Assembly (NCBI RefSeq): GCF_024979255.1
Contig: NZ_JANLCN010000013.1
Location: 1-64,000, forward strand
DNA length: 64,000 nt
Source of the DNA: Herbiconiux moechotypicola
Lineage (GTDB): Bacteria; Actinomycetota; Actinomycetes; Actinomycetales; Microbacteriaceae
Direction: 5' to 3'
In this document: positions 1-64,000 of the stretch, one piece after another
Layout: every line of letters begins with the position of its first letter
How positions within the stretch are numbered: the stretch's first letter is position 1
Program-made: the position numbers and the translations under genes
The notes under the pieces: generated by a model
What the model saw: only the letters and a program-made list of their open reading frames with translations
Told to the model about the DNA's origin: nothing
Databases searched by the model: none

Positions 1-166
1 AGAAATACGCCATCATCAACACCCCTCAATCGTCAGGCGTTGCACACACCGCTAGAACCTGCGGGCCAGGGAGGGCACTTACTGACGGGTCGATCGGTGG
101 CCCGGGTGGTGAGGGCGGGCTGCGGACGGGATGAGGCTCAGCGCGGGACGGGGAAGCGCCCCAGCG

Positions 167-943
167 TCAGTGCGGGACGGGGAAGGGGCGGCCGAAGGCG
201 GTGTGGACGCCCGGAGAGAAGAGGACGGAGTCGGGGGTGCGGGCGGCGAGCGACGGGAAACCGGCGGCGGCGAGGAGTTCGTCGTCGAGGAAGAGGAGTT
301 CGGCGTCGGTGACGGTCCACGGCGCGTGCTCGTTGGGGATGTAGACGGTGCGGCCGCCTCGCTCGTGGTGCAGGCCCCAGCGGGCGGTGAGGAAGACGGC
401 GAGCTCGTCGTGCGAACGGTCCGCCAGGCCGGGGCGGGCGTCGACCCGGCAGTGCGGGCCGGGCCGTCCGCCGAAGCCGGCATCGCCCCTGCGCTCGGAG
501 CGGTAGGTGATCGCGCCGGAGGCGTCGGTCGCGATGGACATGCGGGCCCAGCGGTACGGCAACCCGAACAGCACGTGGGCCGCCGACACCGCCGCGAGCC
601 GCGACGACTCGAGCGAGCGGAACACGACCCCGCGCCGCCCCGTCTCATCGACCGAGTACAGCCGCACGTTGATCTCGGGGAAGGTGCCCGCGTACGGCAC
701 CGGGCCGAACGCGCGGAATCCCGGCGCCGTCGCGTGCGCCAGGCGGAACGGGATGAGGCCCACCCACGCCGATCCGTCGAACACGTCGGGCCGGGTGCCG
801 GCCGGCAGCAACGGCGCCACCTCAGCCGGGTCGACCCGCCAGTGCAGGAACGTCAGCGACTGCCAGTCCTGCTCGTGCTCCCCGCCGCCGGGCAGGGGCG
901 GCGCCGTCCGCGAGAGCGGCTCGGGCGCGGCGGGTCGTGTCAT
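167..943 (-). CDS. DUF2071 (YqjF-like) family protein
   Basis: A 258-residue protein of the DUF2071/YqjF family. Members have an acetoacetate-decarboxylase-like fold and no settled function. The [14 protein letters not shown] stretch near residue 27 and the later NVRLYSVD and PYRWARM segments are typical of the family. The ATG at 943 is chosen because the conserved part begins shortly after it; the reading frame stays open further upstream but only as antisense of thyA. It is divergent from thyA with only 21 bp between the two starts, so the promoter of each gene must overlap the other's 5' end. Nothing upstream looks like an operator. Family assignment is good; the biochemical role is unknown. 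Confidence 0.85.
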
Positions 944-964
944 CTCGCCGACAAGGCTACGCTC

Positions 965-1780
965 ATGGCGATGACTTCGACGATCGCGACGCCCTACGAA
1001 GACCTTCTTCGCGACACCCTCGCGAACGGCACCCCCAAGTCCGACCGCACGGGCACCGGAACCCGCAGCGTGTTCGGCCGCCAGCTGCGCTTCGACCTCG
1101 CGCAGGGTTTCCCGCTCATCACCACCAAACGGGTGCACTTCAAGTCGGTGGCCTACGAGTTGCTGTGGTTCCTGCGCGGCGAGTCGAACGTGGGCTGGCT
1201 GCAGCAGAACGGCGTGACCATCTGGGACGAGTGGGCCGACGAAGCGGGCGAGCTCGGCCCGGTGTACGGCGTGCAGTGGCGCTCGTGGCCCGCCCCCGAC
1301 GGCACGCAGATCGACCAGATCAGCCAGGTGATCGACACCATCCGCACCGACCCCGACTCGCGCCGCATGATCGTCTCGGCCTGGAATGTCGCCGAACTGC
1401 CGGGCATGGCACTGGCCCCCTGCCACGCCCTCTTCCAGTTCTATGTGGCCGACGGCAAGCTCTCCTGCCAGCTCTACCAGCGCAGCGCCGATCTCTTTCT
1501 CGGTGTGCCCTTCAACATCGCCAGCTATGCGCTGCTCACGCAGCTCATCGCCGCCCAGACCGGCCTCGGCCTCGGCGACTTCGTGTGGACCGGCGGCGAC
1601 TGCCACATCTACGACAACCACGTCGAGCAGGTACGGCTGCAACTCGAGCGCGAGCCGTTCCCGGCCCCCACGCTCCGCATCGCCCCGGGCAGGCACAGCG
1701 TGTTCGACTACGAGTACGACGACCTCGAGCTCGTCGACTACCGGCACCACCCCGCCATCCGCGCGGCCGTGGCGGTGTGA
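965..1780 (+). CDS. thyA: Thymidylate synthase ThyA
   Basis: Converts dUMP to dTMP in the cytoplasm using methylene-tetrahydrofolate as methyl donor and reductant, releasing dihydrofolate. The 271-residue product is close to the usual 264. Visible hallmarks are SDRTGTGT near residue 26 (phosphate-binding arginine), the LLWFLRG segment, the catalytic cysteine C153 in [11 protein letters not shown], the QRSADLFLG motif and the GDCHIY/NHVEQ region. Two ATGs lie two codons apart (965 and 971) with no strong ribosome site before either; 971 is equally possible. The folA gene follows immediately, so the dihydrofolate made here is reduced by the neighbouring enzyme. Confidence 0.97.
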
Positions 1781-1785
1781 GCCGG

Positions 1786-2334
1786 ATGCGCGTGGGCCTC
1801 GTGTGGGCCCAGGCCCACGGCGGGGTGATCGGCGACGACGGTGGCATTCCGTGGCACGTGCCCGAAGACCTCGCGCACTTCCGCGAGGTGACGGCGGGAT
1901 CGCCCGTCGTGATGGGCCGCCGCACCTGGGACTCGCTGCCCGAGCGCTTCAGGCCCCTCCCCGGCCGCCGCAACATCGTCGTCACCCGGCAGGAGGGGTG
2001 GGCGGCACCGGGTGCGGAGACCGCGCACTCCCTCGGCGAAGCACTCGCCCACGCCGCCGATTCACCCGAAGACACGACCGCACACGCAAACACCCCCACC
2101 GTCTGGGTCATCGGCGGCGGGCAGCTCTACCGCGAGGCACTCCCCCTAGCGCAGCTCGTCGAGCTCACCGAGGTCGACCTCGACATCGCGGGCGACACCA
2201 CCGCGCCCGTGCTGGGCCCGGAGTGGCACGCCGACCCGGCCCGCGCATCCGGGTGGCTCGAATCGCGCACCGGCCTCCGCTACGCCTTCCGGCGCTTCGA
2301 ACGAGAGGAGCGGGGGCGGGCGCCTCAGTCGTAG
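1786..2334 (+). CDS. folA: Dihydrofolate reductase
   Basis: Reduces dihydrofolate to tetrahydrofolate with NADPH, regenerating the cofactor consumed by ThyA. The 182-residue protein has the expected N-terminal strand, the GGIPWHVPEDLAHF substrate region, the VVMGRRTWDSLP NADPH loop and the VIGGGQLYREAL nucleotide-binding motif. The ATG at 1786 is 6 bp after the thyA stop. An in-frame GTG at 1777 overlaps the thyA TGA and would add three residues; either start implies translational coupling with thyA. The 3' end overlaps the convergent small gene at 2325 by 10 bp. Confidence 0.96.
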   Translation: MRVGLVWAQAHGGVIGDDGGIPWHVPEDLAHFREVTAGSPVVMGRRTWDSLPERFRPLPGRRNIVVTRQEGWAAPGAETAHSLGEALAHAADSPEDTTAHANTPTVWVIGGGQLYREALPLAQLVELTEVDLDIAGDTTAPVLGPEWHADPARASGWLESRTGLRYAFRRFEREERGRAPQS

Positions 2335-2597
2335 ACGTGCGCCACGCTCCAGAACGCCTCGCCGGGACGACGCAGCACGTCGAACACGCGGCTCTCACCG
2401 CCCACGCTCGTGGCCTGGAACCGCCACGCCACGAAGTCGGGCGCGTGCGTGGCCCAGTACAGCCCCTCGGGCTCGGTGGGGCGATCGCTCACCCTCCACC
2501 GTTCGCCGTGCCAGAGCATGCGCGCGGGGAGCGCGCCCTCGAACCACAGCGTGGCCGCCTCGGCCAGATCGACAGCGTTCAGATCGATGGTGCTCAC
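2325..2597 (-). CDS. Hypothetical protein, possibly DUF6504-like
   Basis: A 90-residue protein with no signal peptide or membrane segment. Its pattern of short beta strands (LWHGERWRV, VAWRFQATS, ESRVFDVLRR, FWSVAHVYD) resembles small actinobacterial DUF6504-type proteins, but this is a loose resemblance from memory. It is convergent with folA and overlaps its last 10 bp. Codon use matches its neighbours and the frame is clean, so I take it as a real gene. No function can be assigned. Confidence 0.65.
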   Translation of the reverse strand: MSTIDLNAVDLAEAATLWFEGALPARMLWHGERWRVSDRPTEPEGLYWATHAPDFVAWRFQATSVGGESRVFDVLRRPGEAFWSVAHVYD

Positions 2598-2701
2598 GTG
2601 TGCCCCGCCCTCCGTCTCGACTCGTCACTCGAACAGATGTTCGAATCTCGAGTATGCGGCAGAGCGGGGCGACACGCCAAGCACCCCTCAGACCGGCGTC
2701 G

Positions 2702-3217
2702 TCAGGCCGTCGCGGCCGATGCCCGCCGGGGCAGCTTCCACCCCTGTCGCACGTAGTGGCAGGTATAGCCGTTCGGGTAGCGCTCCAGGTAATCCTGGTG
2801 CTCGGGCTCGGCCTCCCAGAACGCACCGGCCGGGCTCACCTCGGTGACGACCTTGCCCGGCCAGAGCCCGGAGGCGTCCACGTCGGCGATGGTGTCCTCG
2901 GCGATGGCACGCTGCTCGTCGTTCTCGTAGAAGATCGCCGAGCGGTAGCTGGTGCCCCGGTCGTTGCCCTGACGGTTCTTGGTCGACGGGTCGTGGATCT
3001 GGAAGAAGAACTCCAGCATGGTGCGGTAGTCGGTGACGGCCGGATCGTAGGTGATCTCGATCGCCTCGGCATGGCCGCCGTGGTTGTAGTAGGTGGCGTT
3101 GTCGACGTAGCCGCCGGTGTAGCCGACGCGGGTGTCGAGCACGCCGGGGCGACGGCGGATGAGGTCCTCCATGCCCCAGAAGCAGCCTCCAGCCAGGATG
3201 GCGGTCTCGGTGGTCAT
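2702..3217 (-). CDS. msrA: Peptide methionine-S-sulfoxide reductase MsrA
   Basis: Repairs the S-epimer of methionine sulfoxide in oxidised proteins. The 171-residue protein carries the signature [10 protein letters not shown] with catalytic Cys12, followed by [12 protein letters not shown], the [17 protein letters not shown] segment and FFQIHDPST, all diagnostic of the family. A second cysteine in the PNGYTCHY segment near the C-terminus is a candidate resolving residue. The start overlaps the stop of msrB by 4 bp (ATGA), so both reductases are made from one message and together repair both sulfoxide epimers. Confidence 0.97.
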
Positions 3218-3699
3218 CGTGCGCTCCCCTCGGTAGCGGTGGTGGATGTGGTGGTGGTGCCGAACAGGCTCAGGAAGTCTCCGTACCCCTCGGCCTCGAG
3301 CGAGGCGACCGGCACGAAGCGCAACGCGGCCGAGTTGATGCAGTAGCGCATCCCGCCCGCCTCGCGCGGCCCGTCGGGGAAGAGGTGACCCAGGTGGCTG
3401 TCACCGGAGGCGGAGCGCACCTCGGTGCGGGTCATGCCCCAGGTACGGTCGGTCTTCTCGACCACGCGGGAACGGTCGATCGGCACGGTGAAGCTCGGCC
3501 AGCCCGAGCCGCTGTCGTACTTGTCGGTGGACGAGAACAGGGGCTCCCCGGTGACGACGTCGACGTAGATGCCGTCGTCGTGGTTGTCCCAGTACTCGTT
3601 GCGGAAGGCCGGCTCGGTGGCGTCGTCCTGCGTGACGCTGAACTGCCGGCGCGTGAGACGCGCGAGCGCCTCGGGGGTCTTGGTGTACTCCGTGGTCAC
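3214..3699 (-). CDS. msrB: Peptide methionine-R-sulfoxide reductase MsrB
   Basis: Reduces the R-epimer of methionine sulfoxide; partner of the overlapping msrA. Family motifs are [43 protein letters not shown] and the catalytic cysteine in [12 protein letters not shown]. The two zinc-binding CxxC pairs of the zinc form are absent, and the usual cysteine of SGCGWPSF is serine here, so another thiol must regenerate the enzyme. I chose the GTG at 3699 because a strong GAGGAGG ribosome site sits about 7 bases upstream; the ATG at 3723 lacks one. That gives 161 residues. Confidence 0.95.
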
Positions 3700-3747
3700 G
3701 GGGCCCTCCTCGGGGATTCGCACCGCTGGCTGCGGCGGTCAGAGGGT

Positions 3748-3761
3748 AGAACAATCGTTCT
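3748..3761. promoter_or_regulatory. Palindrome upstream of msrB-msrA
   Basis: AGAACaatcGTTCT is an inverted repeat with perfect 5-bp arms, about 50 bp upstream of the msrB start. On the msrB strand a TACCCT-like -10 follows the right arm directly. It may be an operator for the msr operon, but no regulator is identified and 5-bp arms can occur by chance. Confidence 0.3.
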
Positions 3762-3804
3762 GCACCGGATGTTCCCGGGCGGCACGCGAGAACGTCACCA
3801 CCTC

Positions 3805-5415
3805 TCACACCACGGTGACCAGCGTGCTCTGCCACCCCGTCGAGCCGTCGGGCGCGATCGGCGCCCGCTCCTGCACCTGCAGCTCCCCCGCCTTGTTCAC
3901 CGCCCGCACCGCCAGGTAGTGCGTGCCCGTCGTCGCCTCCCAGTCGACGAACCACTGCACCCAGGTGTCCTCGTTCACCGGCGCCGACAGGGTGGCCGGC
4001 TGCCACTCGCCGTTGTCGATCGACACCTCCACCCGCTCGATCCCCACCGTCTGCGCCCAGGCCATCCCGGCGATCTTCGTGGGGCCGGCCGGCACCTGCT
4101 TGTCGACCCGCGGGGTGTCGATCCTCGACGAGAACTTGATCGGCGCCTCGGCCGAGTAGCCGCGCGGGGTCCAGTACGCCTCGTCGTCGGCGAACGTCGT
4201 GACCTTGAGCTCCACCACCCACTTCGTCGCCGAGACGTAGCCGTAGAGCCCGGGCACGACCATCCGCACCGGGAACCCGTGCTCGAACGGCAGCGGCTCC
4301 CCGTTCATCGCCACCGCGAAGATGGCGTCGATGCCCTCGTCGGTCAGCGAGGTGAGCGGCGTGGAGGCGGTGAAACCGTCGATGCTCGTCGAGAGCACCA
4401 TGTCGGCACCCTGCTGCACGCCCGCCTTCTCGAGCACGGTGCGCACGGGCACCCCCAGCCACTTCGCCGAGCCGACGAGGCCGCCACCGACCTCGTTCGA
4501 CACGCAGGTGAGGGTGACGGAGTACTCGTCGAGGCCGAGGTCGATCAGTTGCTGGAAGGTGAGGGTGATCTCTTCGTCGACCATTCCCGTGACGCGGAGA
4601 GACCAGGTGGCCGGGTCGATCTCGGGCACGGTGAGCGCGGTGTCGACGCGGTAGAAGTCGGCGTTCGAGGTGTAGAGCGACGACAGGCCCTCGATGTCGA
4701 ACTCAGCACCCTCGGGCACGGTCACCGTCGAGCGCGGGCTCGGCAGCTTCAGCGCCTCGCGGATGCCGTCGATCGACGAGGTCGCCACCGCGACCACCCT
4801 CGACCCCACGCCCACCACCGCCGCTCCGAGGGCCGCTGCGGCGGTGAGCACGAAGAAGCCGCGACGGTCGACGGATGCGCAGGAAGAGTCGGGTGCGGAG
4901 GCTGGGCCGGATGCGCGGGGCGCATCGGATGCGGACGGGTCGCCGGGCGTCGCAGCGGCCGCGCCCCGCGCATCCGCCCGCCAGCGGGCGAGCCGCCGCA
5001 CGAGCAGCTCGAGCACCACGACCCCGGCAGCCGTGCCGAGCACCGTCGGCAGCCAGGCGAGCGGAGTGGCGGCCGCGCGGGTGACGATCGCCGCGACCGC
5101 GAGTGCGCCCGCGAGCACGAGGAGAACATCGCCCAGCGGGCGCCGCCACAGCTGCAGCACCCCGGCGAGCGCCGCCGCCACTACGACAGCGAGGCCGATC
5201 GAGGCGAGCAGGAACAGCTTGTCGTTCGCCCCGAACACCTCGATGGCGAACTCCTTCGCCCAGCGCGGCACGATGTCGATGACGAACGAGCCGACCGCGA
5301 GCACCGGACTCCCGTCACGAGCCACCAGCAGCGCGAAGAGTTCAGCCACGGCCAGGAGCACGCCCGCGCTCACCACTCCCGCCAGTGCCGCGAGGAACCA
5401 GAATCGTGCGCGCAT
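3805..5415 (-). CDS. Membrane-anchored molybdopterin-dependent oxidoreductase (sulfite-oxidase family)
   Basis: A 536-residue protein. Four hydrophobic helices fill residues ~5-140, then an A/P/S-rich linker, a fifth helix (~188-207), then the sulfite-oxidase-type Mo-pterin domain from ~235 and a C-terminal dimerisation domain of immunoglobulin type. Cys304 in LTCVSNEVGGG is the expected molybdenum ligand. This places an Mo enzyme on the outer face of the membrane with a helical anchor. The substrate is not shown by the sequence; relatives act on sulfite, sulfoxides or other small oxo-compounds. It lies 105 bp downstream of msrB on the same strand order, which might hint at oxidised sulfur, but that is only inference. 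Confidence 0.88.
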   Translation of the reverse strand: MRARFWFLAALAGVVSAGVLLAVAELFALLVARDGSPVLAVGSFVIDIVPRWAKEFAIEVFGANDKLFLLASIGLAVVVAAALAGVLQLWRRPLGDVLLVLAGALAVAAIVTRAAATPLAWLPTVLGTAAGVVVLELLVRRLARWRADARGAAAATPGDPSASDAPRASGPASAPDSSCASVDRRGFFVLTAAAALGAAVVGVGSRVVAVATSSIDGIREALKLPSPRSTVTVPEGAEFDIEGLSSLYTSNADFYRVDTALTVPEIDPATWSLRVTGMVDEEITLTFQQLIDLGLDEYSVTLTCVSNEVGGGLVGSAKWLGVPVRTVLEKAGVQQGADMVLSTSIDGFTASTPLTSLTDEGIDAIFAVAMNGEPLPFEHGFPVRMVVPGLYGYVSATKWVVELKVTTFADDEAYWTPRGYSAEAPIKFSSRIDTPRVDKQVPAGPTKIAGMAWAQTVGIERVEVSIDNGEWQPATLSAPVNEDTWVQWFVDWEATTGTHYLAVRAVNKAGELQVQERAPIAPDGSTGWQSTLVTVV

Positions 5416-5494
5416 CCGTCACTCCCATCGTGTTCCGGAGGGATTCGGAGCGGACGGGGTCGCGGATGTCGGCGGCCTGCCGCACACTGGTGCC

Positions 5495-5860
5495 ATGAGC
5501 GACGACGCGACGAGGCTCGCATCCTGGATCGACGGCTATCGGGCCGCCTGGCTGTCGAACGACCCCGACCAGATCAGGGCCCTGTTCACCGAAGAAGGCG
5601 TCTATCATCCGGGCCCGTCGGGCGAGAGCTGGCAGGGGCACGACGAGATCGTGGCCGGCTGGCTGGATGCGCGCGACGAGCCGGGCGACACCGAGTTCAG
5701 CTGGGAGCCCGTGGTCGCCACCGCCGAGGTGGGTGTGGCGCAGTGCGTGTCGACCTATCGCTCGGGCGCGGTCTACGACAACCTCTGGGTCATCCGCTTC
5801 GCGCCTGACGGGCGGGCCACCTCGTACACCGACTGGTGGATCCAGCGAGAGGAGTCGTGA
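5495..5860 (+). CDS. SnoaL/NTF2-like protein
   Basis: A 121-residue soluble protein with the alpha+beta cone pattern of the SnoaL/NTF2 superfamily: an N-terminal helix (LASWIDGYRAAWLSND), the LFTEEGVYHPGP strand, the GHDEIVAGWLDARD helix and C-terminal strands ending DWWIQREES. Such proteins are enzymes or ligand-binding folds of many kinds, and no catalytic residue is decisive here. The stop is followed 5 bp later by the next gene, so the two are probably co-transcribed. It is divergent from the molybdopterin oxidoreductase. Confidence 0.8.
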   Translation: MSDDATRLASWIDGYRAAWLSNDPDQIRALFTEEGVYHPGPSGESWQGHDEIVAGWLDARDEPGDTEFSWEPVVATAEVGVAQCVSTYRSGAVYDNLWVIRFAPDGRATSYTDWWIQREES

Positions 5861-5864
5861 CGCC

Positions 5865-6527
5865 GTGACCAGGGTGAGGGTGCACAACTTCGCCGTCTCG
5901 CTCGACGGCTTCGCGAGCGGCGAGGGGCAGTCGTTCGAGACGCCCTTCGGGCACGCCGGTCATCGGCTGATGGGTTGGTTCTTCCCCACGCGCTCCTTCG
6001 TGGAGATGACCGGGCACGAGTCGGAGTCCGTGGGCAGCGGCACCAGCGGCGTCGACGACGCCTTCGCCGCCGCCACCTCCGTGGGCATCGGCGTGGAGAT
6101 CATGGGGCGCCGAAAGTTCGGGCCGCAGACCGGACCGTGGGAGAACGAGGACTGGACGGGATGGTGGGGGCCGGAACCGCCGTTCCACACCCCGGTGGTG
6201 GTGCTCACCCACCACCCGCGCCCCGACCTCCAGGTCGGCGAGACCACCTTCCTCTTCCGCGACGCCTCGCCGCAGCAGGCGTTGGAGGAGGCCGTCTCGC
6301 TGGCGAACGGACTCGACGTGCGCCTCGGCGGTGGGGCGGATGTGGTGCGCCAGTTCCTGAAGGCCGACCTCGTCGACCACCTGCACGTGGTGGAGGTGCC
6401 GATCGTGCTCGGCCGGGGTGAGCGACTCTGGGACGGGCTCGAAGGGCTGGAGGAGCGCTTCGCGATCGAGTCGACCGCGTCGCCCTCGGGGGTCGTGCAC
6501 CGCGTATTCAGTCGGCTTTCGCGCTGA
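5865..6527 (+). CDS. RibD C-terminal/dihydrofolate-reductase-like protein
   Basis: A 220-residue member of the RibD-C/DHFR superfamily, NADPH-dependent reductases of small molecules. Motifs seen are VHNFAVSLDGFASG at the N-terminus, EIMGRRKFGPQ, VVVLTHHPRP and RLGGGADVVRQFL near residue 160, followed by LHVVEVPIVLGRG. The GTG at 5865 is preceded by GAGAGGAG about 10 bases upstream, which decides the start. It lies 4 bp after the SnoaL-like gene. This is not folA (that is at 1786); the substrate is unknown. Confidence 0.85.
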   Translation: MTRVRVHNFAVSLDGFASGEGQSFETPFGHAGHRLMGWFFPTRSFVEMTGHESESVGSGTSGVDDAFAAATSVGIGVEIMGRRKFGPQTGPWENEDWTGWWGPEPPFHTPVVVLTHHPRPDLQVGETTFLFRDASPQQALEEAVSLANGLDVRLGGGADVVRQFLKADLVDHLHVVEVPIVLGRGERLWDGLEGLEERFAIESTASPSGVVHRVFSRLSR

Positions 6528-6683
6528 GGCCGGCCCCGCGCCATTCGTTCGTGTCGAGTGATGACGCCGGGTGTTCACCCAGGGTTTTCAGGGCGGATAC
6601 CCAGTCGATAGGGTGGAGGCGCGCGACGCCGCGCCACTCGGGCGGGCCGCGGGTCCGCCGTCTCCCTCGACGATTGGTCCTCG

Positions 6684-7460
6684 ATGTCCTTCCCTGCCGC
6701 CCCTGAACCGTCCGAACCGTCGCTGGCCGCCAAGCTCATCGCCGAGGTCGCGGGCACCTTCCTGCTCGTGTTCGCGCTCGTCGGCGCGGCTACCTTCTCG
6801 GCCGCCTTCGGCTTCGCCGACGGCAACCCGCTCGGCGTCGGCTTTCTCGGCGTGGCACTCACCCTCGGTCTCACCGTGATGATCGGCGCCTTCGCCTTCG
6901 GCCCCATCTCGGGCGGCCACTTCAACCCCGCGGTCACGCTGGGTCTCGCGGCCGGCGGCCGGTTCGCGTGGAAGGACACGATCGGCTACATCGTCGCGCA
7001 GGTCGTGGGCGGTCTGCTCGGCGCGACCGCCGTGTTCGGCCTCGCCTCGGGCGGCCCCGACGGCTTCCTCGACAACGCGATCGCCGGCGGCTTCGTCTCC
7101 AACGGCTACGGCGAGCTCTCGCCCGGCGGCTTCGGAATCGGCTCCGCCATCGCGGCCGAGATCATCATCACCTTCCTGTTCCTGCTCGTCATCCTGAGCG
7201 TCACCCACGTGCGCGCGGTGCACGGCTTCGCCCCCATCGCCATCGGCTTCACGCTCACGATCATGCTGCTCGTCACCATCCCGATCGACAACGCCTCGCT
7301 CAACCCGGCGCGCTCGCTCGCGACCGCCGTGTTCGGCGGCGGCGACTGGCTCGCGCAGCTGTGGGTGTTCATCGTGTTCCCGATCGTGGGTGCGCTGATC
7401 GCGGGCTTCACCTACCGGTTCCTGTTCGACACGGTGAAGAAGCTGCCCGCGCAGAACTGA
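6684..7460 (+). CDS. Aquaporin (MIP family)
   Basis: A 258-residue channel for water or small neutral solutes in the cytoplasmic membrane. Six hydrophobic helices and the two half-helix NPA motifs are clear: NPA at 81-83 (GHFNPAVTLG) and NPA at 207-209 followed by Arg210 (ASLNPARSL). The first and second halves repeat, as in all MIP proteins. The VRAVHGFAPIAIG and short loops resemble the water-selective AqpZ group more than glycerol facilitators, which normally have a longer second NPA loop. It stands alone: the 156 bp before it hold no obvious strong promoter, and it converges on rskA. Confidence 0.95.
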   Translation: MSFPAAPEPSEPSLAAKLIAEVAGTFLLVFALVGAATFSAAFGFADGNPLGVGFLGVALTLGLTVMIGAFAFGPISGGHFNPAVTLGLAAGGRFAWKDTIGYIVAQVVGGLLGATAVFGLASGGPDGFLDNAIAGGFVSNGYGELSPGGFGIGSAIAAEIIITFLFLLVILSVTHVRAVHGFAPIAIGFTLTIMLLVTIPIDNASLNPARSLATAVFGGGDWLAQLWVFIVFPIVGALIAGFTYRFLFDTVKKLPAQN

Positions 7461-7467
7461 GACCCGC

Positions 7468-8313
7468 CTAGGCCGGGCTCACCACGAAGAGCGGGTCGGT
7501 GGTCGGCGACTCCGATCCACCGGCCGGCTCGACGGTGACGCCGATCGCGTCGCCCGAGGCCATCGCCCCGTCGAGCACGTGCCACGAGGTGCCGGCGGCC
7601 GAGGCGGAGAAGGTGCCCGCCGGGGCTGCACCGTCGGCATCGATGTACCAGGCCTCGTAGACCTTGCCGTCGGGCAGCGGCGCGAGCCCGTCGGCGAGCA
7701 CCGCCGACATGCCGAGCTGCTGCGACCAGACCACCGTCACCGCTCCCCCGGCGTCGACGGTTGCTCGCTCGACGGCCGAGTCGGGGGCCGACATGATCGC
7801 GGCCAGCGAGTCGGCCGAGGCCTCCACGACCGGGGCCGCGGATCCGGTCACCGCCGCGCCGAGGAATCCACCGCCCACGAACAGCGCCGCCGCCGCGGCC
7901 GCGGCGCCGAGCACCAACCACGGCCCGCGGGCCCAGCGGCGCTGCGCCCGGCGCTCGGCCGGCCCGGCTTCCGCACCCCTCGCGGGTTCGGCCGCAGGGA
8001 TCGGCACCTCGCCCGAGGCCGGCTGCGCATCCTGAGCCACCGGCCGCGCATCCTCAACCGGCCGCGCATCCTGAGGCGTGCGGGCGATCTGCGCCAGCAA
8101 GTCGGAGCGCAACCGCGCCGAGGGCTGCACCGGAGCCGCGGCCGCGCCCAGGAGACCCGCCGCCTCGCGCATCCCGTCGGTCTCGGCCGCGAGCTCGGGG
8201 TCGGCGTCCAGGGCACGCTCGACCGCCACCGCCTCCTCGGCAGTGACCGCGTCGAGGGCGTAGGCGCCCGTCAGGGAGCGCGGGTCGAGTTCGTCGTCTC
8301 GCCTGTCTGTCAT
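7468..8313 (-). CDS. rskA: Anti-sigma-K factor RskA-like
   Basis: A 281-residue transmembrane regulator that holds its partner sigma factor at the membrane. The cytoplasmic N-terminal domain starts with the family-typical LTGAYALDAVTAEE and lacks the HxxxCxxC zinc motif, as in RskA. An A/P/D-rich linker (~80-125) contains a short repeated element that is also visible in the DNA as repeated CCGGCCGCGCATCCT near 8040-8070. One membrane helix lies at ~131-157, and the extracytoplasmic domain (~160-281) is the anti-sigma-K C-terminal type. The start overlaps the sigK stop by 4 bp (ATGA), fixing the partnership. Confidence 0.9.
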   Translation of the reverse strand: MTDRRDDELDPRSLTGAYALDAVTAEEAVAVERALDADPELAAETDGMREAAGLLGAAAAPVQPSARLRSDLLAQIARTPQDARPVEDARPVAQDAQPASGEVPIPAAEPARGAEAGPAERRAQRRWARGPWLVLGAAAAAAALFVGGGFLGAAVTGSAAPVVEASADSLAAIMSAPDSAVERATVDAGGAVTVVWSQQLGMSAVLADGLAPLPDGKVYEAWYIDADGAAPAGTFSASAAGTSWHVLDGAMASGDAIGVTVEPAGGSESPTTDPLFVVSPA

Positions 8314-8900
8314 GAAGCCACCCCCAATTCGTCTCGAAGTCTGATCATCCCGTCGCGCAACCTCGTCTTGACGGTGCCGAGCGGCACCGCGAGGATACCC
8401 GCGATCTCGGTGTGCGTGTAGCCGCCGTAGTAGGCCAGCGAGATGGCCTCACGCTGAAGTTCGGTGAGGTGCCCCATGGCGCGCTTCACCCTCTCGTGCT
8501 CGATCCTGATCTCGACCGTCTCGCTCACGTGGTCGTAGTCGGTCTCGAGGTCGCGGCGGCCGATGCGCTCGTCGCGGTCGTGCCCCGACTGCGAGGCACG
8601 CACGCGGTCGATGGCCCGCCCGTGCGTCTTCGTGAGGATCCACGACAGCGCACTGCCCCGGACGCTCTCGAACTTCGGCGCCGTGCGCCAGATCTCGAGG
8701 AACACCTCCTGCGCCACCTCCTCCGACTGCGCGTGATCGACCAGGATGCGCTTCACCAGGCCGAGCACGCGGGGTGCGGTTCGGTCGTAGAGCTCCGCGA
8801 AGGCACCCTGGTCGCCGGCGGCGACCAGCTCGAGCAGGCGTTCGAGACTCGGCACCCCCGAGGGGTCTGAGTCCCGGTCGGATGTCACGAGTTCCAGCAT
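8310..8900 (-). CDS. sigK: ECF sigma factor, SigK-like
   Basis: A 196-residue ECF sigma factor. Region 2 is at ~28-95 ([20 protein letters not shown], then [14 protein letters not shown] and [18 protein letters not shown]); region 4 is at ~137-190 ([26 protein letters not shown] and the [11 protein letters not shown] recognition helix). The gene order sigK-rskA with a divergent fasciclin lipoprotein parallels mycobacteria, where SigK drives the fasciclin proteins MPT70/MPT83. The upstream region carries a CCGAAT element like the SigK -10 box, suggesting autoregulation. The ATG at 8900 is the outermost start consistent with that promoter. Confidence 0.9.
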
Positions 8901-8948
8901 GCCAGGCCTCGATCCCGAGCGGACTTCTGCGGTGTGAGCACGATCGTG

Positions 8949-8975
8949 ATTCGGAGTGCGGGTGCCGGCGGATTG
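8949..8975 (-). promoter_or_regulatory. Putative SigK-type promoter of sigK-rskA
   Basis: Read on the minus strand, CAATCC (8975-8970), 15 bp, then CCGAAT (8954-8949), about 48 bp upstream of the sigK ATG. From memory, mycobacterial SigK promoters use CCATCC and CCGAAT; the -10 matches exactly and the -35 at five of six positions, though the spacer is a little short. This would make sigK autoregulated. Confidence 0.5.
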
Positions 8976-8987
8976 CGCGGATCACGT

Positions 8988-9015
8988 CCAAACCGCTTCT
9001 GCGAGGGCACCGAAC
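8988..9015 (+). promoter_or_regulatory. Putative SigK-type promoter of the fasciclin gene
   Basis: CCAAAC (8988-8993), 16 bp, then CCGAAC (9010-9015), about 43 bp before the fasciclin lipoprotein ATG. It differs from the remembered mycobacterial SigK consensus at two -35 bases and one -10 base. It sits back to back with the sigK candidate promoter in the same 158-bp intergenic region. Confidence 0.4.
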
Positions 9016-9058
9016 GCCTCCCCGAGAGCAGTTCAGATTTCCTTTGGAGGAATGCATC

Positions 9059-9739
9059 ATGCGAATCACGAAGCGTCACACCCTCGCCGTTCTGGCCATC
9101 GCCGCAGCCGCATCGTTCGGGCTGGCCGGCTGTTCGGGCAGCGGCACCACGTCATCCGACGACTCGATGTCGACGTCGGAGGCGACCACCGCCCCCGAGC
9201 CCACGATGGAGTCGACCCCCGAGGCGATGGATCCGGCCTCCGACCTGGTGGGCCCCGGATGCGCGGCCTACGCCGAGGCCGTCCCCGATGGCGCGGGCTC
9301 GGTCGCCGGCATGGCGGAGGACCCGGTGGCCACGGCCGCCTCGAACAACCCGCTGCTCACCACGCTGGTGGCCGCGGTCTCGGGCCAGCTGAACCCCGAC
9401 GTCAACCTCGTCGACACCCTCAACGGCGGTGAGTTCACCGTGTTCGCCCCCGTCGACGACGCCTTCGCGAAGCTCGACCCCGCCACCGTCGAGACGCTGA
9501 AGACCCCCGAGGGCGCCGCCACCCTGACCAAGGTGCTGACCTACCACGTCATCCCCGGCCAGCTCTCGCCCGACGAGATCGTGGGCACCCACACCACCGT
9601 CGAGGGTGCTGACGTCACCGTCGCGGGCTCGGGTGACGCGCTCACCGTCGACGGCTCCACCAACGTCATCTGCGGCGGCGTGCACACCGCCAACGCCACC
9701 GTGTACCTCATCGACTCGGTGCTGATGCCCGCGAGCTGA
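9059..9739 (+). CDS. Fasciclin-domain lipoprotein (MPT70/MPT83-like)
   Basis: A 226-residue secreted lipoprotein. The signal peptide ends in a lipobox (FGLAGCSGS, lipidated Cys25), followed by a Ser/Thr/Glu/Pro-rich linker and one fasciclin domain (~88-226) with [14 protein letters not shown] and [15 protein letters not shown], the two signature segments of the fold. Fasciclin domains mediate adhesion or surface interactions. The start is set by GGAGG 8 bases before the ATG at 9059. It is divergent from sigK, and I infer it is a target of that sigma factor. A stem-loop follows the gene. Confidence 0.93.
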
Positions 9740-9767
9740 TCCCGGATCCGCTCGTTCCGTGGCCCCT

Positions 9768-9806
9768 CGCGGATGCCCTCGGCCCACCCGGCCGGGGGCA
9801 TCCGCG
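9768..9806 (+). terminator. Stem-loop terminator after the fasciclin gene
   Basis: Perfect 11-bp inverted repeat CGCGGATGCCC / GGGCATCCGCG with a 17-base loop that can form a further CGGCC/GGCCG stem. It begins 28 bp after the stop codon. There is no long T tract, which is common for high-GC actinomycete terminators. Confidence 0.6.
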
Positions 9807-9931
9807 TGTCTGCGCCACCCCGTCAGAACAGGCGGTAGGAGCCCACCACGAGGAGGCGCTCCACGACCGGCGCCCCGGCGACCCATTCGCCGAGGGTGCT
9901 CCTCGGGTGAGGCACCCGACAGAATGAGGGC

Positions 9932-10621
9932 ATGAATCCACAGTCTCCACGGCGAGCGCCTCGCGCACTCGCCGTCTCGCGCGTCGTGCACCTCGCCGTG
10001 GCGGGGGTCGTGGCGGCGTCCATCGGCATCCAACTGGTGCTGCTGGTCACCGGGGGTGCGGATGCGAACTCCGGCGAGACCGGGGAGGTCGCCGACCTCG
10101 GCACGCGACTGGTGCGGCTGTTCCTGTTTTTCACGATCGACAGCAACCTCGTGGTGGCGGTCGTCAGCATCGTCACGGCGGTGAACCCGTTCCGCCCCGG
10201 TTTCTGGTGGAACGCGCTGCGGCTCAACGCGCTGGTGGCCATCACCGTCACCGGGGTGGTCTACATGGTGCTGCTCGCCCCGGCCATCCACATCGACGGC
10301 TGGGCGCTGGTGTCGATGGTGGGCCTGCACGTGGTCTCGCCGATCGGGTTCGTGGCGGCCTGGCTGGTGTTCGGGCCGCGGCCCCGCTTCGACTGGGCCA
10401 CCGTGGCCGCCGCGTTCGTGCTGCCGGTGGCGTGGCTCGCCGTCACGTTCATCCGGGGTGCGATCGTCGACTGGTATCCGTACCCGTTCCTCGACGTCAG
10501 GGAGCGGGGGCTGCCCGCCGCTCTCATGAACGCGCTGCTCATCCTGGTGGCGGCGGCGGTACTCGCGGTGCTCTTCCGTCTCGTCGACGCGAAGCTGCCG
10601 TCCGCGCTCCGAGACCGCTGA
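9932..10621 (+). CDS. Pr6Pr family membrane protein
   Basis: A 229-residue integral membrane protein with six predicted hydrophobic helices. The pattern fits the Pr6Pr (FAR-17a/AIG1-like) family: RLFLFFTIDSNLVVAVVSI after the first loop, LRLNALVAITVTGVVYMVLLAP, then a histidine-containing helix (GLHVVSPIGFVAAWLVFGPRP) and the DWYPYPFLDV loop before the last helix. The biochemical role of bacterial members is not established. It is flanked by the fasciclin terminator and the MarR operon and appears monocistronic. Confidence 0.85.
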   Translation: MNPQSPRRAPRALAVSRVVHLAVAGVVAASIGIQLVLLVTGGADANSGETGEVADLGTRLVRLFLFFTIDSNLVVAVVSIVTAVNPFRPGFWWNALRLNALVAITVTGVVYMVLLAPAIHIDGWALVSMVGLHVVSPIGFVAAWLVFGPRPRFDWATVAAAFVLPVAWLAVTFIRGAIVDWYPYPFLDVRERGLPAALMNALLILVAAAVLAVLFRLVDAKLPSALRDR

Positions 10622-10667
10622 TCGACCGAAGAGACGAGGCGGACGACCCCGAATTCGTCGCCTTTAC

Positions 10668-10706
10668 TTGATGCGTCAAATACCTGCTATATTACTGACA
10701 TGTCAG
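10668..10706 (+). promoter_or_regulatory. Leaderless promoter with operator palindromes for the MarR operon
   Basis: TATATT (10688-10693) lies 6 bp before the ATG at 10700, placing the transcription start at the A of the start codon, so the message should be leaderless. An AT-rich TTACTT-like element sits about 18 bp further upstream. Two inverted repeats flank the -10: TTGAtgcgTCAA (10668-10679) and the perfect palindrome CTGACATGTCAG (10695-10706), which contains the start codon. They are good candidate sites for autorepression by the encoded MarR protein. Confidence 0.6.
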
Positions 10707-11176
10707 ATAGATTGAGTTCGTTCGAACTCTCCACCTGGGAGTCGCTCCACACGGTGACCCAGCAGCTCAAGCGCGAGGTCGGCCGCGACCTCTGGGCCGA
10801 CGCAGAGCTGTCCGACACAGAGTTCACCGTTCTCGCCCATCTGCGGCTCAGTCCCGGCGGGGTGCGACCGGGTGACTGCGCGCGGGCGATCGGCTGGGAG
10901 TCGAGCAGATTGTCGCACCAGCTGCGCCGCCTCGAAAAGCGTGGGCTGGTGGACCGGCGCACCGACCCCGACGACGGTCGTGCCGCGGTGCTGGTGCTCA
11001 CCGACTCCGGGCAGGAGTTGTACCGCAGGGCGATCGGCCCGCACCTCCGATCGGCGCAGAAGTGGTTCGCCGCGGCGCTCACGCCCGCCCAGCTGGAGGG
11101 TCTCGCCGAGGGCCTCACAGCGCTCCAGGCCCACATCGAGAACCTGTCGGGAACGACCTCCGAGGAGACATCATGA
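10700..11176 (+). CDS. MarR family transcriptional regulator
   Basis: A 158-residue MarR-type winged-helix dimer that usually represses its own operon until a small ligand binds. N-terminal helix (WESLHTVTQQLKREV), HTH at ~48-85 (LSDTEFTVLAHL, GVRPGDCARAIGWESSRLSHQLRRLEKRG), wing at ~88-100 (DRRTDPDDGRAAVLVL) and C-terminal dimerisation helices are all in place. The first gene of a three-gene operon: its stop overlaps the SDR start by 4 bp. The start codon lies within a perfect palindrome and no ribosome site exists, consistent with a leaderless mRNA. Confidence 0.92.
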   Translation: MSDRLSSFELSTWESLHTVTQQLKREVGRDLWADAELSDTEFTVLAHLRLSPGGVRPGDCARAIGWESSRLSHQLRRLEKRGLVDRRTDPDDGRAAVLVLTDSGQELYRRAIGPHLRSAQKWFAAALTPAQLEGLAEGLTALQAHIENLSGTTSEETS

Positions 11177-11940
11177 AGACCATCACCCACCCGGCCTGGG
11201 CACAGAGCGCCACCGATCTGAGCGGCAGGACGATTCTCGTGATCGGTGGCGGCGGTGGCGTCGGAGAGGGCGTGGTACGCACCCTGCTCAAGCGGGGCGC
11301 GGCCGTCGTCGCCACAGGACGCGACGAGCTGCGGCTCCGCGACTTCGCCGATCGAGTCGGCCACAGTTCACTCCACGTCGCGCCCCTCGACGGCCTCGCC
11401 GCCGATCTGACCGAGCGTGCCGACCTGCTCGCCGCGGAGTTCGGACCGTTCGACGGAGTCGTCGTCAGCATCGCCTCCTGGGGCTCGCATGGCAGCAAAC
11501 CGCTTCTCGCGCTCAGCGACGGCGAGTGGAGCGACCTCGTCGAGGACAACCTCACGGCCGTGTTCCGCGTTTATCGCGCCTTCACCCCGACCCTGGCTCC
11601 CGGCGGCGTGCTCCTGCAGCTCAACGGTCTGAGCGCAGACCTGCCCTTCCCCGGTAACGGCGTCGTCGCTCTCGGCGCGGCGGCCGGCAAATCCCTCACG
11701 CGCACCCTCGCCGCCGAGCTCGATGGAACGGGCCTCCGCGTCTACGAGGTCATCCTCGGCGTGGTTCGCACCCGGGCGCGCCAGCTCGCCGGCGTCGACA
11801 ATCCGCTCTGGATCGACGGCACCGAGATCGGTGTGCACATCGCGGAGCTCGTCTCGGGTGACTCACCGCTGACCGGCGAGGTGCTCCACTACTTCATCGA
11901 CAAGGCCACCGGGCCCGTCGCCACTCCCCCACGATTCTGA
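11173..11940 (+). CDS. SDR-type oxidoreductase lacking the catalytic tyrosine
   Basis: A 255-residue Rossmann-fold protein of the short-chain dehydrogenase family. The nucleotide-binding loop is GGGGGVGEG (~25-33), and GPFDGVVVSIASWGS follows at ~95-110. In the usual YxxxK site the lysine is present (GAAAGKSL) but the tyrosine four residues before it is alanine, so standard hydride-transfer chemistry is doubtful; it may bind NAD(P) for another purpose or be non-catalytic. It overlaps the MarR gene by 4 bp, with GAGGAG just upstream as ribosome site, and is followed 10 bp later by the FAD oxidase, so all three are co-expressed. Confidence 0.85.
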   Translation: MKTITHPAWAQSATDLSGRTILVIGGGGGVGEGVVRTLLKRGAAVVATGRDELRLRDFADRVGHSSLHVAPLDGLAADLTERADLLAAEFGPFDGVVVSIASWGSHGSKPLLALSDGEWSDLVEDNLTAVFRVYRAFTPTLAPGGVLLQLNGLSADLPFPGNGVVALGAAAGKSLTRTLAAELDGTGLRVYEVILGVVRTRARQLAGVDNPLWIDGTEIGVHIAELVSGDSPLTGEVLHYFIDKATGPVATPPRF

Positions 11941-11950
11941 GGACACCCGC

Positions 11951-13228
11951 ATGCTCGACATCGTTCGCGCGGCCGACCCCGACTACGCATCCCTTCGGCA
12001 CGTCTACGGCGCCACCGGTGCGCCGGACGCCATCCTCCGCCCGCGCACCTCGGAAGAGGTGGTGGAGGCTCTCTCCTTCGCACGGGAGACCGGTGGCGCC
12101 CTGGCCATCCGCAGCGGCGGCCACGGAATCAGCAGCATCTCCACGAACGTCGGCGGCACCGTGATCGACCTCGGCCGACTCGACGACGTCGAGCGCCTCG
12201 ACGATCGGCTCGTGCGGGTCGGTCCCGGCGCACGCTGGGGTCACGTGGCCGAGGCGCTCTCCCCATGGGGGCTCGCCATCAGCTCGGGCGACTCGGGCGA
12301 CGTCGGGGTGGGGGGGCTCGCTACGACCGGCGGCATCGGCCTCCTGGGCCGGGCGCACGGTCTCACCATCGACCGGATGCGCGCGGCACGGCTCGTGACG
12401 GCCGACGGCGGGTTGCACCGGGTATCGGCTATGGAGGAGCCGGATCTGTTCTGGGCGGTGCGGGGGGCCGGTGCCAACATCGGCATCGTCACCTCGTTCG
12501 AGTTCGAAGCGGCTCCCACGTCTCGCGTCGCCCAGGCCACCCTTGCCTACCAGCTCGACGACGCCGCCGATTTCTTCCGCCGCTGGGGGGAGGCTGTCGA
12601 GCGCTCGCCGCGCGAGATCTCCGCCTTCCTCTACGTGGGCGCGGGCTCGGTGCCCTTCGCCCAAGCGACCGTGGTCTTCTCGACCGACGACGTCGACGCG
12701 GCCCGGGATGCCCTCGTCCCCTTCACCGAGCTACCGGGCCTGCTCGGCCAGCGCGCACAGATCGTGCCGTACTCGAGGGTGCCGGTGACGACGGATGCAC
12801 CCCACAACGGGCAGCAGACGGCGTTCACCCATACCGGGTTGGCCGACCATCTCGACGAGCCGGTCTCCCGCGCACTCGCGGTGCTGGCAGGCGAGGGAAG
12901 CACGCAGATGGTGCAGATCCGCTCGGCGGGCGGTGCCATCAACGACGTTCCGCAGAACGCGACGGCGTACGCCCATCGACACCAGAACTTCTCGGTGACC
13001 GCGATCGCAGACACCTGGTCTGCACGGTTCGACGCCGCATGGGAGCCCGTGCACGAGCTCATGAGCGGCATGTACCTCAGCTTCGAATCGGGTCGCGACC
13101 CTGGGCGCATCCTGGAGGCCTTCCCGCCGGAGACTCTCCAGCGACTTCGCGGCATCAAGACGCGGTGGGATCCCGAAGGGGTGTTCCACCAGAACTTCGA
13201 TGTGACGGAGGGCGCGAGCTGGCGGTGA
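11951..13228 (+). CDS. FAD-binding oxidase with BBE domain
   Basis: A 425-residue flavoprotein of the berberine-bridge-enzyme/6-hydroxynicotine-oxidase type. The N-terminal PCMH FAD domain has RSGGHG with His58 as the expected covalent FAD attachment point, then VRVGPGARWGHV and the GGLATTGGIGLLGR segment. There is no cysteine at the second attachment site used by bicovalent members. The C-terminal BBE motif (RWDPEGVFHQNFDV) closes the protein. Members oxidise sugars, alkaloids or polyphenol-like substrates; the substrate here is unknown. The last gene of the MarR-SDR-FAD operon, ending at a strong bidirectional stem-loop. Confidence 0.92.
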   Translation: MLDIVRAADPDYASLRHVYGATGAPDAILRPRTSEEVVEALSFARETGGALAIRSGGHGISSISTNVGGTVIDLGRLDDVERLDDRLVRVGPGARWGHVAEALSPWGLAISSGDSGDVGVGGLATTGGIGLLGRAHGLTIDRMRAARLVTADGGLHRVSAMEEPDLFWAVRGAGANIGIVTSFEFEAAPTSRVAQATLAYQLDDAADFFRRWGEAVERSPREISAFLYVGAGSVPFAQATVVFSTDDVDAARDALVPFTELPGLLGQRAQIVPYSRVPVTTDAPHNGQQTAFTHTGLADHLDEPVSRALAVLAGEGSTQMVQIRSAGGAINDVPQNATAYAHRHQNFSVTAIADTWSARFDAAWEPVHELMSGMYLSFESGRDPGRILEAFPPETLQRLRGIKTRWDPEGVFHQNFDVTEGASWR

Positions 13229-13239
13229 CCCGGGCCCTG

Positions 13240-13286
13240 TGCAGGTCTCGCCAGCGGCGGTGTGCCTTCCGCAAGCGAGACCTGCA
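13240..13286. terminator. Bidirectional stem-loop between convergent genes
   Basis: Perfect 12-bp inverted repeat TGCAGGTCTCGC / GCGAGACCTGCA with a 23-base loop containing an inner GCGG/CCGC stem. It lies between the stops of the FAD oxidase (plus) and the GH101-like gene (minus), so it can terminate both. Confidence 0.65.
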
Positions 13287-13293
13287 CTCCCAT

Positions 13294-16200
13294 TCAGCAG
13301 CTCGACGCCGACAGGTCGAAGCAGTCCGACACCGCCGTGCTGGATTGCCAGCCCGCCCGTTCATCGGTCACGACGACTCGGTAGACGGAGTCGAGATCGG
13401 CGGAGACCAGCGAGTCGAACACGAACCGATAGCCGTCCTCGCCCACCAGGTCCGTCCAGACCACACCGTCCGGCGACTCCTGCCACTGGTAGGAGATCGT
13501 CCCGTTGTCGAGCGACACCGCCTTGGCCTCGATACCGACCCGCTCTCCCAGAAGCGAGGTGATCGGCGGCAGCGCCGGTGGGGTGCTCGCAGTCGGTGCG
13601 GAGTAGTCGAGTCCCTCGTCCGTCACGAGTGTCGGCTGCTGGTAGATGTTCGCGAGCGGCATGCCCTCGGTCACAGCGCCCACCCCGTCGACGAAGACTC
13701 CGGCCAGGCCGATGGGCCCGGCTTCGGTGAGCCCGTCGCCGTAGATCCTAGTGAGCCGGAACTGCACGTGATCCGTGACCGCGAAGCTCACATAGACCCC
13801 GTCCTCATAGTTGTCGATGAACTTGGCTGCGAGCACCTCGCGGGCGACTGGGTCGATGGCCTCGACCAGTGCCCGAGCTCCCGAGGCCTCCCAATCCAGC
13901 AGATACAGACTCACGGTGCGGCTGGAGTTCCCGAGGTCGAGGTCGACGATCTGGTGGAGTTCGGACGACTGCACCGAGACCGCTCGCTCTGCGGTGTCGT
14001 CAGCGGCCAGGAGCGCCCGGTCGTCTGTCGTCGACTCGGCGAACTCGGTCGATGCCGACCCGACGAAGGTCACGGTCTCACCGAGATCGGAGGCCCCTCC
14101 GTCGATGTAATACCCCTCGTCTCCGTAGTTGCCGACCCAGTCGCCCTGAGTGACCGTATCCGTCCCGAGATACGAGGCGTCACCGCCGGATGCGGCGAGC
14201 GTGTTGGTGCCGGGATCGGTGCCTTTAGGAACGACGGTCAGCAGCTGTCCGGCATCGATCTCGAGAGTCACCCGGTCGTCCACCACCGGCAGCGTTCGCT
14301 TGTTCTGTAGGCCGCTTCCGGTGATGTCGTAGATGTCGACCTCGCTGACGGTCGGCCAGTCCGGCGGCAACAGCCATGCCCTCTCACTTCCATCGTCCGA
14401 GTAGGCCATCACCTCGTGCTCCCGCCAGGAGACAGGCATGAAGACGTCGAAGTGGTTGGCGGTGTTCATGACACCGTCCTCCACGGCGTTGCCGTTGCCC
14501 GTCGAGATCTTGTAGATGCGGTCGCCCTGCGAGATCACGTACTTGTTCTCGATGCGGTCGGTCGCGACGGGGTCGAGTTTCCAGGCGATGGCGGTGGAAC
14601 TGGTCCAGTCATCCACGTTCGCATGGAACATGTAATAGACCTTGTCACCCGCCGAGTTCGTCGCGACCGCAGGCTCACCATTGAGATTCCGCACCGTGTT
14701 CGCCGCACCCGACGTCCCGATCTGATAGCCCAGATACGCGCTGCTCGCCTCCGTCGCACCACCACCCGGAACACCCTCACGCGTGTAGTCACTCACCAAC
14801 CGGGTACTCCCATCCGCCACCAACGCAGCCGGATCGCTGTACCAATCACCCGCAGAACCCTCCGCCGGCAACGACGGAAGCGCCACCACCTCACGAGCAC
14901 CCGTCACCGCATACCCATTCGCCGTGTTGTAGTAATCGTCATACTCACCCGGGTCATAACCCACCGCGAGATAGTTCCCCGTCGCCCGATTCTGCAACCG
15001 GTAATGCCCACTCTCAGCACCATCCACCTGCCGCCAGTGATACCGCTCATCCGACGCATCCGGATACGAACCGAACACCACCTCCCCCGACGAATCCTCC
15101 ATCAAGAACAGATGCTCAGGCGAACCAGGCTGACCCACCAACTCCGGAAACTCCCCCACCCCATACGTCCCAAAAGCCCGCTCGATCGTCACATAGTCCG
15201 GCGGTGGAGCGACGGGGTCGAGTTTCCAGGCGATGGCGGTGGAACTGGTCCAGTCATCCACGTTCGCATGGAACATGTAATAGACCTTGTCACCCGCCGA
15301 GTTCGTCGCGACCGCAGGCTCACCATTGAGATTCCGCACCGTGTTCGCCGCACCCGACGTCCCGATCTGATAGCCCAGATACGCGCTGCTCGCCTCCGTC
15401 GCACCACCACCCGGAACACCCTCACGCGTGTAGTCACTCACCAACCGGGTACTCCCATCCGCCACCAACGCAGCCGGATCGCTGTACCAATCACCCGCAG
15501 AACCCTCCGCCGGCAACGACGGAAGCGCCACCACCTCACGAGCACCCGTCACCGCATACCCATTCGCCGTGTTGTAGTAATCGTCATACTCACCCGGGTC
15601 ATAACCCACCGCGAGATAGTTCCCCGTCGCCCGATTCTGCAACCGGTAATGCCCACTCTCAGCACCATCCACCTGCCGCCAGTGATACCGCTCATCCGAC
15701 GCATCCGGATACGAACCGAACACCACCTCCCCCGACGAATCCTCCATCAAGAACAGATGCTCAGGCGAACCAGGCTGACCCACCAACTCCGGAAACTCCC
15801 CCACCCCATACGTCCCAAAAGCCCGCTCGATCGTCACATAGTTGGAGTCGTCGTCATCGGGCACATAGCTTCCGACGTCCTCAGCCGATCCGCTGTAGAA
15901 CATGCTCTTCACCCCGTCGGAGAACGTGGCGTACTGCGCATCACCGTTGTAGGCCTCGCGGAGCTTGGAGTTGAGGAAGAGATAGGGCACGGTCGTGCGA
16001 GCGACCTCTTGCCCGGCCAGCAGGGGGTCGTCGTGATAGGCCGATTGCTCCAGCTGCACGCTCGCCCCGAAGATGCGCATCGCGTTATTGGCGTTCGCCG
16101 TCATCTTGCCCGCGGCCATGACATACGACGGCACCTTCATCGGGCTGTCGTAGACACCCTTGAATGGGCCACTGCCCTCGCCTTGCGCCCACGTCAACCC

Positions 16201-17061
16201 GTGGGACATGTACCCGTAGAACGCGTCGAACCCGTACTCCGCGACCACATCGACGTGGTAGCGCTGCTTGATGTACGAGACGACCTCCTGGTAGGCCTCG
16301 ATCTGCTCGTCCAGGGTGACGCCGTCGAAGTCGCTCGCACTGATGGCACCGTTCGCGTCGGTGTAGAGGATGCCCGTCTCCTGGATCACCGGCAGCTGGT
16401 CGAAGAGATAGTCGACCTGCTTGCGGATGCCCTGCTCGTCCTCCCACGCCGCCTGAAGGTTGACCCGGTACGACTGGCCGAGCGGGGCGGGTGCCAGCCA
16501 GCCCGGGATGAAGTCACCCTCCGAGTCGCGACTGAGCAGCCCGTTCTCGGAGTAGTAGTCCCACACCGGGCTGCTCTCGTAGGCATCGACGAGGTTCACG
16601 TGCACGGTGGAGCTGGTGTTGAACGCCTTCGACTGTTCCATCAGGTACTGCAGTGCCGTGGGTCCGTCCCACTCGGGATGAGCGGTGCTGGTGAGCTCGG
16701 AATTGATCGGGCCCCACTGAGGGAACTGGTGATCGTGTCCGCCTTCTTGGAACCCGACCAGGATGGCGATCTTCGGCACCCCACGGGTGTAGTTGTCGAT
16801 CTCCTCCATGTAGTCGAGAACCTCTTCGACGGTGCGCTGGTAGGTGCCGTACTCCCCCGGATCGAGGGTGATCTTGTAGACGAGCTTGCCCGAGAGATCG
16901 ACCGCGTGGGGAAGCAGGGGTGAGACCTTGCCGATCTCCTCCGTGGTTCTCGGGGTGCTCGGGCTGCTCGCGGGCGCGCTCGGCGCGAACCCCACGAGCG
17001 GGATCGACACCAGCAGCGCCGTCAGCGCCACCAGTGCTGCTTTCAACCGTTTTGTGAACAC
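13294..17061 (-). CDS. Secreted GH101-like glycoside hydrolase with duplicated internal module
   Basis: A 1255-residue exported protein. A signal peptide (1-~32) is followed by a catalytic-type domain to ~400 resembling GH101 endo-alpha-N-acetylgalactosaminidases: VGFQEGGHDHQFPQW (~102-116), ILYTD with Asp235 as candidate nucleophile and VVAEYGF with Glu275 as candidate acid/base. Residues ~407-618 and ~622-833 are two identical copies of a ~211-residue ligand-binding-like module. A beta-sandwich part resumes at ~835 (DRIYKIS, WLLPPDW) and an Ig-like domain (ISYQWQESPDG) ends the protein. The duplicated module uses G/T-ending codons unlike its C-ending flanks. It lies downstream of the ABC transporter genes, so it probably releases their sugar. 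Family call is by motif only. Confidence 0.72.
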   Translation of the reverse strand: MFTKRLKAALVALTALLVSIPLVGFAPSAPASSPSTPRTTEEIGKVSPLLPHAVDLSGKLVYKITLDPGEYGTYQRTVEEVLDYMEEIDNYTRGVPKIAILVGFQEGGHDHQFPQWGPINSELTSTAHPEWDGPTALQYLMEQSKAFNTSSTVHVNLVDAYESSPVWDYYSENGLLSRDSEGDFIPGWLAPAPLGQSYRVNLQAAWEDEQGIRKQVDYLFDQLPVIQETGILYTDANGAISASDFDGVTLDEQIEAYQEVVSYIKQRYHVDVVAEYGFDAFYGYMSHGLTWAQGEGSGPFKGVYDSPMKVPSYVMAAGKMTANANNAMRIFGASVQLEQSAYHDDPLLAGQEVARTTVPYLFLNSKLREAYNGDAQYATFSDGVKSMFYSGSAEDVGSYVPDDDDSNYVTIERAFGTYGVGEFPELVGQPGSPEHLFLMEDSSGEVVFGSYPDASDERYHWRQVDGAESGHYRLQNRATGNYLAVGYDPGEYDDYYNTANGYAVTGAREVVALPSLPAEGSAGDWYSDPAALVADGSTRLVSDYTREGVPGGGATEASSAYLGYQIGTSGAANTVRNLNGEPAVATNSAGDKVYYMFHANVDDWTSSTAIAWKLDPVAPPPDYVTIERAFGTYGVGEFPELVGQPGSPEHLFLMEDSSGEVVFGSYPDASDERYHWRQVDGAESGHYRLQNRATGNYLAVGYDPGEYDDYYNTANGYAVTGAREVVALPSLPAEGSAGDWYSDPAALVADGSTRLVSDYTREGVPGGGATEASSAYLGYQIGTSGAANTVRNLNGEPAVATNSAGDKVYYMFHANVDDWTSSTAIAWKLDPVATDRIENKYVISQGDRIYKISTGNGNAVEDGVMNTANHFDVFMPVSWREHEVMAYSDDGSERAWLLPPDWPTVSEVDIYDITGSGLQNKRTLPVVDDRVTLEIDAGQLLTVVPKGTDPGTNTLAASGGDASYLGTDTVTQGDWVGNYGDEGYYIDGGASDLGETVTFVGSASTEFAESTTDDRALLAADDTAERAVSVQSSELHQIVDLDLGNSSRTVSLYLLDWEASGARALVEAIDPVAREVLAAKFIDNYEDGVYVSFAVTDHVQFRLTRIYGDGLTEAGPIGLAGVFVDGVGAVTEGMPLANIYQQPTLVTDEGLDYSAPTASTPPALPPITSLLGERVGIEAKAVSLDNGTISYQWQESPDGVVWTDLVGEDGYRFVFDSLVSADLDSVYRVVVTDERAGWQSSTAVSDCFDLSASSC
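14564..15197 (-). repeat. Tandem repeat copy A inside the GH101-like gene
   Basis: A 634-bp unit that appears identical to copy B; the peptide translations match in two different reading frames. It encodes residues ~622-833 of the hydrolase. Eleven bases (15198-15208, encoding an APPPD-type linker) separate the copies. The period is 645 bp, a multiple of three, so the frame is kept. Confidence 0.95.
15209..15842 (-). repeat. Tandem repeat copy B inside the GH101-like gene
   Basis: The upstream copy in gene order, encoding residues ~407-618 (YVTIERAFGTYG to KLDPVA). Codons through most of the unit end in G or T (TAT, GGG, GAT, TTG), while its last dozen codons and the flanks end mostly in C. 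Perfect identity implies a recent duplication or ongoing gene conversion. Confidence 0.95.
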
Positions 17062-17118
17062 ACCTGTCTCCTCTTCATTGAGTGTGGGAATCGTTCTGAG
17101 TGGACTGTCGGGGTCGGA

Positions 17119-18027
17119 CTACCCTTTGATTGCGCCGGCGAGCGCTCCGGATCCGCCCATGAGACGTTGAACCGCGATGTACAGCACGATCACCGGCAGC
17201 GAGTAGACGAGCGAGAAGGCGGCCAGCGGACCGTAGTCGACCGAACCGTGCTGACCGAAGAAGCTGTAGATCGCGACAGCGGCGGGCTGCTTTGCCGGAT
17301 CCAGGAGCAGCACGAACGGCACGAAGAAGTTCCCCCACGCTCCGATGAAGGTGTAAAGGAAGACGACCGCCAGCCCAGGCTTCATGAGCGGAAGCACGAT
17401 CACGCGCAGAGTCCTGAATGCACTCGCTCCATCGACCCAGGCGGCCTCCTCGAGGCTCACCGGGATGGAGTCCATGAAGTTCTTGGCCATCCAGATCGCG
17501 ATGGGCAACGAGCTCGCCGAGAGGAAGAGGATCGTTCCGATGGTCGAATCCACCAGGTTCAGCGACACGAACAGCGCGTAGACGGGCACCATGATCGCCG
17601 TAATCGGCAGACAGGTTCCGAAGATGACGGTGTAGAGAAATGGTTTGTTGAACCGGGACTGATACCTCGACAACGGGTAGGCCGCGAGCACCCCGACGGC
17701 CAGCGTGAGGATCCCCGTTCCGAACGACAGCAGCGCCGAGTTCCAGAGCGGACGGAACGTCTGATCGACGTTCAGAACGTCGCGGAAGTTGCCGATCGAC
17801 AAGCCCTCGGGCAGGTGCAGAACGAGGGTGGCGGCGGGATCGAACGCCGACAGCACGAGCCAGACCATGGGCAACAGGAACACCGCCGCCACCAGCACGA
17901 GCACCGTGTTGACGATCACCGCATCCACTCGTCGACTGGGTGACGCGACGCGATCCCTGACCTGCGGGGCCGGCGATTCGGGCGGGATCACGCGCTCCAC
18001 TGGCCGGGTTCGTTCTTCGATGACCAT
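17119..18027 (-). CDS. Carbohydrate ABC transporter permease (MalG-like)
   Basis: A 302-residue membrane permease of the carbohydrate uptake transporter-1 family. Six helices with the ABC-permease EAA loop SLEEAAWVDGASAFRTL.VIVLPL at ~200-222, where the cytoplasmic ATPase docks. Forms a heterodimer with the MalF-like subunit whose stop shares one base with this start (TGATG). No ATPase gene is in the cluster, so a shared MsmK/MsiK-type ATPase elsewhere in the genome must energise it, as is usual in actinomycetes. The 57-bp gap to the hydrolase gene contains no clear terminator. Confidence 0.95.
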   Translation of the reverse strand: MVIEERTRPVERVIPPESPAPQVRDRVASPSRRVDAVIVNTVLVLVAAVFLLPMVWLVLSAFDPAATLVLHLPEGLSIGNFRDVLNVDQTFRPLWNSALLSFGTGILTLAVGVLAAYPLSRYQSRFNKPFLYTVIFGTCLPITAIMVPVYALFVSLNLVDSTIGTILFLSASSLPIAIWMAKNFMDSIPVSLEEAAWVDGASAFRTLRVIVLPLMKPGLAVVFLYTFIGAWGNFFVPFVLLLDPAKQPAAVAIYSFFGQHGSVDYGPLAAFSLVYSLPVIVLYIAVQRLMGGSGALAGAIKG

Positions 18028-18953
18028 CAGATGTCCACTTCGGGTTTGAGCAGGCGCACGTAGATGACGGAGAAGACCGCACCGATCGCGAGCAGAACCA
18101 CCGCGACGGTCGTGCCGTATCCCACGCGGGAGAACTTGAACGCCTCCTGGTACGCCAGGAGAGGCAGGGTGGTCGAGTCGAACCCGGGCCCGCCCGCGGT
18201 CATGATGTAGATCAGGGCGAATACCGACATCGTCAGGAGCGTGGTGAGGAGGAGGTTCGCCGCCATCGCGCGGCGGATCATGGGCAGGGTGATGAGACGG
18301 AACATGGCGAACCCGCCGGCACCGTCGATGCTCGCAGACTCCTTGATCTCATCGGGGATCTCGTTGAGGGCCGCCGAGTAGACGAGCATCGAGAAGGTCG
18401 ACCCTCGCCAGATATTCGCCAGGATGACGGCGACCATCGGGTAGGTGTAGAGCCAGTTCGGCCCAGTGATACCGATGCCGGCCAGCAGGGCGTTGAGGGT
18501 GCCCGTGTTGTGGAAGAACGCGTAGGCAGCGAAGGCAGCGACCACCTCGGGGAGAACCCATGCCCCTACGAAGACGAGCCCGACGATCAGCCGCACCGGC
18601 TTCGACGCCCGCCGGAGCAGCAGGGCCGCCCCGAGCCCGAGCCCGTTCTGGCCGACGACGGCGGACGCCACGACGAAGATGAGCGTCAGGACGACCGAGA
18701 GCGGAAAAGTGGGGCTCGTGAAGAGCTGGCGGTAGTTGTCGAGACCCACGAACTGGGGGTTCGCCGCATTCGGGCCGGAGAGAGCCGTGTTGGTGAGCGA
18801 CCCGTACAGCGCCCAGACGATGGGTCCGAGAAGGAACACGAGCATGAGGATGATCGCCGGAGCCAGCGGGATCGCCCGGATGAGGGATCGGACCCGCGTC
18901 CGGGGCTGCCGAACCGCAGCAGCCCCGGACGCGGACGGGAGAGTCGTCGTCAC
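18027..18953 (-). CDS. Carbohydrate ABC transporter permease (MalF-like)
   Basis: A 308-residue permease with six hydrophobic helices; partner of the MalG-like subunit. The N-terminal part has LAPAIILMLVFLLGPIVWALY, a P-loop-less long first loop with FVGLDNYRQLF, and the EAA motif lies at IPDEIKESASIDGAGGFAMFRLITLPM. It overlaps the substrate-binding protein by 4 bp (ATGA) and the next permease by one base, giving a rigid operon order: binding protein, MalF, MalG, hydrolase. Confidence 0.95.
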   Translation of the reverse strand: MTTTLPSASGAAAVRQPRTRVRSLIRAIPLAPAIILMLVFLLGPIVWALYGSLTNTALSGPNAANPQFVGLDNYRQLFTSPTFPLSVVLTLIFVVASAVVGQNGLGLGAALLLRRASKPVRLIVGLVFVGAWVLPEVVAAFAAYAFFHNTGTLNALLAGIGITGPNWLYTYPMVAVILANIWRGSTFSMLVYSAALNEIPDEIKESASIDGAGGFAMFRLITLPMIRRAMAANLLLTTLLTMSVFALIYIMTAGGPGFDSTTLPLLAYQEAFKFSRVGYGTTVAVVLLAIGAVFSVIYVRLLKPEVDI

Positions 18954-20308
18954 CGACCCGACTCCGTGTTGTCCTCTCCGACGATTCCGATCACCGCTTG
19001 GTCGTACGCCTTGGCAGCGTCGGCCGGGCTGGTGCCGTTCACCACGGCTTCCGTCGCGATGGCGATCTGCTGAGAGATCTGCGGGTAGTCGGGGGTCGCC
19101 GGGCGGAAGTGGGTCACATCGACCTGATCGGTGAAGAACGGCACCGTGGGGTTCGCGCCCGTGTAGTCGGGCTCGGCGGCGACATCGTCACGCACCGCGA
19201 TCTGCGTACCCTCGACGGCGAACTTCAGCGCGTTCTGCTCGGAGAGCAGTGTCGTGATGAAGTCGAACGCCTCGTCGGGGTGCTTCGTCTTCGAGCCCAT
19301 GGCCACCGTCCAGCCACCTGACATCGAGGTGGTGCCTGCTCCGCCGCCATCCTGTGTCGGAATCGCCGCCCATCCGATCTTCTCGGTCCACTCCGGGAAC
19401 GGGGTGGCACCCGTGTCGGCCCATCCCGAGGGCAGCCACGATCCGTCGACGACCATGCCGACCTTGCCCTCGGGCAGCCACGTGCCCCAGACGGTCTGGG
19501 TCAGTGCCGGGTCGAGAGCGATCGACGCCTCGGGCGAATAACCCTCCCCGTAGACCGTGCTGATGAGCTCGAGGGTGTCCTCGAACCCTTGCGAGTTGAC
19601 CACCCACTTTCCGGTCTCCTCGTTGAACAGGCTGTCGTCGGTGCCGGAGAGGAAGGTCTGGAAGCCACGCATGGTGCCCGCTTCGGCGAGTTGGATGCCC
19701 GCGTAGATCTCCCAGGGGTAGACGTCCGGAACGTTGGCCTTGATCTTCTCGGCCGCGTCGAGCAGGTCGTCCCAGGACTCGGGTTCGAAGGGGAGCGGGA
19801 TGCCTGCAGCCTCGAAGACGTCCTTGTTGTACCAGAGCCCCTGGGTGTCGGTGCCGAGCGAGACGGCGTAGATGTTGCCGTCGACGCCTTCTCCAGCCGC
19901 CTTGGCAGCGTCGACGAACTGGCCCCAGTCCTCCCAGGCGGCGAGACGATCGTCCAGCGGAGCGAGGTATCCGGCCGCCGCATCGGACTTCACCTGGAAG
20001 CTGTCCTCGTAGATCACATCCGGCGCCGTCGCCTCGGATCGGTTCATGAGGGCGAGCTTGGTGAAGTAGTCGTCTGCGCTCGACTTGAGGGGTTGGAGAT
20101 CGACCGTGACCTCCGGGTTGGCCTCTTCGTACTCGGCCTTGGCCTGCTGCATGACCGCGTCCAGTGGGCTGGCATCTCCCTCGATGAGGTAGACGACCTT
20201 GAGTGTGGTCTGGTCAGACTCCCCGCTCTGGGCGGAGCTGCAGCCGGCGAGAGCCAGCACCGCCACTCCGGCCAGCACGGCGGTCAGCCGCTGTGAATGT
20301 GATCTCAC
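18950..20308 (-). CDS. Extracellular solute-binding lipoprotein of a sugar ABC transporter
   Basis: A 452-residue family-1 solute-binding lipoprotein that captures the oligosaccharide and delivers it to the permeases. Signal peptide with lipobox LALAGCSS, then the family pattern LKVVYLIEGDASPL, ...EYEEANPEVTVDLQ and the later GKVGMVVDGSWLP and PDEAFDFITTL segments. The GTG at 20308 is selected because AAGGAG lies 8-9 bases upstream; the frame is open further upstream but that stretch is promoter DNA. First gene of the transporter operon, repressed from an operator just upstream. Confidence 0.94.
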   Translation of the reverse strand: MRSHSQRLTAVLAGVAVLALAGCSSAQSGESDQTTLKVVYLIEGDASPLDAVMQQAKAEYEEANPEVTVDLQPLKSSADDYFTKLALMNRSEATAPDVIYEDSFQVKSDAAAGYLAPLDDRLAAWEDWGQFVDAAKAAGEGVDGNIYAVSLGTDTQGLWYNKDVFEAAGIPLPFEPESWDDLLDAAEKIKANVPDVYPWEIYAGIQLAEAGTMRGFQTFLSGTDDSLFNEETGKWVVNSQGFEDTLELISTVYGEGYSPEASIALDPALTQTVWGTWLPEGKVGMVVDGSWLPSGWADTGATPFPEWTEKIGWAAIPTQDGGGAGTTSMSGGWTVAMGSKTKHPDEAFDFITTLLSEQNALKFAVEGTQIAVRDDVAAEPDYTGANPTVPFFTDQVDVTHFRPATPDYPQISQQIAIATEAVVNGTSPADAAKAYDQAVIGIVGEDNTESGR

Positions 20309-20375
20309 GGAATACTCCTTTGTTTTCCAGTCGCTCGATAAGCTCGACGTGCCGTGTGGCGACACCTCACCCCGT

Positions 20376-20427
20376 ATGGGATCGATGCCACATTGAGTAC
20401 GATATGGATCGAGCCGACTCTCGTCAA
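20376..20427 (-). promoter_or_regulatory. Promoter and LacI-family operator of the transporter operon
   Basis: On the minus strand, TTGACG (20427-20422), 17 bp, TATCGT (20404-20399), immediately followed by a 21-bp element at 20396-20376 (plus-strand ATGGGATCGATGCCACATTGA is 21 bases; half-sites TGGGAT and CCACA). The same element, differing at two positions, precedes the ROK kinase gene. Its position downstream of the -10 fits repression by the neighbouring LacI-type protein. Confidence 0.75.
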
Positions 20428-20486
20428 GACCTCGAACGCAAATGTAAGGTCGTGAGGAATTCGACCATGGACACGAAGGGAGCAGC

Positions 20487-21518
20487 GTGAACGACCGCAA
20501 CGCCATACCCCGACGCCCCACGATCGACGACGTCGCCAAGCTCGCCGGCGTCTCACGGTCGACGACAGCTCGGGCCCTGAGCGGATCGGGCTACGCAGCT
20601 GCCGACGTACGCGATCGCGTGCTCTCAGCCGCCGAACAGCTCGGCTACGTCGCCGACTCGCTCGCCGGCAGTCTCCGGAGCCGGAAGAGCACGTCGGTGG
20701 GAGTTCTGGTCTCCAACATGCGCGACCCGTTCTACGCGGCGCTCGCCGCAGGAATCGGCCAGCGGGCCCAAGCGGCCGGGTACACGATGATCGTGATCGA
20801 CGACCGCGAGTCGACCGCCGAGGAGATGAAGGCGGCGAGAGTGTTCGTAGGCATGCGCGTGGGCGGCGTGATCGTCACGCCTCTGTCGAAAGACGTCGGC
20901 GAGTACTTCCGCTCCCAGCACATCCCGGTGGTCGAGGTCGACCGGACCTTCGGAGTGGATGCCACGGATGCGGTCTTGATCGACAACGTCGGCGCGTCTC
21001 GCAGGCTCCTCGACCTGCTCATCGGGCTCGGGCATCGACGGATCGCACTCCTCACCGACGAGCTCTACTGGACCACGGGTGCTGGGCGGTTCCGCGGATA
21101 TTCCGACGCCCTCGCGGCGGCGGGGCTCGAGGTGCAGGAGGACCTCGTCGTCTCCGTCGCCCTCGACGTGGAAGCGGCGCGGGCGAGCTCGGTCGAGCTT
21201 CTCACCCAGCCCGATCGACCCACCGCCGTCTTCGCGGCGAACAGCCTGCTCACCGAAGGTCTCTGGCGAGCGACGGCCGACCTGGGACTGAGGGTGCCCG
21301 AAGACCTCAGCATCGTCGCGTTCGACGACGCCCCCTGGATGAGCATGGTCAGCCCTGGCGTCACGGCCGTGTCACAAGACATAGTCGGGCTCGGGGAGGC
21401 CTCGATGACGCGGCTGCTCGCCCGGATGTCCGACCCATCTGGACCGCGCGAGACGATCGTCGTGAACGCGCAGCTGCTCGCCAGAGGGTCGACCGCGCCT
21501 CCGAGAGATCACTCCTAG
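20487..21518 (+). CDS. LacI family transcriptional regulator
   Basis: A 343-residue LacI/GalR repressor. HTH at ~11-35 (PTIDDVAKLAGVSRSTTARAL), hinge helix (SLAGSLRSRKSTSVGVL) and a periplasmic-binding-type effector domain (SNMRDPFYAALAAGIGQRA to FDDAPWMSMVSPGVTAV). The GTG start at 20487 has AAGGGAG upstream. It is divergent from the ABC operon and followed by the ROK-SIS-mannosidase operon; two near-identical operators stand in front of both, so this protein most likely controls the whole locus in response to a released sugar. Confidence 0.93.
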   Translation: MNDRNAIPRRPTIDDVAKLAGVSRSTTARALSGSGYAAADVRDRVLSAAEQLGYVADSLAGSLRSRKSTSVGVLVSNMRDPFYAALAAGIGQRAQAAGYTMIVIDDRESTAEEMKAARVFVGMRVGGVIVTPLSKDVGEYFRSQHIPVVEVDRTFGVDATDAVLIDNVGASRRLLDLLIGLGHRRIALLTDELYWTTGAGRFRGYSDALAAAGLEVQEDLVVSVALDVEAARASSVELLTQPDRPTAVFAANSLLTEGLWRATADLGLRVPEDLSIVAFDDAPWMSMVSPGVTAVSQDIVGLGEASMTRLLARMSDPSGPRETIVVNAQLLARGSTAPPRDHS

Positions 21519-21531
21519 CGCGGAGCCGCGG

Positions 21532-21587
21532 TTGACGCGCGCGTCGATCTGGCTCTAGTGTCTGACATGGGATCGATATCACATTGA
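21532..21587 (+). promoter_or_regulatory. Promoter and LacI-family operator of the ROK operon
   Basis: TTGACG (21532-21537), 18 bp, TAGTGT (21556-21561), then a 21-bp operator at 21567-21587 that matches the one before the ABC operon at 19 of 21 positions (GATCGAT core, TGGGAT left, TCACATTGA right). The operator covers the expected transcription start, a repressing position. Confidence 0.75.
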
Positions 21588-21624
21588 TCCCTGGAAGTAC
21601 ACTGCCCGCGAAGAAGGGACAACG

Positions 21625-22608
21625 ATGTCATCTGAGCCCTGCGCTCTCGCCCTCGATATCGGCGGCACGAAGCTCGCCGTCGGTGTCGTCGATGCCGACG
21701 GCACCGTCAGAAGCATGCTGGTGGAGCCGACTCGGCGGACCGAGGGCCCCGACGTCATCGTGCCTCGGTTGTTCGACATGGGTCGGCGCTCGATCACGGA
21801 GGCGGGACTGACCGTCGACGAGGTGAGCGCCGTCGGAATCGCATGCGGCGGTCCACTCGACTCCGCGGCGGGAGTGCTGCTGTCTCCCCTGCACCTCCCG
21901 GACTGGTCTCAGCTTCCGATCGGCGCGCTCGCAGCGGCGGAGTTCGGCGTTCCCGCCACGCTGGTCAACGACGCCAGTGCCGGGGCTTGGGGCGAGTTCC
22001 GGTTCGGTGCCGGACGCGGAACACGCTCCCTGATCTATCTGACCGTGTCGACGGGGATGGGTGGTGGTGCGGTCTTCAACGGCGAGCTCCACTACGGTGC
22101 GGCCGGCAACGGTGGCGAGTTCGGCCACGTGATGGTCAGACCCGGCGGCAGGCTCTGCACCTGTGGCCGCTTGGGCTGCGTGGAGGCCTACGCTTCAGGA
22201 ACGGCGATCGCCGCGTACGCCTCGGAGCTCGTCGCGACCGGCGCACCCTCGTCGCTGAACGAGCTCGACGCCATCACGGCAGCGGATGTGTCCGCCCGGT
22301 CGACGACCGACCCCGTGGCCGGGCGCGTGTGGGGGGAGGGCATGGCAGCCCTCGGTGTGGCGATCACCGATCTCGTGAATGTGATCGAACCTGACGCGGT
22401 GATCATCGGTGGCGGTCTCACGCGGTCGGGCGCACTGCTGCTTCATCCGGTTCGCGAGGCGGTGCGAACATCTGCCATGCCTCCCGCCGGTGCCGCCGTG
22501 CGAGTGGTGCTGTCAGAGCTCGGTGACGCCGCGTGCCTGGTCGGTGCCGGCACCGTCGCGCTCGACAGGCATCTCGCCGCGTCGAAGGGAGTGACCGTTC
22601 ATGCATGA
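21625..22608 (+). CDS. ROK family sugar kinase
   Basis: A 327-residue ROK kinase that phosphorylates a free hexose or amino sugar. N-terminal ATP motif LALDIGGTKLAVGVVD, substrate loop LVNDASAGAWGEFRFG, ROK signature GEFGHVMVRPGG, zinc motif CTCGRLGCVEAYAS and the IIGGGLTRSG phosphate loop. No N-terminal HTH, so it is a kinase and not a regulator. Preceded by a LacI-type operator; it overlaps the SIS gene by 8 bp. The likely substrate is the mannose or another sugar released by the hydrolases here; the sequence alone does not decide which. Confidence 0.92.
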   Translation: MSSEPCALALDIGGTKLAVGVVDADGTVRSMLVEPTRRTEGPDVIVPRLFDMGRRSITEAGLTVDEVSAVGIACGGPLDSAAGVLLSPLHLPDWSQLPIGALAAAEFGVPATLVNDASAGAWGEFRFGAGRGTRSLIYLTVSTGMGGGAVFNGELHYGAAGNGGEFGHVMVRPGGRLCTCGRLGCVEAYASGTAIAAYASELVATGAPSSLNELDAITAADVSARSTTDPVAGRVWGEGMAALGVAITDLVNVIEPDAVIIGGGLTRSGALLLHPVREAVRTSAMPPAGAAVRVVLSELGDAACLVGAGTVALDRHLAASKGVTVHA

Positions 22609-23182
22609 ATCGACCGAGCATCAGCTGGCCGAGCACGTGTCGGTCGGCGAGAAGGTCATCGAACTCGCATCTGCGGTCGACGGGGTCGCCCGGGTCATGC
22701 GCGACGCCCTTCGTGCCGGAGGCACGGTCTATTCCTTCGGTAATGGCGGGAGCGCATCCGACGCCCAACATTTCACGGGCGAGCTGATCGGCCACTACAA
22801 ACGAGATCGGCGGCCGCTCGCTGCTGTCACGCTGGGATCCGACTCCACGACGATGACGTGCATCGCCAACGACTACGCCTATGCCGACGTGTTCTCGCGT
22901 CAGGTGGCCGCGCTCGCCCATGAGAATGACGTGGTGGCCGCATTCACGACCAGCGGGATGTCACCCAACGTGGTGGCGGCACTCGCCTGCGCCCAAAAGA
23001 ACGGTGCTATCACGGTGCTCTTCGGGGGCGGTGACGGCGGTGACGCACTCACCCACGCCGACTACGCCCTGCTGTCTCCGTCGCAGTCCACACCGCGCAT
23101 TCAGGAGGCCCACACCCTCTTCCTCCACGCCATCAGCGAGTACCTGGATGCATGGGCCGCGGGAGAGGAGTCGCTCGCGTGA
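22601..23182 (+). CDS. SIS-domain sugar-phosphate isomerase (GmhA-like)
   Basis: A 193-residue single SIS domain of the phosphoheptose isomerase (GmhA/DiaA) group. Motifs: YSFGNGGSASDAQHFTGELIG, LGSDSTTMTCIANDY, FTTSGMSPNVVAAL and the C-terminal IQEAHTLFLHAISEYLD helix. In lipopolysaccharide producers GmhA makes heptose-7-phosphate; in a Gram-positive sugar locus beside a ROK kinase, isomerisation of a phosphorylated released sugar is more plausible, but this is inference. It overlaps both neighbours (8 bp and 4 bp), so expression is coupled. Confidence 0.88.
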   Translation: MHESTEHQLAEHVSVGEKVIELASAVDGVARVMRDALRAGGTVYSFGNGGSASDAQHFTGELIGHYKRDRRPLAAVTLGSDSTTMTCIANDYAYADVFSRQVAALAHENDVVAAFTTSGMSPNVVAALACAQKNGAITVLFGGGDGGDALTHADYALLSPSQSTPRIQEAHTLFLHAISEYLDAWAAGEESLA

Positions 23183-25824
23183 ACCGCGGAGACCGTACAG
23201 GTACCAGCGCCGGCGTTGCGCCGATGGCGAATGCTCCCACCGGGTTCAGACCGGATGGGGGGTCAGGCGTCGATCGACCCGTCGCCACCCACCCACGCCA
23301 GATCCATATGATCGGCAACGCCCACATCGACCCGGTGTGGCTGTGGCCCTGGCAGGAGGGGTATCAGGAGGCGCGAGCGACCTTCCAGTCGGCGATCGAT
23401 CGAATGGACGAGTACGACGACTTCATCTTCACCTGCGACCAGATGGTGCTGCTCAGTTGGGTGGAGGAGTCCGACCCGGTGTTGTTCGCGCGCATCCGGC
23501 AGCGTGTAGAGGAGGGACGCTGGGTGAACGTCGGCGGCTGGTGGGTGGAACCGGACTGCAACATGCCCATGGGAGAGTCGTTCGCCCGACAGGGCCTTTA
23601 CGGGCAGCGGTATCTGCAGTCGCGCTTCGGCCGTCCTGCGACCTTCGCGATGAATGTCGACCCGTTCGGTCACAACGCGATGCTGCCCCAGATCCTGCGG
23701 TCGCAGGGGATGACGGGGTATGCGTTTCTTCGACCCGGCCCGCACGAGAAGACCCTCCCCGGGTCGGTCTTCTGGTGGGAGTCGCCCGACGGCAGCCGCG
23801 TTCTCGCGTGCCGCATCCCGTACGAGTACCAGAGCAGCGGCGGCGAGATCGACGAGCAGGCCCAGCGGTCGATCGGGCAGCTGGAGCCCGAGTTGCACGA
23901 CGTCATGGTGTTCTTCGGCGTCGGCAACCACGGCGGAGGGCCGACCAAAGCCAATATCGAATCGATCTATCGTTTCGACCGGATGGGGTCGTTCGGAAGC
24001 ATGAAGATGTCATCACCTCCTCAGTTCTTCGACGAGTTCTCGGCGCGCGCCGGGCGCGAGGGCCTGGACTCGCTGCCCGTCTGGCGCGGCGATCTGCAGC
24101 ACCACGCCCCGGGCTGCTACTCCTCCCACTCCGGGATCAAACTCTGGCAGCGGAAGGCGCAGGCGACCGTGTTGTCGGCCGAACGGTGGGCTGCGGTGGT
24201 GACTATCACCACCGGCGTCGACTACCCGAAGGCTGATCTCGAGAACGCGTGGAAGCAGGTGCTGTTCAACCAGTTCCACGACGTCTTGCCCGGTTCAGCC
24301 CTCGAGACGGCCTATGACGACGCGCGCGACCAGCTCGGCGAAGCGATCTCCATCGCGAAGAGGATCATCACCCGCTCGCAGAACATCATCGCGCGCCAGA
24401 TCGACATCCCGCTGGAGCCCAGCCACCAACCGGTGGTGGTCTTCAACCCTCACCCGTGGCCCACGACCTCCGTGCTGGATCTGCAGTACCAGACCGGTGC
24501 GCGCCCGGACGGTATGCACATGGTGGATGCGGCCGGCAGGCCGGTTCCCTCGCAGAACGTCCGTGCGCTCTCCGTCGGCGACGAGGGCCGCGGAGCAATC
24601 GCCTTCCAGTCGGATCTGCCGGCTTTCGGATACCGGCTCTACTACCTGCGCGGAGGGGCGGCCCCGGCGGGTGCCGCCTGGGGTGATGCTTCGCCGCAGC
24701 CGCTTCACTCATCCGAGCACACACTGGAGAATCGCCATCTCCGGCTCACATTGGATCCCGACACCGGGTGGCTCAGCTCCCTCGTCGACAAGCGCAGTGG
24801 AGCGGATCTCGCGGCGAACGCCCTGGGCGACCACCACACCCAGATCTGCCAAGACCCGACGGACACGTGGGGTCACAGAGTGGTCAGCTACAACTGGCCC
24901 GGCGTGCCCTTGCGCACGGATCGCATCTCGCTGCGCGAGTCCGGCCCACTTCGCTCTCGCATCCGCGTGGAGCGCAGCTGGGGGAGGTCCACGATGATCG
25001 AGGACTTCATCCTCGGCCACGACAGCGACCAGGTCGAGGTGCGGGTGACGATCGACTGGCGCGAGCGGGCACACATGCTCAAGCTCCGATTCCCTGTCGC
25101 CGTCTCTGACCCGACGGCCACGTTCGAGATCCCGTTCGGCACGCTCGAGCGCCCGGTGAACGGGTCGGAGGAGCCAGGACAGTCGTGGGTCGATCTGACG
25201 GGTGACACCGAAGCGCACGGACGCGTCGGACTCGCGGTGGTCAACAACGCCAAGCACGGCTACGACGCATCCCCGGCGCGTGTTCTCGACGACGGGCGGG
25301 TGGAGTCGGCGAGCATCGGCATCACCGCCGTGCGCAGCCCTGTCTACTCGTGGCACGACCCCCGACTCCTCGATCCCGAGGAGTCGTACTCCTACCAGGA
25401 CCAAGGGGTGCAGACCTTCACCTACCTCCTCGTCCCGCACGGCGCCGACTGGCGTGAGGCCGATCTGACCCGTCGTGCTGCGCTCCTCGGCTCGGCGCCG
25501 AGAGCGATGATGGAGTCGTTCCACGAGGGACCGCTCAGGCCATCAGCCTCCTTCGCTTCAGACCGCGGAGGCTCCGTCATGATCACGGCGATCAAGGGGA
25601 GCGAGGACGACGGAGTGGACGGAACGGACTTGATCGTGCGAGCGGTCGAGACCTCGGGCTCGGCGACGACGGTCGAGCTCGACCTTCCGCTCGTGGGCCG
25701 CACCCTCACGGCGGAGTTCGCCGCCCACCAGATCCGCACCTGGAGGATTCCGCGCGACCCGGAGTCGCCTGCCGTCGAAGTGGACCTCGTGGAATGGCCG
25801 GTGCCCACGACGATCGTGCCATGA
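23179..25824 (+). CDS. GH38 alpha-mannosidase
   Basis: An 881-residue cytoplasmic-type alpha-mannosidase (no signal peptide). Zinc site HID at ~49-51 in GNAHIDPVWLW, EPDCNMP (~125-130), nucleophile Asp161 in NVDPFGHN, and VGNHGGGPT carrying a further zinc histidine. A three-helix bundle and a large C-terminal beta domain follow. The GTG at 23179 is chosen because GGAGAGGAG sits just upstream and it overlaps the isomerase stop; ATG at 23152 or 23224 are alternatives. It would trim alpha-mannosides after import by the divergent ABC system, feeding the ROK kinase and SIS isomerase. Confidence 0.94.
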   Translation: MNRGDRTGTSAGVAPMANAPTGFRPDGGSGVDRPVATHPRQIHMIGNAHIDPVWLWPWQEGYQEARATFQSAIDRMDEYDDFIFTCDQMVLLSWVEESDPVLFARIRQRVEEGRWVNVGGWWVEPDCNMPMGESFARQGLYGQRYLQSRFGRPATFAMNVDPFGHNAMLPQILRSQGMTGYAFLRPGPHEKTLPGSVFWWESPDGSRVLACRIPYEYQSSGGEIDEQAQRSIGQLEPELHDVMVFFGVGNHGGGPTKANIESIYRFDRMGSFGSMKMSSPPQFFDEFSARAGREGLDSLPVWRGDLQHHAPGCYSSHSGIKLWQRKAQATVLSAERWAAVVTITTGVDYPKADLENAWKQVLFNQFHDVLPGSALETAYDDARDQLGEAISIAKRIITRSQNIIARQIDIPLEPSHQPVVVFNPHPWPTTSVLDLQYQTGARPDGMHMVDAAGRPVPSQNVRALSVGDEGRGAIAFQSDLPAFGYRLYYLRGGAAPAGAAWGDASPQPLHSSEHTLENRHLRLTLDPDTGWLSSLVDKRSGADLAANALGDHHTQICQDPTDTWGHRVVSYNWPGVPLRTDRISLRESGPLRSRIRVERSWGRSTMIEDFILGHDSDQVEVRVTIDWRERAHMLKLRFPVAVSDPTATFEIPFGTLERPVNGSEEPGQSWVDLTGDTEAHGRVGLAVVNNAKHGYDASPARVLDDGRVESASIGITAVRSPVYSWHDPRLLDPEESYSYQDQGVQTFTYLLVPHGADWREADLTRRAALLGSAPRAMMESFHEGPLRPSASFASDRGGSVMITAIKGSEDDGVDGTDLIVRAVETSGSATTVELDLPLVGRTLTAEFAAHQIRTWRIPRDPESPAVEVDLVEWPVPTTIVP

Positions 25825-26288
25825 CCGACCCAGGACCATCGAGCGCTCGATCGTCATCGAGGCCCCCGCGGCCGAGATCGCCCCGCACCTCCGCGACCTC
25901 ACCCGGTGGGTCGGGGAGGTCGCCGTGGGAGGGGCAGGATCCGAACCTGAAGCGCGCCTACACCGGCACACCCGGCGAGGTCGGCTCCACCTATGCGTGG
26001 AACGGGAACCGCAAGGCCGGCGCCGGAACGATGGTCGTCACCCGCGTCGACCCCGCCGAGATCGGGATCGACCTCGCCTTCACGGCTCCGTTCAAGTCGA
26101 CGAGCACGGTCACGTTCCGGTTCGTCGACGAGGATGCGGCCACCCGCGTGGTGTGGTCGATGCAGAGCCCCGAGAACGTGATGGCGAAGATCATGCGGGT
26201 GTTCATCAACATGGACAAGCTGATCGGCGCCGACTTCGACAAGGGGCTCACGCAACTCAAGGCCGAGGTCGAGTCACCCTCGACCTGA
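25821..26288 (+). pseudogene. SRPBCC family protein with compensating frameshifts near the N-terminus
   Basis: From WEGQDPNLKRAYTG onward the frame encodes a normal SRPBCC (START-like) domain to its C-terminal helix. The expected N-terminus (ERSIVIEAPAAEIAPHLRDL, then TRW) is also present but in a different frame, between ~25838 and ~25900. The ATG at 25821 and the C-terminal part share one frame, so one base is missing just after the start and one extra base lies near 25905-25912. As written, the frame stays open (155 residues) but ~25 residues are scrambled. The start overlaps the mannosidase stop (ATGA). Either a doubly mutated gene or two sequence errors; function unknown. Confidence 0.7.
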
Positions 26289-27902
26289 TCTCTCGCGGTA
26301 CTCGCGCGCGGGCACGCCGTGGAAGCGGGTGAACGCGGCACTGAACGTGGGCAGGTGCGTGTAGCCGACGCTGCGGGCGACCGCGGTGGGCCGGGCGCCG
26401 CCGACGAGCAGATCGCCCGCGATGCGCATGCGGGCGGAGTACCTCCAGCGGGCGAACGACATGCCGGTCTCCTCTCGGAAGGCTCTCAAGACCGAGGAGG
26501 GCGCGACGGCTGAAGAAGGCTCCTCGCCCTCGCCCTCGCCGATGCGACGCAGGTACTCCAGGGCCATAGCCCGCGCCCGCGGCTCGGTGGGCAGCACCAC
26601 CGACCGCGCGCGCTGGGCGGCGACCTGCTCGGCGAAGAGGTCGAGGATGTGCCGCGGATCGTGGTCGTCGGGCTGCAGGTAGGAGCGCGCACTCATGGCG
26701 CAGAACATCAGGTAGTCGTCCCACGCCGGCGAGAACCGCACCTGCAACGGTTCGGTCAGGCGCAGGTCGCTGGTGTCGGCGTCTCCGAGCGGCAGCGAGA
26801 TGGCGTTCTCCCGCAGACCCGTCACGTGCTTCACGCCGGCCGGGATCCACGTGGCGACCCCTTGCCGCCGTTCATACCGCCGGTCGCCGACGTCGAGGTA
26901 CCCGCTGCCCCGGTACATCCAGCTGAGCACATGCGTCTCGTTCGCGTGAGACGGCGTGCGCGCGGCCGGCAGCAGCTCGGGAGCCGCACCGAAGCCGGAC
27001 CCCGCGCGCACGATCCGCACGAGGTCGTCCGCCTGACGGGCCAGAGCGGCGCGGGGGGTCGCGAACGCACCGGAGGGCGCTGCGGCGACCTTGCGGCCGA
27101 AGTCGTACGGGGTCGGCCCGAACTCCTGCTTGAACGCGCGCGTGAACCCGTTGCGCGTGGTGAACCCCACCCGCGACGCCACCTGGTCGACGTCGTAGCC
27201 CGCACCCAGCAGCTCGACCGAGGCGATCAGCCGCGTGCGCAGCCGCCAGCGTTCGAAGGTGAGCCCGGTGCCGGCCACGAAGTCTCGGCGCAGGGTGCGC
27301 TCGCTGGAGTGGGTCCGGCTCGCCCACTGCGCCACGGTGAGGGTGAGGGCGGGATCTCTGACGAGCTCCTCGGCCACCACCCGGGCGGCCGTTCCGCTCG
27401 GCATCTCGGGCATCGAGACGTCGGGTGCGGCGTCCGCCGCTGATGGCGACTCCGGATGGGAACCGCCACGATGCAGGATGTCGAGGAGGGCGTGGGGCGA
27501 GTAGCCGAGCCCCTGCAGCGGCGTCACGTTCAGCGTGAAGTGGTGGATCAGCCAGTCCTGCCAGTGCTCGGGAACGTCGAAGCACACCGTGCCTGCCACC
27601 GAGGCGGATGCGGGGTGGAGGCCGATGGTGAAGGCGACGGTGCCCGGGTCGGTGACGATGGCGCGGTGCCTCCAGCCGTTCGCGGCGATCCAGGCGCCCT
27701 GCCCTGCCGAGAGTCGGAACGCCGCCTCGCCATCGATGTTGACCTGCGCGGAGCCGGTGCGCACCCACACCAGCAGCGGGCGGCGCGGGTGCCCCGCGGA
27801 GTCCGACCGGGTCGCCGGGATGGGTGGCGGGCCGCCGGCATCGGCATCGTGCAGGTCGAGTCGGGCCACGATCCTAAACAATACGGCAGTCTGCGCACAC
27901 AT
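26274..27902 (-). CDS. Tandem AraC-AraC transcriptional regulator
   Basis: A 542-residue protein made of two AraC regulators in series. Half one: cupin-like sensor (~40-100) and AraC HTH (~172-270; LTVAQWASRTHSSERTLRRDF and VASRVGFTTRNGFTRAFKQEFG). Half two: sensor (~325-400; YLDVGDRRYERRQGVATWIPAG) and HTH (~440-538; YTHLPTFSAAFTRFHGVP). Typical AraC proteins have only one such unit. The ATG at 27902 is the last in-frame start before the sensor begins. It lies back to back with an iron-box promoter and a siderophore-gene remnant, so a role in iron or siderophore control is plausible. Its 3' end overlaps the SRPBCC gene by 15 bp. Confidence 0.85.
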   Translation of the reverse strand: MCAQTAVLFRIVARLDLHDADAGGPPPIPATRSDSAGHPRRPLLVWVRTGSAQVNIDGEAAFRLSAGQGAWIAANGWRHRAIVTDPGTVAFTIGLHPASASVAGTVCFDVPEHWQDWLIHHFTLNVTPLQGLGYSPHALLDILHRGGSHPESPSAADAAPDVSMPEMPSGTAARVVAEELVRDPALTLTVAQWASRTHSSERTLRRDFVAGTGLTFERWRLRTRLIASVELLGAGYDVDQVASRVGFTTRNGFTRAFKQEFGPTPYDFGRKVAAAPSGAFATPRAALARQADDLVRIVRAGSGFGAAPELLPAARTPSHANETHVLSWMYRGSGYLDVGDRRYERRQGVATWIPAGVKHVTGLRENAISLPLGDADTSDLRLTEPLQVRFSPAWDDYLMFCAMSARSYLQPDDHDPRHILDLFAEQVAAQRARSVVLPTEPRARAMALEYLRRIGEGEGEEPSSAVAPSSVLRAFREETGMSFARWRYSARMRIAGDLLVGGARPTAVARSVGYTHLPTFSAAFTRFHGVPAREYRERSGRG

Positions 27903-27904
27903 AC

Positions 27905-27923
27905 TGAGGTAAGGTTTACCTAA
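27905..27923. promoter_or_regulatory. IdeR/DtxR-type iron box
   Basis: TGAGGTAAGGTTTACCTAA matches the DtxR/IdeR 19-bp consensus (TWAGGTTAGSCTAACCTWA, from memory) at about 15 positions, with near-perfect GGTAA/TTACC symmetry. It occupies the 31 bp between the AraC start and the remnant gene at 27934, so an iron repressor would control both. TAACCT at 27921-27926 could be the -10 of a leaderless rightward message. Confidence 0.7.
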
Positions 27924-27933
27924 CCTGGTGCTC

Positions 27934-28236
27934 ATGCCCAAGACGTCCCGACGACTCACCGTGCACCAGCCTGCACTGCGTGAGGTGCAGGTCGTGCGGG
28001 TGCACGACCTGACACCCGGGATGCGGCGGGTCACGCTCGCGGGCGAGCAGCTGCGGGAGTTCACCTCGGCCGGCGGCCACGCCCATCGGCTCTCCCAGGC
28101 CGCCGGGAGCGACTTCGTGATCGTGATGGAGCAGGGCCGCATCATCGAGCGCGGCACCCACACCGAGCTCCTCGCGGCCGACGGCGCCTACGCCCGCCTC
28201 TGGACCGCCTGGCGCGCCGGCCGCGCCGACGGCTAA
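27934..28236 (+). pseudogene. Fusion remnant: siderophore-interacting protein start joined to ABC ATPase end
   Basis: One open frame of 100 residues with two unrelated parts. Residues ~1-40 (TVHQPALREVQVVRVHDLTPGMRR...) match the N-terminus of siderophore-interacting flavin reductases (FAD-binding 9/SIP). From ~43 on (AHRLSQAAGSDFVIVMEQGRI, then ERGTHTELLAADGAYARLW) it is the C-terminal end of an ABC exporter ATPase, past the H-loop. Neither the FAD domain core nor Walker A/B is present. An in-frame deletion near 28055-28062 removing the SIP 3' part, any genes between, and most of the ATPase explains this. The iron box upstream is intact, so the remnant may still be transcribed under iron starvation. 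GTG 27928 is an alternative start. Confidence 0.8.
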
Positions 28237-28242
28237 TGGCGC

Positions 28243-28258
28243 ACCCGCTCGGGTTTTT
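28243..28258 (+). terminator. Weak stem with T run after the fusion remnant
   Basis: ACCC-GCTC-GGGT followed by TTTT. The stem is only 4 bp, so termination would be weak. It may end the remnant transcript before the AbiE-like operon. Confidence 0.3.
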
Positions 28259-28297
28259 ACAAGTTAATCCGCCTTCAGCCAGATTTACTTGTAATCT
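28257..28297 (+). promoter_or_regulatory. Inverted-repeat operator and leaderless promoter of the AbiE-like pair
   Basis: TTACAAGTTAATC (28257-28269) and GATTTACTTGTAA (28282-28294) are inverted copies matching at 12 of 13 positions, separated by 12 bp. The right arm overlaps a TAATCT -10 (28292-28297) that lies 6 bp before the ATG at 28304, predicting a leaderless message. AbiEi antitoxins are known to repress their own operons by binding inverted repeats at the promoter, which fits this layout. Confidence 0.65.
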
Positions 28298-28303
28298 GGA
28301 TTC

Positions 28304-29311
28304 ATGGAACTCAGCCGTGGGATCACGCTCATCGAGCAGCTCGGAGACGACGCCGGGTTCGGCATCGATCTCCGCTCCGCGACCCTCGCCATGATCGGTG
28401 ACGTCGCTCAGAGCCGCGCGTATGTGATCGCCGTTCGTTCGACACCACCTGGCCCGGCTCGAGTCACCCATGATCTCGGTCGCATGAGCGCCACCTCCGA
28501 CAACGACATTCGCCTGCTCTATGTGGTGCCGCACCTCACCGCGTCGCTCCGCGCGACAGCACTCCGAGACCATCGAATAGCCGTCGCAGCGATCGACGAC
28601 GGCGCAGTCGTACTTGACGGCACTGAATGGCACCGCGAGCGACCCGCTCCACCGGCTGCTGCGCCCCGCGGCCGCAAGCCTTGGGGTCGCCTCGCACTCC
28701 TGCGAGCGCTCATCCGGACGAGCGAGCCCCGCTCTCAGGCGACTCTCGCCGCAGAGATCGGAGTCGCCCAGCAAGCCGTCGCGCTCGCGCTGCCGGCCCT
28801 CGCGTCGCTCGGCGTCGAACGCCGAGACGCCGGCTGGGCGGCGAGCGATCCGGGTGCACTGTGGGACAAGTTCATGGCCGAGTACCCGGGCCCCGGCGGG
28901 CATAGCCGGCGCTGGTCCGGAGCCGCACCGCTTGATGTTCAGGTCGAGCGCGCTGAAGCCCTCGCCCGCGCCAAAGGCACGATGACGCTCCTCTCCGGCG
29001 ACCTCGCGGCCGACCGGCAGGCGCCAATGCGCCGCCCGGTCACCGCGACGTTGTTCGCGACGTCAGATGTCGACCTCTCGTCCCGATCGACCCTCGTCGA
29101 GGATGGCGACGAGACTCTCACGATGATCGTCCCCGCCGATCCCACCGTCTTCGCGACGGCGCGCGCTTGGGTGGGCCCCGCCACAGTACTCACCGACCCT
29201 GTGATCACCGCCTGGGAGGTCACCCACTCGCGCGGCGCCGACCGCGATGACGCGGTCGCCCAGCTGAAGAGCACCGTCCTTGCCGAGCGGCAAGAACGGC
29301 CCGCCCGATGA
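28304..29311 (+). CDS. Winged-helix AbiEi-like antitoxin
   Basis: A 335-residue protein. The N-terminal ~110 residues are unfamiliar (possibly restriction-fold-like); a winged helix lies at ~120-185 (KPWGRLALLRALIRT, QATLAAEIGVAQQAVALALPALASLG), then an AbiEi-type C-terminal region with LLSGDLAADRQAPM, TLTMIVPADPTVF and LTDPVITAWEVTHSRGADRDDAV. I read it as the DNA-binding antitoxin and autorepressor of a type IV AbiE-like system. It overlaps the nucleotidyltransferase gene by 4 bp (ATGA), the standard order antitoxin then toxin. The leaderless promoter and inverted repeat upstream fit autorepression. Assignment is by architecture and a loose motif match. Confidence 0.65.
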   Translation: MELSRGITLIEQLGDDAGFGIDLRSATLAMIGDVAQSRAYVIAVRSTPPGPARVTHDLGRMSATSDNDIRLLYVVPHLTASLRATALRDHRIAVAAIDDGAVVLDGTEWHRERPAPPAAAPRGRKPWGRLALLRALIRTSEPRSQATLAAEIGVAQQAVALALPALASLGVERRDAGWAASDPGALWDKFMAEYPGPGGHSRRWSGAAPLDVQVERAEALARAKGTMTLLSGDLAADRQAPMRRPVTATLFATSDVDLSSRSTLVEDGDETLTMIVPADPTVFATARAWVGPATVLTDPVITAWEVTHSRGADRDDAVAQLKSTVLAERQERPAR

Positions 29312-30060
29312 CTCGTGTCAGCGCTGTCGCGCCGTGCACCTCGAACGCCGACGATCTCGCATTCGCGGCACTGTCCGACGCAGTTCGGGCGACCGACGAC
29401 ATGACCGATTCCAGGATCGTCGGCGGACACATGGTGGGACTCCTCCTCACCGCATTTCCGGTGCCCGGGCTCGAGGTGAGGCGCACCACCGACGCTGACA
29501 CTGGACTCAGCACGTCGATCGCCACGAGCGAAGACGTCACCGTCAGACTGCTCGAGCTCGGCTACACGCGCGTCAACGGAAGTCGATTCATCCGGGCCGG
29601 GCGCACCATCGACCTGCTGGTCGAGATCGACGGCAGCCGGTTCAAGCCGCGCATGTTCAACGGTGGGCAACTCGACGGAAGCCCCGGACTCGACCTCGCA
29701 CTCGCGGCGGATCCGATCGAGATCGACACCACGGTCGTCTACACCGACGGCCACGACGAGCAGTTCGTGGTGCGCGTGCCGACGGTCGAGTGGGCCACCG
29801 TCCTCAAGGCCTACGCGGCGGGTTCGAGACATGCCGCGAAAGACATCGCCGACCTCCACCACCTTCTCGAGATCCGCCAGCAGTACGGGCGCGATGCGGT
29901 CGGCGGCTGGAAGCTCGACGTTGAGCCCGCTACAGGTCGCCGCCTCGACGCCGCGCGCATACTCCGCCAGATCACCGCCCTCGACTCCCGCATCGCCGAC
30001 TCCGGGATCCCACCTCAACGCTTCATAGAGCTCGTTCGAGAGCACATCGCGCCACTCTGA
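29308..30060 (+). CDS. AbiEii-like nucleotidyltransferase (putative toxin)
   Basis: A 250-residue nucleotidyltransferase-fold protein. RIVGGHMVGLLLTAF gives the GG-containing N-terminal NTase motif, RRTTDADTGLSTS a D-x-D-type metal site near residue 62, and RTIDLLVEI the third strand aspartate. A helical C-terminal part follows (VLKAYAAGSRHAAKDIADLHHLLEIR), as in AbiEii/GSG-type transferases. Such toxins halt growth, in some cases by modifying tRNA, and abort phage infection. Coupled to the antitoxin by a 4-bp overlap. A tRNA-Ser gene lies directly downstream on the other strand, but no functional link is shown. Confidence 0.7.
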   Translation: MTRVSAVAPCTSNADDLAFAALSDAVRATDDMTDSRIVGGHMVGLLLTAFPVPGLEVRRTTDADTGLSTSIATSEDVTVRLLELGYTRVNGSRFIRAGRTIDLLVEIDGSRFKPRMFNGGQLDGSPGLDLALAADPIEIDTTVVYTDGHDEQFVVRVPTVEWATVLKAYAAGSRHAAKDIADLHHLLEIRQQYGRDAVGGWKLDVEPATGRRLDAARILRQITALDSRIADSGIPPQRFIELVREHIAPL

Positions 30061-30084
30061 CCGGGGCGCGATGGGGATTGACGA

Positions 30085-30114
30085 AGCCCCCGCTCGCGAC
30101 GCGAGGCGGGGGCT
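30085..30114. terminator. Bidirectional stem-loop between the toxin gene and tRNA-Ser
   Basis: AGCCCCCG-CTCGC / GCGAG-GCGGGGGCT forms a long GC-rich stem with a 3-base loop and a one-base bulge. It starts 24 bp after the toxin stop and ends 2 bp before the tRNA 3' end, so it can end both transcripts. Confidence 0.7.
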
Positions 30115-30116
30115 GG

Positions 30117-30206
30117 TGGCGGTACCGGTGGGATTTGAACCCACGGTGGAGTCTCCCCCACACAACTTTTCGAGAGTTGCACCTTCGGCCGCTCGGACAC
30201 GGTACC
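30117..30206 (-). tRNA. tRNA-Ser (anticodon CGA)
   Basis: On the minus strand the 5' GGTACCG pairs with 3' CGGTACC (7-bp acceptor stem), followed by discriminator G and an encoded CCA. The D arm contains GAGCGGCCGAAGG, the anticodon stem CAACT/AGTTG carries loop CTCGAAA with anticodon CGA (reads UCG), a long variable arm (GTGGGGGAGACTCCAC) marks a class II tRNA, and the T arm is GTGGG-TTCAAAT-CCCAC. All are as expected for tRNA-Ser. Confidence 0.97.
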
Positions 30207-30289
30207 GGGGACGAGTGTACGCGAGGCGCCGCCGTCTCGCCAATCGGCGGCTCCCGCACGCGCGAGCGGGTCGGCGCTACGCTGGCGAC

Positions 30290-31159
30290 ATGAGCGGCGG
30301 AGGCGAGAACGGAGGCGAGAGCAGCAGCGCCGGCAGCGGCGCACACGGCGTGACGATCTCGGTGGTCATCCCCGCCCGCGACGACGCGAGCTTCCTCGAG
30401 CGCGCGCTCACGGCCCTCGAGCGGCAGACCCGCCGCCCCGACGAGGTCGTCGTCGTCGACAACGGCTCCACCGACGACACCGCCGAGGTCGCCCGCCGCC
30501 ACGGCGCCACCGTGGTCGACGAACCCGTGCAGGGCATCCTGCGCGCCACCGCCGCCGGCTTCGACGCCGCGACCGGCGCGATCCTCGCCCGCATCGACGC
30601 CGACTCGGTGCCCGAACCTGACTGGCTGGCCCGCGTCGAGGCCGCGTTCACGAGACCGGACGCGCCCACCGCCTACACCGGCCCCGGCCGCTTCTACGAC
30701 ATCGCCCGTGCCGGCGACTGGGCCGGCCGCACCTTCTACCTCGGCGGCTACGTGACCTGGATGACCCTCTTCCTCGGGCATCCGCCCCTCTTCGGCTCGA
30801 ACATGGCGCTCACCAAAGCGGCCTGGATGCGCATCCGGAGCGACGTGCACCGCACCGACCGCCGCGTGCACGACGACCTCGACATCACCTACCACCTGCT
30901 GCCCGACATGACGGTGGAGTACGACCCGACCCTCGTGATGCCCATCTCGGGCCGGCCGTTCTACAGCTGGCGCGGCTTCGGGCGGCGGCTGCACTGGGCC
31001 TTCCGCACCATCGGGGTGAACCTGCCCGGGCAGTGGCCGTGGCAGCGGTGGGCGCGGCGGCGGGTCAGCCGGGCAGACCGGGATGCCCGGAGACTCCAGG
31101 ATGCTCGGGGAGACCGGGCGAGGACGCCTTCGCGTAGAGCGCCAGCAGATCGGAGCTGA
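30290..31159 (+). CDS. Glycosyltransferase family 2
   Basis: A 289-residue GT-A glycosyltransferase. VTISVVIPARDDASFLERAL and EVVVVDNGSTDDTAEVARRHGA form the nucleotide-sugar-binding half; ARIDADSVPEPDWL carries the DxD metal site, and HDDLDITYHLLPDMTVEYD the acceptor/base region. One hydrophobic segment (GGYVTWMTLFLG) may touch the membrane. The acceptor is unknown. The annotated C-terminus (~95 bp) overlaps the convergent hydrolase gene and is arginine-rich and low-complexity, so the folded domain probably ends near residue 258. Confidence 0.88.
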   Translation: MSGGGENGGESSSAGSGAHGVTISVVIPARDDASFLERALTALERQTRRPDEVVVVDNGSTDDTAEVARRHGATVVDEPVQGILRATAAGFDAATGAILARIDADSVPEPDWLARVEAAFTRPDAPTAYTGPGRFYDIARAGDWAGRTFYLGGYVTWMTLFLGHPPLFGSNMALTKAAWMRIRSDVHRTDRRVHDDLDITYHLLPDMTVEYDPTLVMPISGRPFYSWRGFGRRLHWAFRTIGVNLPGQWPWQRWARRRVSRADRDARRLQDARGDRARTPSRRAPADRS

Positions 31160-32021
31160 GCTCGTACGGCGCATCCTCACAGGGACTGTGGCCGGTGCGG
31201 TACACGTGCATCGACGCCCCGATCGCCTCGGCGAACCGCGCGTGCCGCGCCAGCGGCCACAGATCGTGCTCCCCCACCGCGACGGCCTTCGGCACCTCGA
31301 GCGCGGCCAGCGAGGCCTCGACGTCGGGCGCCTCCATCATGATGCCCATGATGTCGCGGTGCGAGTCGCGCCGCGTGGAGTGGAAACGCGAGCGCACGAA
31401 CGCGATGCGCCCCGGTTTCACCCGCAGCACGTTGGCCTGCACTCCCCAGCGCATGAGGTTGGCGGCCGCCGCCGGCGTGGCGAGCCCCGAGAACCGGCCC
31501 AGCCGGCTCACCCCCGCGAAGCTCTGGCCAGGATCGGGCGGCGTGCCGAGGAACGTGAGGCTGGCCACCAGCTCGGGCCGCCGCACCGCCACCAGTTGCG
31601 CCACCACCCCTGCGAACGAGTATCCGAGCAGATGCACGGGTCCACCACCGGCCTCGATGAACGCGATCATGTCGTCGACGAACAACTCGAGCGTGTAGTG
31701 CCGCGCGGGCGGCACGAGGTTCCACGGCCCCGCCGCATGCGACTCGTACTGCCCCGCGAGGTCGTAACTCTGCACGTAGTATCCCGCGGCCACCAGCTCG
31801 GGCATCACGAAGTGGAAGTCCTCCTTCGACCCGGTGGCCCCCGCCACCAGCACGACCCTCGGATGCGCGGGGTCGCCGAGCGAGACCGTGGCGAGCCCGC
31901 CGCTGGGCGCGGCGAAGGTGGAGAGCACCGCCCCCTCCGGCGGTGTCGTCCAGTCGATGTCGGGCAGCTGTTCGTCGCGTTCGACGGCCAGCCGCCTCGA
32001 CTCCGGAGCCGAGTCTGACAC
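31065..32021 (-). CDS. Alpha/beta hydrolase
   Basis: A 318-residue alpha/beta hydrolase. VVLVAGATGSKEDF supplies the oxyanion region, GYSFAG the nucleophile elbow serine, AVGEHDLWP the acid aspartate region and RTGHSPCED the catalytic histidine. The C-terminal SSPGLPEHPGVSGHPGLPG tail is low-complexity and lies in the stretch overlapping the glycosyltransferase. Substrate unknown; ester or C-C hydrolysis are both possible for the fold. Divergent from the potassium channel gene. Confidence 0.9.
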   Translation of the reverse strand: MSDSAPESRRLAVERDEQLPDIDWTTPPEGAVLSTFAAPSGGLATVSLGDPAHPRVVLVAGATGSKEDFHFVMPELVAAGYYVQSYDLAGQYESHAAGPWNLVPPARHYTLELFVDDMIAFIEAGGGPVHLLGYSFAGVVAQLVAVRRPELVASLTFLGTPPDPGQSFAGVSRLGRFSGLATPAAAANLMRWGVQANVLRVKPGRIAFVRSRFHSTRRDSHRDIMGIMMEAPDVEASLAALEVPKAVAVGEHDLWPLARHARFAEAIGASMHVYRTGHSPCEDAPYELSSDLLALYAKASSPGLPEHPGVSGHPGLPG

Positions 32022-32083
32022 GCGCCCAATCTACCGGGCCGCCCGCACGCACCGTGGGATGCTGATGCCCGGAGGGGCGAGAG

Positions 32084-32758
32084 ATGAACGACGGCCAGAG
32101 CAGCGGCGCCCACCCCGACCGCCGCGCGCACTGGGAGACCGCCACCTCCATCCCTCTGGTGGCCCTCTCGCTCGTGTTCATCGCCCTCTATTCGGCGCAG
32201 GTGCTCGACACGACCCTGCCCGTGCACGCCCAGGTCGCCATCACCGCCGTGCTCGCGCTCATCTGGGTCACCTTCGCCACCGACTACCTCGTGCGCCTCG
32301 GGCTCGCCACCGACAAGCGCGAGTACGTGAAGACCTCCTGGGTCGACCTCGTGTCGGTGCTCATCCCGGTCTTCCGCCCGTTCCTGCTGCTCGCGCGGCT
32401 GGGCGACATCCCGTTCTTCAAGCGCGGCAGCGGCGGCTCGATCCGCCTGCGCCTCGTCATCCACGCCGCCCTGTTCGTGCTGCTGTTCGTCTACTCCATC
32501 TCGCTCGCGGTGCTCGCCGTGGAACGCCCGGCGCCCGGCGCCAACATCCTCACCTTCGGCGACTCCATCTGGTGGGCCTGCGTCACCATCGCGACAGTGG
32601 GCTACGGCGACCTCTACCCGGTCACCGACGCAGGCCGCCTGCTGTCGGTCGTGCTGATGGCCGGCGGGATCGCGATCGTCGGGGTGGCGACGGCGACGAT
32701 CGTGTCGTACCTCAACGAATCCATCACCCGGCAGCATCGCCGCCGCACCGACCCGTGA
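32084..32758 (+). CDS. Voltage-gated-type potassium channel
   Basis: A 224-residue membrane protein. Four short hydrophobic segments (~20-40, 48-72, 84-105, 122-145) resemble a reduced voltage-sensor region, followed by a pore helix and the K+ selectivity filter TVGYGD at 171-176 and an inner helix (LLSVVLMAGGIAIVGVATATIVSYL). It forms a tetrameric K+ channel in the cytoplasmic membrane. No RCK or cyclic-nucleotide domain follows. The stop is directly followed by a Rho-independent terminator. Confidence 0.93.
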   Translation: MNDGQSSGAHPDRRAHWETATSIPLVALSLVFIALYSAQVLDTTLPVHAQVAITAVLALIWVTFATDYLVRLGLATDKREYVKTSWVDLVSVLIPVFRPFLLLARLGDIPFFKRGSGGSIRLRLVIHAALFVLLFVYSISLAVLAVERPAPGANILTFGDSIWWACVTIATVGYGDLYPVTDAGRLLSVVLMAGGIAIVGVATATIVSYLNESITRQHRRRTDP

Positions 32759-32778
32759 CCCCCGTTTTGGGGGTTTTT
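32758..32778 (+). terminator. Rho-independent terminator of the K+ channel gene
   Basis: CCCCC-GTTTT-GGGGG followed by TTTTT, overlapping the stop codon. A classic intrinsic terminator with a perfect 5-bp G:C stem and U tract. Confidence 0.9.
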
Positions 32779-32925
32779 CGGCCCGCGGCGCCCCGGAACA
32801 CTTGATCTTCGGCTCGACTCGCCCCGAGAAGTTCGCCTGGCGTTCAGATTCGCGTGCTTGAGTCGAGAGAGCACCACGGACGGGCAGCGAACCCGAGGCC
32901 CGCACCTCACCGAACGGATGTCCCT

Positions 32926-33870
32926 GTGACCACCAGAACGGCCGAGTACCCGAGGCCGAACCACTTCCTCCTGCACATCAGCGACACGCACCTGCTGGCG
33001 GGAGGCGGCAAGCTCTACGGCTCCGTGGCGAGCGAAGAGCTGCTGCGCCAGGTGTTCGACGAGCTCGAGGCCTCAGGGGGCCGGCCCGAGGCGATCGTCT
33101 TCACCGGTGACCTCGCCGACAAGGGCGAACCGGATGCGTACGCGCGGCTCCGCGCGATCGTCGAGCCCGCCGCGGCACGGCTGGGCGCTCAGGTGATCTG
33201 GGTGATGGGCAACCACGACGACCGCGCCGCCTTCCGCGCCGGCCTCTTCGGCGAGGTGCCCACCGACCGCGCCGTCGACCGCGTCTACGACGTGAACGGG
33301 CTGCGGGTCATCACGCTCGACTCCACCGTCCCCGGTCACCACCATGGCGAGGTCACCGGCGACCAGCTCGACTGGCTGGCCGAGGAGCTCGCGCTCCCCG
33401 CCGCCCACGGCACCATCCTGGCGATGCACCACCCGCCCGTGCCGAGCGTGCTCGACCTCGCGGTGTCGGTGGAGCTGCGCGACCAGAAAGGTCTCGCCGA
33501 GGTGCTCGAGGGCACCGACGTGCGCTCCATCATCGCCGGGCACCTGCACTACTCCACCACCGCGACGTTCGCGGGCATCCCGGTGTCGGTGGCCTCGGCC
33601 ACCTGCTACACCCAAGACCTCAACGTGCCCGTGGGCGGCACGCGGGGCCGCGCGGGTGCGCAGGCGTTCAACCTCGTGCACGTCTACGACCACACCGTGC
33701 TGCACTCGGTGGTGCCGGTCGGCGACTTCCCCGCCCTCGACTACATCACGGCCGAGGAGTCGCACCGCCGGCTCACGGCCGACGGCATCTCGATCGCCGA
33801 CGCGGTGAGCCCGCGCGTGGCGCCCGAGCCGCCGATGACGATGCCTATCCTGCTGCCGACGGGAGTGTGA
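32926..33870 (+). CDS. CpdA-like cyclic nucleotide phosphodiesterase (metallophosphoesterase)
   Basis: A 314-residue calcineurin-like phosphoesterase. Metal-site motifs appear in order: [32 protein letters not shown] and AGHLHYS, giving the two-metal centre of the CpdA/GpdQ group that hydrolyses cyclic nucleotides or phosphodiesters. The GTG at 32926 is used because the conserved part begins 12 residues later; the in-frame ATG at 32854 would add 24 residues of unlikely sequence. The 3' end overlaps the convergent Stealth gene by 26 bp. Confidence 0.9.
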
Positions 33871-35455
33871 CGGGCCCGGGTCGCGCAGCCACCGGGCCGG
33901 CACCCTTCTCCCACGGCGCGGGGAACGGGAAGTAGCGCTCGAGGAAGCTCGTGACCGCCTGGGTGCGCTCCTCCACCCCGATCTCGGGTTTCGAGCCGTC
34001 GTTGAGGCAGAACATGTCCATCGACCGCTTCTTCAGCAGCGTGTCCATGTCTTTGAGCGCGACCTTCAGGGTGGTCTCGATGTACTTCACCCGCGCATCC
34101 GTCTGCACCACGGCCCGGCCGGTCATGAGCGCGTAGTAGTGGTAGAACGAGTTCGTCACCGAGATGTCGGTGGCCGAGCGGAAGGGGCTCGCCGCCGTGC
34201 GCGCAAAGGCGTCGGCGAACTCGCTCTCCATCTCGAACAGCACGCTCTTGCGCAGCGGTGCCGCACAGTGCTCGAGGTGCCGCGTGGTGACCCGGCCGAA
34301 GCGCTGCTGCAGCAGCTCACGGTTCACCCGCGCCGCGTTCTCGAAGCCGCTGCGGCTGACATCGTTCGAGCCGAGCCCGATGCGGGTGTTGGCCTCGACG
34401 AACTTCGTGATGCCGCCGGGAGAGAAGAACAGCTCAGGGCTCACCGGGCGACCGAAGAACATGTCGTCGTTGGAGTAGAGGAAGTGCTCGGCCAGGCCCG
34501 GGATGCGATGCAGCTGCGCCTCGACGGCGTGCGAGTTGTGGGTGGGCAGATCGGAGAGGTCGGCGAAGAACTTCTCGCTCGGCATGATGGTGACCCGCGG
34601 GTCGTCGGCCAGCCACTCGGGCTTGGGCGAGTCGGTGGCGATGAAGATGCGCCGCACCCAGGGTGCGAACAGGTACACGCTGCGCAGGGCGTACTTCAGT
34701 TCGTCGATCTGGCGGTAGCGGGCCTCGGAGTCGTCGCCCTCGCCCACCACGTAGCTCGCCATGCGCTTGGCGCGGGCGCGCTGGAACTCGATGGCGGTGC
34801 CGTCGACCCACGAGAACACCATGTCGATGTCGAAGCCGATGTCGCTGGCGAGCCGGTCGAACATGCCCACGATGGTGGCCCACTCCCGGCCGTAGAGCGA
34901 CACGGTGGTCTCCACCACCTCGCCCACCGGGATGCGGCGGCGCGTGAGCGAGTTCTCCACCGGGGCCTCGACCACGTCGTCTGTCCACTGCCAGAACTCC
35001 AGCTGCACCGCGGTGCCCGCGCCGTAGCGCAGCCGGCCGATGGGCTCGATGCGGGGACGGTAGAGCCGCATCACGCGCGCCTTCGGGTCGCGGGAGAGCT
35101 TTCCGTCGGCCACGAGCACCGCCGGCGCACCGGGTACCTTCGAGTAGAACGGCTCGGTGCGCATGGCCTCGACGAGGGCGGCCTTGGCACGCTTGCGGTC
35201 GCTCCAGTGCAGCGCGAGCACGGGCCGCTCGTCGTTGCCGCGCACGAGCAGGTGCCTCACACCCGCCGCGTCGAGTGTGTCGGCGATGAAGAGGAGGTCT
35301 TCGATCATCGACTCCCGCGGGGTGGCGTGACCGTTGAGGAGGGTCAGCTGCCCCTTACGCAGCACGATGTCGTCGCGGTCATGGGCGACGGGATGCGTGC
35401 CGGCGACTCTCAGAACCGATTCGAGGTGGGGGACTCCTGGCACATCATCGCTCAA
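33845..35455 (-). CDS. Stealth family sugar-phosphotransferase
   Basis: A 536-residue Stealth protein. The N-terminal ~200 residues are an accessory region; then CR1 ([10 protein letters not shown], ~212-220), CR2 ([14 protein letters not shown], ~247-260), CR3 ([12 protein letters not shown]), and CR4 near the C-terminus (MFCLNDGS). Stealth enzymes transfer hexose-1-phosphates from nucleotide sugars, building phosphoglycan polymers; in bacteria they make capsules or wall glycopolymers. No signal peptide, so it works on the cytoplasmic side. It is divergent from the Fe(II)-oxygenase-like gene and converges on the phosphodiesterase. Confidence 0.9.
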
Positions 35456-35514
35456 AGTCGCCTCCTCAATCGTTGTCGTACATCCATTTTACGCCCCTGA
35501 ACACGCGCGGTCGT

Positions 35515-35533
35515 GCGTGTTAGCCTTGCCTAA
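35515..35533. promoter_or_regulatory. Possible iron-box-like element
   Basis: GTTAGCCTTGCCTAA at its right side matches the IdeR/DtxR half-site pattern; over 19 bp about 13 positions agree with the consensus. It lies between the Stealth gene and the oxygenase-like gene, 55 bp before the latter. The left half is poor, so this is tentative. Confidence 0.3.
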
Positions 35534-35587
35534 GTAGGGCGTGTTAAAACGTGCTCGCCCTGTCGAGTCGAAAGGCTTCATTTCACG

Positions 35588-36352
35588 ATGGGCTACATCC
35601 GATCACACGCGCTCGAGGAGACCGGATACGTCGTCCTCGACCGGCACGACCAGGCCGCCGACCCCCGGGAGTGGCTCGACCTCGAATACGTCGACTGGCT
35701 CTCCTCCGGCCAGACCCGGTTCGCACCCCTCGCCAGCGCCTTCGGCGAGATGGAGTGCAACGGGTTCTGGAACCACACGCCCCCGCGCACCGACAAGGAC
35801 GGCGTGTGGGTGCCGGCGAACACGGCCAAGGCTCCGGTGCTGAAGGCCAGGGCCGAAGAGCCCGGTGTGAACATCGGGCGCTGCCGTGTGATCGAGCTGC
35901 AGCCCAACACCTACTCCAACGCGCTCTACAACCTGCACCAGGACGACAACAACCGGCTGAACCCCGACGGCACCGGCTGGATCGTGCGCAGCTTCATGAA
36001 CCTCTCCGACGACGCCGACTCCTACCTGCTGCTGCGCGAGGACCGCTTCGACCCCGAGACCGAGGTGCGCATCCCGCTCGCCGCCGGCACGCAGCTGGTC
36101 GTCGACACCCAGCGCTTCTGGCACGCCGTGTGGCACCAGGGTTCCGAGCCCCGTTACTGCCTCATCACCTCGTGGGAGTCCGGTCCCGAGCTCGACGCGT
36201 ACATCGCGGCCAAGCACGGAGAGCCGCACTACGCGACGGCGGCGCTCGACCCGGTGTTCGTGCAGGAGGCGCAGACCGAGGTGCGGCGCCAGCTCGCCGA
36301 GCGCGCGGCGACCATCTCGGCGAAGGGGCGTGCGGAGCGCGAAGGCGCCTGA
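35588..36352 (+). CDS. Putative Fe(II)/2-oxoglutarate oxygenase-like protein
   Basis: A 254-residue soluble protein that I do not recognise by name. It shows a possible facial-triad layout of cupin-fold dioxygenases: H117-x-D119 in LHQDDNNR, His179 or His183 in RFWHAVWH, and Arg189 in EPRYCLI as a 2-oxoglutarate salt-bridge candidate. The spacing (~60 residues) suits that fold. ATG at 35588 has no strong ribosome site but the frame is clean and codon use is normal. The divergent Stealth neighbour might suggest glycan or wall modification; that is a guess. Confidence 0.6.
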   Translation: MGYIRSHALEETGYVVLDRHDQAADPREWLDLEYVDWLSSGQTRFAPLASAFGEMECNGFWNHTPPRTDKDGVWVPANTAKAPVLKARAEEPGVNIGRCRVIELQPNTYSNALYNLHQDDNNRLNPDGTGWIVRSFMNLSDDADSYLLLREDRFDPETEVRIPLAAGTQLVVDTQRFWHAVWHQGSEPRYCLITSWESGPELDAYIAAKHGEPHYATAALDPVFVQEAQTEVRRQLAERAATISAKGRAEREGA

Positions 36353-36451
36353 ACGCCGGCCGTCCCCTCGCAACGTCATGCAACGTCGCTCTTCCTAGGG
36401 TGATCCGCGTTCGCACCGAACGCACACGATCACAGTGAAGTGAGGATGTCC

Positions 36452-37522
36452 ATGACCATCGCAGAACCCATCGTCGCCCCCACGGCGTCGATCCCCTCGA
36501 TCCCGGCGACCATGCACGCCGCCGTCGTGACGGCCTTCGGCCAGCCCCTCGAGATCCGGGAGGTCGCCGTTCCCACCCCGGGCCCCGGGCAGGCGCTCGT
36601 GAAGCTCGAGGCCTCGGGCGTGTGCCACACCGACCTGCACGCCGCCCACGGCGACTGGCCGGTGAAGCCGAGCCTCCCGCTCATCCCGGGTCACGAGGGC
36701 TACGGCACGGTCGTGGCACTCGGCGAGGGGGTCACCAGCCTCTCCGTCGGCCAGAAGGTGGGCAACGCCTGGCTGTGGTCGGCGTGCGGCACCTGCCAGT
36801 ACTGCCGCACCGGGTGGGAGACGCTGTGCGAGGAGCAGCAGAACGGCGGCTACTCGGTCGACGGCAGCTTCGGTGAGTACATGCTCGTCGACGAGCGCTT
36901 CGCCGCGCGCATCCCCGAGGGCGCCGACCCGATCGAGGTGGCGCCCGTGCTCTGCGCCGGGGTGACCGTCTACAAGGGCCTCAAGATGACCGAGGCGCGG
37001 CCCGGGCAGTGGGTCACCATGAGCGGCATCGGCGGGCTCGGGCACATCGCCGTGCAGTACGCGGTGGCGATGGGGCTCAACGTCGTCGCGGTCGACGTCG
37101 ACGACTCCAAGCTCGACCTCGCCCGACGACACGGCGCGGCCCTCACCGTCAACGCGGCGAAGGAGGACCCGGCCGAGGTGGTGCAGCGCGAGGTCGGCGG
37201 CACCCACGGTGTGCTCGTGACGGCCGTGCACCCGAAGGCCTTCGGGCAGGCGCTCGGCGTCGCCCGCCGCGGCGCGACGATCGTGTTCAACGGCCTGCCG
37301 CCCGGCGACTTCCCCGCCGACATCTTCGACATCGTGCTGCGCGGGCTCACCATCCGCGGCTCGATCGTGGGCACCAGGCAAGACCTCGAGGAGGCCCTCG
37401 ACTTCTACGCGCGCGGGCTCATCCACCCCACGGTGGCCACCACCTCGGTGAGCGACATCAACGGCGTGTTCGACCGGATGCTCAAGGGCGCCATCGACGG
37501 ACGGATCGTGCTGCAGTTCTAG
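36452..37522 (+). CDS. adhP: Zinc-dependent alcohol dehydrogenase (AdhP-like)
   Basis: A 356-residue NAD-dependent medium-chain alcohol dehydrogenase. Catalytic zinc ligands are in SGVCHTDLHAAHGDW and PGHEGYG; the structural zinc loop CGTCQYCRTGWETLC has four cysteines; the Rossmann GIGGLGHIAVQYA and VDVDDSKLDLARRHGA segments follow. It oxidises ethanol and similar alcohols or reduces aldehydes. The ATG at 36452 has GTGAGG six bases upstream; ATG 36446 or GTG 36440 would add two or four residues. It may work with the aldehyde dehydrogenase at 46802-48379, although the two are 10 kb apart. Confidence 0.9.
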   Translation: MTIAEPIVAPTASIPSIPATMHAAVVTAFGQPLEIREVAVPTPGPGQALVKLEASGVCHTDLHAAHGDWPVKPSLPLIPGHEGYGTVVALGEGVTSLSVGQKVGNAWLWSACGTCQYCRTGWETLCEEQQNGGYSVDGSFGEYMLVDERFAARIPEGADPIEVAPVLCAGVTVYKGLKMTEARPGQWVTMSGIGGLGHIAVQYAVAMGLNVVAVDVDDSKLDLARRHGAALTVNAAKEDPAEVVQREVGGTHGVLVTAVHPKAFGQALGVARRGATIVFNGLPPGDFPADIFDIVLRGLTIRGSIVGTRQDLEEALDFYARGLIHPTVATTSVSDINGVFDRMLKGAIDGRIVLQF

Positions 37523-37568
37523 CCGGCCGCGCCGGGCGGTGTCGGGGGCGCGCCCTAGGGTGGTGGGC

Positions 37569-38891
37569 ATGGCCACGAAGTCGACGAGCGCGTACCGCTG
37601 CACCGAGTGCGGCTGGCAGACCGCGAAGTGGGTCGGCCGCTGCGGCGAGTGCCAGTCGTGGGGCACGGTGGTGTCGTCGGCCGAGAACGAGGGCATCTCG
37701 AAAGCTGTCAGGGCCACCGTGCTCGACGCCGCCCGCATCGCCCGGCCCATCACCGAGATCTCCTCCGACGTCGCCTCGCACTGGGCCACCGGCATCGGCG
37801 AGTTCGACCGGGTGCTCGGCGGCGGGCTCGTGCCGGGAGCCGCCATCCTGCTCTCGGGCGAGCCCGGGGTCGGCAAGTCCACACTGCTGCTCGAGGTGGC
37901 GGCGAAGGCGGCCGAAGAACACCTGCGGGTGCTCTACGTCTCGGCCGAGGAGTCGGTGTCGCAGGTGAAGCTGCGCGCCGAGCGCACCCACTCGCTCTCC
38001 CCCACCCTCATGCTCGCGGCAGAGACCGACCTCTCCACGGTGCTCGGGCAGATCGACGCCGTGCAGCCCCACCTCGTCATCGTCGACTCGGTGCAGACGG
38101 TGTCGTCGGCGTCGCTCGACTCGGCCGCCGGCTCGCCGACGCAGGTGCGCGAGGTGGCCTCGTCGCTCATCCGCGTGGCCAAGGAGCGCTCGCTGCCGGT
38201 GCTGCTCGTGGGGCACGTCACGAAAGACGGCTCGATCGCGGGCCCGCGCGTGCTCGAGCACCTGGTCGACGTGGTGTGCCAGTTCGAGGGCGACCGGCAG
38301 ACGTCGCTGCGATTCGTCCGTGCGCTCAAGAACCGCTTCGGGCCGACGGATGAGGTGGGCTGCTTCGAGATGAGCGCCGACGGCATCCGCGAGGTGCCCG
38401 ACCCGAGCGGCCTCTTTCTCTCCCGCGGCTCGGATGCGGTGTCGGGCACGTGCGTGACCGTCGCGCTCGAGGGCCGACGGGCCCTCCCTGTGGAGGTGCA
38501 GGCGCTCGTGGTGTCGACGCCCACCCCCAATCCGCGCCGGGTCACCAACGGGGTCGACGCCTCCCGGGTCGCGATGATCCTCGCGGTGCTGGAGCGGCGC
38601 GCGCGGGTGAAGCTGAGCGAGCTCGACGTCTACGTGTCGACGGTGGGCGGGGTGAAGCTCACCGAACCGGCAGCCGACCTCGCCATCGCGCTCGCGCTCG
38701 CCTCGGCCGCGAACGACCGCCCCCTGCCGCACGATCTCGCGGCCTTCGGCGAGATCTCGCTCGCCGGAGAGGTGCGGCCGGTGTCATCGAGCCGGGTGCG
38801 CGCGGCCGAGGCCAAACGGCTGGGCTTCGGCCGGCTCGTCGACGACGAGTCGCAGCAGCTGACGAGGGCACTCACCCGCGCCTTCAGCTGA
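37569..38891 (+). CDS. radA: DNA repair protein RadA
   Basis: A 440-residue RecA-like ATPase that promotes branch migration in recombinational repair. The N-terminal C4 zinc finger (YRCTECGWQTAKWVGRCGEC), Walker A GEPGVGKST (~100), the RadA-specific LKNRFGPTDEVG motif and the C-terminal Lon-protease-like domain (VNPxxxRV type, here NPRRVTNGVDASRVAMI; then EISLAGEVRPVSS) are all present. Full length for the family. ATG 37569 directly precedes the zinc finger; upstream frame is intergenic. Confidence 0.97.
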   Translation: MATKSTSAYRCTECGWQTAKWVGRCGECQSWGTVVSSAENEGISKAVRATVLDAARIARPITEISSDVASHWATGIGEFDRVLGGGLVPGAAILLSGEPGVGKSTLLLEVAAKAAEEHLRVLYVSAEESVSQVKLRAERTHSLSPTLMLAAETDLSTVLGQIDAVQPHLVIVDSVQTVSSASLDSAAGSPTQVREVASSLIRVAKERSLPVLLVGHVTKDGSIAGPRVLEHLVDVVCQFEGDRQTSLRFVRALKNRFGPTDEVGCFEMSADGIREVPDPSGLFLSRGSDAVSGTCVTVALEGRRALPVEVQALVVSTPTPNPRRVTNGVDASRVAMILAVLERRARVKLSELDVYVSTVGGVKLTEPAADLAIALALASAANDRPLPHDLAAFGEISLAGEVRPVSSSRVRAAEAKRLGFGRLVDDESQQLTRALTRAFS

Positions 38892-38922
38892 GCCTGCGCC
38901 CGCCTTGCGGCGCGCCGCACCA

Positions 38923-40500
38923 TCAGACGTGCGGGCGAAAGTCCTGCCAGGCGCGGCGACGCGTGCCCCGCGGGTCGGACTCCACGCGGTCCTCGGCGTC
39001 GATGATCAGCGTGAGCCGCTCGACCTCGTCGTAGACGGGCCATTCGCCGTCATCGCTCTCGGGCGAGCCGTCGCGCGCGAACGCGATCCACCGCGCGCGC
39101 ATGCGCCGGCTGGCGGCCTTGAACGCCTTCCGGCCGCCGAGCGCGGTCATGGTGCGCCCGAACCAGCCGTCCATGCGGTCGAAGATGGCGTAGAGCTCGA
39201 GCCCGTGGGTGGCGTCGAACCCCGCGAGCCGCACGAGCCGGGGCGCGATGTCGAAGCGGTAGAAGTGCACGGGCGCAAAACGCGCGTGCCGCTCGGCCAC
39301 CTTCACCGACGGGTACCAGAACGCGAAGTCGCCCGCGAAATCGGCCGCCGCTCGACGGGCGGGCAGGCCCGGATACTCCGCCTTGATGGCCTTGCGCGCC
39401 CCCTTCTTCGTGCGGGCGAAGATGGCCCGGATGCGCTTGGGCGTCGTGGCGAGGATGTCGAGCCTCCCGGTGAACAGCGAGCCCTCCCGGTCGTTCGTGC
39501 CGATGATGAGCGGCACCCGCGCCGCCCGCCCCTCCTTGAACGCGTCGAGCGGCCGCTCGGGCAGCAGCTCGCCGTCGATGACGGGTGAGAGCACGATCGT
39601 GCCGGGGTGCGCATCCGGGGTCTTCAGGGTGAGCGTGACCGCGGCGGCGACCAGTTCCTGGGCGTCGGCCTCGGCGAGGATGCGTCCGGCGAGATCGTCG
39701 GTGGTGGACTCCACCCCGTCGGTGTCGACGGCCTCGACGAGAAGCTCCAGGAACTCCTCGGCCCAGACGGCGGTGACCTCGGGCGGGTAGATGGCGTTCG
39801 CGGGCGAGCTCTGGGCGATCGCGCGCGCGAACAAGCCGTGCGCGCTCGGCGTGGCCATCAGGGTGGTGACGGCGTTGGCGCCCGCCGACTCGCCGAAGAG
39901 GGTGACGTTGCCGGGGTCGCCACCGAACGCGGCGATGTTGTCGCGCACCCAGCGCAGCGCGGCGATCTGGTCGCGGAGGCCCAGGTTCGACTCGATCGGC
40001 CGCTCGGGTGTGGAGTACCGGGTGAGGTCGAGGTACCCGAGCGCGCCGAGCCGGTAGTTCACGCTCACGTAGATCACCCCGCCCTCGCGCACGAGCGCTT
40101 CGCCGTTGCGCGGGTACTCGGCCGACGATCCCACGCTGTACGCACCCCCGTGGATGAACACCATCACGGGCAGGCCGGTGGAGTCGTCGTCAGGGCGCAG
40201 CACGTTGAGACTCAGACAGTCTTCGGCCATCACCGTGCGAGTCGAGGAGCCGATGAAGTTGCCGTCCCGCGACTGCAGGGCGACCGGGCCGAAGTCCCGC
40301 GCATCCCGAACACCGGTCCACCGCTGCACGGGCGCCGGCGCCCTGAACCGCAGAGGGCCGACAGGCGGCGCGGCGAACGGAATCCCCCGCCACCACCGCA
40401 GGCCGCGGGCCCGCGCACCGCGCACCAGGCCGGCCGAGGTGTGCACCACCAGCGACGGACCCTCCGCCGTCTCGGTCGCCGCAGCCGGCTCGTTGCTCAC
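38923..40500 (-). CDS. Type-B carboxylesterase
   Basis: A 525-residue carboxylesterase/lipase of the cholinesterase-like fold. GIPFAAPPVGPLRF at ~39-53, EDCLSLNVL (~93-101), oxyanion HGGAY (~117-121) and nucleophile Ser205 in FGESAGA; the acid and histidine come later (ATHGLELY). No signal peptide, so it is probably intracellular. Such enzymes hydrolyse carboxylic esters of broad range. Convergent with radA, and 31 bp downstream of the first Tat-family gene on the same strand order. Confidence 0.92.
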   Translation of the reverse strand: MSNEPAAATETAEGPSLVVHTSAGLVRGARARGLRWWRGIPFAAPPVGPLRFRAPAPVQRWTGVRDARDFGPVALQSRDGNFIGSSTRTVMAEDCLSLNVLRPDDDSTGLPVMVFIHGGAYSVGSSAEYPRNGEALVREGGVIYVSVNYRLGALGYLDLTRYSTPERPIESNLGLRDQIAALRWVRDNIAAFGGDPGNVTLFGESAGANAVTTLMATPSAHGLFARAIAQSSPANAIYPPEVTAVWAEEFLELLVEAVDTDGVESTTDDLAGRILAEADAQELVAAAVTLTLKTPDAHPGTIVLSPVIDGELLPERPLDAFKEGRAARVPLIIGTNDREGSLFTGRLDILATTPKRIRAIFARTKKGARKAIKAEYPGLPARRAAADFAGDFAFWYPSVKVAERHARFAPVHFYRFDIAPRLVRLAGFDATHGLELYAIFDRMDGWFGRTMTALGGRKAFKAASRRMRARWIAFARDGSPESDDGEWPVYDEVERLTLIIDAEDRVESDPRGTRRRAWQDFRPHV

Positions 40501-40531
40501 CCGCGCATGCTAACGCGGCCCGGTGAACGGA

Positions 40532-41125
40532 TCAGCCGTAGGCGACGGAGTCCTGGGCGAAGTTGCCGACACCGCTGGCCGGATCTCCCGCGATGACCGT
40601 GATGGTGGCCTCGCGCACGGTGCTGTAGGGCAGGCTCGCCGAGCTCGAGGGCCAGCGGTCGAACAGGATGCCGTCGACCGCGAGCACCGCCGAGTCGCCC
40701 TGCAGGATCGTGCCCGTGAACGTCCAGGTGCCCACGAGGTCGGTGCCGAGCGTTCCGGGCGTCGACCAGCCGTCGAAGGTCCAGGTCGAGCTGCTCGGGC
40801 TGATGGGCGTGGTGTCGCTGCCCGAGGGGATGATGAACAAGTCGGCGTCGTCGAGGAGGAACTGGAGGGCGACCGTGATCGTGCCCGTCCAGTCTCCCGG
40901 GAACCCCGCCGAGTCGTAGGCGACGAGGCCGAAGGGGATCTCGCCCTTGAGGCTGTACTGGTCGAGCGGGGCGAGGAAGAGCTCGAACTCCGGTTCGGTG
41001 GCGGTGGTCGAGGCGGCAGCCAGCGGTGTCGCCACGGCGAGCGCCACGACGGGAACGCTCCAGGCGCCGGCGGCGATGACGGAGCGGCGGGAGACGTGAG
41101 CGTCGGTGCGAAGGTCAGGGGTCAT
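40532..41125 (-). CDS. Tat-exported small protein, paralog 1
   Basis: A 197-residue secreted protein of unknown function. The signal peptide has a twin-arginine start and the shared block SRRSVIAAGAWSVPVVALAV, then a TPLAAAS cleavage region. The mature part (~165 residues) is predicted all-beta with FPGDWTGTITVALQ and LVGTWTFTGTILQGD, matching segments in paralogs 2 and 3. No cysteines, so no lipidation. ATG 41125 is chosen because GAGGAG lies 9 bases upstream; ATG 41134 overlaps that ribosome site. One of five relatives within 5 kb. Confidence 0.8.
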   Translation of the reverse strand: MTPDLRTDAHVSRRSVIAAGAWSVPVVALAVATPLAAASTTATEPEFELFLAPLDQYSLKGEIPFGLVAYDSAGFPGDWTGTITVALQFLLDDADLFIIPSGSDTTPISPSSSTWTFDGWSTPGTLGTDLVGTWTFTGTILQGDSAVLAVDGILFDRWPSSSASLPYSTVREATITVIAGDPASGVGNFAQDSVAYG

Positions 41126-41144
41126 GTCTGTCATCTCCTCGGGT

Positions 41145-41768
41145 TCACCAGAAGTAGGTCAGGGGCTGGGTGACGGAGTTGCCCGAGACGGTGTCGGTGC
41201 CGACGACCGCGCCGATCTCCGCGGTCCGGGAGGTGGAGAACGGGTTGGGTGCGCCCGGCTGGTCGATGAAGCTGACGAATCCGGATGCGGTGCCCGCCGG
41301 GTCGAGGGTGAGCACCGCGAAGTCGCCGGCCGGGATGGTGCCCGACCAGCTGAACTGCATCCCGATGCTGCCGTTCGTGAGGGGCGCCGTGTACCCCACG
41401 AACGTCCAGGTGCCGACGACGGTGGGTTCGGGCGCCGGGTTGGTGACACCCTGGTTGATGACGAGCACGGTGTCGTCGGGCACGAGCGTGAGAGTGAGCA
41501 CGAACGATCCCGTCCAGGCGCCGATCGCGTTCTGGTCGTAGACGCGCACCTCCAGACCGCCCGCCTTGGCGCTCACGCCGCTGTCGGGCACGAACGAGAA
41601 GCCGACCGCCAGGTCGGCCAGGGAGGTGGGGTCGGTCGACGCGGCCGCCAGCGGGGTGGCGACGGCGAGGGCGACGACCGGCACCGACCAGGCGGCCGCG
41701 GTCACCACGGTGCGGCGGGACGGATGCTGCCGCGGTTCGCGGGCAGGCAGGGGCGGAGTATCGAGCAT
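41145..41768 (-). CDS. Tat-exported small protein, paralog 2
   Basis: A 207-residue secreted protein. Twin-arginine signal with SRRTVVTAAAWSVPVVALAV and TPLAAAS, nearly the same peptide as in paralogs 1 and 3. The mature region is beta-rich with AIGAWTGSFVLTLTLVP and MQFSWSGTIPAGDFAVLTL, aligning with the others. The start is set by GAGGAG 7 bases before ATG 41768; the longer frame to 41885 is unlikely. Only 19 bp separate it from paralog 1, so the two form an operon. The 286 bp upstream (to 42055) is a divergent promoter region in which I see no known box. Confidence 0.8.
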   Translation of the reverse strand: MLDTPPLPAREPRQHPSRRTVVTAAAWSVPVVALAVATPLAAASTDPTSLADLAVGFSFVPDSGVSAKAGGLEVRVYDQNAIGAWTGSFVLTLTLVPDDTVLVINQGVTNPAPEPTVVGTWTFVGYTAPLTNGSIGMQFSWSGTIPAGDFAVLTLDPAGTASGFVSFIDQPGAPNPFSTSRTAEIGAVVGTDTVSGNSVTQPLTYFW

Positions 41769-42054
41769 GGGTGTGCTCCTCGGATCGTGCGCAGGTGGCG
41801 CGGCAGAACGTGGGCAGGGCGGTGCGGGGGTGCAAGGCGGTGCGGGACGGTGCTGTGCTGTGACTGCGCGACGACGTGGTCGCACTCGGCATGCTGGCCG
41901 CGTGATGTTTCCCCGGTGTTTCCGTCCTGTTTCACCGGATGACGAATTGGCGTCTCCGCTCCCCCATTCCAGGGGTCATCGGCCCTCACGCCCTCCGAGG
42001 GTGCGCTACGGTCATCGACAATCACCTGTCGCACGACACGAATCTGGGGGATTC

Positions 42055-42582
42055 ATGCCGGAAGAACTCGAACGCCGTACCGTCCTCACCGCCGCCGCCT
42101 GGTCGGTGCCGGTCGTCGCCCTCGCCGTCGCCACTCCGCTGGCCGCCGCCTCTACGACCATCCCGCTCGCCCTGAGTTACGGTCTCATCAGCCCGAGCAC
42201 CGACTACCGCAGCGGCTACCGATACGGTCTCAGTGCCACCGTCACCAACGACGATCTCGTGAACACGTTCACGGGTTCGTTCGACGTGGTGATGACCCTC
42301 GCGCCCAACCCCACCGACTTCTGGATCACGGCGGCGCCTCCCAGCTTCACCACGACCAGCGGTGGCACCTGGACGATCGCCTCCGGAATCTCGACGATCA
42401 CCTTCACCTTCACCGGCACCCTGGCACCCGGAGCGAGCGCCTCGGCAGCCTTCACCGCACCCACGATCGTGTCCTTCACCGCGGCGAGTGGATACCTGCC
42501 GGCGACCATCGCCACAACCGGCAACATCGTGGGCACCGGGGTCTCGGGCTCCGACAGCCACGACTACCCGTTCACCACCTGA
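42055..42582 (+). CDS. Tat-exported small protein, paralog 3
   Basis: A 175-residue secreted protein with ERRTVLTAAAWSVPVVALAV and TPLAAAS at the N-terminus. The mature part has NTFTGSFDVVMTLAPNP, ITFTFTGTLAPGASASAAF and an end TGVSGSDSHDYPF comparable to the ends of paralogs 1 and 2, so the fold is shared. Divergent from paralogs 1-2. GGGGG precedes the ATG at 42055 by 5-6 bases. No catalytic motif is visible; an immunoglobulin-like surface or adhesive role is possible. Confidence 0.8.
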   Translation: MPEELERRTVLTAAAWSVPVVALAVATPLAAASTTIPLALSYGLISPSTDYRSGYRYGLSATVTNDDLVNTFTGSFDVVMTLAPNPTDFWITAAPPSFTTTSGGTWTIASGISTITFTFTGTLAPGASASAAFTAPTIVSFTAASGYLPATIATTGNIVGTGVSGSDSHDYPFTT

Positions 42583-42745
42583 CGAGTCGCCCTGGCTAAC
42601 GATTTCTGAGAATTCTCGGCCCCGGGCTCGCCGTCGGGATCGGATCATCGTAGGTTCGAATGGTCCGACCCGATGACGTCTGTATGGTCGCGACGGCCGT
42701 ACCCCGGCACGGGAGTCACCCAACTCCCCGGGTGCGACGGTCTGC

Positions 42746-42788
42746 GGCCTCCCGTCAGCGCGACCCCAAACGCTGCTGGCGGGAGGCC
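42746..42788 (+). terminator. GC-rich stem-loop between paralogs 3 and 4
   Basis: GGCCTCCCG-CAGCG pairs with CGCTG-CGGGAGGCC around a loop of about 10 bases, with small bulges. It lies 163 bp after paralog 3 and 78 bp before paralog 4, in a 284-bp gap that holds no gene. Probably a terminator; the distance from the stop leaves room for another role. Confidence 0.5.
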
Positions 42789-42866
42789 TTCTCCCCGAAT
42801 CCCTCCCCCACTCGGTGCACGGCGGTCTACACTGACGGCATCGTTCGTGTCGGCTGAGGGGCGGAG

Positions 42867-43361
42867 ATGCGATCACCGGTTGACAACGACACGCTCGGCC
42901 GCCGGAGCGTTCTCGCGGCGGGCGTCTGGTCGGTGCCCGTCGTGGTCGCCGCCGTGGCGGCTCCGGCGGCCGCCGCCTCCGATTCGCCGGGGCTGGTCGA
43001 CCTCCTCACGCTCACGGTCGGGGTGATCACGGAGAGCGCCGACACCGGGCTCGACTGGAGCGGCGCGACACTCACCTACCTGTGGAGCGCGGACGGACCC
43101 GAGACGATCGGCTACACCTGGACCGCCACACTGCTCTACGACGACGGCAACGGCGTTCCGGTGGAGACCGCCATCGGCACCGGCTCCGACACGGTGGCGA
43201 AGACGGGCTCGGTGGATTTCGGCGCGACCGCCGACGGGGACGACATCGTCGACCCACCGGTGCCTCCGGGCACCTACACCGTGGAGGTCGTGATCGTCGC
43301 CTCCGACGGATCGACCCGCACCTGGTACGGCAACCCCTACATCGTCGCCGAGCCGACGTGA
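42867..43361 (+). CDS. Tat-exported small protein, paralog 4
   Basis: A 164-residue secreted protein. LGRRSVLAAGVWSVPVVVAAV and APAAAAS form the signal, the same plan with a few substitutions. The mature part differs more: LTYLWSADGPETIGYTWTATLLYDD and PPVPPGTYTVEVVIVASDGSTR look like a single fibronectin/Ig-like beta sandwich. The ATG at 42867 has GGGGCGGAG upstream. Followed 100 bp later by the acyltransferase gene. Confidence 0.78.
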   Translation: MRSPVDNDTLGRRSVLAAGVWSVPVVVAAVAAPAAAASDSPGLVDLLTLTVGVITESADTGLDWSGATLTYLWSADGPETIGYTWTATLLYDDGNGVPVETAIGTGSDTVAKTGSVDFGATADGDDIVDPPVPPGTYTVEVVIVASDGSTRTWYGNPYIVAEPT

Positions 43362-43464
43362 CGCTCACGTAGGCTGGAGGCTCCGCCGAGAAGAGGGGCT
43401 CGTCATCGATCCAGTCGAGAACGACCGGCTGGCGTGGCCCGATTTCGCCCGTGGCCTGAGCATC

Positions 43465-44436
43465 GTGCTGGTCGTGCTGCTGCATCTGTTCGTGCTGCAC
43501 TACATCTACTTCTTCTACGGATCGCCCGGCAGCGAGCTGGTGAGCGTCGTGGTCGACGCCTCGTTGCCGCTGCGCATGCCGCTGTTCTTCCTCGTCTCCG
43601 GATACCTCGCCGCGAGGGCGCTCTGGAGACCCTGGGCCGCCGTGGGCCGAAGACGCGTGTGGCTGCTGGTGTACCTCTACGGGGTGTGGATCGTACTGAA
43701 CGCGCTGTTCGACCTGGCGCGCGAGCGGCTCGGCCACGGCGGGTCGGTCGATCCCGTGCGATTCGTGGCCGAGAACCTCATCGAGCCGCAGACCGCACTG
43801 TGGTACCTGTACGCGCTGGTCGTGTTCTTCCTGGTGACGAGGCTCACCCGCTCGTGGTCACTCGGTGCCGTGCTCGCGCTCGGCATCGCGGCCTCGGTGG
43901 TCGGCACGACCTTCTTCGACGGACTGCCCCAGCATCTGCTGCGCTCGTTCGTGTTCTACGCCCTCGCCGCCCGCGCTCCACAGATCATCGACTGGGTGGC
44001 CTCCCGCACCGGGTTCGCTCCACTGCTGGCGACGGCGGCGAGCTACGCCGCGCTGACCACACTGTATTTCGTCACCTCGATCGACTTCGGGGTGCTGCTG
44101 GTGGCGGGCGCGGTAGGGGTCGCCCTCGGCATCCAGCTCGCGGTGAGGCTCGGGGCGAAGCGCATCGCCGCGCCGTTCCGCTATCTGGGCCGGCACACCC
44201 TCGCCATCTTCCTCGTGCATCCGTTCGTGTTCGTGCTCGTCAACGACTTCTTCCTCGAGTTCCCCGAGGCGGCCGAGGCCATCCGCGACCGCCCGCTCGT
44301 CGTGGCCGTCTACCCCTGGCTGCTGCTGGCCGCCACCCTGGCCGTGTGCGTCGGCCTCGAGGCCCTGGCCACGCGCATCGGCCTCGGGTTCCTCTTCACC
44401 CTGCCGAGATTCCGCCGCAAGGCCGCCGCCCGCTGA
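43465..44436 (+). CDS. Acyltransferase 3 family membrane protein (start uncertain)
   Basis: A polytopic membrane O-acyltransferase (about ten helices) that acetylates extracytoplasmic sugars. MPLFFLVSGYLAA and the later RTLGRHTLAIFLVHPF-like segment (here YLGRHTLAIFLVHPF) are family marks. The GTG at 43465 is the first canonical start, yet the family-typical N-terminus (RLAWPDFARGLSIVLVVLLH) begins upstream in the same frame with no ATG, GTG or TTG. An AGAAGAGGGG ribosome-like site sits before an ATC codon at 43405, so either a non-standard start or a start mutation is likely. True length would then be 343 residues. Confidence 0.8.
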   Translation: MLVVLLHLFVLHYIYFFYGSPGSELVSVVVDASLPLRMPLFFLVSGYLAARALWRPWAAVGRRRVWLLVYLYGVWIVLNALFDLARERLGHGGSVDPVRFVAENLIEPQTALWYLYALVVFFLVTRLTRSWSLGAVLALGIAASVVGTTFFDGLPQHLLRSFVFYALAARAPQIIDWVASRTGFAPLLATAASYAALTTLYFVTSIDFGVLLVAGAVGVALGIQLAVRLGAKRIAAPFRYLGRHTLAIFLVHPFVFVLVNDFFLEFPEAAEAIRDRPLVVAVYPWLLLAATLAVCVGLEALATRIGLGFLFTLPRFRRKAAAR

Positions 44437-44458
44437 TCGCGCATCCCGGCTCTGTCGG

Positions 44459-45154
44459 TCAGGAGCTCGCGGTGATGGTGTTGATGACGAGCACGATGAG
44501 CAGGGCGTTGAGAAAGAAGCTCAGCGTGGTGTGCCACACGACCGTCCACCGCATCCGGGTGTCGGTGACGTTCACGTCGGAGACCGAGAACGCGGTCGCG
44601 TTCGTGAACGCGAAGTAGACGAAGTCGGCCAGGCGCGGCCGCGGGGTCTTCGGGAACTCCAGCGGGGGCGTGACCGCTCGCCGGTAACGGCGCTCGTAGA
44701 TGCGCGCGAATCCCCAGTGGAAGAGAGCCCACGACAGCAGCATCGCCCACACCGCGACGGGGTCGATGCTTCCACGCCAGTCGGGCTCGCCCCGCAGCAA
44801 CAGCAGCTGCACCGCCGCGGTCACCCCGATGAGGCTCGCGGCGAAGGTGGCGAACGAGCTGATGAACCGCGTGAACGGGTTGAGGTCGATCAACGCGATG
44901 AGCGGATGCGCGGGGCCCGACGGCACCCGCCGCGCGCTCACCGAGACCACGATCACCGCGGCCAGCCAGTACAGCGACCCGAACAGGCACCAGGTGATCA
45001 GCACCCCGAAGATCTCGTCGTCGGTCTCGGCCGAGAACACCAGCAGCGCCCCCGCCCACACCAGCAGCGCCTGCGCGACGAGGTCGACCACCCGCAGAGC
45101 GAGTCCGCCGACCATCGCGGCCGCGGCCCCCGCTCTCACCGAACCTCCATCCAC
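44459..45154 (-). CDS. DUF1345 family membrane protein
   Basis: A 231-residue integral membrane protein with five or six helices. The second half matches DUF1345: LADFVYFAFTNATAFSVSDVNV, then TDTRMRWTVVWHTTLSFFLNALLIVLVIN. The family is poorly characterised. It converges on the acyltransferase and is divergent from paralog 5 of the Tat family. Nothing in sequence or context assigns a substrate. Confidence 0.85.
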   Translation of the reverse strand: MDGGSVRAGAAAAMVGGLALRVVDLVAQALLVWAGALLVFSAETDDEIFGVLITWCLFGSLYWLAAVIVVSVSARRVPSGPAHPLIALIDLNPFTRFISSFATFAASLIGVTAAVQLLLLRGEPDWRGSIDPVAVWAMLLSWALFHWGFARIYERRYRRAVTPPLEFPKTPRPRLADFVYFAFTNATAFSVSDVNVTDTRMRWTVVWHTTLSFFLNALLIVLVINTITASS

Positions 45155-45272
45155 GAGAACTCAGGGTAGTGGCGAATGCGTGAGCATGGCCAGACGGGGG
45201 AGCCTGGTCGGACCTCGGAGGCGGTCACGGTAGCCTGGGGCTGCGAAGCACGCGTACGGCTTGGGGGAGCAG

Positions 45273-45665
45273 ATGAAAGACGTATCTCGACGCACCGTCC
45301 TCACCGGAGCTGCATGGTCGGTTCCGGTGATCGCCCTGGGGGTCACTGCCCCCGCGGCCGCGGCAAGCGGTGCAGCACCTTCTGTCACCATCACCGGAAT
45401 CGCCTACACCGGATCGTTCGACTGGTACCGCCTGTTCATCACGGTCGACAACATCCCGAGTGGAGCCCAGAACCTCACCGGCGGGGTCACCTGGACGCCC
45501 ACCGGAGGAGCCACCATCGGTTCGTCGAACTTCGTGGTCGACGAGTCAGGGAATGCGTCGATCACCTTGGCCGACTTCCCGACCGGCGTCCCTTACATCT
45601 TCACGGCAACCGTCAGGATCCAGGGTGCAGCGGTTCAAGGCTCGTTCACGTACACGTTCAGTTGA
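45273..45665 (+). CDS. Tat-exported small protein, paralog 5
   Basis: A 130-residue secreted protein, the shortest of the five. VSRRTVLTGAAWSVPVIALGV and TAPAAAAS form the signal. The mature ~100 residues are one predicted beta-sandwich (LFITVDNIPSGAQNLTGGVTWTP, FTATVRIQGAAVQGSFTYTF). ATG 45273 follows GGGGGAG at good spacing; the TTG at 45261 lies within that ribosome site. Overlaps the next, convergent gene by 8 bp. Confidence 0.78.
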   Translation: MKDVSRRTVLTGAAWSVPVIALGVTAPAAAASGAAPSVTITGIAYTGSFDWYRLFITVDNIPSGAQNLTGGVTWTPTGGATIGSSNFVVDESGNASITLADFPTGVPYIFTATVRIQGAAVQGSFTYTFS

Positions 45666-46332
45666 GGATGAACTGCTGGGTGGTGGCGGAGGGGATGCCG
45701 GCGACCGAGACCGCGAGGTGGTAGGAGGCGCCGGCGGCGGGCACCTGGGGTGGGTCGGTGGCCGAGCAGGTGTCGGGCGAGGAGCGGGTGCGGTCCCAGG
45801 CGAATGGCGTGGAGGCCACCGGCACGCCGGGCGCGAGCAGCGCCTCGGTGTCGGTGGGGTCGGTCTGGCAGTCGGTCGAGGTCCAGTACACCTCGTCTCC
45901 GCTGGTGATGGTGTAGACCTGCTGCGAGGTGCCGGCGTTCACGGTGCAGGCGACGGTGCCGGTGTTGGTGATGGTGAACGAGATCTGCGGGATGGCCCCG
46001 GCCGTGTAGTTGGTGGCGTCGGTGACGGGCACCACGCTCACGTCGGCGGGGTCGCACGGGCCGCCCTCGACCGTGGTCGAGCCGTCGGCGGCGCCTTCGA
46101 CGGAGCCGGGCGCGGGGGTGGCGTCGGTGCCAGACGTGCCGGAGGTATCGGAGGCCGCCGCGCTGCCGCTCGGCGTGGCCGCCGGCGCGGTGGCGGCATC
46201 GCCGGAACCGGGCCGCACGACGATGAGCACCACGATGGCGACGATCGCGACCAGCACGAACAGCACCACCAGCCGCCGGCGCCAGTAGACGCGCTTGGGC
46301 TGGGGGCCCACCGGGTGCCTGAGCGTCGACAT
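45658..46332 (-). CDS. Membrane-anchored DUF4232-like protein
   Basis: A 224-residue protein with a short cytoplasmic basic start, one membrane helix (~20-41), an Ala/Ser/Thr/Pro-rich stalk, and an extracellular beta domain (~90-224) with SFTITNTGTVACTVNAG, typical of DUF4232-like extracytoplasmic domains. Four cysteines in the domain could form disulfides. Function unknown; it faces outward like the neighbouring Tat paralogs but is not one of them. Confidence 0.7.
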   Translation of the reverse strand: MSTLRHPVGPQPKRVYWRRRLVVLFVLVAIVAIVVLIVVRPGSGDAATAPAATPSGSAAASDTSGTSGTDATPAPGSVEGAADGSTTVEGGPCDPADVSVVPVTDATNYTAGAIPQISFTITNTGTVACTVNAGTSQQVYTITSGDEVYWTSTDCQTDPTDTEALLAPGVPVASTPFAWDRTRSSPDTCSATDPPQVPAAGASYHLAVSVAGIPSATTQQFILN

Positions 46333-46361
46333 GACCTCAGGCTACCCAGCGGGGGCCCGCA

Positions 46362-46801
46362 TCACGGTGAGACGGAGCCGTGAGTCGCCAGTCCGAAGGC
46401 CTCCAGTTCGCGGTCGTCGAGCATCCTGGAGCGGATCATGAACCGCTTGCCCTCCGGCGCCTCGATCGAGAAGCCGCTCCCCCGCCCGTCGACGAGGTCG
46501 ATGGTGAGGTGGGTGTACTTCCAGTACTCGAACTGCGACCTCGACATGTACACGTCGACGGGGTAGATGCCCTCCACGTGCAGGGTGCCGAGGTGCACAT
46601 CCGACGCCCCCACCCGGAACATGCCGACGGGGTAGCACATCGGCGACGAGCCGTCGCAGCAGCCGCCCGACTGGTGGAACATGAGCTGGCCGTGGGTGGC
46701 GGCGAGGTGCCGCAGCATGTCGGCTGCGGCACCCGTCACGTCGACCCGCGAGACGGCGGGCGCCGCGGTGCCGGTCGCCGTGCCGGCCGCGGTGTCGGGC
46801 A

Positions 46802-46802
<1 letters not shown>
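46362..46802 (-). CDS. DUF779 protein of the aldehyde dehydrogenase operon
   Basis: A 146-residue DUF779 protein. HQSGGCCDGSSPMCYPVGMF carries the conserved clustered cysteines, followed by HLGTLHVEGIYPVDVYMSRSQFEYW and FSIEAPEGKRFMIRSRML. It is regularly encoded next to acetaldehyde/aldehyde dehydrogenases, and here its start shares one base with the aldehyde dehydrogenase stop (TGATG). The molecular role is unclear; the cysteine cluster suggests a metal or redox function assisting the enzyme. Confidence 0.9.
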
Positions 46803-48379
<1,577 letters not shown>

Positions 48380-48402
48380 GAGAGTGCTCCTAATCGACGA
48401 CG

Positions 48403-49461
48403 GTGTCGGATGCGCAGCACGCTACGCCCGCGAAGGTTGCACCCCGTTGCGCGGGCTCACTCACGGCGGCGGGAATGGCTCGGGTCGCGGGAGCCTTGTA
48501 CCGACACATGAGGGCGACGGTCGGGACGGTGGCGGCGGGTGAGACGGATGCGCTGGGCGCGTTCATCGGGCGCCTGCGGTTCGCGGGCGGTGCGGCCGCC
48601 ACGACCGCCCTGGCGCTCGGCGACCGACAGCGCTTCGAACCGCCCGCCGGTGAGCGCCCGGTGGTGCTCCACCATGTGATCTCGGGCTCGGTGAGCCTGT
48701 GCGGCGACGAGGTGTGCGGGATCGCGCGCACCGGCGATGTGGTGGTGCTGCCCGGCGGCGGCGCACACAGCGTGACGGCCCTCGACGGGTCGGAGCTGCT
48801 CACCCTCACCCTCCGGCCCGATCTGGCGACCCTCGCGGCGATGGGCGGTCTGCCCGCCTTGCTCACGGTCTGCTGCCTGTCGGGCGGTGAGCCGTTCGTG
48901 GGCGCGGTGCTGGAACAGCTCGTGCGCGAGCATCGCGGGGCCCGCGCCGGAGCCACGACGCTCATCGACCGGCTGGCCGAGCTCGTGCTCGCCTCGGCGG
49001 TGCGCACCTGGGCGGAGGCGGGCGCGGCGGGCGGCGCCGGGGAGACGGAGTCGGTCGCCGGCCGGTCGGTGGCGCTCCGCGACCCCCACGTCGCCCGCGC
49101 GGTGGAGGCGATCCACGCCCGCCCGGGCGAGGCCTGGACCGTGGCCGGCCTCGCCCGGCTGGCCCGCTCCTCACGCTCCGTGTTCGCCGCGCAGTTCCGC
49201 GTCGCGGTCGGGGCGACGCCCCTGGAGTATTTGGGCCGGGTGCGGATGGACCGCGCCAAGGAGCTGCTCGTTCCGGGCGGCCCCACCGTCGGCCGGGTGG
49301 CCGAGGAGCTGGGCTACCGCTCCGACGAGGCGTTCAGCCGCGCCTTCCGCCGGGCGGTGGGCGTGTCGCCGACCCAGTGGCGGCGGGATGCACGGCCGGC
49401 ACCGCGCATCCCCACCGTCACCGCCACCGTCACGAGCGCGCCGGCAGTCGCAGCACGCTGA
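48403..49461 (+). CDS. AraC family transcriptional regulator (cupin_6 sensor)
   Basis: Up to 352 residues. A cupin-type sensor ([12 protein letters not shown] to [17 protein letters not shown]) precedes a C-terminal AraC HTH ([26 protein letters not shown] and [22 protein letters not shown]). Divergent from the aldehyde dehydrogenase, so a likely regulator of it. The outermost start, GTG 48403, leaves only 23 bp to the dehydrogenase start and has no ribosome site; ATG 48475 or 48508 are equally plausible and leave room for promoters. The 3' end overlaps the MFS gene by 32 bp. Confidence 0.82.
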
Positions 49462-50650
49462 GCAGGCCGGCCCCGGCGAGCGCGGACAAGCCTCCCACGA
49501 GCACCGCCGGCGCGACCCCCGCCGAGTCGACGAGCAGCCCGCCGACGACGGCTCCCACCGCGATGGCAACCTGGAAGGCGGCCACCTGCAGGCCGCCGAC
49601 GCTCTCCAGACGGGTCGGTTCCACGCGGGCCATCCAGGTCATGAGGGTGGTGGGCACGGCGCCGAACCCGAGGCCCCAGAGCGCCACCCCGGCCACCACG
49701 CCTACGGGTGAACCTCCGGAGAGCGCGAACACGATCATCGCCGCACCCAGCACGAGCGGCACGAGCACGGCCGCTACGCGCATCCGCCGGTCGGCGAGCG
49801 GGCCGGCCACCAGGTTGCCGGCGAACGCGGCGACGCCGTAGACGAACAGCAGCGCGGCGAGAACCGAGGCGTCGAGGCCGCCGATCTCGGCCGCGGCCGG
49901 GCGGATGTAGGTGAATCCGGTGAAGTGCCCACCCGCGATGAACGCGGTCGCGACGAGCCCGAGCAGGATGAGTCGCGAGCGCAGGGTGGCCAGCAGAGGC
50001 CTGAACCCCGGCACCCCCGCGGGTGCGACCGGCGGCAGCAGCGCGGCCTGGGCGACGAGGGCGAGAGCCGCCACCCCGGCGGCGAGCACGAACACCCACC
50101 GCCATCCCCAGACCTCACCGAGCCAGGTGCCGAGCGGGATGGCGGCGACCGTGGCGAGCGAGACGCCGGTGTTCACCACCGTCATCGCGCGTCCGAGCCG
50201 CGCTGGAGACACCAGGCTCGCGGTCATGGCCACGGCGAGCGCCCAGAAGCCGCCGAGGGCGATGCCGATGAGAACCCGGGCGGCGAGCAGCACGGGGTAG
50301 CTGGGGGCGAGCGCCACGAGCAGGTCGGAGAGGATGGCGAGCGCTGTGAGCCCGAGCATGACCGTGCGCCGGTCGATGCGCGGCAGCACCACGGGCAGGG
50401 TGAGCGCGGTGACGGCCGCGATGATCGCGGTGATGCTCACCGACTGCCCGGCGACGCCGTCGGAGACCCCGAGGTCGGCGGCGATGCGGGAGAGGAGGCT
50501 GGCCGGGAGGAACTCGGCCATGACGAGGGCGAAGACGCCGAGCCCGAGCGAGGCGACGCCGGCCCACGATGCAGGGCCGGCGGGTTCGGGAGCGGCGGAA
50601 CGGACGGGAACCGAACCGGTGCCCGGAACGGATGCGGTGGTGCTGGTCAT
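49430..50650 (-). CDS. MFS transporter (DHA1/AraJ-like)
   Basis: A 406-residue 12-helix major facilitator, of the drug:H+ antiporter DHA1/AraJ-like group. The first helix contains FALVMAEFLPASLLSRIA, the motif-A loop is at LPRIDRRTVMLG, motif-B/C-like GIALGGFWALAVAMTASLV lies in helix 5, and the second half starts near PLLATLRSRLILLG. Probably exports a sugar, drug or metabolite; substrate unknown. ATG 50650 has a weak ribosome site. It converges on the AraC gene. Confidence 0.9.
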   Translation of the reverse strand: MTSTTASVPGTGSVPVRSAAPEPAGPASWAGVASLGLGVFALVMAEFLPASLLSRIAADLGVSDGVAGQSVSITAIIAAVTALTLPVVLPRIDRRTVMLGLTALAILSDLLVALAPSYPVLLAARVLIGIALGGFWALAVAMTASLVSPARLGRAMTVVNTGVSLATVAAIPLGTWLGEVWGWRWVFVLAAGVAALALVAQAALLPPVAPAGVPGFRPLLATLRSRLILLGLVATAFIAGGHFTGFTYIRPAAAEIGGLDASVLAALLFVYGVAAFAGNLVAGPLADRRMRVAAVLVPLVLGAAMIVFALSGGSPVGVVAGVALWGLGFGAVPTTLMTWMARVEPTRLESVGGLQVAAFQVAIAVGAVVGGLLVDSAGVAPAVLVGGLSALAGAGLLSVLRLPARS

Positions 50651-50724
50651 GGAGAGCACAACCGGCCCGGCGCCTCCGCGATGCGGCAGATCGTCGGGCG
50701 AACCGTGCAGATCGTCCGCGCGGG

Positions 50725-52011
50725 TCAGCGCTCGAGCGACTCCAGGTGCGCCACGATGCCGGCGCGGCGGGGTGACTTGGGCGGCAGCAACCGCAGCGCG
50801 GCCGTCCACACCTCGGCGTCGCCCTGCCCCTCCTCGGTGCCGGCGTAGTCGAGCAGCACGTCGAGCGCGGCGTCGGTGAGCATCGCCTCGCGCAGCCGAA
50901 CGCGCAGCCTGGTGCGCACCTCGTCGACGCCCGGCGCCTCCGACCCGGGCAGCAGCGGCCCCCGGTAGGCCGCGAGCGCCACGCGGTGAGCCCCTCGATC
51001 CAGCAGCGACACCACGTGGTGGGCGTCGAGTTCCACCGGCGTGGTGAGACGGTAGGGCCTCGACTCCACCACGATGCCCGACCCCGACGACTCGAGCACC
51101 CGGCGCAGGCGCACCATCTCGGCGCGGAGGGTGACCACGGCGTCGTCGCCGTAGACGAGGTCGGCGAGCCGGGAGGCGGAGAGGCCCTCGCGATGCCAGG
51201 CCAGCAGCGTGACGATCTCGGAGTGCCGGGTGCTCAGCTCGAACGGACCTGCCGCGGTGACGAGCTCGCCGGTGTCGCGGCCGAGCACGTGCAGGGCGGC
51301 CGGCCGCGCTCGTGCCGGCGACGGCGGTGTCGAGGCCCGGGGCGCGGGCGCGCCGAAACCCGCGATGCTCGTACTCTGCGCCGCCCGATCGCCGCGCTCA
51401 CGGAGGGCCTGCAGCCGCAACACCATCAGCTCGGCCTCCGCCGCGGCCGCGGTCGCCTCGATGAGCGGCAGGGTGTGCGGGTCGACCGCGCGCTCGTCGC
51501 CCGTGATGTCGATGACGCCCAGGATGCGCCGGGTCTCCGGGTCGTGCACGGGCACCGCCGTGCAGCTCCAGCCGTGCACCAGGCGGTTGAAATGCTCGGC
51601 GTCGTGGATCTGGATGCCGTGGTCGAGCGCCAGCGCGGTGCCGGGGGCCGAGGTGCCCACCTGCTGCTCCGACCAACCGGCCCCCTCGACGAACCGCATC
51701 TGCTCGGCCCGGCGCTTGGCCGCGCGATCGCCCTCCACCCACAGCAGTCTGCCCATCTCGTCGCCGACGGCCACGAGCAGGCCCGACCCCTCGGCGTCGC
51801 GCACGAGCAGTTTGCGGATGACGGGCAGCACCGGCGCCAGCGGATGCGCGCTCCTGAAGTCGACCAAAACGTCTTCGCCCACGGCGAGGTCGGGCAGCAA
51901 TCGCTCGGGGTCGAGCGCGTTGCTGCGGGCGCGTTCCCACGATTCCGACACCACGCGGCGGGTTCGTCGCCGGGCCGAGCCGTCGGGGAGCGCGAGCCAG
52001 GGACTGCTCAT
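50725..52011 (-). CDS. GAF-domain transcriptional regulator
   Basis: A 428-residue regulator with an N-terminal sigma-54-activator-like GAF region (SWERARSNALDPERLLPDL, then WSEQQVGTSAPGTALALDHG and GVIDITGDERAVDPHT) but no AAA+ ATPase domain. The C-terminal half has a winged-helix-like part (ELSTRHSEIVTLLAWHREGLSASRLADLVYGDD, MVRLRRVLESSG). Actinomycete relatives sit beside aldehyde dehydrogenase/DUF779 operons and control them; the neighbours here fit. ATG 52011 follows GGGGGAG closely. Confidence 0.85.
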   Translation of the reverse strand: MSSPWLALPDGSARRRTRRVVSESWERARSNALDPERLLPDLAVGEDVLVDFRSAHPLAPVLPVIRKLLVRDAEGSGLLVAVGDEMGRLLWVEGDRAAKRRAEQMRFVEGAGWSEQQVGTSAPGTALALDHGIQIHDAEHFNRLVHGWSCTAVPVHDPETRRILGVIDITGDERAVDPHTLPLIEATAAAAEAELMVLRLQALRERGDRAAQSTSIAGFGAPAPRASTPPSPARARPAALHVLGRDTGELVTAAGPFELSTRHSEIVTLLAWHREGLSASRLADLVYGDDAVVTLRAEMVRLRRVLESSGSGIVVESRPYRLTTPVELDAHHVVSLLDRGAHRVALAAYRGPLLPGSEAPGVDEVRTRLRVRLREAMLTDAALDVLLDYAGTEEGQGDAEVWTAALRLLPPKSPRRAGIVAHLESLER

Positions 52012-52069
52012 GTCTCCCCCGATCCTCTTCGACGGCGGCGCGAGCGCAGCGGCGATCGCGGTCCCAGTA

Positions 52070-53050
52070 TCACCCGATGCCGGCCTCGATGCCAGTGCCC
52101 GTTCGCACCGCGCGCTCGACGGCACGGGTGCGGCCGCCGACTTCGGGCCGCCACAGCGACCAGACGGATGCGGGTGGCGCCACCCCGAGCATCCGGCTGT
52201 CGGCGACGACGAGCCTGCGCTCCCCGCCGAGGCTCCAGCGCCAGACGGCCGCCGTGGCGAGCACCACGACGAGCGTGAGGATGACGACGAAGGCGTCCTG
52301 GCTCGCGGTCGACGCCGACAGCGCGGGGAGGTCCCAGAGCGAGTGCAGCACGAGTGCGGCGAGGAACAGGCCGGCGGCGAGCAGCCAGCCCCGCCATCGT
52401 GACCCTCGGCCCGCGGCGAGCGCGGCGGCGAGTCCGGCTCCGGTCATCGAGGTCCAGAACGCGTGCAGGGCGAAACCCTGCACCAGTCGGTCGACGCTGC
52501 TGGCGAGCGCCGCGGCGAACTGGGCGTCGCCTCCCTCCACCTCGAGCGCGGCCTGGTAGGCGTAGGAGACGTTCTCGATCAGGTCGAACCCGGTGCCCAC
52601 CAGGAAGCCGTAGACGAAGCCGTCCATCGCGGTGAGTCGCGAGGGCACGCTCAGCACGAGTACGGCCAGCACTCCGAGCAGCTTGAAGGTCTCCTCGTTG
52701 AGCGGCGCGGTGATGGCCGCCTCGATGCTCGCCAGGCCCGCCTTGGTGAGCAGCGAGCCGAGCGCGGTGTTGGCGTGGGCCGCCACGTTCGCCGCGACGA
52801 TCCCGCCCCAGAGCACCGCGAGCACGGCGAGCACCGCCCGCTGCCGCCGGAGCGGGTCGGCCAGGCCGAGCAGCGCCAGCGCCAGCACGCCTTGCACCAC
52901 CACCGTCAGCCACGCCGCGAGCGCCGCCTCGGGCATCTCGACGGCGTCGGTGAACACCGTCGCGTCGATGAGGAGCGAGACCACGAGCATCCCCACGACG
53001 ACCCAGAACAGCAGTCTGCGCGCCAGCGGCGGTTCGGCGGCGGCGCTCAT
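52070..53050 (-). CDS. PrsW family intramembrane metalloprotease
   Basis: A 326-residue polytopic protein of the PrsW family. Active-site motifs are in order: PLNEETFKLLG (EExxK), GFDLIENVSYA (FxxxE), LHAFWTSMTGAG (FxxxH type) and LVLHSLWDL (HxxxD). In Bacillus PrsW cuts an anti-sigma factor; a target here is unknown, although a transmembrane anti-sigma (RskA) is encoded at 7468. The start overlaps the upstream gene's stop by 4 bp. Hydrophobic helices run almost the full length up to ~270. Confidence 0.88.
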   Translation of the reverse strand: MSAAAEPPLARRLLFWVVVGMLVVSLLIDATVFTDAVEMPEAALAAWLTVVVQGVLALALLGLADPLRRQRAVLAVLAVLWGGIVAANVAAHANTALGSLLTKAGLASIEAAITAPLNEETFKLLGVLAVLVLSVPSRLTAMDGFVYGFLVGTGFDLIENVSYAYQAALEVEGGDAQFAAALASSVDRLVQGFALHAFWTSMTGAGLAAALAAGRGSRWRGWLLAAGLFLAALVLHSLWDLPALSASTASQDAFVVILTLVVVLATAAVWRWSLGGERRLVVADSRMLGVAPPASVWSLWRPEVGGRTRAVERAVRTGTGIEAGIG

Positions 53051-53622
53051 CGCACGATCTCCACCGAGTCGAGGAGGGAGCGCACCGCGGCCAGCACCCG
53101 TTCCTCGTCGGCCGTGGCCGGGTAGTCGACGACGACGAGGAGCGCCGCCTCGTCGGGCTCGACCGTGTCTCCGTCTCCCGGGGAGACGAGAGAGGCCCGG
53201 CCGGTGTGGCCCTCCGGCAGTGCGAACCATCCCGTGGTGAGGGCGAGACCGGATGCGGTGGTCGCCGTCTCGAGGCCCTCCACGTCACGCGACAACGCCT
53301 CTCCGAGCGCGGCGGCGGGGTCGGCGGCGTCCACCTCCTCGAGCAGCTTGAGCTCGAGCTCGACATCGTCGAGCCCCACCTCGATGCCGGCGTACGCGGC
53401 GGCGGAGTCCCCCAGGTCGGTCGTCTCCCACCCCTCAGGTGCCAGGTAGCCCGCCACGGCATCGGTCGACGAGTACAGCGTCTCGCGCTGGTAGAAGCCG
53501 ACCAGGTCGTCCGGCCGATCGGGCGCGAACGCATCGGCGTCGAACGCCGAGCCGGTGAGCAGCGCGCCGACGCCGAGGATGACGGCCGACACCCCGGCAT
53601 CGCGCCGGAGGTACGAACCCAT
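53047..53622 (-). CDS. Hypothetical exported or membrane-anchored protein
   Basis: A 191-residue protein I do not recognise. An N-terminal hydrophobic segment (AGVSAVILGVGALLTGSAF) can be a signal anchor; the rest is acidic (many D/E) and extracytoplasmic if so. It is translationally coupled to the PrsW-like protease by a 4-bp overlap, so it may be the protease's substrate or partner. No conserved catalytic motif seen. Confidence 0.65.
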   Translation of the reverse strand: MGSYLRRDAGVSAVILGVGALLTGSAFDADAFAPDRPDDLVGFYQRETLYSSTDAVAGYLAPEGWETTDLGDSAAAYAGIEVGLDDVELELKLLEEVDAADPAAALGEALSRDVEGLETATTASGLALTTGWFALPEGHTGRASLVSPGDGDTVEPDEAALLVVVDYPATADEERVLAAVRSLLDSVEIVR

Positions 53623-53671
53623 GCCCGGACACTACCGGGCCGCTCGTCGCGGGCGCCAGTCGCGCATCCGG

Positions 53672-54775
53672 TCACACGGTCTCGGGCTGCACGTCTCTCT
53701 TCTCCTGCTCGAGCTTCTCCTGCTCGAGCAGGGCGGCGGCGACCGCCTCGTCGACCCGCGCCTGCTCCCGCAGGGCACGGGCGCGCCGCACCCGCGGACG
53801 CACGACGGCGAGCAGCACGACGGCCACCGCCACGAGGAGGAGGACGACGAACAGCGTCCACGGCACGGCCCAGCCGCCCGCCCCGCCCTCGACGGGGTCG
53901 AACTCCGCGGAGTCGAGTCCCGCGTCGGCCGCGACCACCGGGATGACCGCTGCGGTGGCGGTGACCCAGACCAGCGGCAGCACGCCGTCGACCTCGGCCT
54001 CGACCTGCCAGCTCTCTCCCGGAAGGAGGTCAGGGATCGTGCCGAGTTCGCCGGCGACGACGGGGAAGAGCCCGAACGGACCGGCGACGGTGACAGTCTG
54101 GCCGCCGCTCAGCTGCACGTTGCCGGTGTTGGTGACCGTGTACGCGACCGTCGCGGTGCCGGCGGCGAACGGGTCGAACCCTCCGCTGTACTCGAGCGAG
54201 ACGTCGGTGACCGAGAGACCCGCCGTGAGGTCGCCCCCCACGCGCACGAGCACACGGATGCCGAGGCGGCGGTCGACGCTGATGCCCTGTTCGAGCTCGG
54301 GCTGCGGCAGGGAGCTCACGATGCCGCCGGCGTAGTCGCCGGGGGCGAGGCCGTCGGGCACCTCGAGGTGGAAGGGTACCTCCTGGCTCTGGCCGGGCTC
54401 GAGGACGAGGTGGTCGGAGGCGAGGTCGATCCAGGCACCGACGCCCGAGGCCGCGTCGTCGCGGCCGCCCACGTCGAGCTGGCCGCTGGTGGTGGTGAAG
54501 CCGTCGGCGGCGTAGAGGTCGAGTTCGAGGGGCGCGGAGTCGTGGTTGGTGACGACGATCGCATCGTCGAGCTCGGCGCCGGGGTCGACGACGTAGGCGT
54601 AGTTCTCGCGCTGCACGCCGCAGTCGCCGTCGCCCGTGCGCACGCCCCAGGTCACGTCGGTCTCGGCCGAGGCGGGGGCGGCCGCGGTGCCGAGCAGGGT
54701 CGGGAGAGCGACGAGAGCCGCCGCGACGAACGTGGCGGCGGCGAGGAGGGTGCGGCGAGGGCGATGCGGAGTCAT
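53672..54775 (-). CDS. DUF916-like (WxL-interacting type) surface protein
   Basis: A 367-residue surface protein. Signal peptide (~1-38), two beta domains resembling DUF916 and its companion domain (VVDPGAELDDAIVVTNHDSAPLELDL; LVLEPGQSQEVPFHLEVPDGLAPGDYAGGIVSSL; VAYTVTNTGNVQLSGGQTVTV), one membrane helix (~312-333), then a basic cytoplasmic tail with a Glu/Lys/Gln repeat (LLEQEKLEQEKRD) likely coiled. In Firmicutes such proteins hold WxL proteins on the wall. The phosphatase just upstream in transcription order has a WxL-like C-terminus, supporting that pairing. Confidence 0.75.
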   Translation of the reverse strand: MTPHRPRRTLLAAATFVAAALVALPTLLGTAAAPASAETDVTWGVRTGDGDCGVQRENYAYVVDPGAELDDAIVVTNHDSAPLELDLYAADGFTTTSGQLDVGGRDDAASGVGAWIDLASDHLVLEPGQSQEVPFHLEVPDGLAPGDYAGGIVSSLPQPELEQGISVDRRLGIRVLVRVGGDLTAGLSVTDVSLEYSGGFDPFAAGTATVAYTVTNTGNVQLSGGQTVTVAGPFGLFPVVAGELGTIPDLLPGESWQVEAEVDGVLPLVWVTATAAVIPVVAADAGLDSAEFDPVEGGAGGWAVPWTLFVVLLLVAVAVVLLAVVRPRVRRARALREQARVDEAVAAALLEQEKLEQEKRDVQPETV

Positions 54776-54814
54776 CGGGGACTTTCGTGTGCGGGGCGGT
54801 GAGGAGGAAGGAGG

Positions 54815-54849
54815 GATGGGGCGGGCGCCGCGCGGGCGCCCGCCCCATC
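54815..54849 (-). terminator. Strong stem-loop after the phosphatase gene
   Basis: Perfect 15-bp inverted repeat GATGGGGCGGGCGCC / GGCGCCCGCCCCATC with a 5-base loop, starting 6 bp past the phosphatase stop (54855). No T tract follows. It separates the phosphatase from the DUF916-like gene, probably making the phosphatase mRNA more abundant. Confidence 0.75.
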
Positions 54850-54854
54850 GGGAC

Positions 54855-57260
54855 TCAGCTCAGTGCGGTGAGCGTGAGGGTGGCACGGTAGGTGCCGTCG
54901 GTGACGTCGACCGGGATCTTCAGGTCGAGGTCGGCGCCCAGCTTGGCCGAGCCGCGCGCGTGGCCCGACTCCGCGTGGCCGAGGGTCGACGGGGCCGAGA
55001 GGCCGTCGCCGGACTCGAAGCCCGAGACCACGGCGTCGCCCGCGAGGGCTCCGCCGCCGGCCTCGGTGACCGAGGGGGTCCAGCCGAGGTACTTGCCCGA
55101 GAAGGTCTCGGTGCCGGTGGTGAAGTCGCCCACCTGCGCCGAGATCGACCACACCGGCCCGGCGCTGCGGGTGTCGGTGACGCGGATCGGGTTGATCGAG
55201 CCGGTCGCGGCGTAGTGGTCGCCGTTCTCCTCGGCGGTGCCGAGGTCGACCAGGCCGTTCGTGCCGTCGACGCTCCACACGAACTCGCCGGGGGCCGACT
55301 CGGGCACGATCACCTGCAGTTCCTGCGTGTCCTCATCCGGAACGACCTCGCGGCTGAGGGTGACCTCATCGACCACGCTGTTCACCGGCATCGAGCCGCT
55401 GGCCTGGCTGCGGAGCGTCTTGATGGCGATCGAGTTGTCGCTCACCTCGACGGCGGTGTAGTTGCGCACCTGCTCCTGGTTCTGCACCGAGAGCCACCAG
55501 AACGCACTGCTGTTCTGCAGGCTGTAGTACTTCGAGCCCGAGGCCGAGTTCGAGGTGACGTAGAGCACGCCGCCGGGGCCCGCGACCACCGAGTCGGCGC
55601 CGGCTTCTTCGGCCGGGTCGGCCTTCTCGCCGTTCTTGATGAGGTAGCTGCGCGCGTAGCTGTGGTCGTGACCCTGCAGCACCACGTCGATGCCCAAGTC
55701 GGAGATGACGGTCGGCAGCACGTTGCGCCGGTCGATCACGTCGCTGTCGGTGGCGTGCGGGCCGGGCGAGTAGATCGAGTGGTGGAAGGCGAGCACCTTC
55801 CACTGCACGTTCGCGCCCTGCTCGGCCACGACCTGCTGCATCCAGGCGATGTGCGAGGTGTAGTCACGGCTGTTGGAGTTGATGTCCATGAACAGCACGC
55901 CCTTGTGGATGAACCAGTAGTCGCCACCCGAGCCCGAGCCGCTGGCGGGGCCGGCGGTGCGGTCGGTGTTGGGGGTGACGAAGTGCTGCTCGTAGGCCTT
56001 CGAGCCCACGTCGTGGTTTCCGTTGGTGGCCACGAAGGGGATCTCGCGCAGCTCGGACGGGCTGAGGAACGCCTCGTACTGCGCCTCGCTGTTCGCGCTC
56101 TCCACCTGGTCGCCGGCCGAGAACAGCAGCTCGGCGTCGGGGTAGGTGGAGGTGGCGACCTGGAGGGTGTCGGCCCAGCCGGCCGAGTCGCTCGCCACGT
56201 TGCCCGACGAGCCGATCTGCGGGTCGCCGAAGAACAGGAAGTCGAAGTCGCCCGAGAAGGACTGGGTGCGGAACGAGTTGACCGCCGACCAGGCACCCTC
56301 GGCGCCGACGCGGTAGACGTAGGCGGTGTTCTCGGCGAGCCCGGTGATGGTCGCCGTGCGGTTGTACTCACCGCTCGTGGTGACGCCGCCGGTGGCCGCG
56401 ACCACGGTCGGTGAGGCGGGGAACGCCCCTCCGGCCATCTCGGAGGCGGGGGCGAACTGCAGCTGCTGGGTGGTGTCGGCCGAGGAGTACCAGGTGACGA
56501 TGCGCTGCGACTCGTCGGAGCCGACGCCGAGCACGAGGTCGGAGATCGAGGCCGCGCCCGCGTCTACGGGCAGCGGCACGAGCGACTTGAGGTCGAGGTA
56601 GGCGTCGCTGGAGGTCGCGCGGTCCTGGTAGAGCGCCACCGAGATGGTGTTCGAGCCCGGCTGCAACACCGCCGACGGCACGACGAAGGTGGAGCTGACC
56701 GGGTCGCCGCCGCCGTTGCCGGCGTAGGTGAGGTTCTTCTGGCTGTCGTCGACGGCGGTGACGCGGTCGTCGACGAAGCCCGCGACCTTGGTGCCGTTGA
56801 CGAAGATCTGCACGGCGTCGTCATAGGTGATCGAGCCGGTGAGGCCCGCCAACTCGGCGATCTGCCCGCTGGTCACGTCGAACGCGGTGCGGAAGTGGAA
56901 GGTGGGGACGTCGACCTTGCTCGCAGCGGTGGGGTCGATGTACTGGTTCAGCACGGTGGTGACGGGGAAGTTCGCGCCGAGATCCGGCACCGCCGCCCCG
57001 TTCTTGGCGCCGAAGGCACCCGTGCCCGTCTTCCACGCGGAGTCGTCGTAGCCGGCTTTCGTCCAGACCAGGCGGTCGGGGTCTCCGGCGGCCGGGTCGG
57101 TGTTGTTGTCGGAGTAGCGCCAGCTGCTGCTGGTGCTGAGGAAGGTCTCGGGAAGCTCTTCCGCCGCGGACGCGGGGACTGCGGTGAGCATCCCCCCGGC
57201 CGCGACGAGAGCAGCGGCGGCGATGGTCGCCGTCACCCGCGTCGATTTCCTGATCGTCAT
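54855..57260 (-). CDS. Secreted purple-acid-type metallophosphatase with WxL-like C-terminus
   Basis: An 801-residue exported enzyme. Signal peptide (1-~33); a galactose-binding-like domain (~60-215); an FnIII-like purple-acid-phosphatase N domain (~240-335); a metallophosphoesterase domain (~340-560) with FFGDPQIG, SAGDQVES, ATNGNHDVG, AFHHSIYSPG and LQGHDHSYAR; a short Ig-like part; and a C-terminal ~100 residues (IRVTDTRSAGPVWSISAQV to GTYRATLTLTALS) like a WxL surface domain, though the final WxL tryptophan is missing. It would release phosphate from organic esters at the cell surface. A Pho-box-like repeat lies upstream. Confidence 0.88.
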   Translation of the reverse strand: MTIRKSTRVTATIAAAALVAAGGMLTAVPASAAEELPETFLSTSSSWRYSDNNTDPAAGDPDRLVWTKAGYDDSAWKTGTGAFGAKNGAAVPDLGANFPVTTVLNQYIDPTAASKVDVPTFHFRTAFDVTSGQIAELAGLTGSITYDDAVQIFVNGTKVAGFVDDRVTAVDDSQKNLTYAGNGGGDPVSSTFVVPSAVLQPGSNTISVALYQDRATSSDAYLDLKSLVPLPVDAGAASISDLVLGVGSDESQRIVTWYSSADTTQQLQFAPASEMAGGAFPASPTVVAATGGVTTSGEYNRTATITGLAENTAYVYRVGAEGAWSAVNSFRTQSFSGDFDFLFFGDPQIGSSGNVASDSAGWADTLQVATSTYPDAELLFSAGDQVESANSEAQYEAFLSPSELREIPFVATNGNHDVGSKAYEQHFVTPNTDRTAGPASGSGSGGDYWFIHKGVLFMDINSNSRDYTSHIAWMQQVVAEQGANVQWKVLAFHHSIYSPGPHATDSDVIDRRNVLPTVISDLGIDVVLQGHDHSYARSYLIKNGEKADPAEEAGADSVVAGPGGVLYVTSNSASGSKYYSLQNSSAFWWLSVQNQEQVRNYTAVEVSDNSIAIKTLRSQASGSMPVNSVVDEVTLSREVVPDEDTQELQVIVPESAPGEFVWSVDGTNGLVDLGTAEENGDHYAATGSINPIRVTDTRSAGPVWSISAQVGDFTTGTETFSGKYLGWTPSVTEAGGGALAGDAVVSGFESGDGLSAPSTLGHAESGHARGSAKLGADLDLKIPVDVTDGTYRATLTLTALS

Positions 57261-57322
57261 GAACTCGTCTGTGCCTTTCGCAAGCGTGTGCGTATCGGTG
57301 CGCGGTCGCGCTCATTCAAACT

Positions 57323-57350
57323 CGTTGACCTCTGTGAACCACTCGTGAAC
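57323..57350 (-). promoter_or_regulatory. Pho-box-like direct repeats upstream of the phosphatase
   Basis: On the minus strand GTTCACGAGTG GTTCACAGAGG forms two 11-bp direct repeats with identical GTTCAC cores, followed by a degenerate third unit (TCAACG). Streptomyces PhoP boxes are 11-bp direct repeats of GTTCACC. The repeats lie 63-90 bp before the phosphatase ATG, a proper activator position. Confidence 0.65.
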
Positions 57351-57405
57351 TCCGGCCGCCCTGGCGGTAGCCGCCGGGTCAATGACCGCGGTCAACCGGT
57401 GGCGA

Positions 57406-58641
57406 TCATCCGACGCCGAGCAGCCGTTCGACGAACCAGTACGTGCCCACGATCGCCACTCCGGCCGCCACCACCGCCGCGGCCCAGAACCCGACCCTGG
57501 GCAGGCGCCGCCTGAGCAGGATCAGCACGGGGAACACCACCGCGATGATGCCCAGCTGCACCGCCTCGATGCCCACGTTGAACACCAGCAGCGACCACAG
57601 CAGCGTCCACGACCACGGCTCGTCGATGCCGAGCGCCTCGGCGAAACCCAGACCGTGCACCAGCCCGAAGGCGAACACCACGGCGAGCCGCACGAGGTCG
57701 GGCCGGTCCAGGCCCAGCCGGCCCTTCCGGGCGCTCTCCGGCAGCATCTCCGACACCGGCCGCCGCCACACGCCCCAGAGGTACCAGAGCGCCACCACCG
57801 CGATCGAGAGCGCGATGATCGGCTCGATGACGGCCGACGGCACCGACACCAGGCCGAGCGCGGCCAGCAGGAAGGTCACCGAGTGGGCCACGGTGAAGGT
57901 GGTGGCGGCCAGCACCACGTCGCGCACCCGCCGCGAGCCCACGATGAGGGCGAGCAGGAACAGGATGTGGTCGAGCCCACCCAGCAGGTGCTCCGCTCCC
58001 AGCAGGAAGAACTCGGCGAACCGCTCCGTCCACGGTTGCTCGGTGGAGAACGACGCGTCGCCCTGTCCGAGCGCCACGCTCGCGGCATGCCCGTCGAGGT
58101 CGTAGTCGACGATCGTCTCGGTGCCCGTCACGTACCCCTCGTCGTCGGCGAAGAGCGTGCTCGAGAACTCGACCGGCGCACCCTCCGCACCGGCGGAGCA
58201 GGCGTAGTCGAGCCCGAGTCCGACGTAGGGCACGCCGTCGCGTTCGGTCACGCTGAAGTCGCCCGACTGCCGCGGCACGCACGCCGTTCCGCCGGCGGCG
58301 ACGGTGAACCGCTCCGTCACGTAGTCGATCACGGGTTCCGGATGCGCACGCAGCGCGGTGACCTCGTCACCGGTCTCGAACACGGCCATGCCGTCTTCGA
58401 ACAGCGAGTCGTCGTGGGCGGCATCGGCGGCCGAGACGACGAGCAGGTCGTACTCGAGCCCGAGCTCGGCGACCACGTCGGCCGTGCCCGCCGGGCGGTC
58501 GAGCGAGACGTACGCGGTGGAGGTGAAGCCGTGGGCGGCGGCCGGTGCAGCGGCGGCCAGCGGCACGGCGGCGATCGCCGCGGCGGCGAGGGCGGCAGCG
58601 GCGATCGTGGCGAGCCTGCCGCGGTGGGTGGTGGGGGTCAT
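57406..58641 (-). CDS. HupE/UreJ family membrane protein
   Basis: A 411-residue protein: signal peptide (1-~36), an extracellular beta region (~37-190) and a C-terminal HupE/UreJ_2 membrane domain (~195-411) with the histidine motifs LLGGLDHILFLLAL, TVAHSVTFLLAALGL and GLVHGLGFAEALG. HupE relatives are nickel/cobalt importers; the extended type with an N-terminal ectodomain is less well known. AAGGAAGGA lies upstream of ATG 58641. A TGACCGCGGTCA palindrome (57383-57394) just past the stop may aid termination. Confidence 0.85.
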   Translation of the reverse strand: MTPTTHRGRLATIAAAALAAAAIAAVPLAAAAPAAAHGFTSTAYVSLDRPAGTADVVAELGLEYDLLVVSAADAAHDDSLFEDGMAVFETGDEVTALRAHPEPVIDYVTERFTVAAGGTACVPRQSGDFSVTERDGVPYVGLGLDYACSAGAEGAPVEFSSTLFADDEGYVTGTETIVDYDLDGHAASVALGQGDASFSTEQPWTERFAEFFLLGAEHLLGGLDHILFLLALIVGSRRVRDVVLAATTFTVAHSVTFLLAALGLVSVPSAVIEPIIALSIAVVALWYLWGVWRRPVSEMLPESARKGRLGLDRPDLVRLAVVFAFGLVHGLGFAEALGIDEPWSWTLLWSLLVFNVGIEAVQLGIIAVVFPVLILLRRRLPRVGFWAAAVVAAGVAIVGTYWFVERLLGVG

Positions 58642-58840
58642 CGGGTCCTTCCTGACGACCTCGAAACCTCCTCCACGCCGGTGAACGAGCGGAGGACACG
58701 GTGAGAACCCCAGAAGAACGATGCCGGCGACCCCATCCGTTCGCGTCGTGTTCACCCGCGAAGAACCGGCGCTCCACCGCGGCCCGGCCCGCAGCTGACA
58801 CCATTCCGCAGGGCGCCCGCGGGGCGCGGGAGAGGACGAC

Positions 58841-59521
58841 ATGCTGCGACACCGGGCGCCCGGCCGCCACCTCGCCGGATCCGCCACCGCGGCACTGGCC
58901 GTCCTCCTCCTGGTCACCGGATGCACGGCCGCGAGCCAGGCCGTCTCGTCGGCCTCTCCGACGCCGTCACCCCTCGGCGAGGGGTTCCTCGGTGGCAACC
59001 CCTCACCCTCGCCGGAGGCGACCATCACTCCGGAGGCCGGATCGTGGGCCGGCGTCGCGGTTCCGCGGGGCTACCGCGTCACCCTCGTCGCCGCGACGGC
59101 CGACGAGACCGCCGAGCAGGTGGTGGCGGCGACCGAGGAATGGGCGGAGCGGGACGGCGTCGAACTCGACGTGGTGACGGCCGCCGACGGCGACGAGGTG
59201 GAGTCGGCGATCGTCGACGCCACGACGGCCAGGGTCGACCTCGTGCTGGGGGCGGGCGCTGGCATCGTCGACGTGTTCTCGCTCATCTCGGCGCAGCACC
59301 TCGATCAGCGCTTCCTCGTCGTGGGCGCCGAACTGCCCGAACCCACCGAGAACGTCACCTCGGTCATCTGGCCGGGGGCCAGCTTCCGCGGCAGCGGCAT
59401 CAGCGGTGACGACGCGGTCGACCCCGCGAGCTACACTCCCGACCGCGTGGCCGCGGGGCTCTCCGCCGGGGTGGCCGCCGTCGTGCACGGCATCACCGGC
59501 ATCGTCATCGCGCTGCCCTAG
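58841..59521 (+). CDS. Putative BMP-like lipoprotein
   Basis: A 226-residue lipoprotein: signal peptide with LLVTGCTA lipobox, a Ser/Pro-rich linker, then an alpha/beta domain resembling one lobe of the BMP/type-1 binding-protein fold (YRVTLVAATADETAEQVVAATEEWA; ATTARVDLVLGAGAGIVDVFSLI; QRFLVVGAELPEP; YTPDRVAAGLSAGVAAVVHGITGIV). It is shorter than full binding proteins, so ligand binding is uncertain. Divergent from HupE; its 3' end overlaps the amidase by 17 bp. The 199-bp gap before it holds no recognised box. Confidence 0.7.
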   Translation: MLRHRAPGRHLAGSATAALAVLLLVTGCTAASQAVSSASPTPSPLGEGFLGGNPSPSPEATITPEAGSWAGVAVPRGYRVTLVAATADETAEQVVAATEEWAERDGVELDVVTAADGDEVESAIVDATTARVDLVLGAGAGIVDVFSLISAQHLDQRFLVVGAELPEPTENVTSVIWPGASFRGSGISGDDAVDPASYTPDRVAAGLSAGVAAVVHGITGIVIALP

Positions 59522-60932
59522 CCACCCGGGTCTCGTGCGTGGGCGCGAGCACCGCCTCGAAGCGTTCGGCGACGTCGAGCACCCGCTGGTCGTGCGCCCA
59601 CGGCCCCACCAGCTGCAGCCCCACCGGGAGGGCGCCCGGCCGGAGGTGGGTGGGGATGGTGATGGCGGGCTGACCGGTGATGTTGAACGGGTAGGTGTAG
59701 GGCGTCCAGGTGATCCACGGCAGCTGAGCGTCGGCCTCGCCGCCCGGCGGCACCTCGGCATCGGCCGCGAAGGCCGTGATCGGCATGGTGGGGGTAAGCA
59801 GCAGGTCGAGGTCGTCGAACAGCGCGAAGAACGCCGCGTTGAACGCCCGCCGGTCGACCAGCGCGCCCAGGAAGCCTGGCAGGGTGTACTCCTCGGCCAG
59901 CGCCCCGAGGCGCGCGAGCCCCGGGTCCATGATGTCGCCGTGCTCCCGGATGAGCTCGTGGAAGCCGTAGCCGCGCCCGGTCACCCAGAGCGACTCGAAG
60001 ATGCGGCGCGGCAACTCGGCGGGCAGCTCCACCTCCACGAACTCGGCCACGCCGGAGTCCCGGAGCAGTCGCAGCGAGTCGTCGAACACCCGACCGACCT
60101 CGTCGGAGGGCTCGATGCCGAAGGGAGCGCGCACGACGCCCACCCGGTGCACCCGGCCCGGTTCAGCGGGCACGGCGGTCGAGAACGCCGACTGGGGGTC
60201 GCGGGGGTCGGCCCCGCGGGCGAGCTCGAACACGGCCCTGGCGTCGGCCACGGTGCGTGCAAGCGGGCCGGCGTGCGAGAGGTTCTCGTTCACGGTGCCC
60301 GGCCACACCGGGATGGCGCCCAGGGTGGGCTTCAGGCCCACCACTCCGCAGAAGGCGGCCGGGATGCGCACCGAGCCCCCCGCATCCGTGCCCGTGGCGA
60401 TCGGCACGGCTCCCGAGGCGACCGTGGCGCCGGAGCCCGCGCTCGAGCCGCCCGTGTTCCGGGTGACGTCCCAGGGGTTGCGGCTCACCCCGGTGCGAGG
60501 CGAGATGCCGGTGCCCTTCCAGCCGAACTCCGGCGTGGTGGTGCGGCCGATGATGACCGCGCCGGCGTCCAGGAGCCGGGCGGCGAAGGGCGAAGAGGTG
60601 GGCTGCGGGGCGTCGGAGCTCGTGAGCGAGCCCTTGCCGAGGGTTTCGCCGGCGATCGCGATGTTGTCCTTCGAGGCGATCGGCACGCCGTGCAGCGGGC
60701 CGCGCACCCGGCCGTCGCGGGCCTCGGCCTCGCGCTCCGCCGCATCCCGCAGCGCCCGCTCGGGCATGAACGCCGCATAGGCGTTGAGGGCGGGTTCGGC
60801 GGCCCGGGCGAGTTCGAGGGCGCACTCGGCGAGCTGCACGGGCGAGAGCTCGCCGGTGGCCACCCGGCGGCCGAGCTGCACGGCGCTCAGCGACTCGTAC
60901 TCGTCGACGCCGAGCTCGCGGTAGCCGCTCAT
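59505..60932 (-). CDS. Amidase signature family enzyme
   Basis: A 475-residue amidase. The catalytic triad is visible: Lys88 in GVPIASKDNIAIAG, cis-Ser in NTGGSSAGSGA (~163-164), nucleophile Ser187 in ATGTDAGGSVRIPA. The C-terminal region (PYTYPFNITGQPAITIP, GLPVGLQ-type GALPVGLQLVGPWAHDQ) is typical. It hydrolyses a carboxamide; the substrate is unknown but is presumably an intermediate of the operon's pathway. ATG 60932 overlaps the aminotransferase stop by 4 bp; last gene of the operon. Confidence 0.93.
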   Translation of the reverse strand: MSGYRELGVDEYESLSAVQLGRRVATGELSPVQLAECALELARAAEPALNAYAAFMPERALRDAAEREAEARDGRVRGPLHGVPIASKDNIAIAGETLGKGSLTSSDAPQPTSSPFAARLLDAGAVIIGRTTTPEFGWKGTGISPRTGVSRNPWDVTRNTGGSSAGSGATVASGAVPIATGTDAGGSVRIPAAFCGVVGLKPTLGAIPVWPGTVNENLSHAGPLARTVADARAVFELARGADPRDPQSAFSTAVPAEPGRVHRVGVVRAPFGIEPSDEVGRVFDDSLRLLRDSGVAEFVEVELPAELPRRIFESLWVTGRGYGFHELIREHGDIMDPGLARLGALAEEYTLPGFLGALVDRRAFNAAFFALFDDLDLLLTPTMPITAFAADAEVPPGGEADAQLPWITWTPYTYPFNITGQPAITIPTHLRPGALPVGLQLVGPWAHDQRVLDVAERFEAVLAPTHETRVARAAR

Positions 60933-62050
60933 GCGCCGGACCCCCAGGCCGCGCGATCGTTCCACACCTCGCCGAAGCGCTCGATCCACTCCGGCGGCAC
61001 CGAGGTGGAGACCTTCACGAAGCGCTCGCCGTGCAGCGGCGACTGGTAGGTGCCGGGCCTGATGAACACGCCGTCCTCGAGCATCGAATCGCACAGGGCG
61101 TCGGCCGACCATCCGGATGCGCCCAGGTCGACGGCGAGGAAGTTGCCCTGCGAGGGCGACACGATCACCGAGCCCAGCCCGCTCGCGTCGACGATCTGCT
61201 CCACCCGTTCGAGGTTCGCGCGGTTGGTCGCGCGCAGGTTCTGCAGCCAGGAGTCCTTCACCCGGAGGCCCGCGAGAGCGGCGCGCTGGCCCAGGATGCC
61301 CGCGCCGAGCGGGTTGGCCGGCACTGCGGTGACGGTGGAGAGCAGCTCGGGGTCGGCCACGATCGCGCCCACCCGCAGGCCCGCGAGCCCCAGCCACTTC
61401 GAGAAGCTGTAGGTGCTGAAGGTGCCCTCGGGGTAGAGCTCGGCGGCGAGCGAGTGCCCGTCGGCGAAGTGGCGGTAGGTGCAGTCGTGGATGATGGTCG
61501 AGCCGGTCTCCCTGGCCAGGGCCACGATCGCCTCGAGTTCGGGGCGGGTGTAGCTCGAGCCCAGCGGGTTGAGCGGGTCGATGAGGTAGATCAGCGAGTT
61601 CGGGGAGATCACCTCGGCGATCTGCTCGGCCTGCATGAGGTGGGTGGACTGGTCGTAGACCGAGAGCACCCGGATGGGGACCCCCGAGAGCGAGACGAAG
61701 CGCGCGGGCCACGGCCATCCCGGGTCGCTCACGATGATCTGCGAGAGCTTCGGCGCCAGCGTGGTGCAGATGTGGTGCAGGCCGCCGACGGCGCCGTCGG
61801 TCACCCAGGCGTCGAGCGGGAGGGTGGAGCCGGGGCCGCGCAGGTCGTCGACGATGCGCTCGCGCAGCTCGGCGAAGCCGCCGGCGGGGGCGTAGACCGA
61901 GAACTCGTGGCGGGCGGTCGCCTCCTCGAGGGCGGCGACCACCTCGGGCGCCGGCTCGAGGTGGGTGGTGTTCTGACCCATCCAGACGATGTCGTCTCGC
62001 CCTAGCAGGGCTTCGAAGGAGGGCGCACCGGAGGAGCGGGGCGAGGTCAT
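60929..62050 (-). CDS. PLP-dependent aminotransferase, class I/II
   Basis: A 373-residue fold-type I aminotransferase. SVYAPAGGFAELRERIVDDL (~51-70), IDPLNPLGSSYTRPEL with the Asn of the NPxG motif (~158-171), HDCTYRHFADG (~188-198) and PLP-binding Lys218 in YSFSKWLGLAGLRVG. Transfers the amino group of an amino acid-like intermediate; specificity cannot be read from sequence. Overlaps the amidase by 4 bp and follows the M29-like gene at 42 bp, all one operon. Confidence 0.92.
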   Translation of the reverse strand: MTSPRSSGAPSFEALLGRDDIVWMGQNTTHLEPAPEVVAALEEATARHEFSVYAPAGGFAELRERIVDDLRGPGSTLPLDAWVTDGAVGGLHHICTTLAPKLSQIIVSDPGWPWPARFVSLSGVPIRVLSVYDQSTHLMQAEQIAEVISPNSLIYLIDPLNPLGSSYTRPELEAIVALARETGSTIIHDCTYRHFADGHSLAAELYPEGTFSTYSFSKWLGLAGLRVGAIVADPELLSTVTAVPANPLGAGILGQRAALAGLRVKDSWLQNLRATNRANLERVEQIVDASGLGSVIVSPSQGNFLAVDLGASGWSADALCDSMLEDGVFIRPGTYQSPLHGERFVKVSTSVPPEWIERFGEVWNDRAAWGSGA

Positions 62051-62092
62051 GGGGATCCTGTCTGTGGGGTCGGGATGCGCGGCGAGGGCGGC

Positions 62093-63073
62093 TTACGCGG
62101 CGACGAGCTCGCCGCCGACGATGCGCGGCACCCCGTCGAGGTAGACGGTCGCGTCGCGCATGACGCAGTCGAGGTGGGCGGGGGCGGCGACCGTGCCGCC
62201 GTAGGCGATCGAGTTGCCGAAGGCGATGTGGGCGCTGCCCTTGGTGGACTCGGTCTCCATCGGCACGCCGCACACCGAGCCCTGCGGGTTGAGACCGACC
62301 GCCACCTCGGCGAGGTTGGCCATGCGCGGGTCGCCGACGCGGGCGATCATCTCGGTGAGCCGCTCGCCCTCCACCCCGTCGAGCCCGATGAGCTGTCCGT
62401 CGCGGATCTCGAGCTCGACCGGAGAGGAGACCGGGCCGCGGCCCATGAAGAGGAAGTCGCCGTCGATCACCACGACGCCGTTCGACGAGCCCTCCACCGG
62501 AGCGGTGCCCGACTCGACGTCGGGCGGCGCCATGTAGTCGCCCGGGTTGCGGGCCACGCCGGTGAGTGCGCGCCCTTTTCGGCCGGCGACCGAGCCGCGC
62601 AGGTCGGTGCCGCCGGGGGTCGTGATGCGGTACTCCTCCGCCTCCTCCCAGGCGCGGGCGAGGGCGAGGGTGGTGGCGACGAGGCCGTCGAAGTCGACGT
62701 CGAGCGGTCCGCCGAGGCGGAAGGTGCCGGCCTCGACCGCGGGCATGGCGAGGTAGCGGCGGCCCGCGGCGGTCGCCGCCTGGCGCGCCCGGCTGGAGCC
62801 GATGAAGGCGCTCGTGAGCTCGATGCCCGCGTCGGCCGCGAGCAGGGCCTCGGCCACCGCGGCCGGCGGCTCGGTGCCGGGCACCGCGAAGGCCGGCACC
62901 TCGACGAGCACGGGCACGGCCCGGCGCGCCTCGAGACCGGCGGCGAGCGCGGTGAGCACGGCCGCATCCGTTCCCGGGTCGCGCAGCAGCGCCACCCTCT
63001 CCCCCGCGCGCACGCCGAGGCAGGTGTCGAGCACCCGCGCGACGGTGGCCTCGGGTATGGCGCACACGGTCAC
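62093..63073 (-). CDS. M29/NicX-like metalloenzyme (aminopeptidase or dihydroxypyridine dioxygenase family)
   Basis: A 326-residue protein of the family that contains M29 aminopeptidases and the Fe(II) enzyme 2,5-dihydroxypyridine dioxygenase (NicX). GERVALLRDPG begins it; ALVSPAEGS-type core (here GDYMAPPDVESGTAPVEGSSNG) supplies the substrate pocket, and HIAFGNS together with AAPAHLDCVMRDATVYLDG carries the C-terminal metal histidine and HxD pair. The two activities are hard to tell apart from motifs. Next to an LLM flavin enzyme and an amidase, a ring-opening dioxygenase role is as plausible as a peptidase. Overlaps the LLM gene by 4 bp. Confidence 0.8.
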   Translation of the reverse strand: MTVCAIPEATVARVLDTCLGVRAGERVALLRDPGTDAAVLTALAAGLEARRAVPVLVEVPAFAVPGTEPPAAVAEALLAADAGIELTSAFIGSSRARQAATAAGRRYLAMPAVEAGTFRLGGPLDVDFDGLVATTLALARAWEEAEEYRITTPGGTDLRGSVAGRKGRALTGVARNPGDYMAPPDVESGTAPVEGSSNGVVVIDGDFLFMGRGPVSSPVELEIRDGQLIGLDGVEGERLTEMIARVGDPRMANLAEVAVGLNPQGSVCGVPMETESTKGSAHIAFGNSIAYGGTVAAPAHLDCVMRDATVYLDGVPRIVGGELVAA

Positions 63074-64000
63074 GCCCCGCTCACGATGCGCGCGTAGGCC
63101 TCGACCGTGGCGAACCGGCTCTCCACGGTGCCGCCGATGGGGAAGACGGTCATCGAGTCGATGCCGAGCGACTCCAGCGTGGCGATGTGCTCGCGCACCG
63201 TCGCGTCTCCGCCGGCCAGAGCCATGCGGTAGACGAAGTCGTCGGGGAGCAGCTTCGCGGCCTCCTCGGCCTCCTGGAACTCACCGCCCGCGTAGAGCGC
63301 ACGCACCCGCTCGATGAGCTCGGGCGAGAGCCCGGCGAGCTCGCAGTACATGGGTGCCGTCTGGGGGAACCACGCGGCGATGGTGCGCGCCGAGGCGAGC
63401 GCCGCCTCCTCATCGTCGGAGATCTGCCCGTAGGCGAACACCGTGATCTGCGGGCGCTCGGAGCGGCCGGCCATGTCGACCCCGCGGTCGATGTGGTCGA
63501 GCGCGTACTGCAGGCCGTCGGGGTGCAGGCCCGCGAGCAGGATGACTCCGTCGGCCACGCGGCCGGCCAGCTCGAGCGTCTTCGGCCCCGACGCGGAGAT
63601 GTAGACGGGGATGTCGGGGCGCTGCGGAGGGAAGCGCATGTGGGCGTCGTCGAGCTCGAAGCCGCGGGCCTGCCAGGTGACGCTCGCGCCCGTCCAGAGT
63701 CGCCGGGCGGCCTCGATGGAGTCCTCCAGCAGCGCCAGGCGGGCCGGCTTGTAGCCGAGCGCCTCGAGCGGTCGGTCTCCCGCGCCGATGCCGTAGATCG
63801 CGCGCCCGCCCGAGATCTCGTCGATGGTCGAGATGGCCACGGCACCGAGCGCCGGGTGGCGGGTGACCGGGTTCGTCACCGCGGTGCCGAGGGTCATGCG
63901 CGAGGTGCGCAGGGCCGCGATCGTGAGATAGGAGTAGGAGTAGCGCGAGTGCAGCGACGAGTCGGTGAGCCAGAGCTCGTCGAGCCCCCACTCCTCGCTC
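63070..64000 (-). CDS. LLM-class flavin-dependent oxidoreductase (5' end outside window)
   Basis: The C-terminal ~310 residues of a luciferase-like flavin monooxygenase; the frame is open to the window edge and includes LWLTDSSLHSRYSYSYLTIAAL before the internal ATG at 63897. Family marks: LGTAVTNPVTRHPALGA, GRAIYGIGAGDRPLEALGYKPA and PVYISASGPKTLELAGRVADG. These enzymes use reduced F420 or FMN. It is the upstream gene of the amidase operon as far as the window shows, suggesting an initial oxidation step. Start and full length cannot be seen. Confidence 0.9.
   Translation of the reverse strand, partial: SEEWGLDELWLTDSSLHSRYSYSYLTIAALRTSRMTLGTAVTNPVTRHPALGAVAISTIDEISGGRAIYGIGAGDRPLEALGYKPARLALLEDSIEAARRLWTGASVTWQARGFELDDAHMRFPPQRPDIPVYISASGPKTLELAGRVADGVILLAGLHPDGLQYALDHIDRGVDMAGRSERPQITVFAYGQISDDEEAALASARTIAAWFPQTAPMYCELAGLSPELIERVRALYAGGEFQEAEEAAKLLPDDFVYRMALAGGDATVREHIATLESLGIDSMTVFPIGGTVESRFATVEAYARIVSGA

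Follow-up and report, generated by a model that had tools for sequence, protein, structure and literature searches.

The gene at positions 13,294 to 17,061 of the window (the whole stretch of DNA analysed, 64,000 nucleotides from Herbiconiux moechotypicola) raises the question of how a glycosidase came to carry two identical, neighbouring copies of a module in a codon style that the rest of the gene does not share: was the module imported from another species, or was it recoded in place before it was duplicated? The features concerned are as follows.

13294..17061, minus strand: host gene, encoding a 1255-aa GH101-related glycosidase with a signal-like N-terminus (ORF list and Glyco_hydro_101 profile)
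16297..16881, minus strand: stretch matching the GH101 catalytic family, residues 61–255 (profile match)
15209..15842, minus strand: repeat copy 1, the one nearer the N-terminus
15292..15840, minus strand: skewed core of copy 1, codons 408–590; GC skew 0.365 and TA skew 0.206 on the coding strand
15209..15291, minus strand: tail of copy 1, native in style as judged from third positions and skews
15198..15208, minus strand: 11-bp filler between the copies, which with flanking bases encodes a PPPD linker
14564..15197, minus strand: copy 2 of the repeat, identical to copy 1
14647..15195, minus strand: skewed core of copy 2, codons 623–805, delimited by two-style edges
14564..14646, minus strand: native-style tail of copy 2, identical to that of copy 1
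14311..14418, minus strand: residues 882–917, matching the GH101 beta-sandwich family weakly; 13.9 bits, below the cut-off of 25
17119..25824, mixed strands: neighbouring glycan-use genes; two ABC permeases and a solute-binding protein (minus), LacI, ROK, SIS and GH38 (plus)

The host enzyme, its locus and the repeated module

The Glyco_hydro_101 barrel profile matched residues 61–255 of the host protein at 34.4 bits (cut-off 25); this catalytic match lies above the curated cut-off, yet covers 167 of the 272 profile positions, and the sandwich match, unlike that of the barrel, falls under its cut-off. Compared with nine canonical GH101 endo-alpha-N-acetylgalactosaminidases from the class sample, which scored 373–424 bits, the host protein scored 37.6. 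Alignment with these nine demonstrated agreement at the GHD and VHVN motifs and placed D235 of the host opposite the Asp of their YID/YWD motif, at the position of the GH101 nucleophile. The same alignment put no glutamate at the acid/base position, for which E275 (in AEYG) is a candidate by eye. None of the nine has a comparable insert where the host carries its modules, near the start of the sandwich.

Searches with the catalytic part retrieved relatives in none of the 397 other genomes of the family sample, no match in genome contigs or viral contigs, and a match in one of 217 other genomes of the order sample, which resembles canonical GH101. The full protein matched nine places in 7 of the 393 other genomes of the class sample: seven in its C-terminal Ig-like part, one in the sandwich (L012) and one over the module stretch (L014), the last judged to be in a wrong frame. 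Two plasmid records gave partial matches outside the module, and PHROGs gave three weak matches (best E 0.012); there was no significant match among solved structures and none in NCBIfam.

The neighbouring ABC importer, LacI, ROK, SIS and GH38 genes indicate that the host gene likely has a role in the breakdown and uptake of glycans. Among 15 other genomes of the genus, 14 hold only distant matches (about 25–37% identity) to the solute-binding protein, and one holds none. Because of these distant matches, and because the samples searched yielded nothing closely related to the catalytic part or to the module, the whole locus may be an accessory island, perhaps acquired, a question separate from the style of the module. 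The G+C of the glycan-use locus (13294–25824) is about 0.61–0.69, and that of much of the window is about 0.70 or above. Elsewhere in the window, three small ORFs (40532–41134, minus; 42867–43361, plus; 45261–45665, plus) have in common a Tat-like N-terminus with an RR motif, of the type RRSVLAAGAWSVPVVALA, and are possibly paralogous secreted proteins.

The earlier note had described an in-frame tandem duplication, two identical copies 645 bp apart, inside a GH101-related enzyme with a secretion-signal-like start, and this description was borne out: the copies match at 634/634 bases, without silent differences. The match stops at 634 bases on either side, and together with the filler gives a period of 645 bp, or 215 codons, so that the frame is kept; each copy encodes about 212 residues. 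When the unit was searched against its own genome (4,277,819 bases in 51 contigs), only these two places were found. Nine of the 11 filler bases recur within the tail of copy 1, at a distance of 35 bases upstream; this is weak evidence, because a 9-mer of this kind was present in 75 of 5403 sampled 100-base stretches. By eye, no homology was seen in the flanks of the outer repeat ends.

The module gave a weak match to RicinB_lectin_2, a family of ricin-type beta-trefoil-like modules, which softens the earlier statement that no family could be named for it. The protein with both copies scored 27.0 bits against this profile (cut-off 25.6), and a single module 16.9 bits (E 0.011) over about 39 residues. 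Judged from this likeness in sequence, the repeat module is perhaps lectin-like and possibly sugar-binding. Its relatives were sought in genome samples and by pattern scans. They were absent from all 298 other genomes of the family sample, from a pattern scan of genome contigs, from phages and plasmids at E 0.1 and from PHROGs, and the samples searched held no native-style relative either. Matches in 3 of 295 other genomes of the phylum sample (E 0.001–0.007) were judged to be chance after the loci had been read: L097 and L098 overlap aminotransferase-like and aconitase-like genes, and L099 has a 65-aa open frame. A single viral-contig locus, 29% identical over about 54 residues, was likewise judged to be chance.

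Codon style of the core and of PKS repeats

Third positions in the skewed core are A 0.00, C 0.14, G 0.55 and T 0.31, compared with A 0.06, C 0.49, G 0.37 and T 0.08 in the rest of the host gene. The style thus consists of almost no A, little C and much G and T at silent sites, with TTG for leucine, and it is confined to part of the gene, as had been claimed. Fitted with a two-style likelihood, it begins at codon 408, where the repeat itself starts, and ends at codon 590, so that the last 29 codons of the repeat lie outside it. The end of each copy had been described as native in style and duplicated along with the rest; both points stood, the tail fitting native usage in a synonymous-draw test, but its length is about 29 codons rather than a dozen. 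An 835-aa antisense ORF (14416–16923, plus strand) spans both copies; it stays open because the core is almost without A at third positions, and it is taken as a by-product of the codon style.

Amino-acid content is not the cause of the skew, since the GC skew, TA skew or T3–C3 of the core was reached in 0 of 1500 synonymous draws with the same residues, whether the reference was the own genome or the own gene. Leucine is telling, because there the change lies at the first base: the TTG share of TTG+CTG is 0.75 in the core (n = 8), 0.69 in PKS repeats (n = 515) and 0.06 in the organism's own genes (n = 12751).

A style filter passed 37 of 29,099 windows of 60 codons in the own genome (1,220,889 bases), 27 of them within the host gene; the other ten, in three other ORFs, were judged to be wrong frames or over-long starts, the ORFs for the style and skew scans having been picked by a simple GC rule that includes wrong frames. 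No such window occurred among 8573 from 20 other genomes (20 kb each), nor among 1864 from Ig-like repeat surface proteins of related genomes (29 of 30 loci, L132 being left out at a contig edge). Three other short in-gene repeats of the own genome are native in style in their likely frames (a fourth place, C5:109112, lies in no single ORF and was left out of this check), so repetition alone does not bring the style. On the evidence of the surface proteins and these three repeats, we rejected the view that it comes with every repeat inside a gene or with every giant surface protein.

The style was found again at ketosynthase loci. Among 30 such loci in 12 large genomes of one genus, apparently Streptomyces, four held style windows (41/120, 40/120 and 22/120 windows, and a single window at the fourth), and these windows fall in the apparent acyltransferase (AT) part; for one locus (L161) the strand was guessed. 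Codon usage of the core correlated at 0.887 with that of PKS repeats and at 0.446 with that of own genes, and PKS repeats correlated with own genes at 0.565. The figure of 0.887 is the independent one, its PKS set having been chosen by skew and identity (both mean skews >0.25) without a codon filter; another value, 0.90, is circular, as its set was picked by the same codon filter. Sixteen of the 19 chosen regions were usable, three being without one covering ORF, and three regions with a mean skew of 0.25 after rounding were left out. Core, PKS repeats and own genes were poorly separated by the G:T ratio in fourfold boxes, and third-position C (0.14) and the NNY/4-fold values of the core are milder than in the strongest PKS repeats.

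An AT query from one PKS cluster found 20 places there, itself included. The query and two ATs at 98–99% identity are fully skewed and one at 83% is nearly so; five ATs at 33–39% are intermediate in style, and 11 at 34–55% are ordinary. In a second genome, a skewed AT pair only about 42% identical to the query has the same style. The style thus follows near-identical repeats and not donor lineage. The earlier reading of the style as a sign of foreign origin is not supported by this evidence: the style is no donor fingerprint, because it is carried by near-identical PKS ATs of two clusters, beside ATs in the ordinary C-ending style.

Comparison with GRINS

GRINS, according to the abstract of a 2021 PNAS paper, reportedly occur in several phyla and gene families, with the mechanism said to be unknown. 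In PMC9899208, the recipe for a GRINS is at least 500 bp at >80% identity in the same gene or cluster, with a skew limit of 0.15. By this recipe both copies were called, at 660 and 630 bp with mean identities of 0.99 and 1.00, these identities coming from blastn and not from the pairwise aligner of that paper. Their mean |GC skew| of 0.32–0.34 and mean |TA skew| of 0.18–0.19 pass the limit. The limit is lenient: 38 of 2069 single-copy segments of the own genome reach 0.15 in both absolute skews, nine with the same signs. The observed values are reached in absolute size by 2 of the 2069, and by none with the same sign. In 1,700,661 own bases (of 4.28 Mb), nothing but the two copies reached 500 bp at >80% identity to a partner within 10 kb. 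When the recipe of PMC9899208 was applied to three PKS stretches, the skew limit was exceeded by 34 of their 48 repeat regions. By stretch, the counts are 19/27 in L203–L208 (G415), 2/2 in L200–L202 (G564) and 13/19 in L209–L212 (G507).

PMC10394414 gives a stricter description: about 1 kb, often >90% identical to another region of the same PKS, with GC and TA skews >25%. The GC skew here exceeds that value (0.299 for the unit, 0.365 for the core), whereas the TA skew (0.163 and 0.206) stays below it, and the repeat is 634 bp in a glycosidase gene instead of about 1 kb in an assembly-line PKS. No modular PKS gene was found in the own genome, where the only two ketosynthase matches lie in frames of 419 and 466 aa. 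PMC11907408 considers GRINS likely to be involved in AT diversification, and our literature search on GRINS and duplicated glycosidase modules returned no report of GRINS in a glycosidase.

The element therefore shares with GRINS a high-identity repeat within one gene, strong same-sign GC and TA skew on the coding strand, and silent-site recoding in the codon style of PKS repeats. It differs in its glycosidase setting, its strictly tandem arrangement of two 634-bp copies, its weaker TA skew, and a skew that ends 29 codons before the repeat does. Because it passes the recipe, with its lenient skew limit, and falls short of the stricter TA skew and length, it is called GRINS-like, a variant rather than a plain member.

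Origin of the repeat and its meaning

We consider it likely that the repeat is a two-copy GRINS-like element formed by recoding in place and then by tandem duplication in an end-joining-like event. Over about 550 bp of one module, the process that acts in PKS genes would have moved silent sites of the coding strand towards G and T. The 645-bp unit of skewed core, unskewed 3′ end and linker would then have been duplicated in tandem, with the 11-bp filler at the junction and the non-homologous outer ends pointing to end joining or template switching. Since both copies share the skewed core and the unskewed tail, recoding would be earlier than the last duplication or homogenisation. The event may be recent, or gene conversion may maintain the identity of the copies; perfect identity fits both equally. 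The enzyme would thereby have two modules beside its catalytic part, perhaps sugar-binding if the weak family match is a guide, and the second may add avidity.

It is unlikely that the enzyme received a foreign binding module, written in the G/T-ending codons of its donor, and that this insert was afterwards doubled along with a small piece of host DNA. Such an import would account for the sharp 5′ style edge at the repeat start and for the missing insert in the nine canonical GH101s, and it would suit a locus that looks accessory, with a binding protein only distantly matched in the genus. However, the style did not appear as a genome-wide donor style in the 20 genomes scanned, and core and native-style tail may be parts of one domain. 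PKS domains, moreover, are known to acquire the style within native genes (PMC10394414). The failure to find any module relative in the samples searched counts against a donor, and is also the reason why import keeps a small share of probability.

An assembly artefact, in which the tandem copy is unreal or the true copy number exceeds two, is very improbable. In its favour are the draft state of the genome (51 contigs) and the perfect identity of the copies, but a unique 11-bp filler separates them, the frame is kept, and the skew would persist even with one copy; short-read assemblers, besides, tend to collapse such repeats rather than invent them. Hardly credible is selection of the style on the module for translation or mRNA reasons, without a tie to duplication or GRINS: the skew is indeed confined to one protein module and avoids A and C at silent sites, but the strongest style island coincides with the only long nearby repeat found in 1.70 Mb, and neither the Ig-like surface proteins of related genomes nor the three short in-gene repeats carry the style.

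A broader reading can be offered, tentatively and with some doubt. The GRINS process may not be restricted to assembly-line genes; it may work in a genome that lacks modular PKS, and may have been caught here in minimal form: a skewed core, an unskewed tail and one duplication with a readable junction. Recoding would then have preceded the latest duplication or homogenisation, and the 3′ edge of the duplication would have been set independently of that of the recoding. The origin of GRINS is said to be unknown in the 2021 abstract. Set beside a 100-kb PKS cluster, two copies in a small and probably accessory enzyme gene form a far simpler case, and this simplicity makes the order of recoding and duplication testable. 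Were the broader reading true, the skew would not be a side effect of a high number of repeats, and the same route could multiply modules of secreted enzymes. GRINS are known mainly from antibiotic-making genes; an intragenic island of codon style does not prove horizontal transfer, and an odd style need not signal the DNA of another species.
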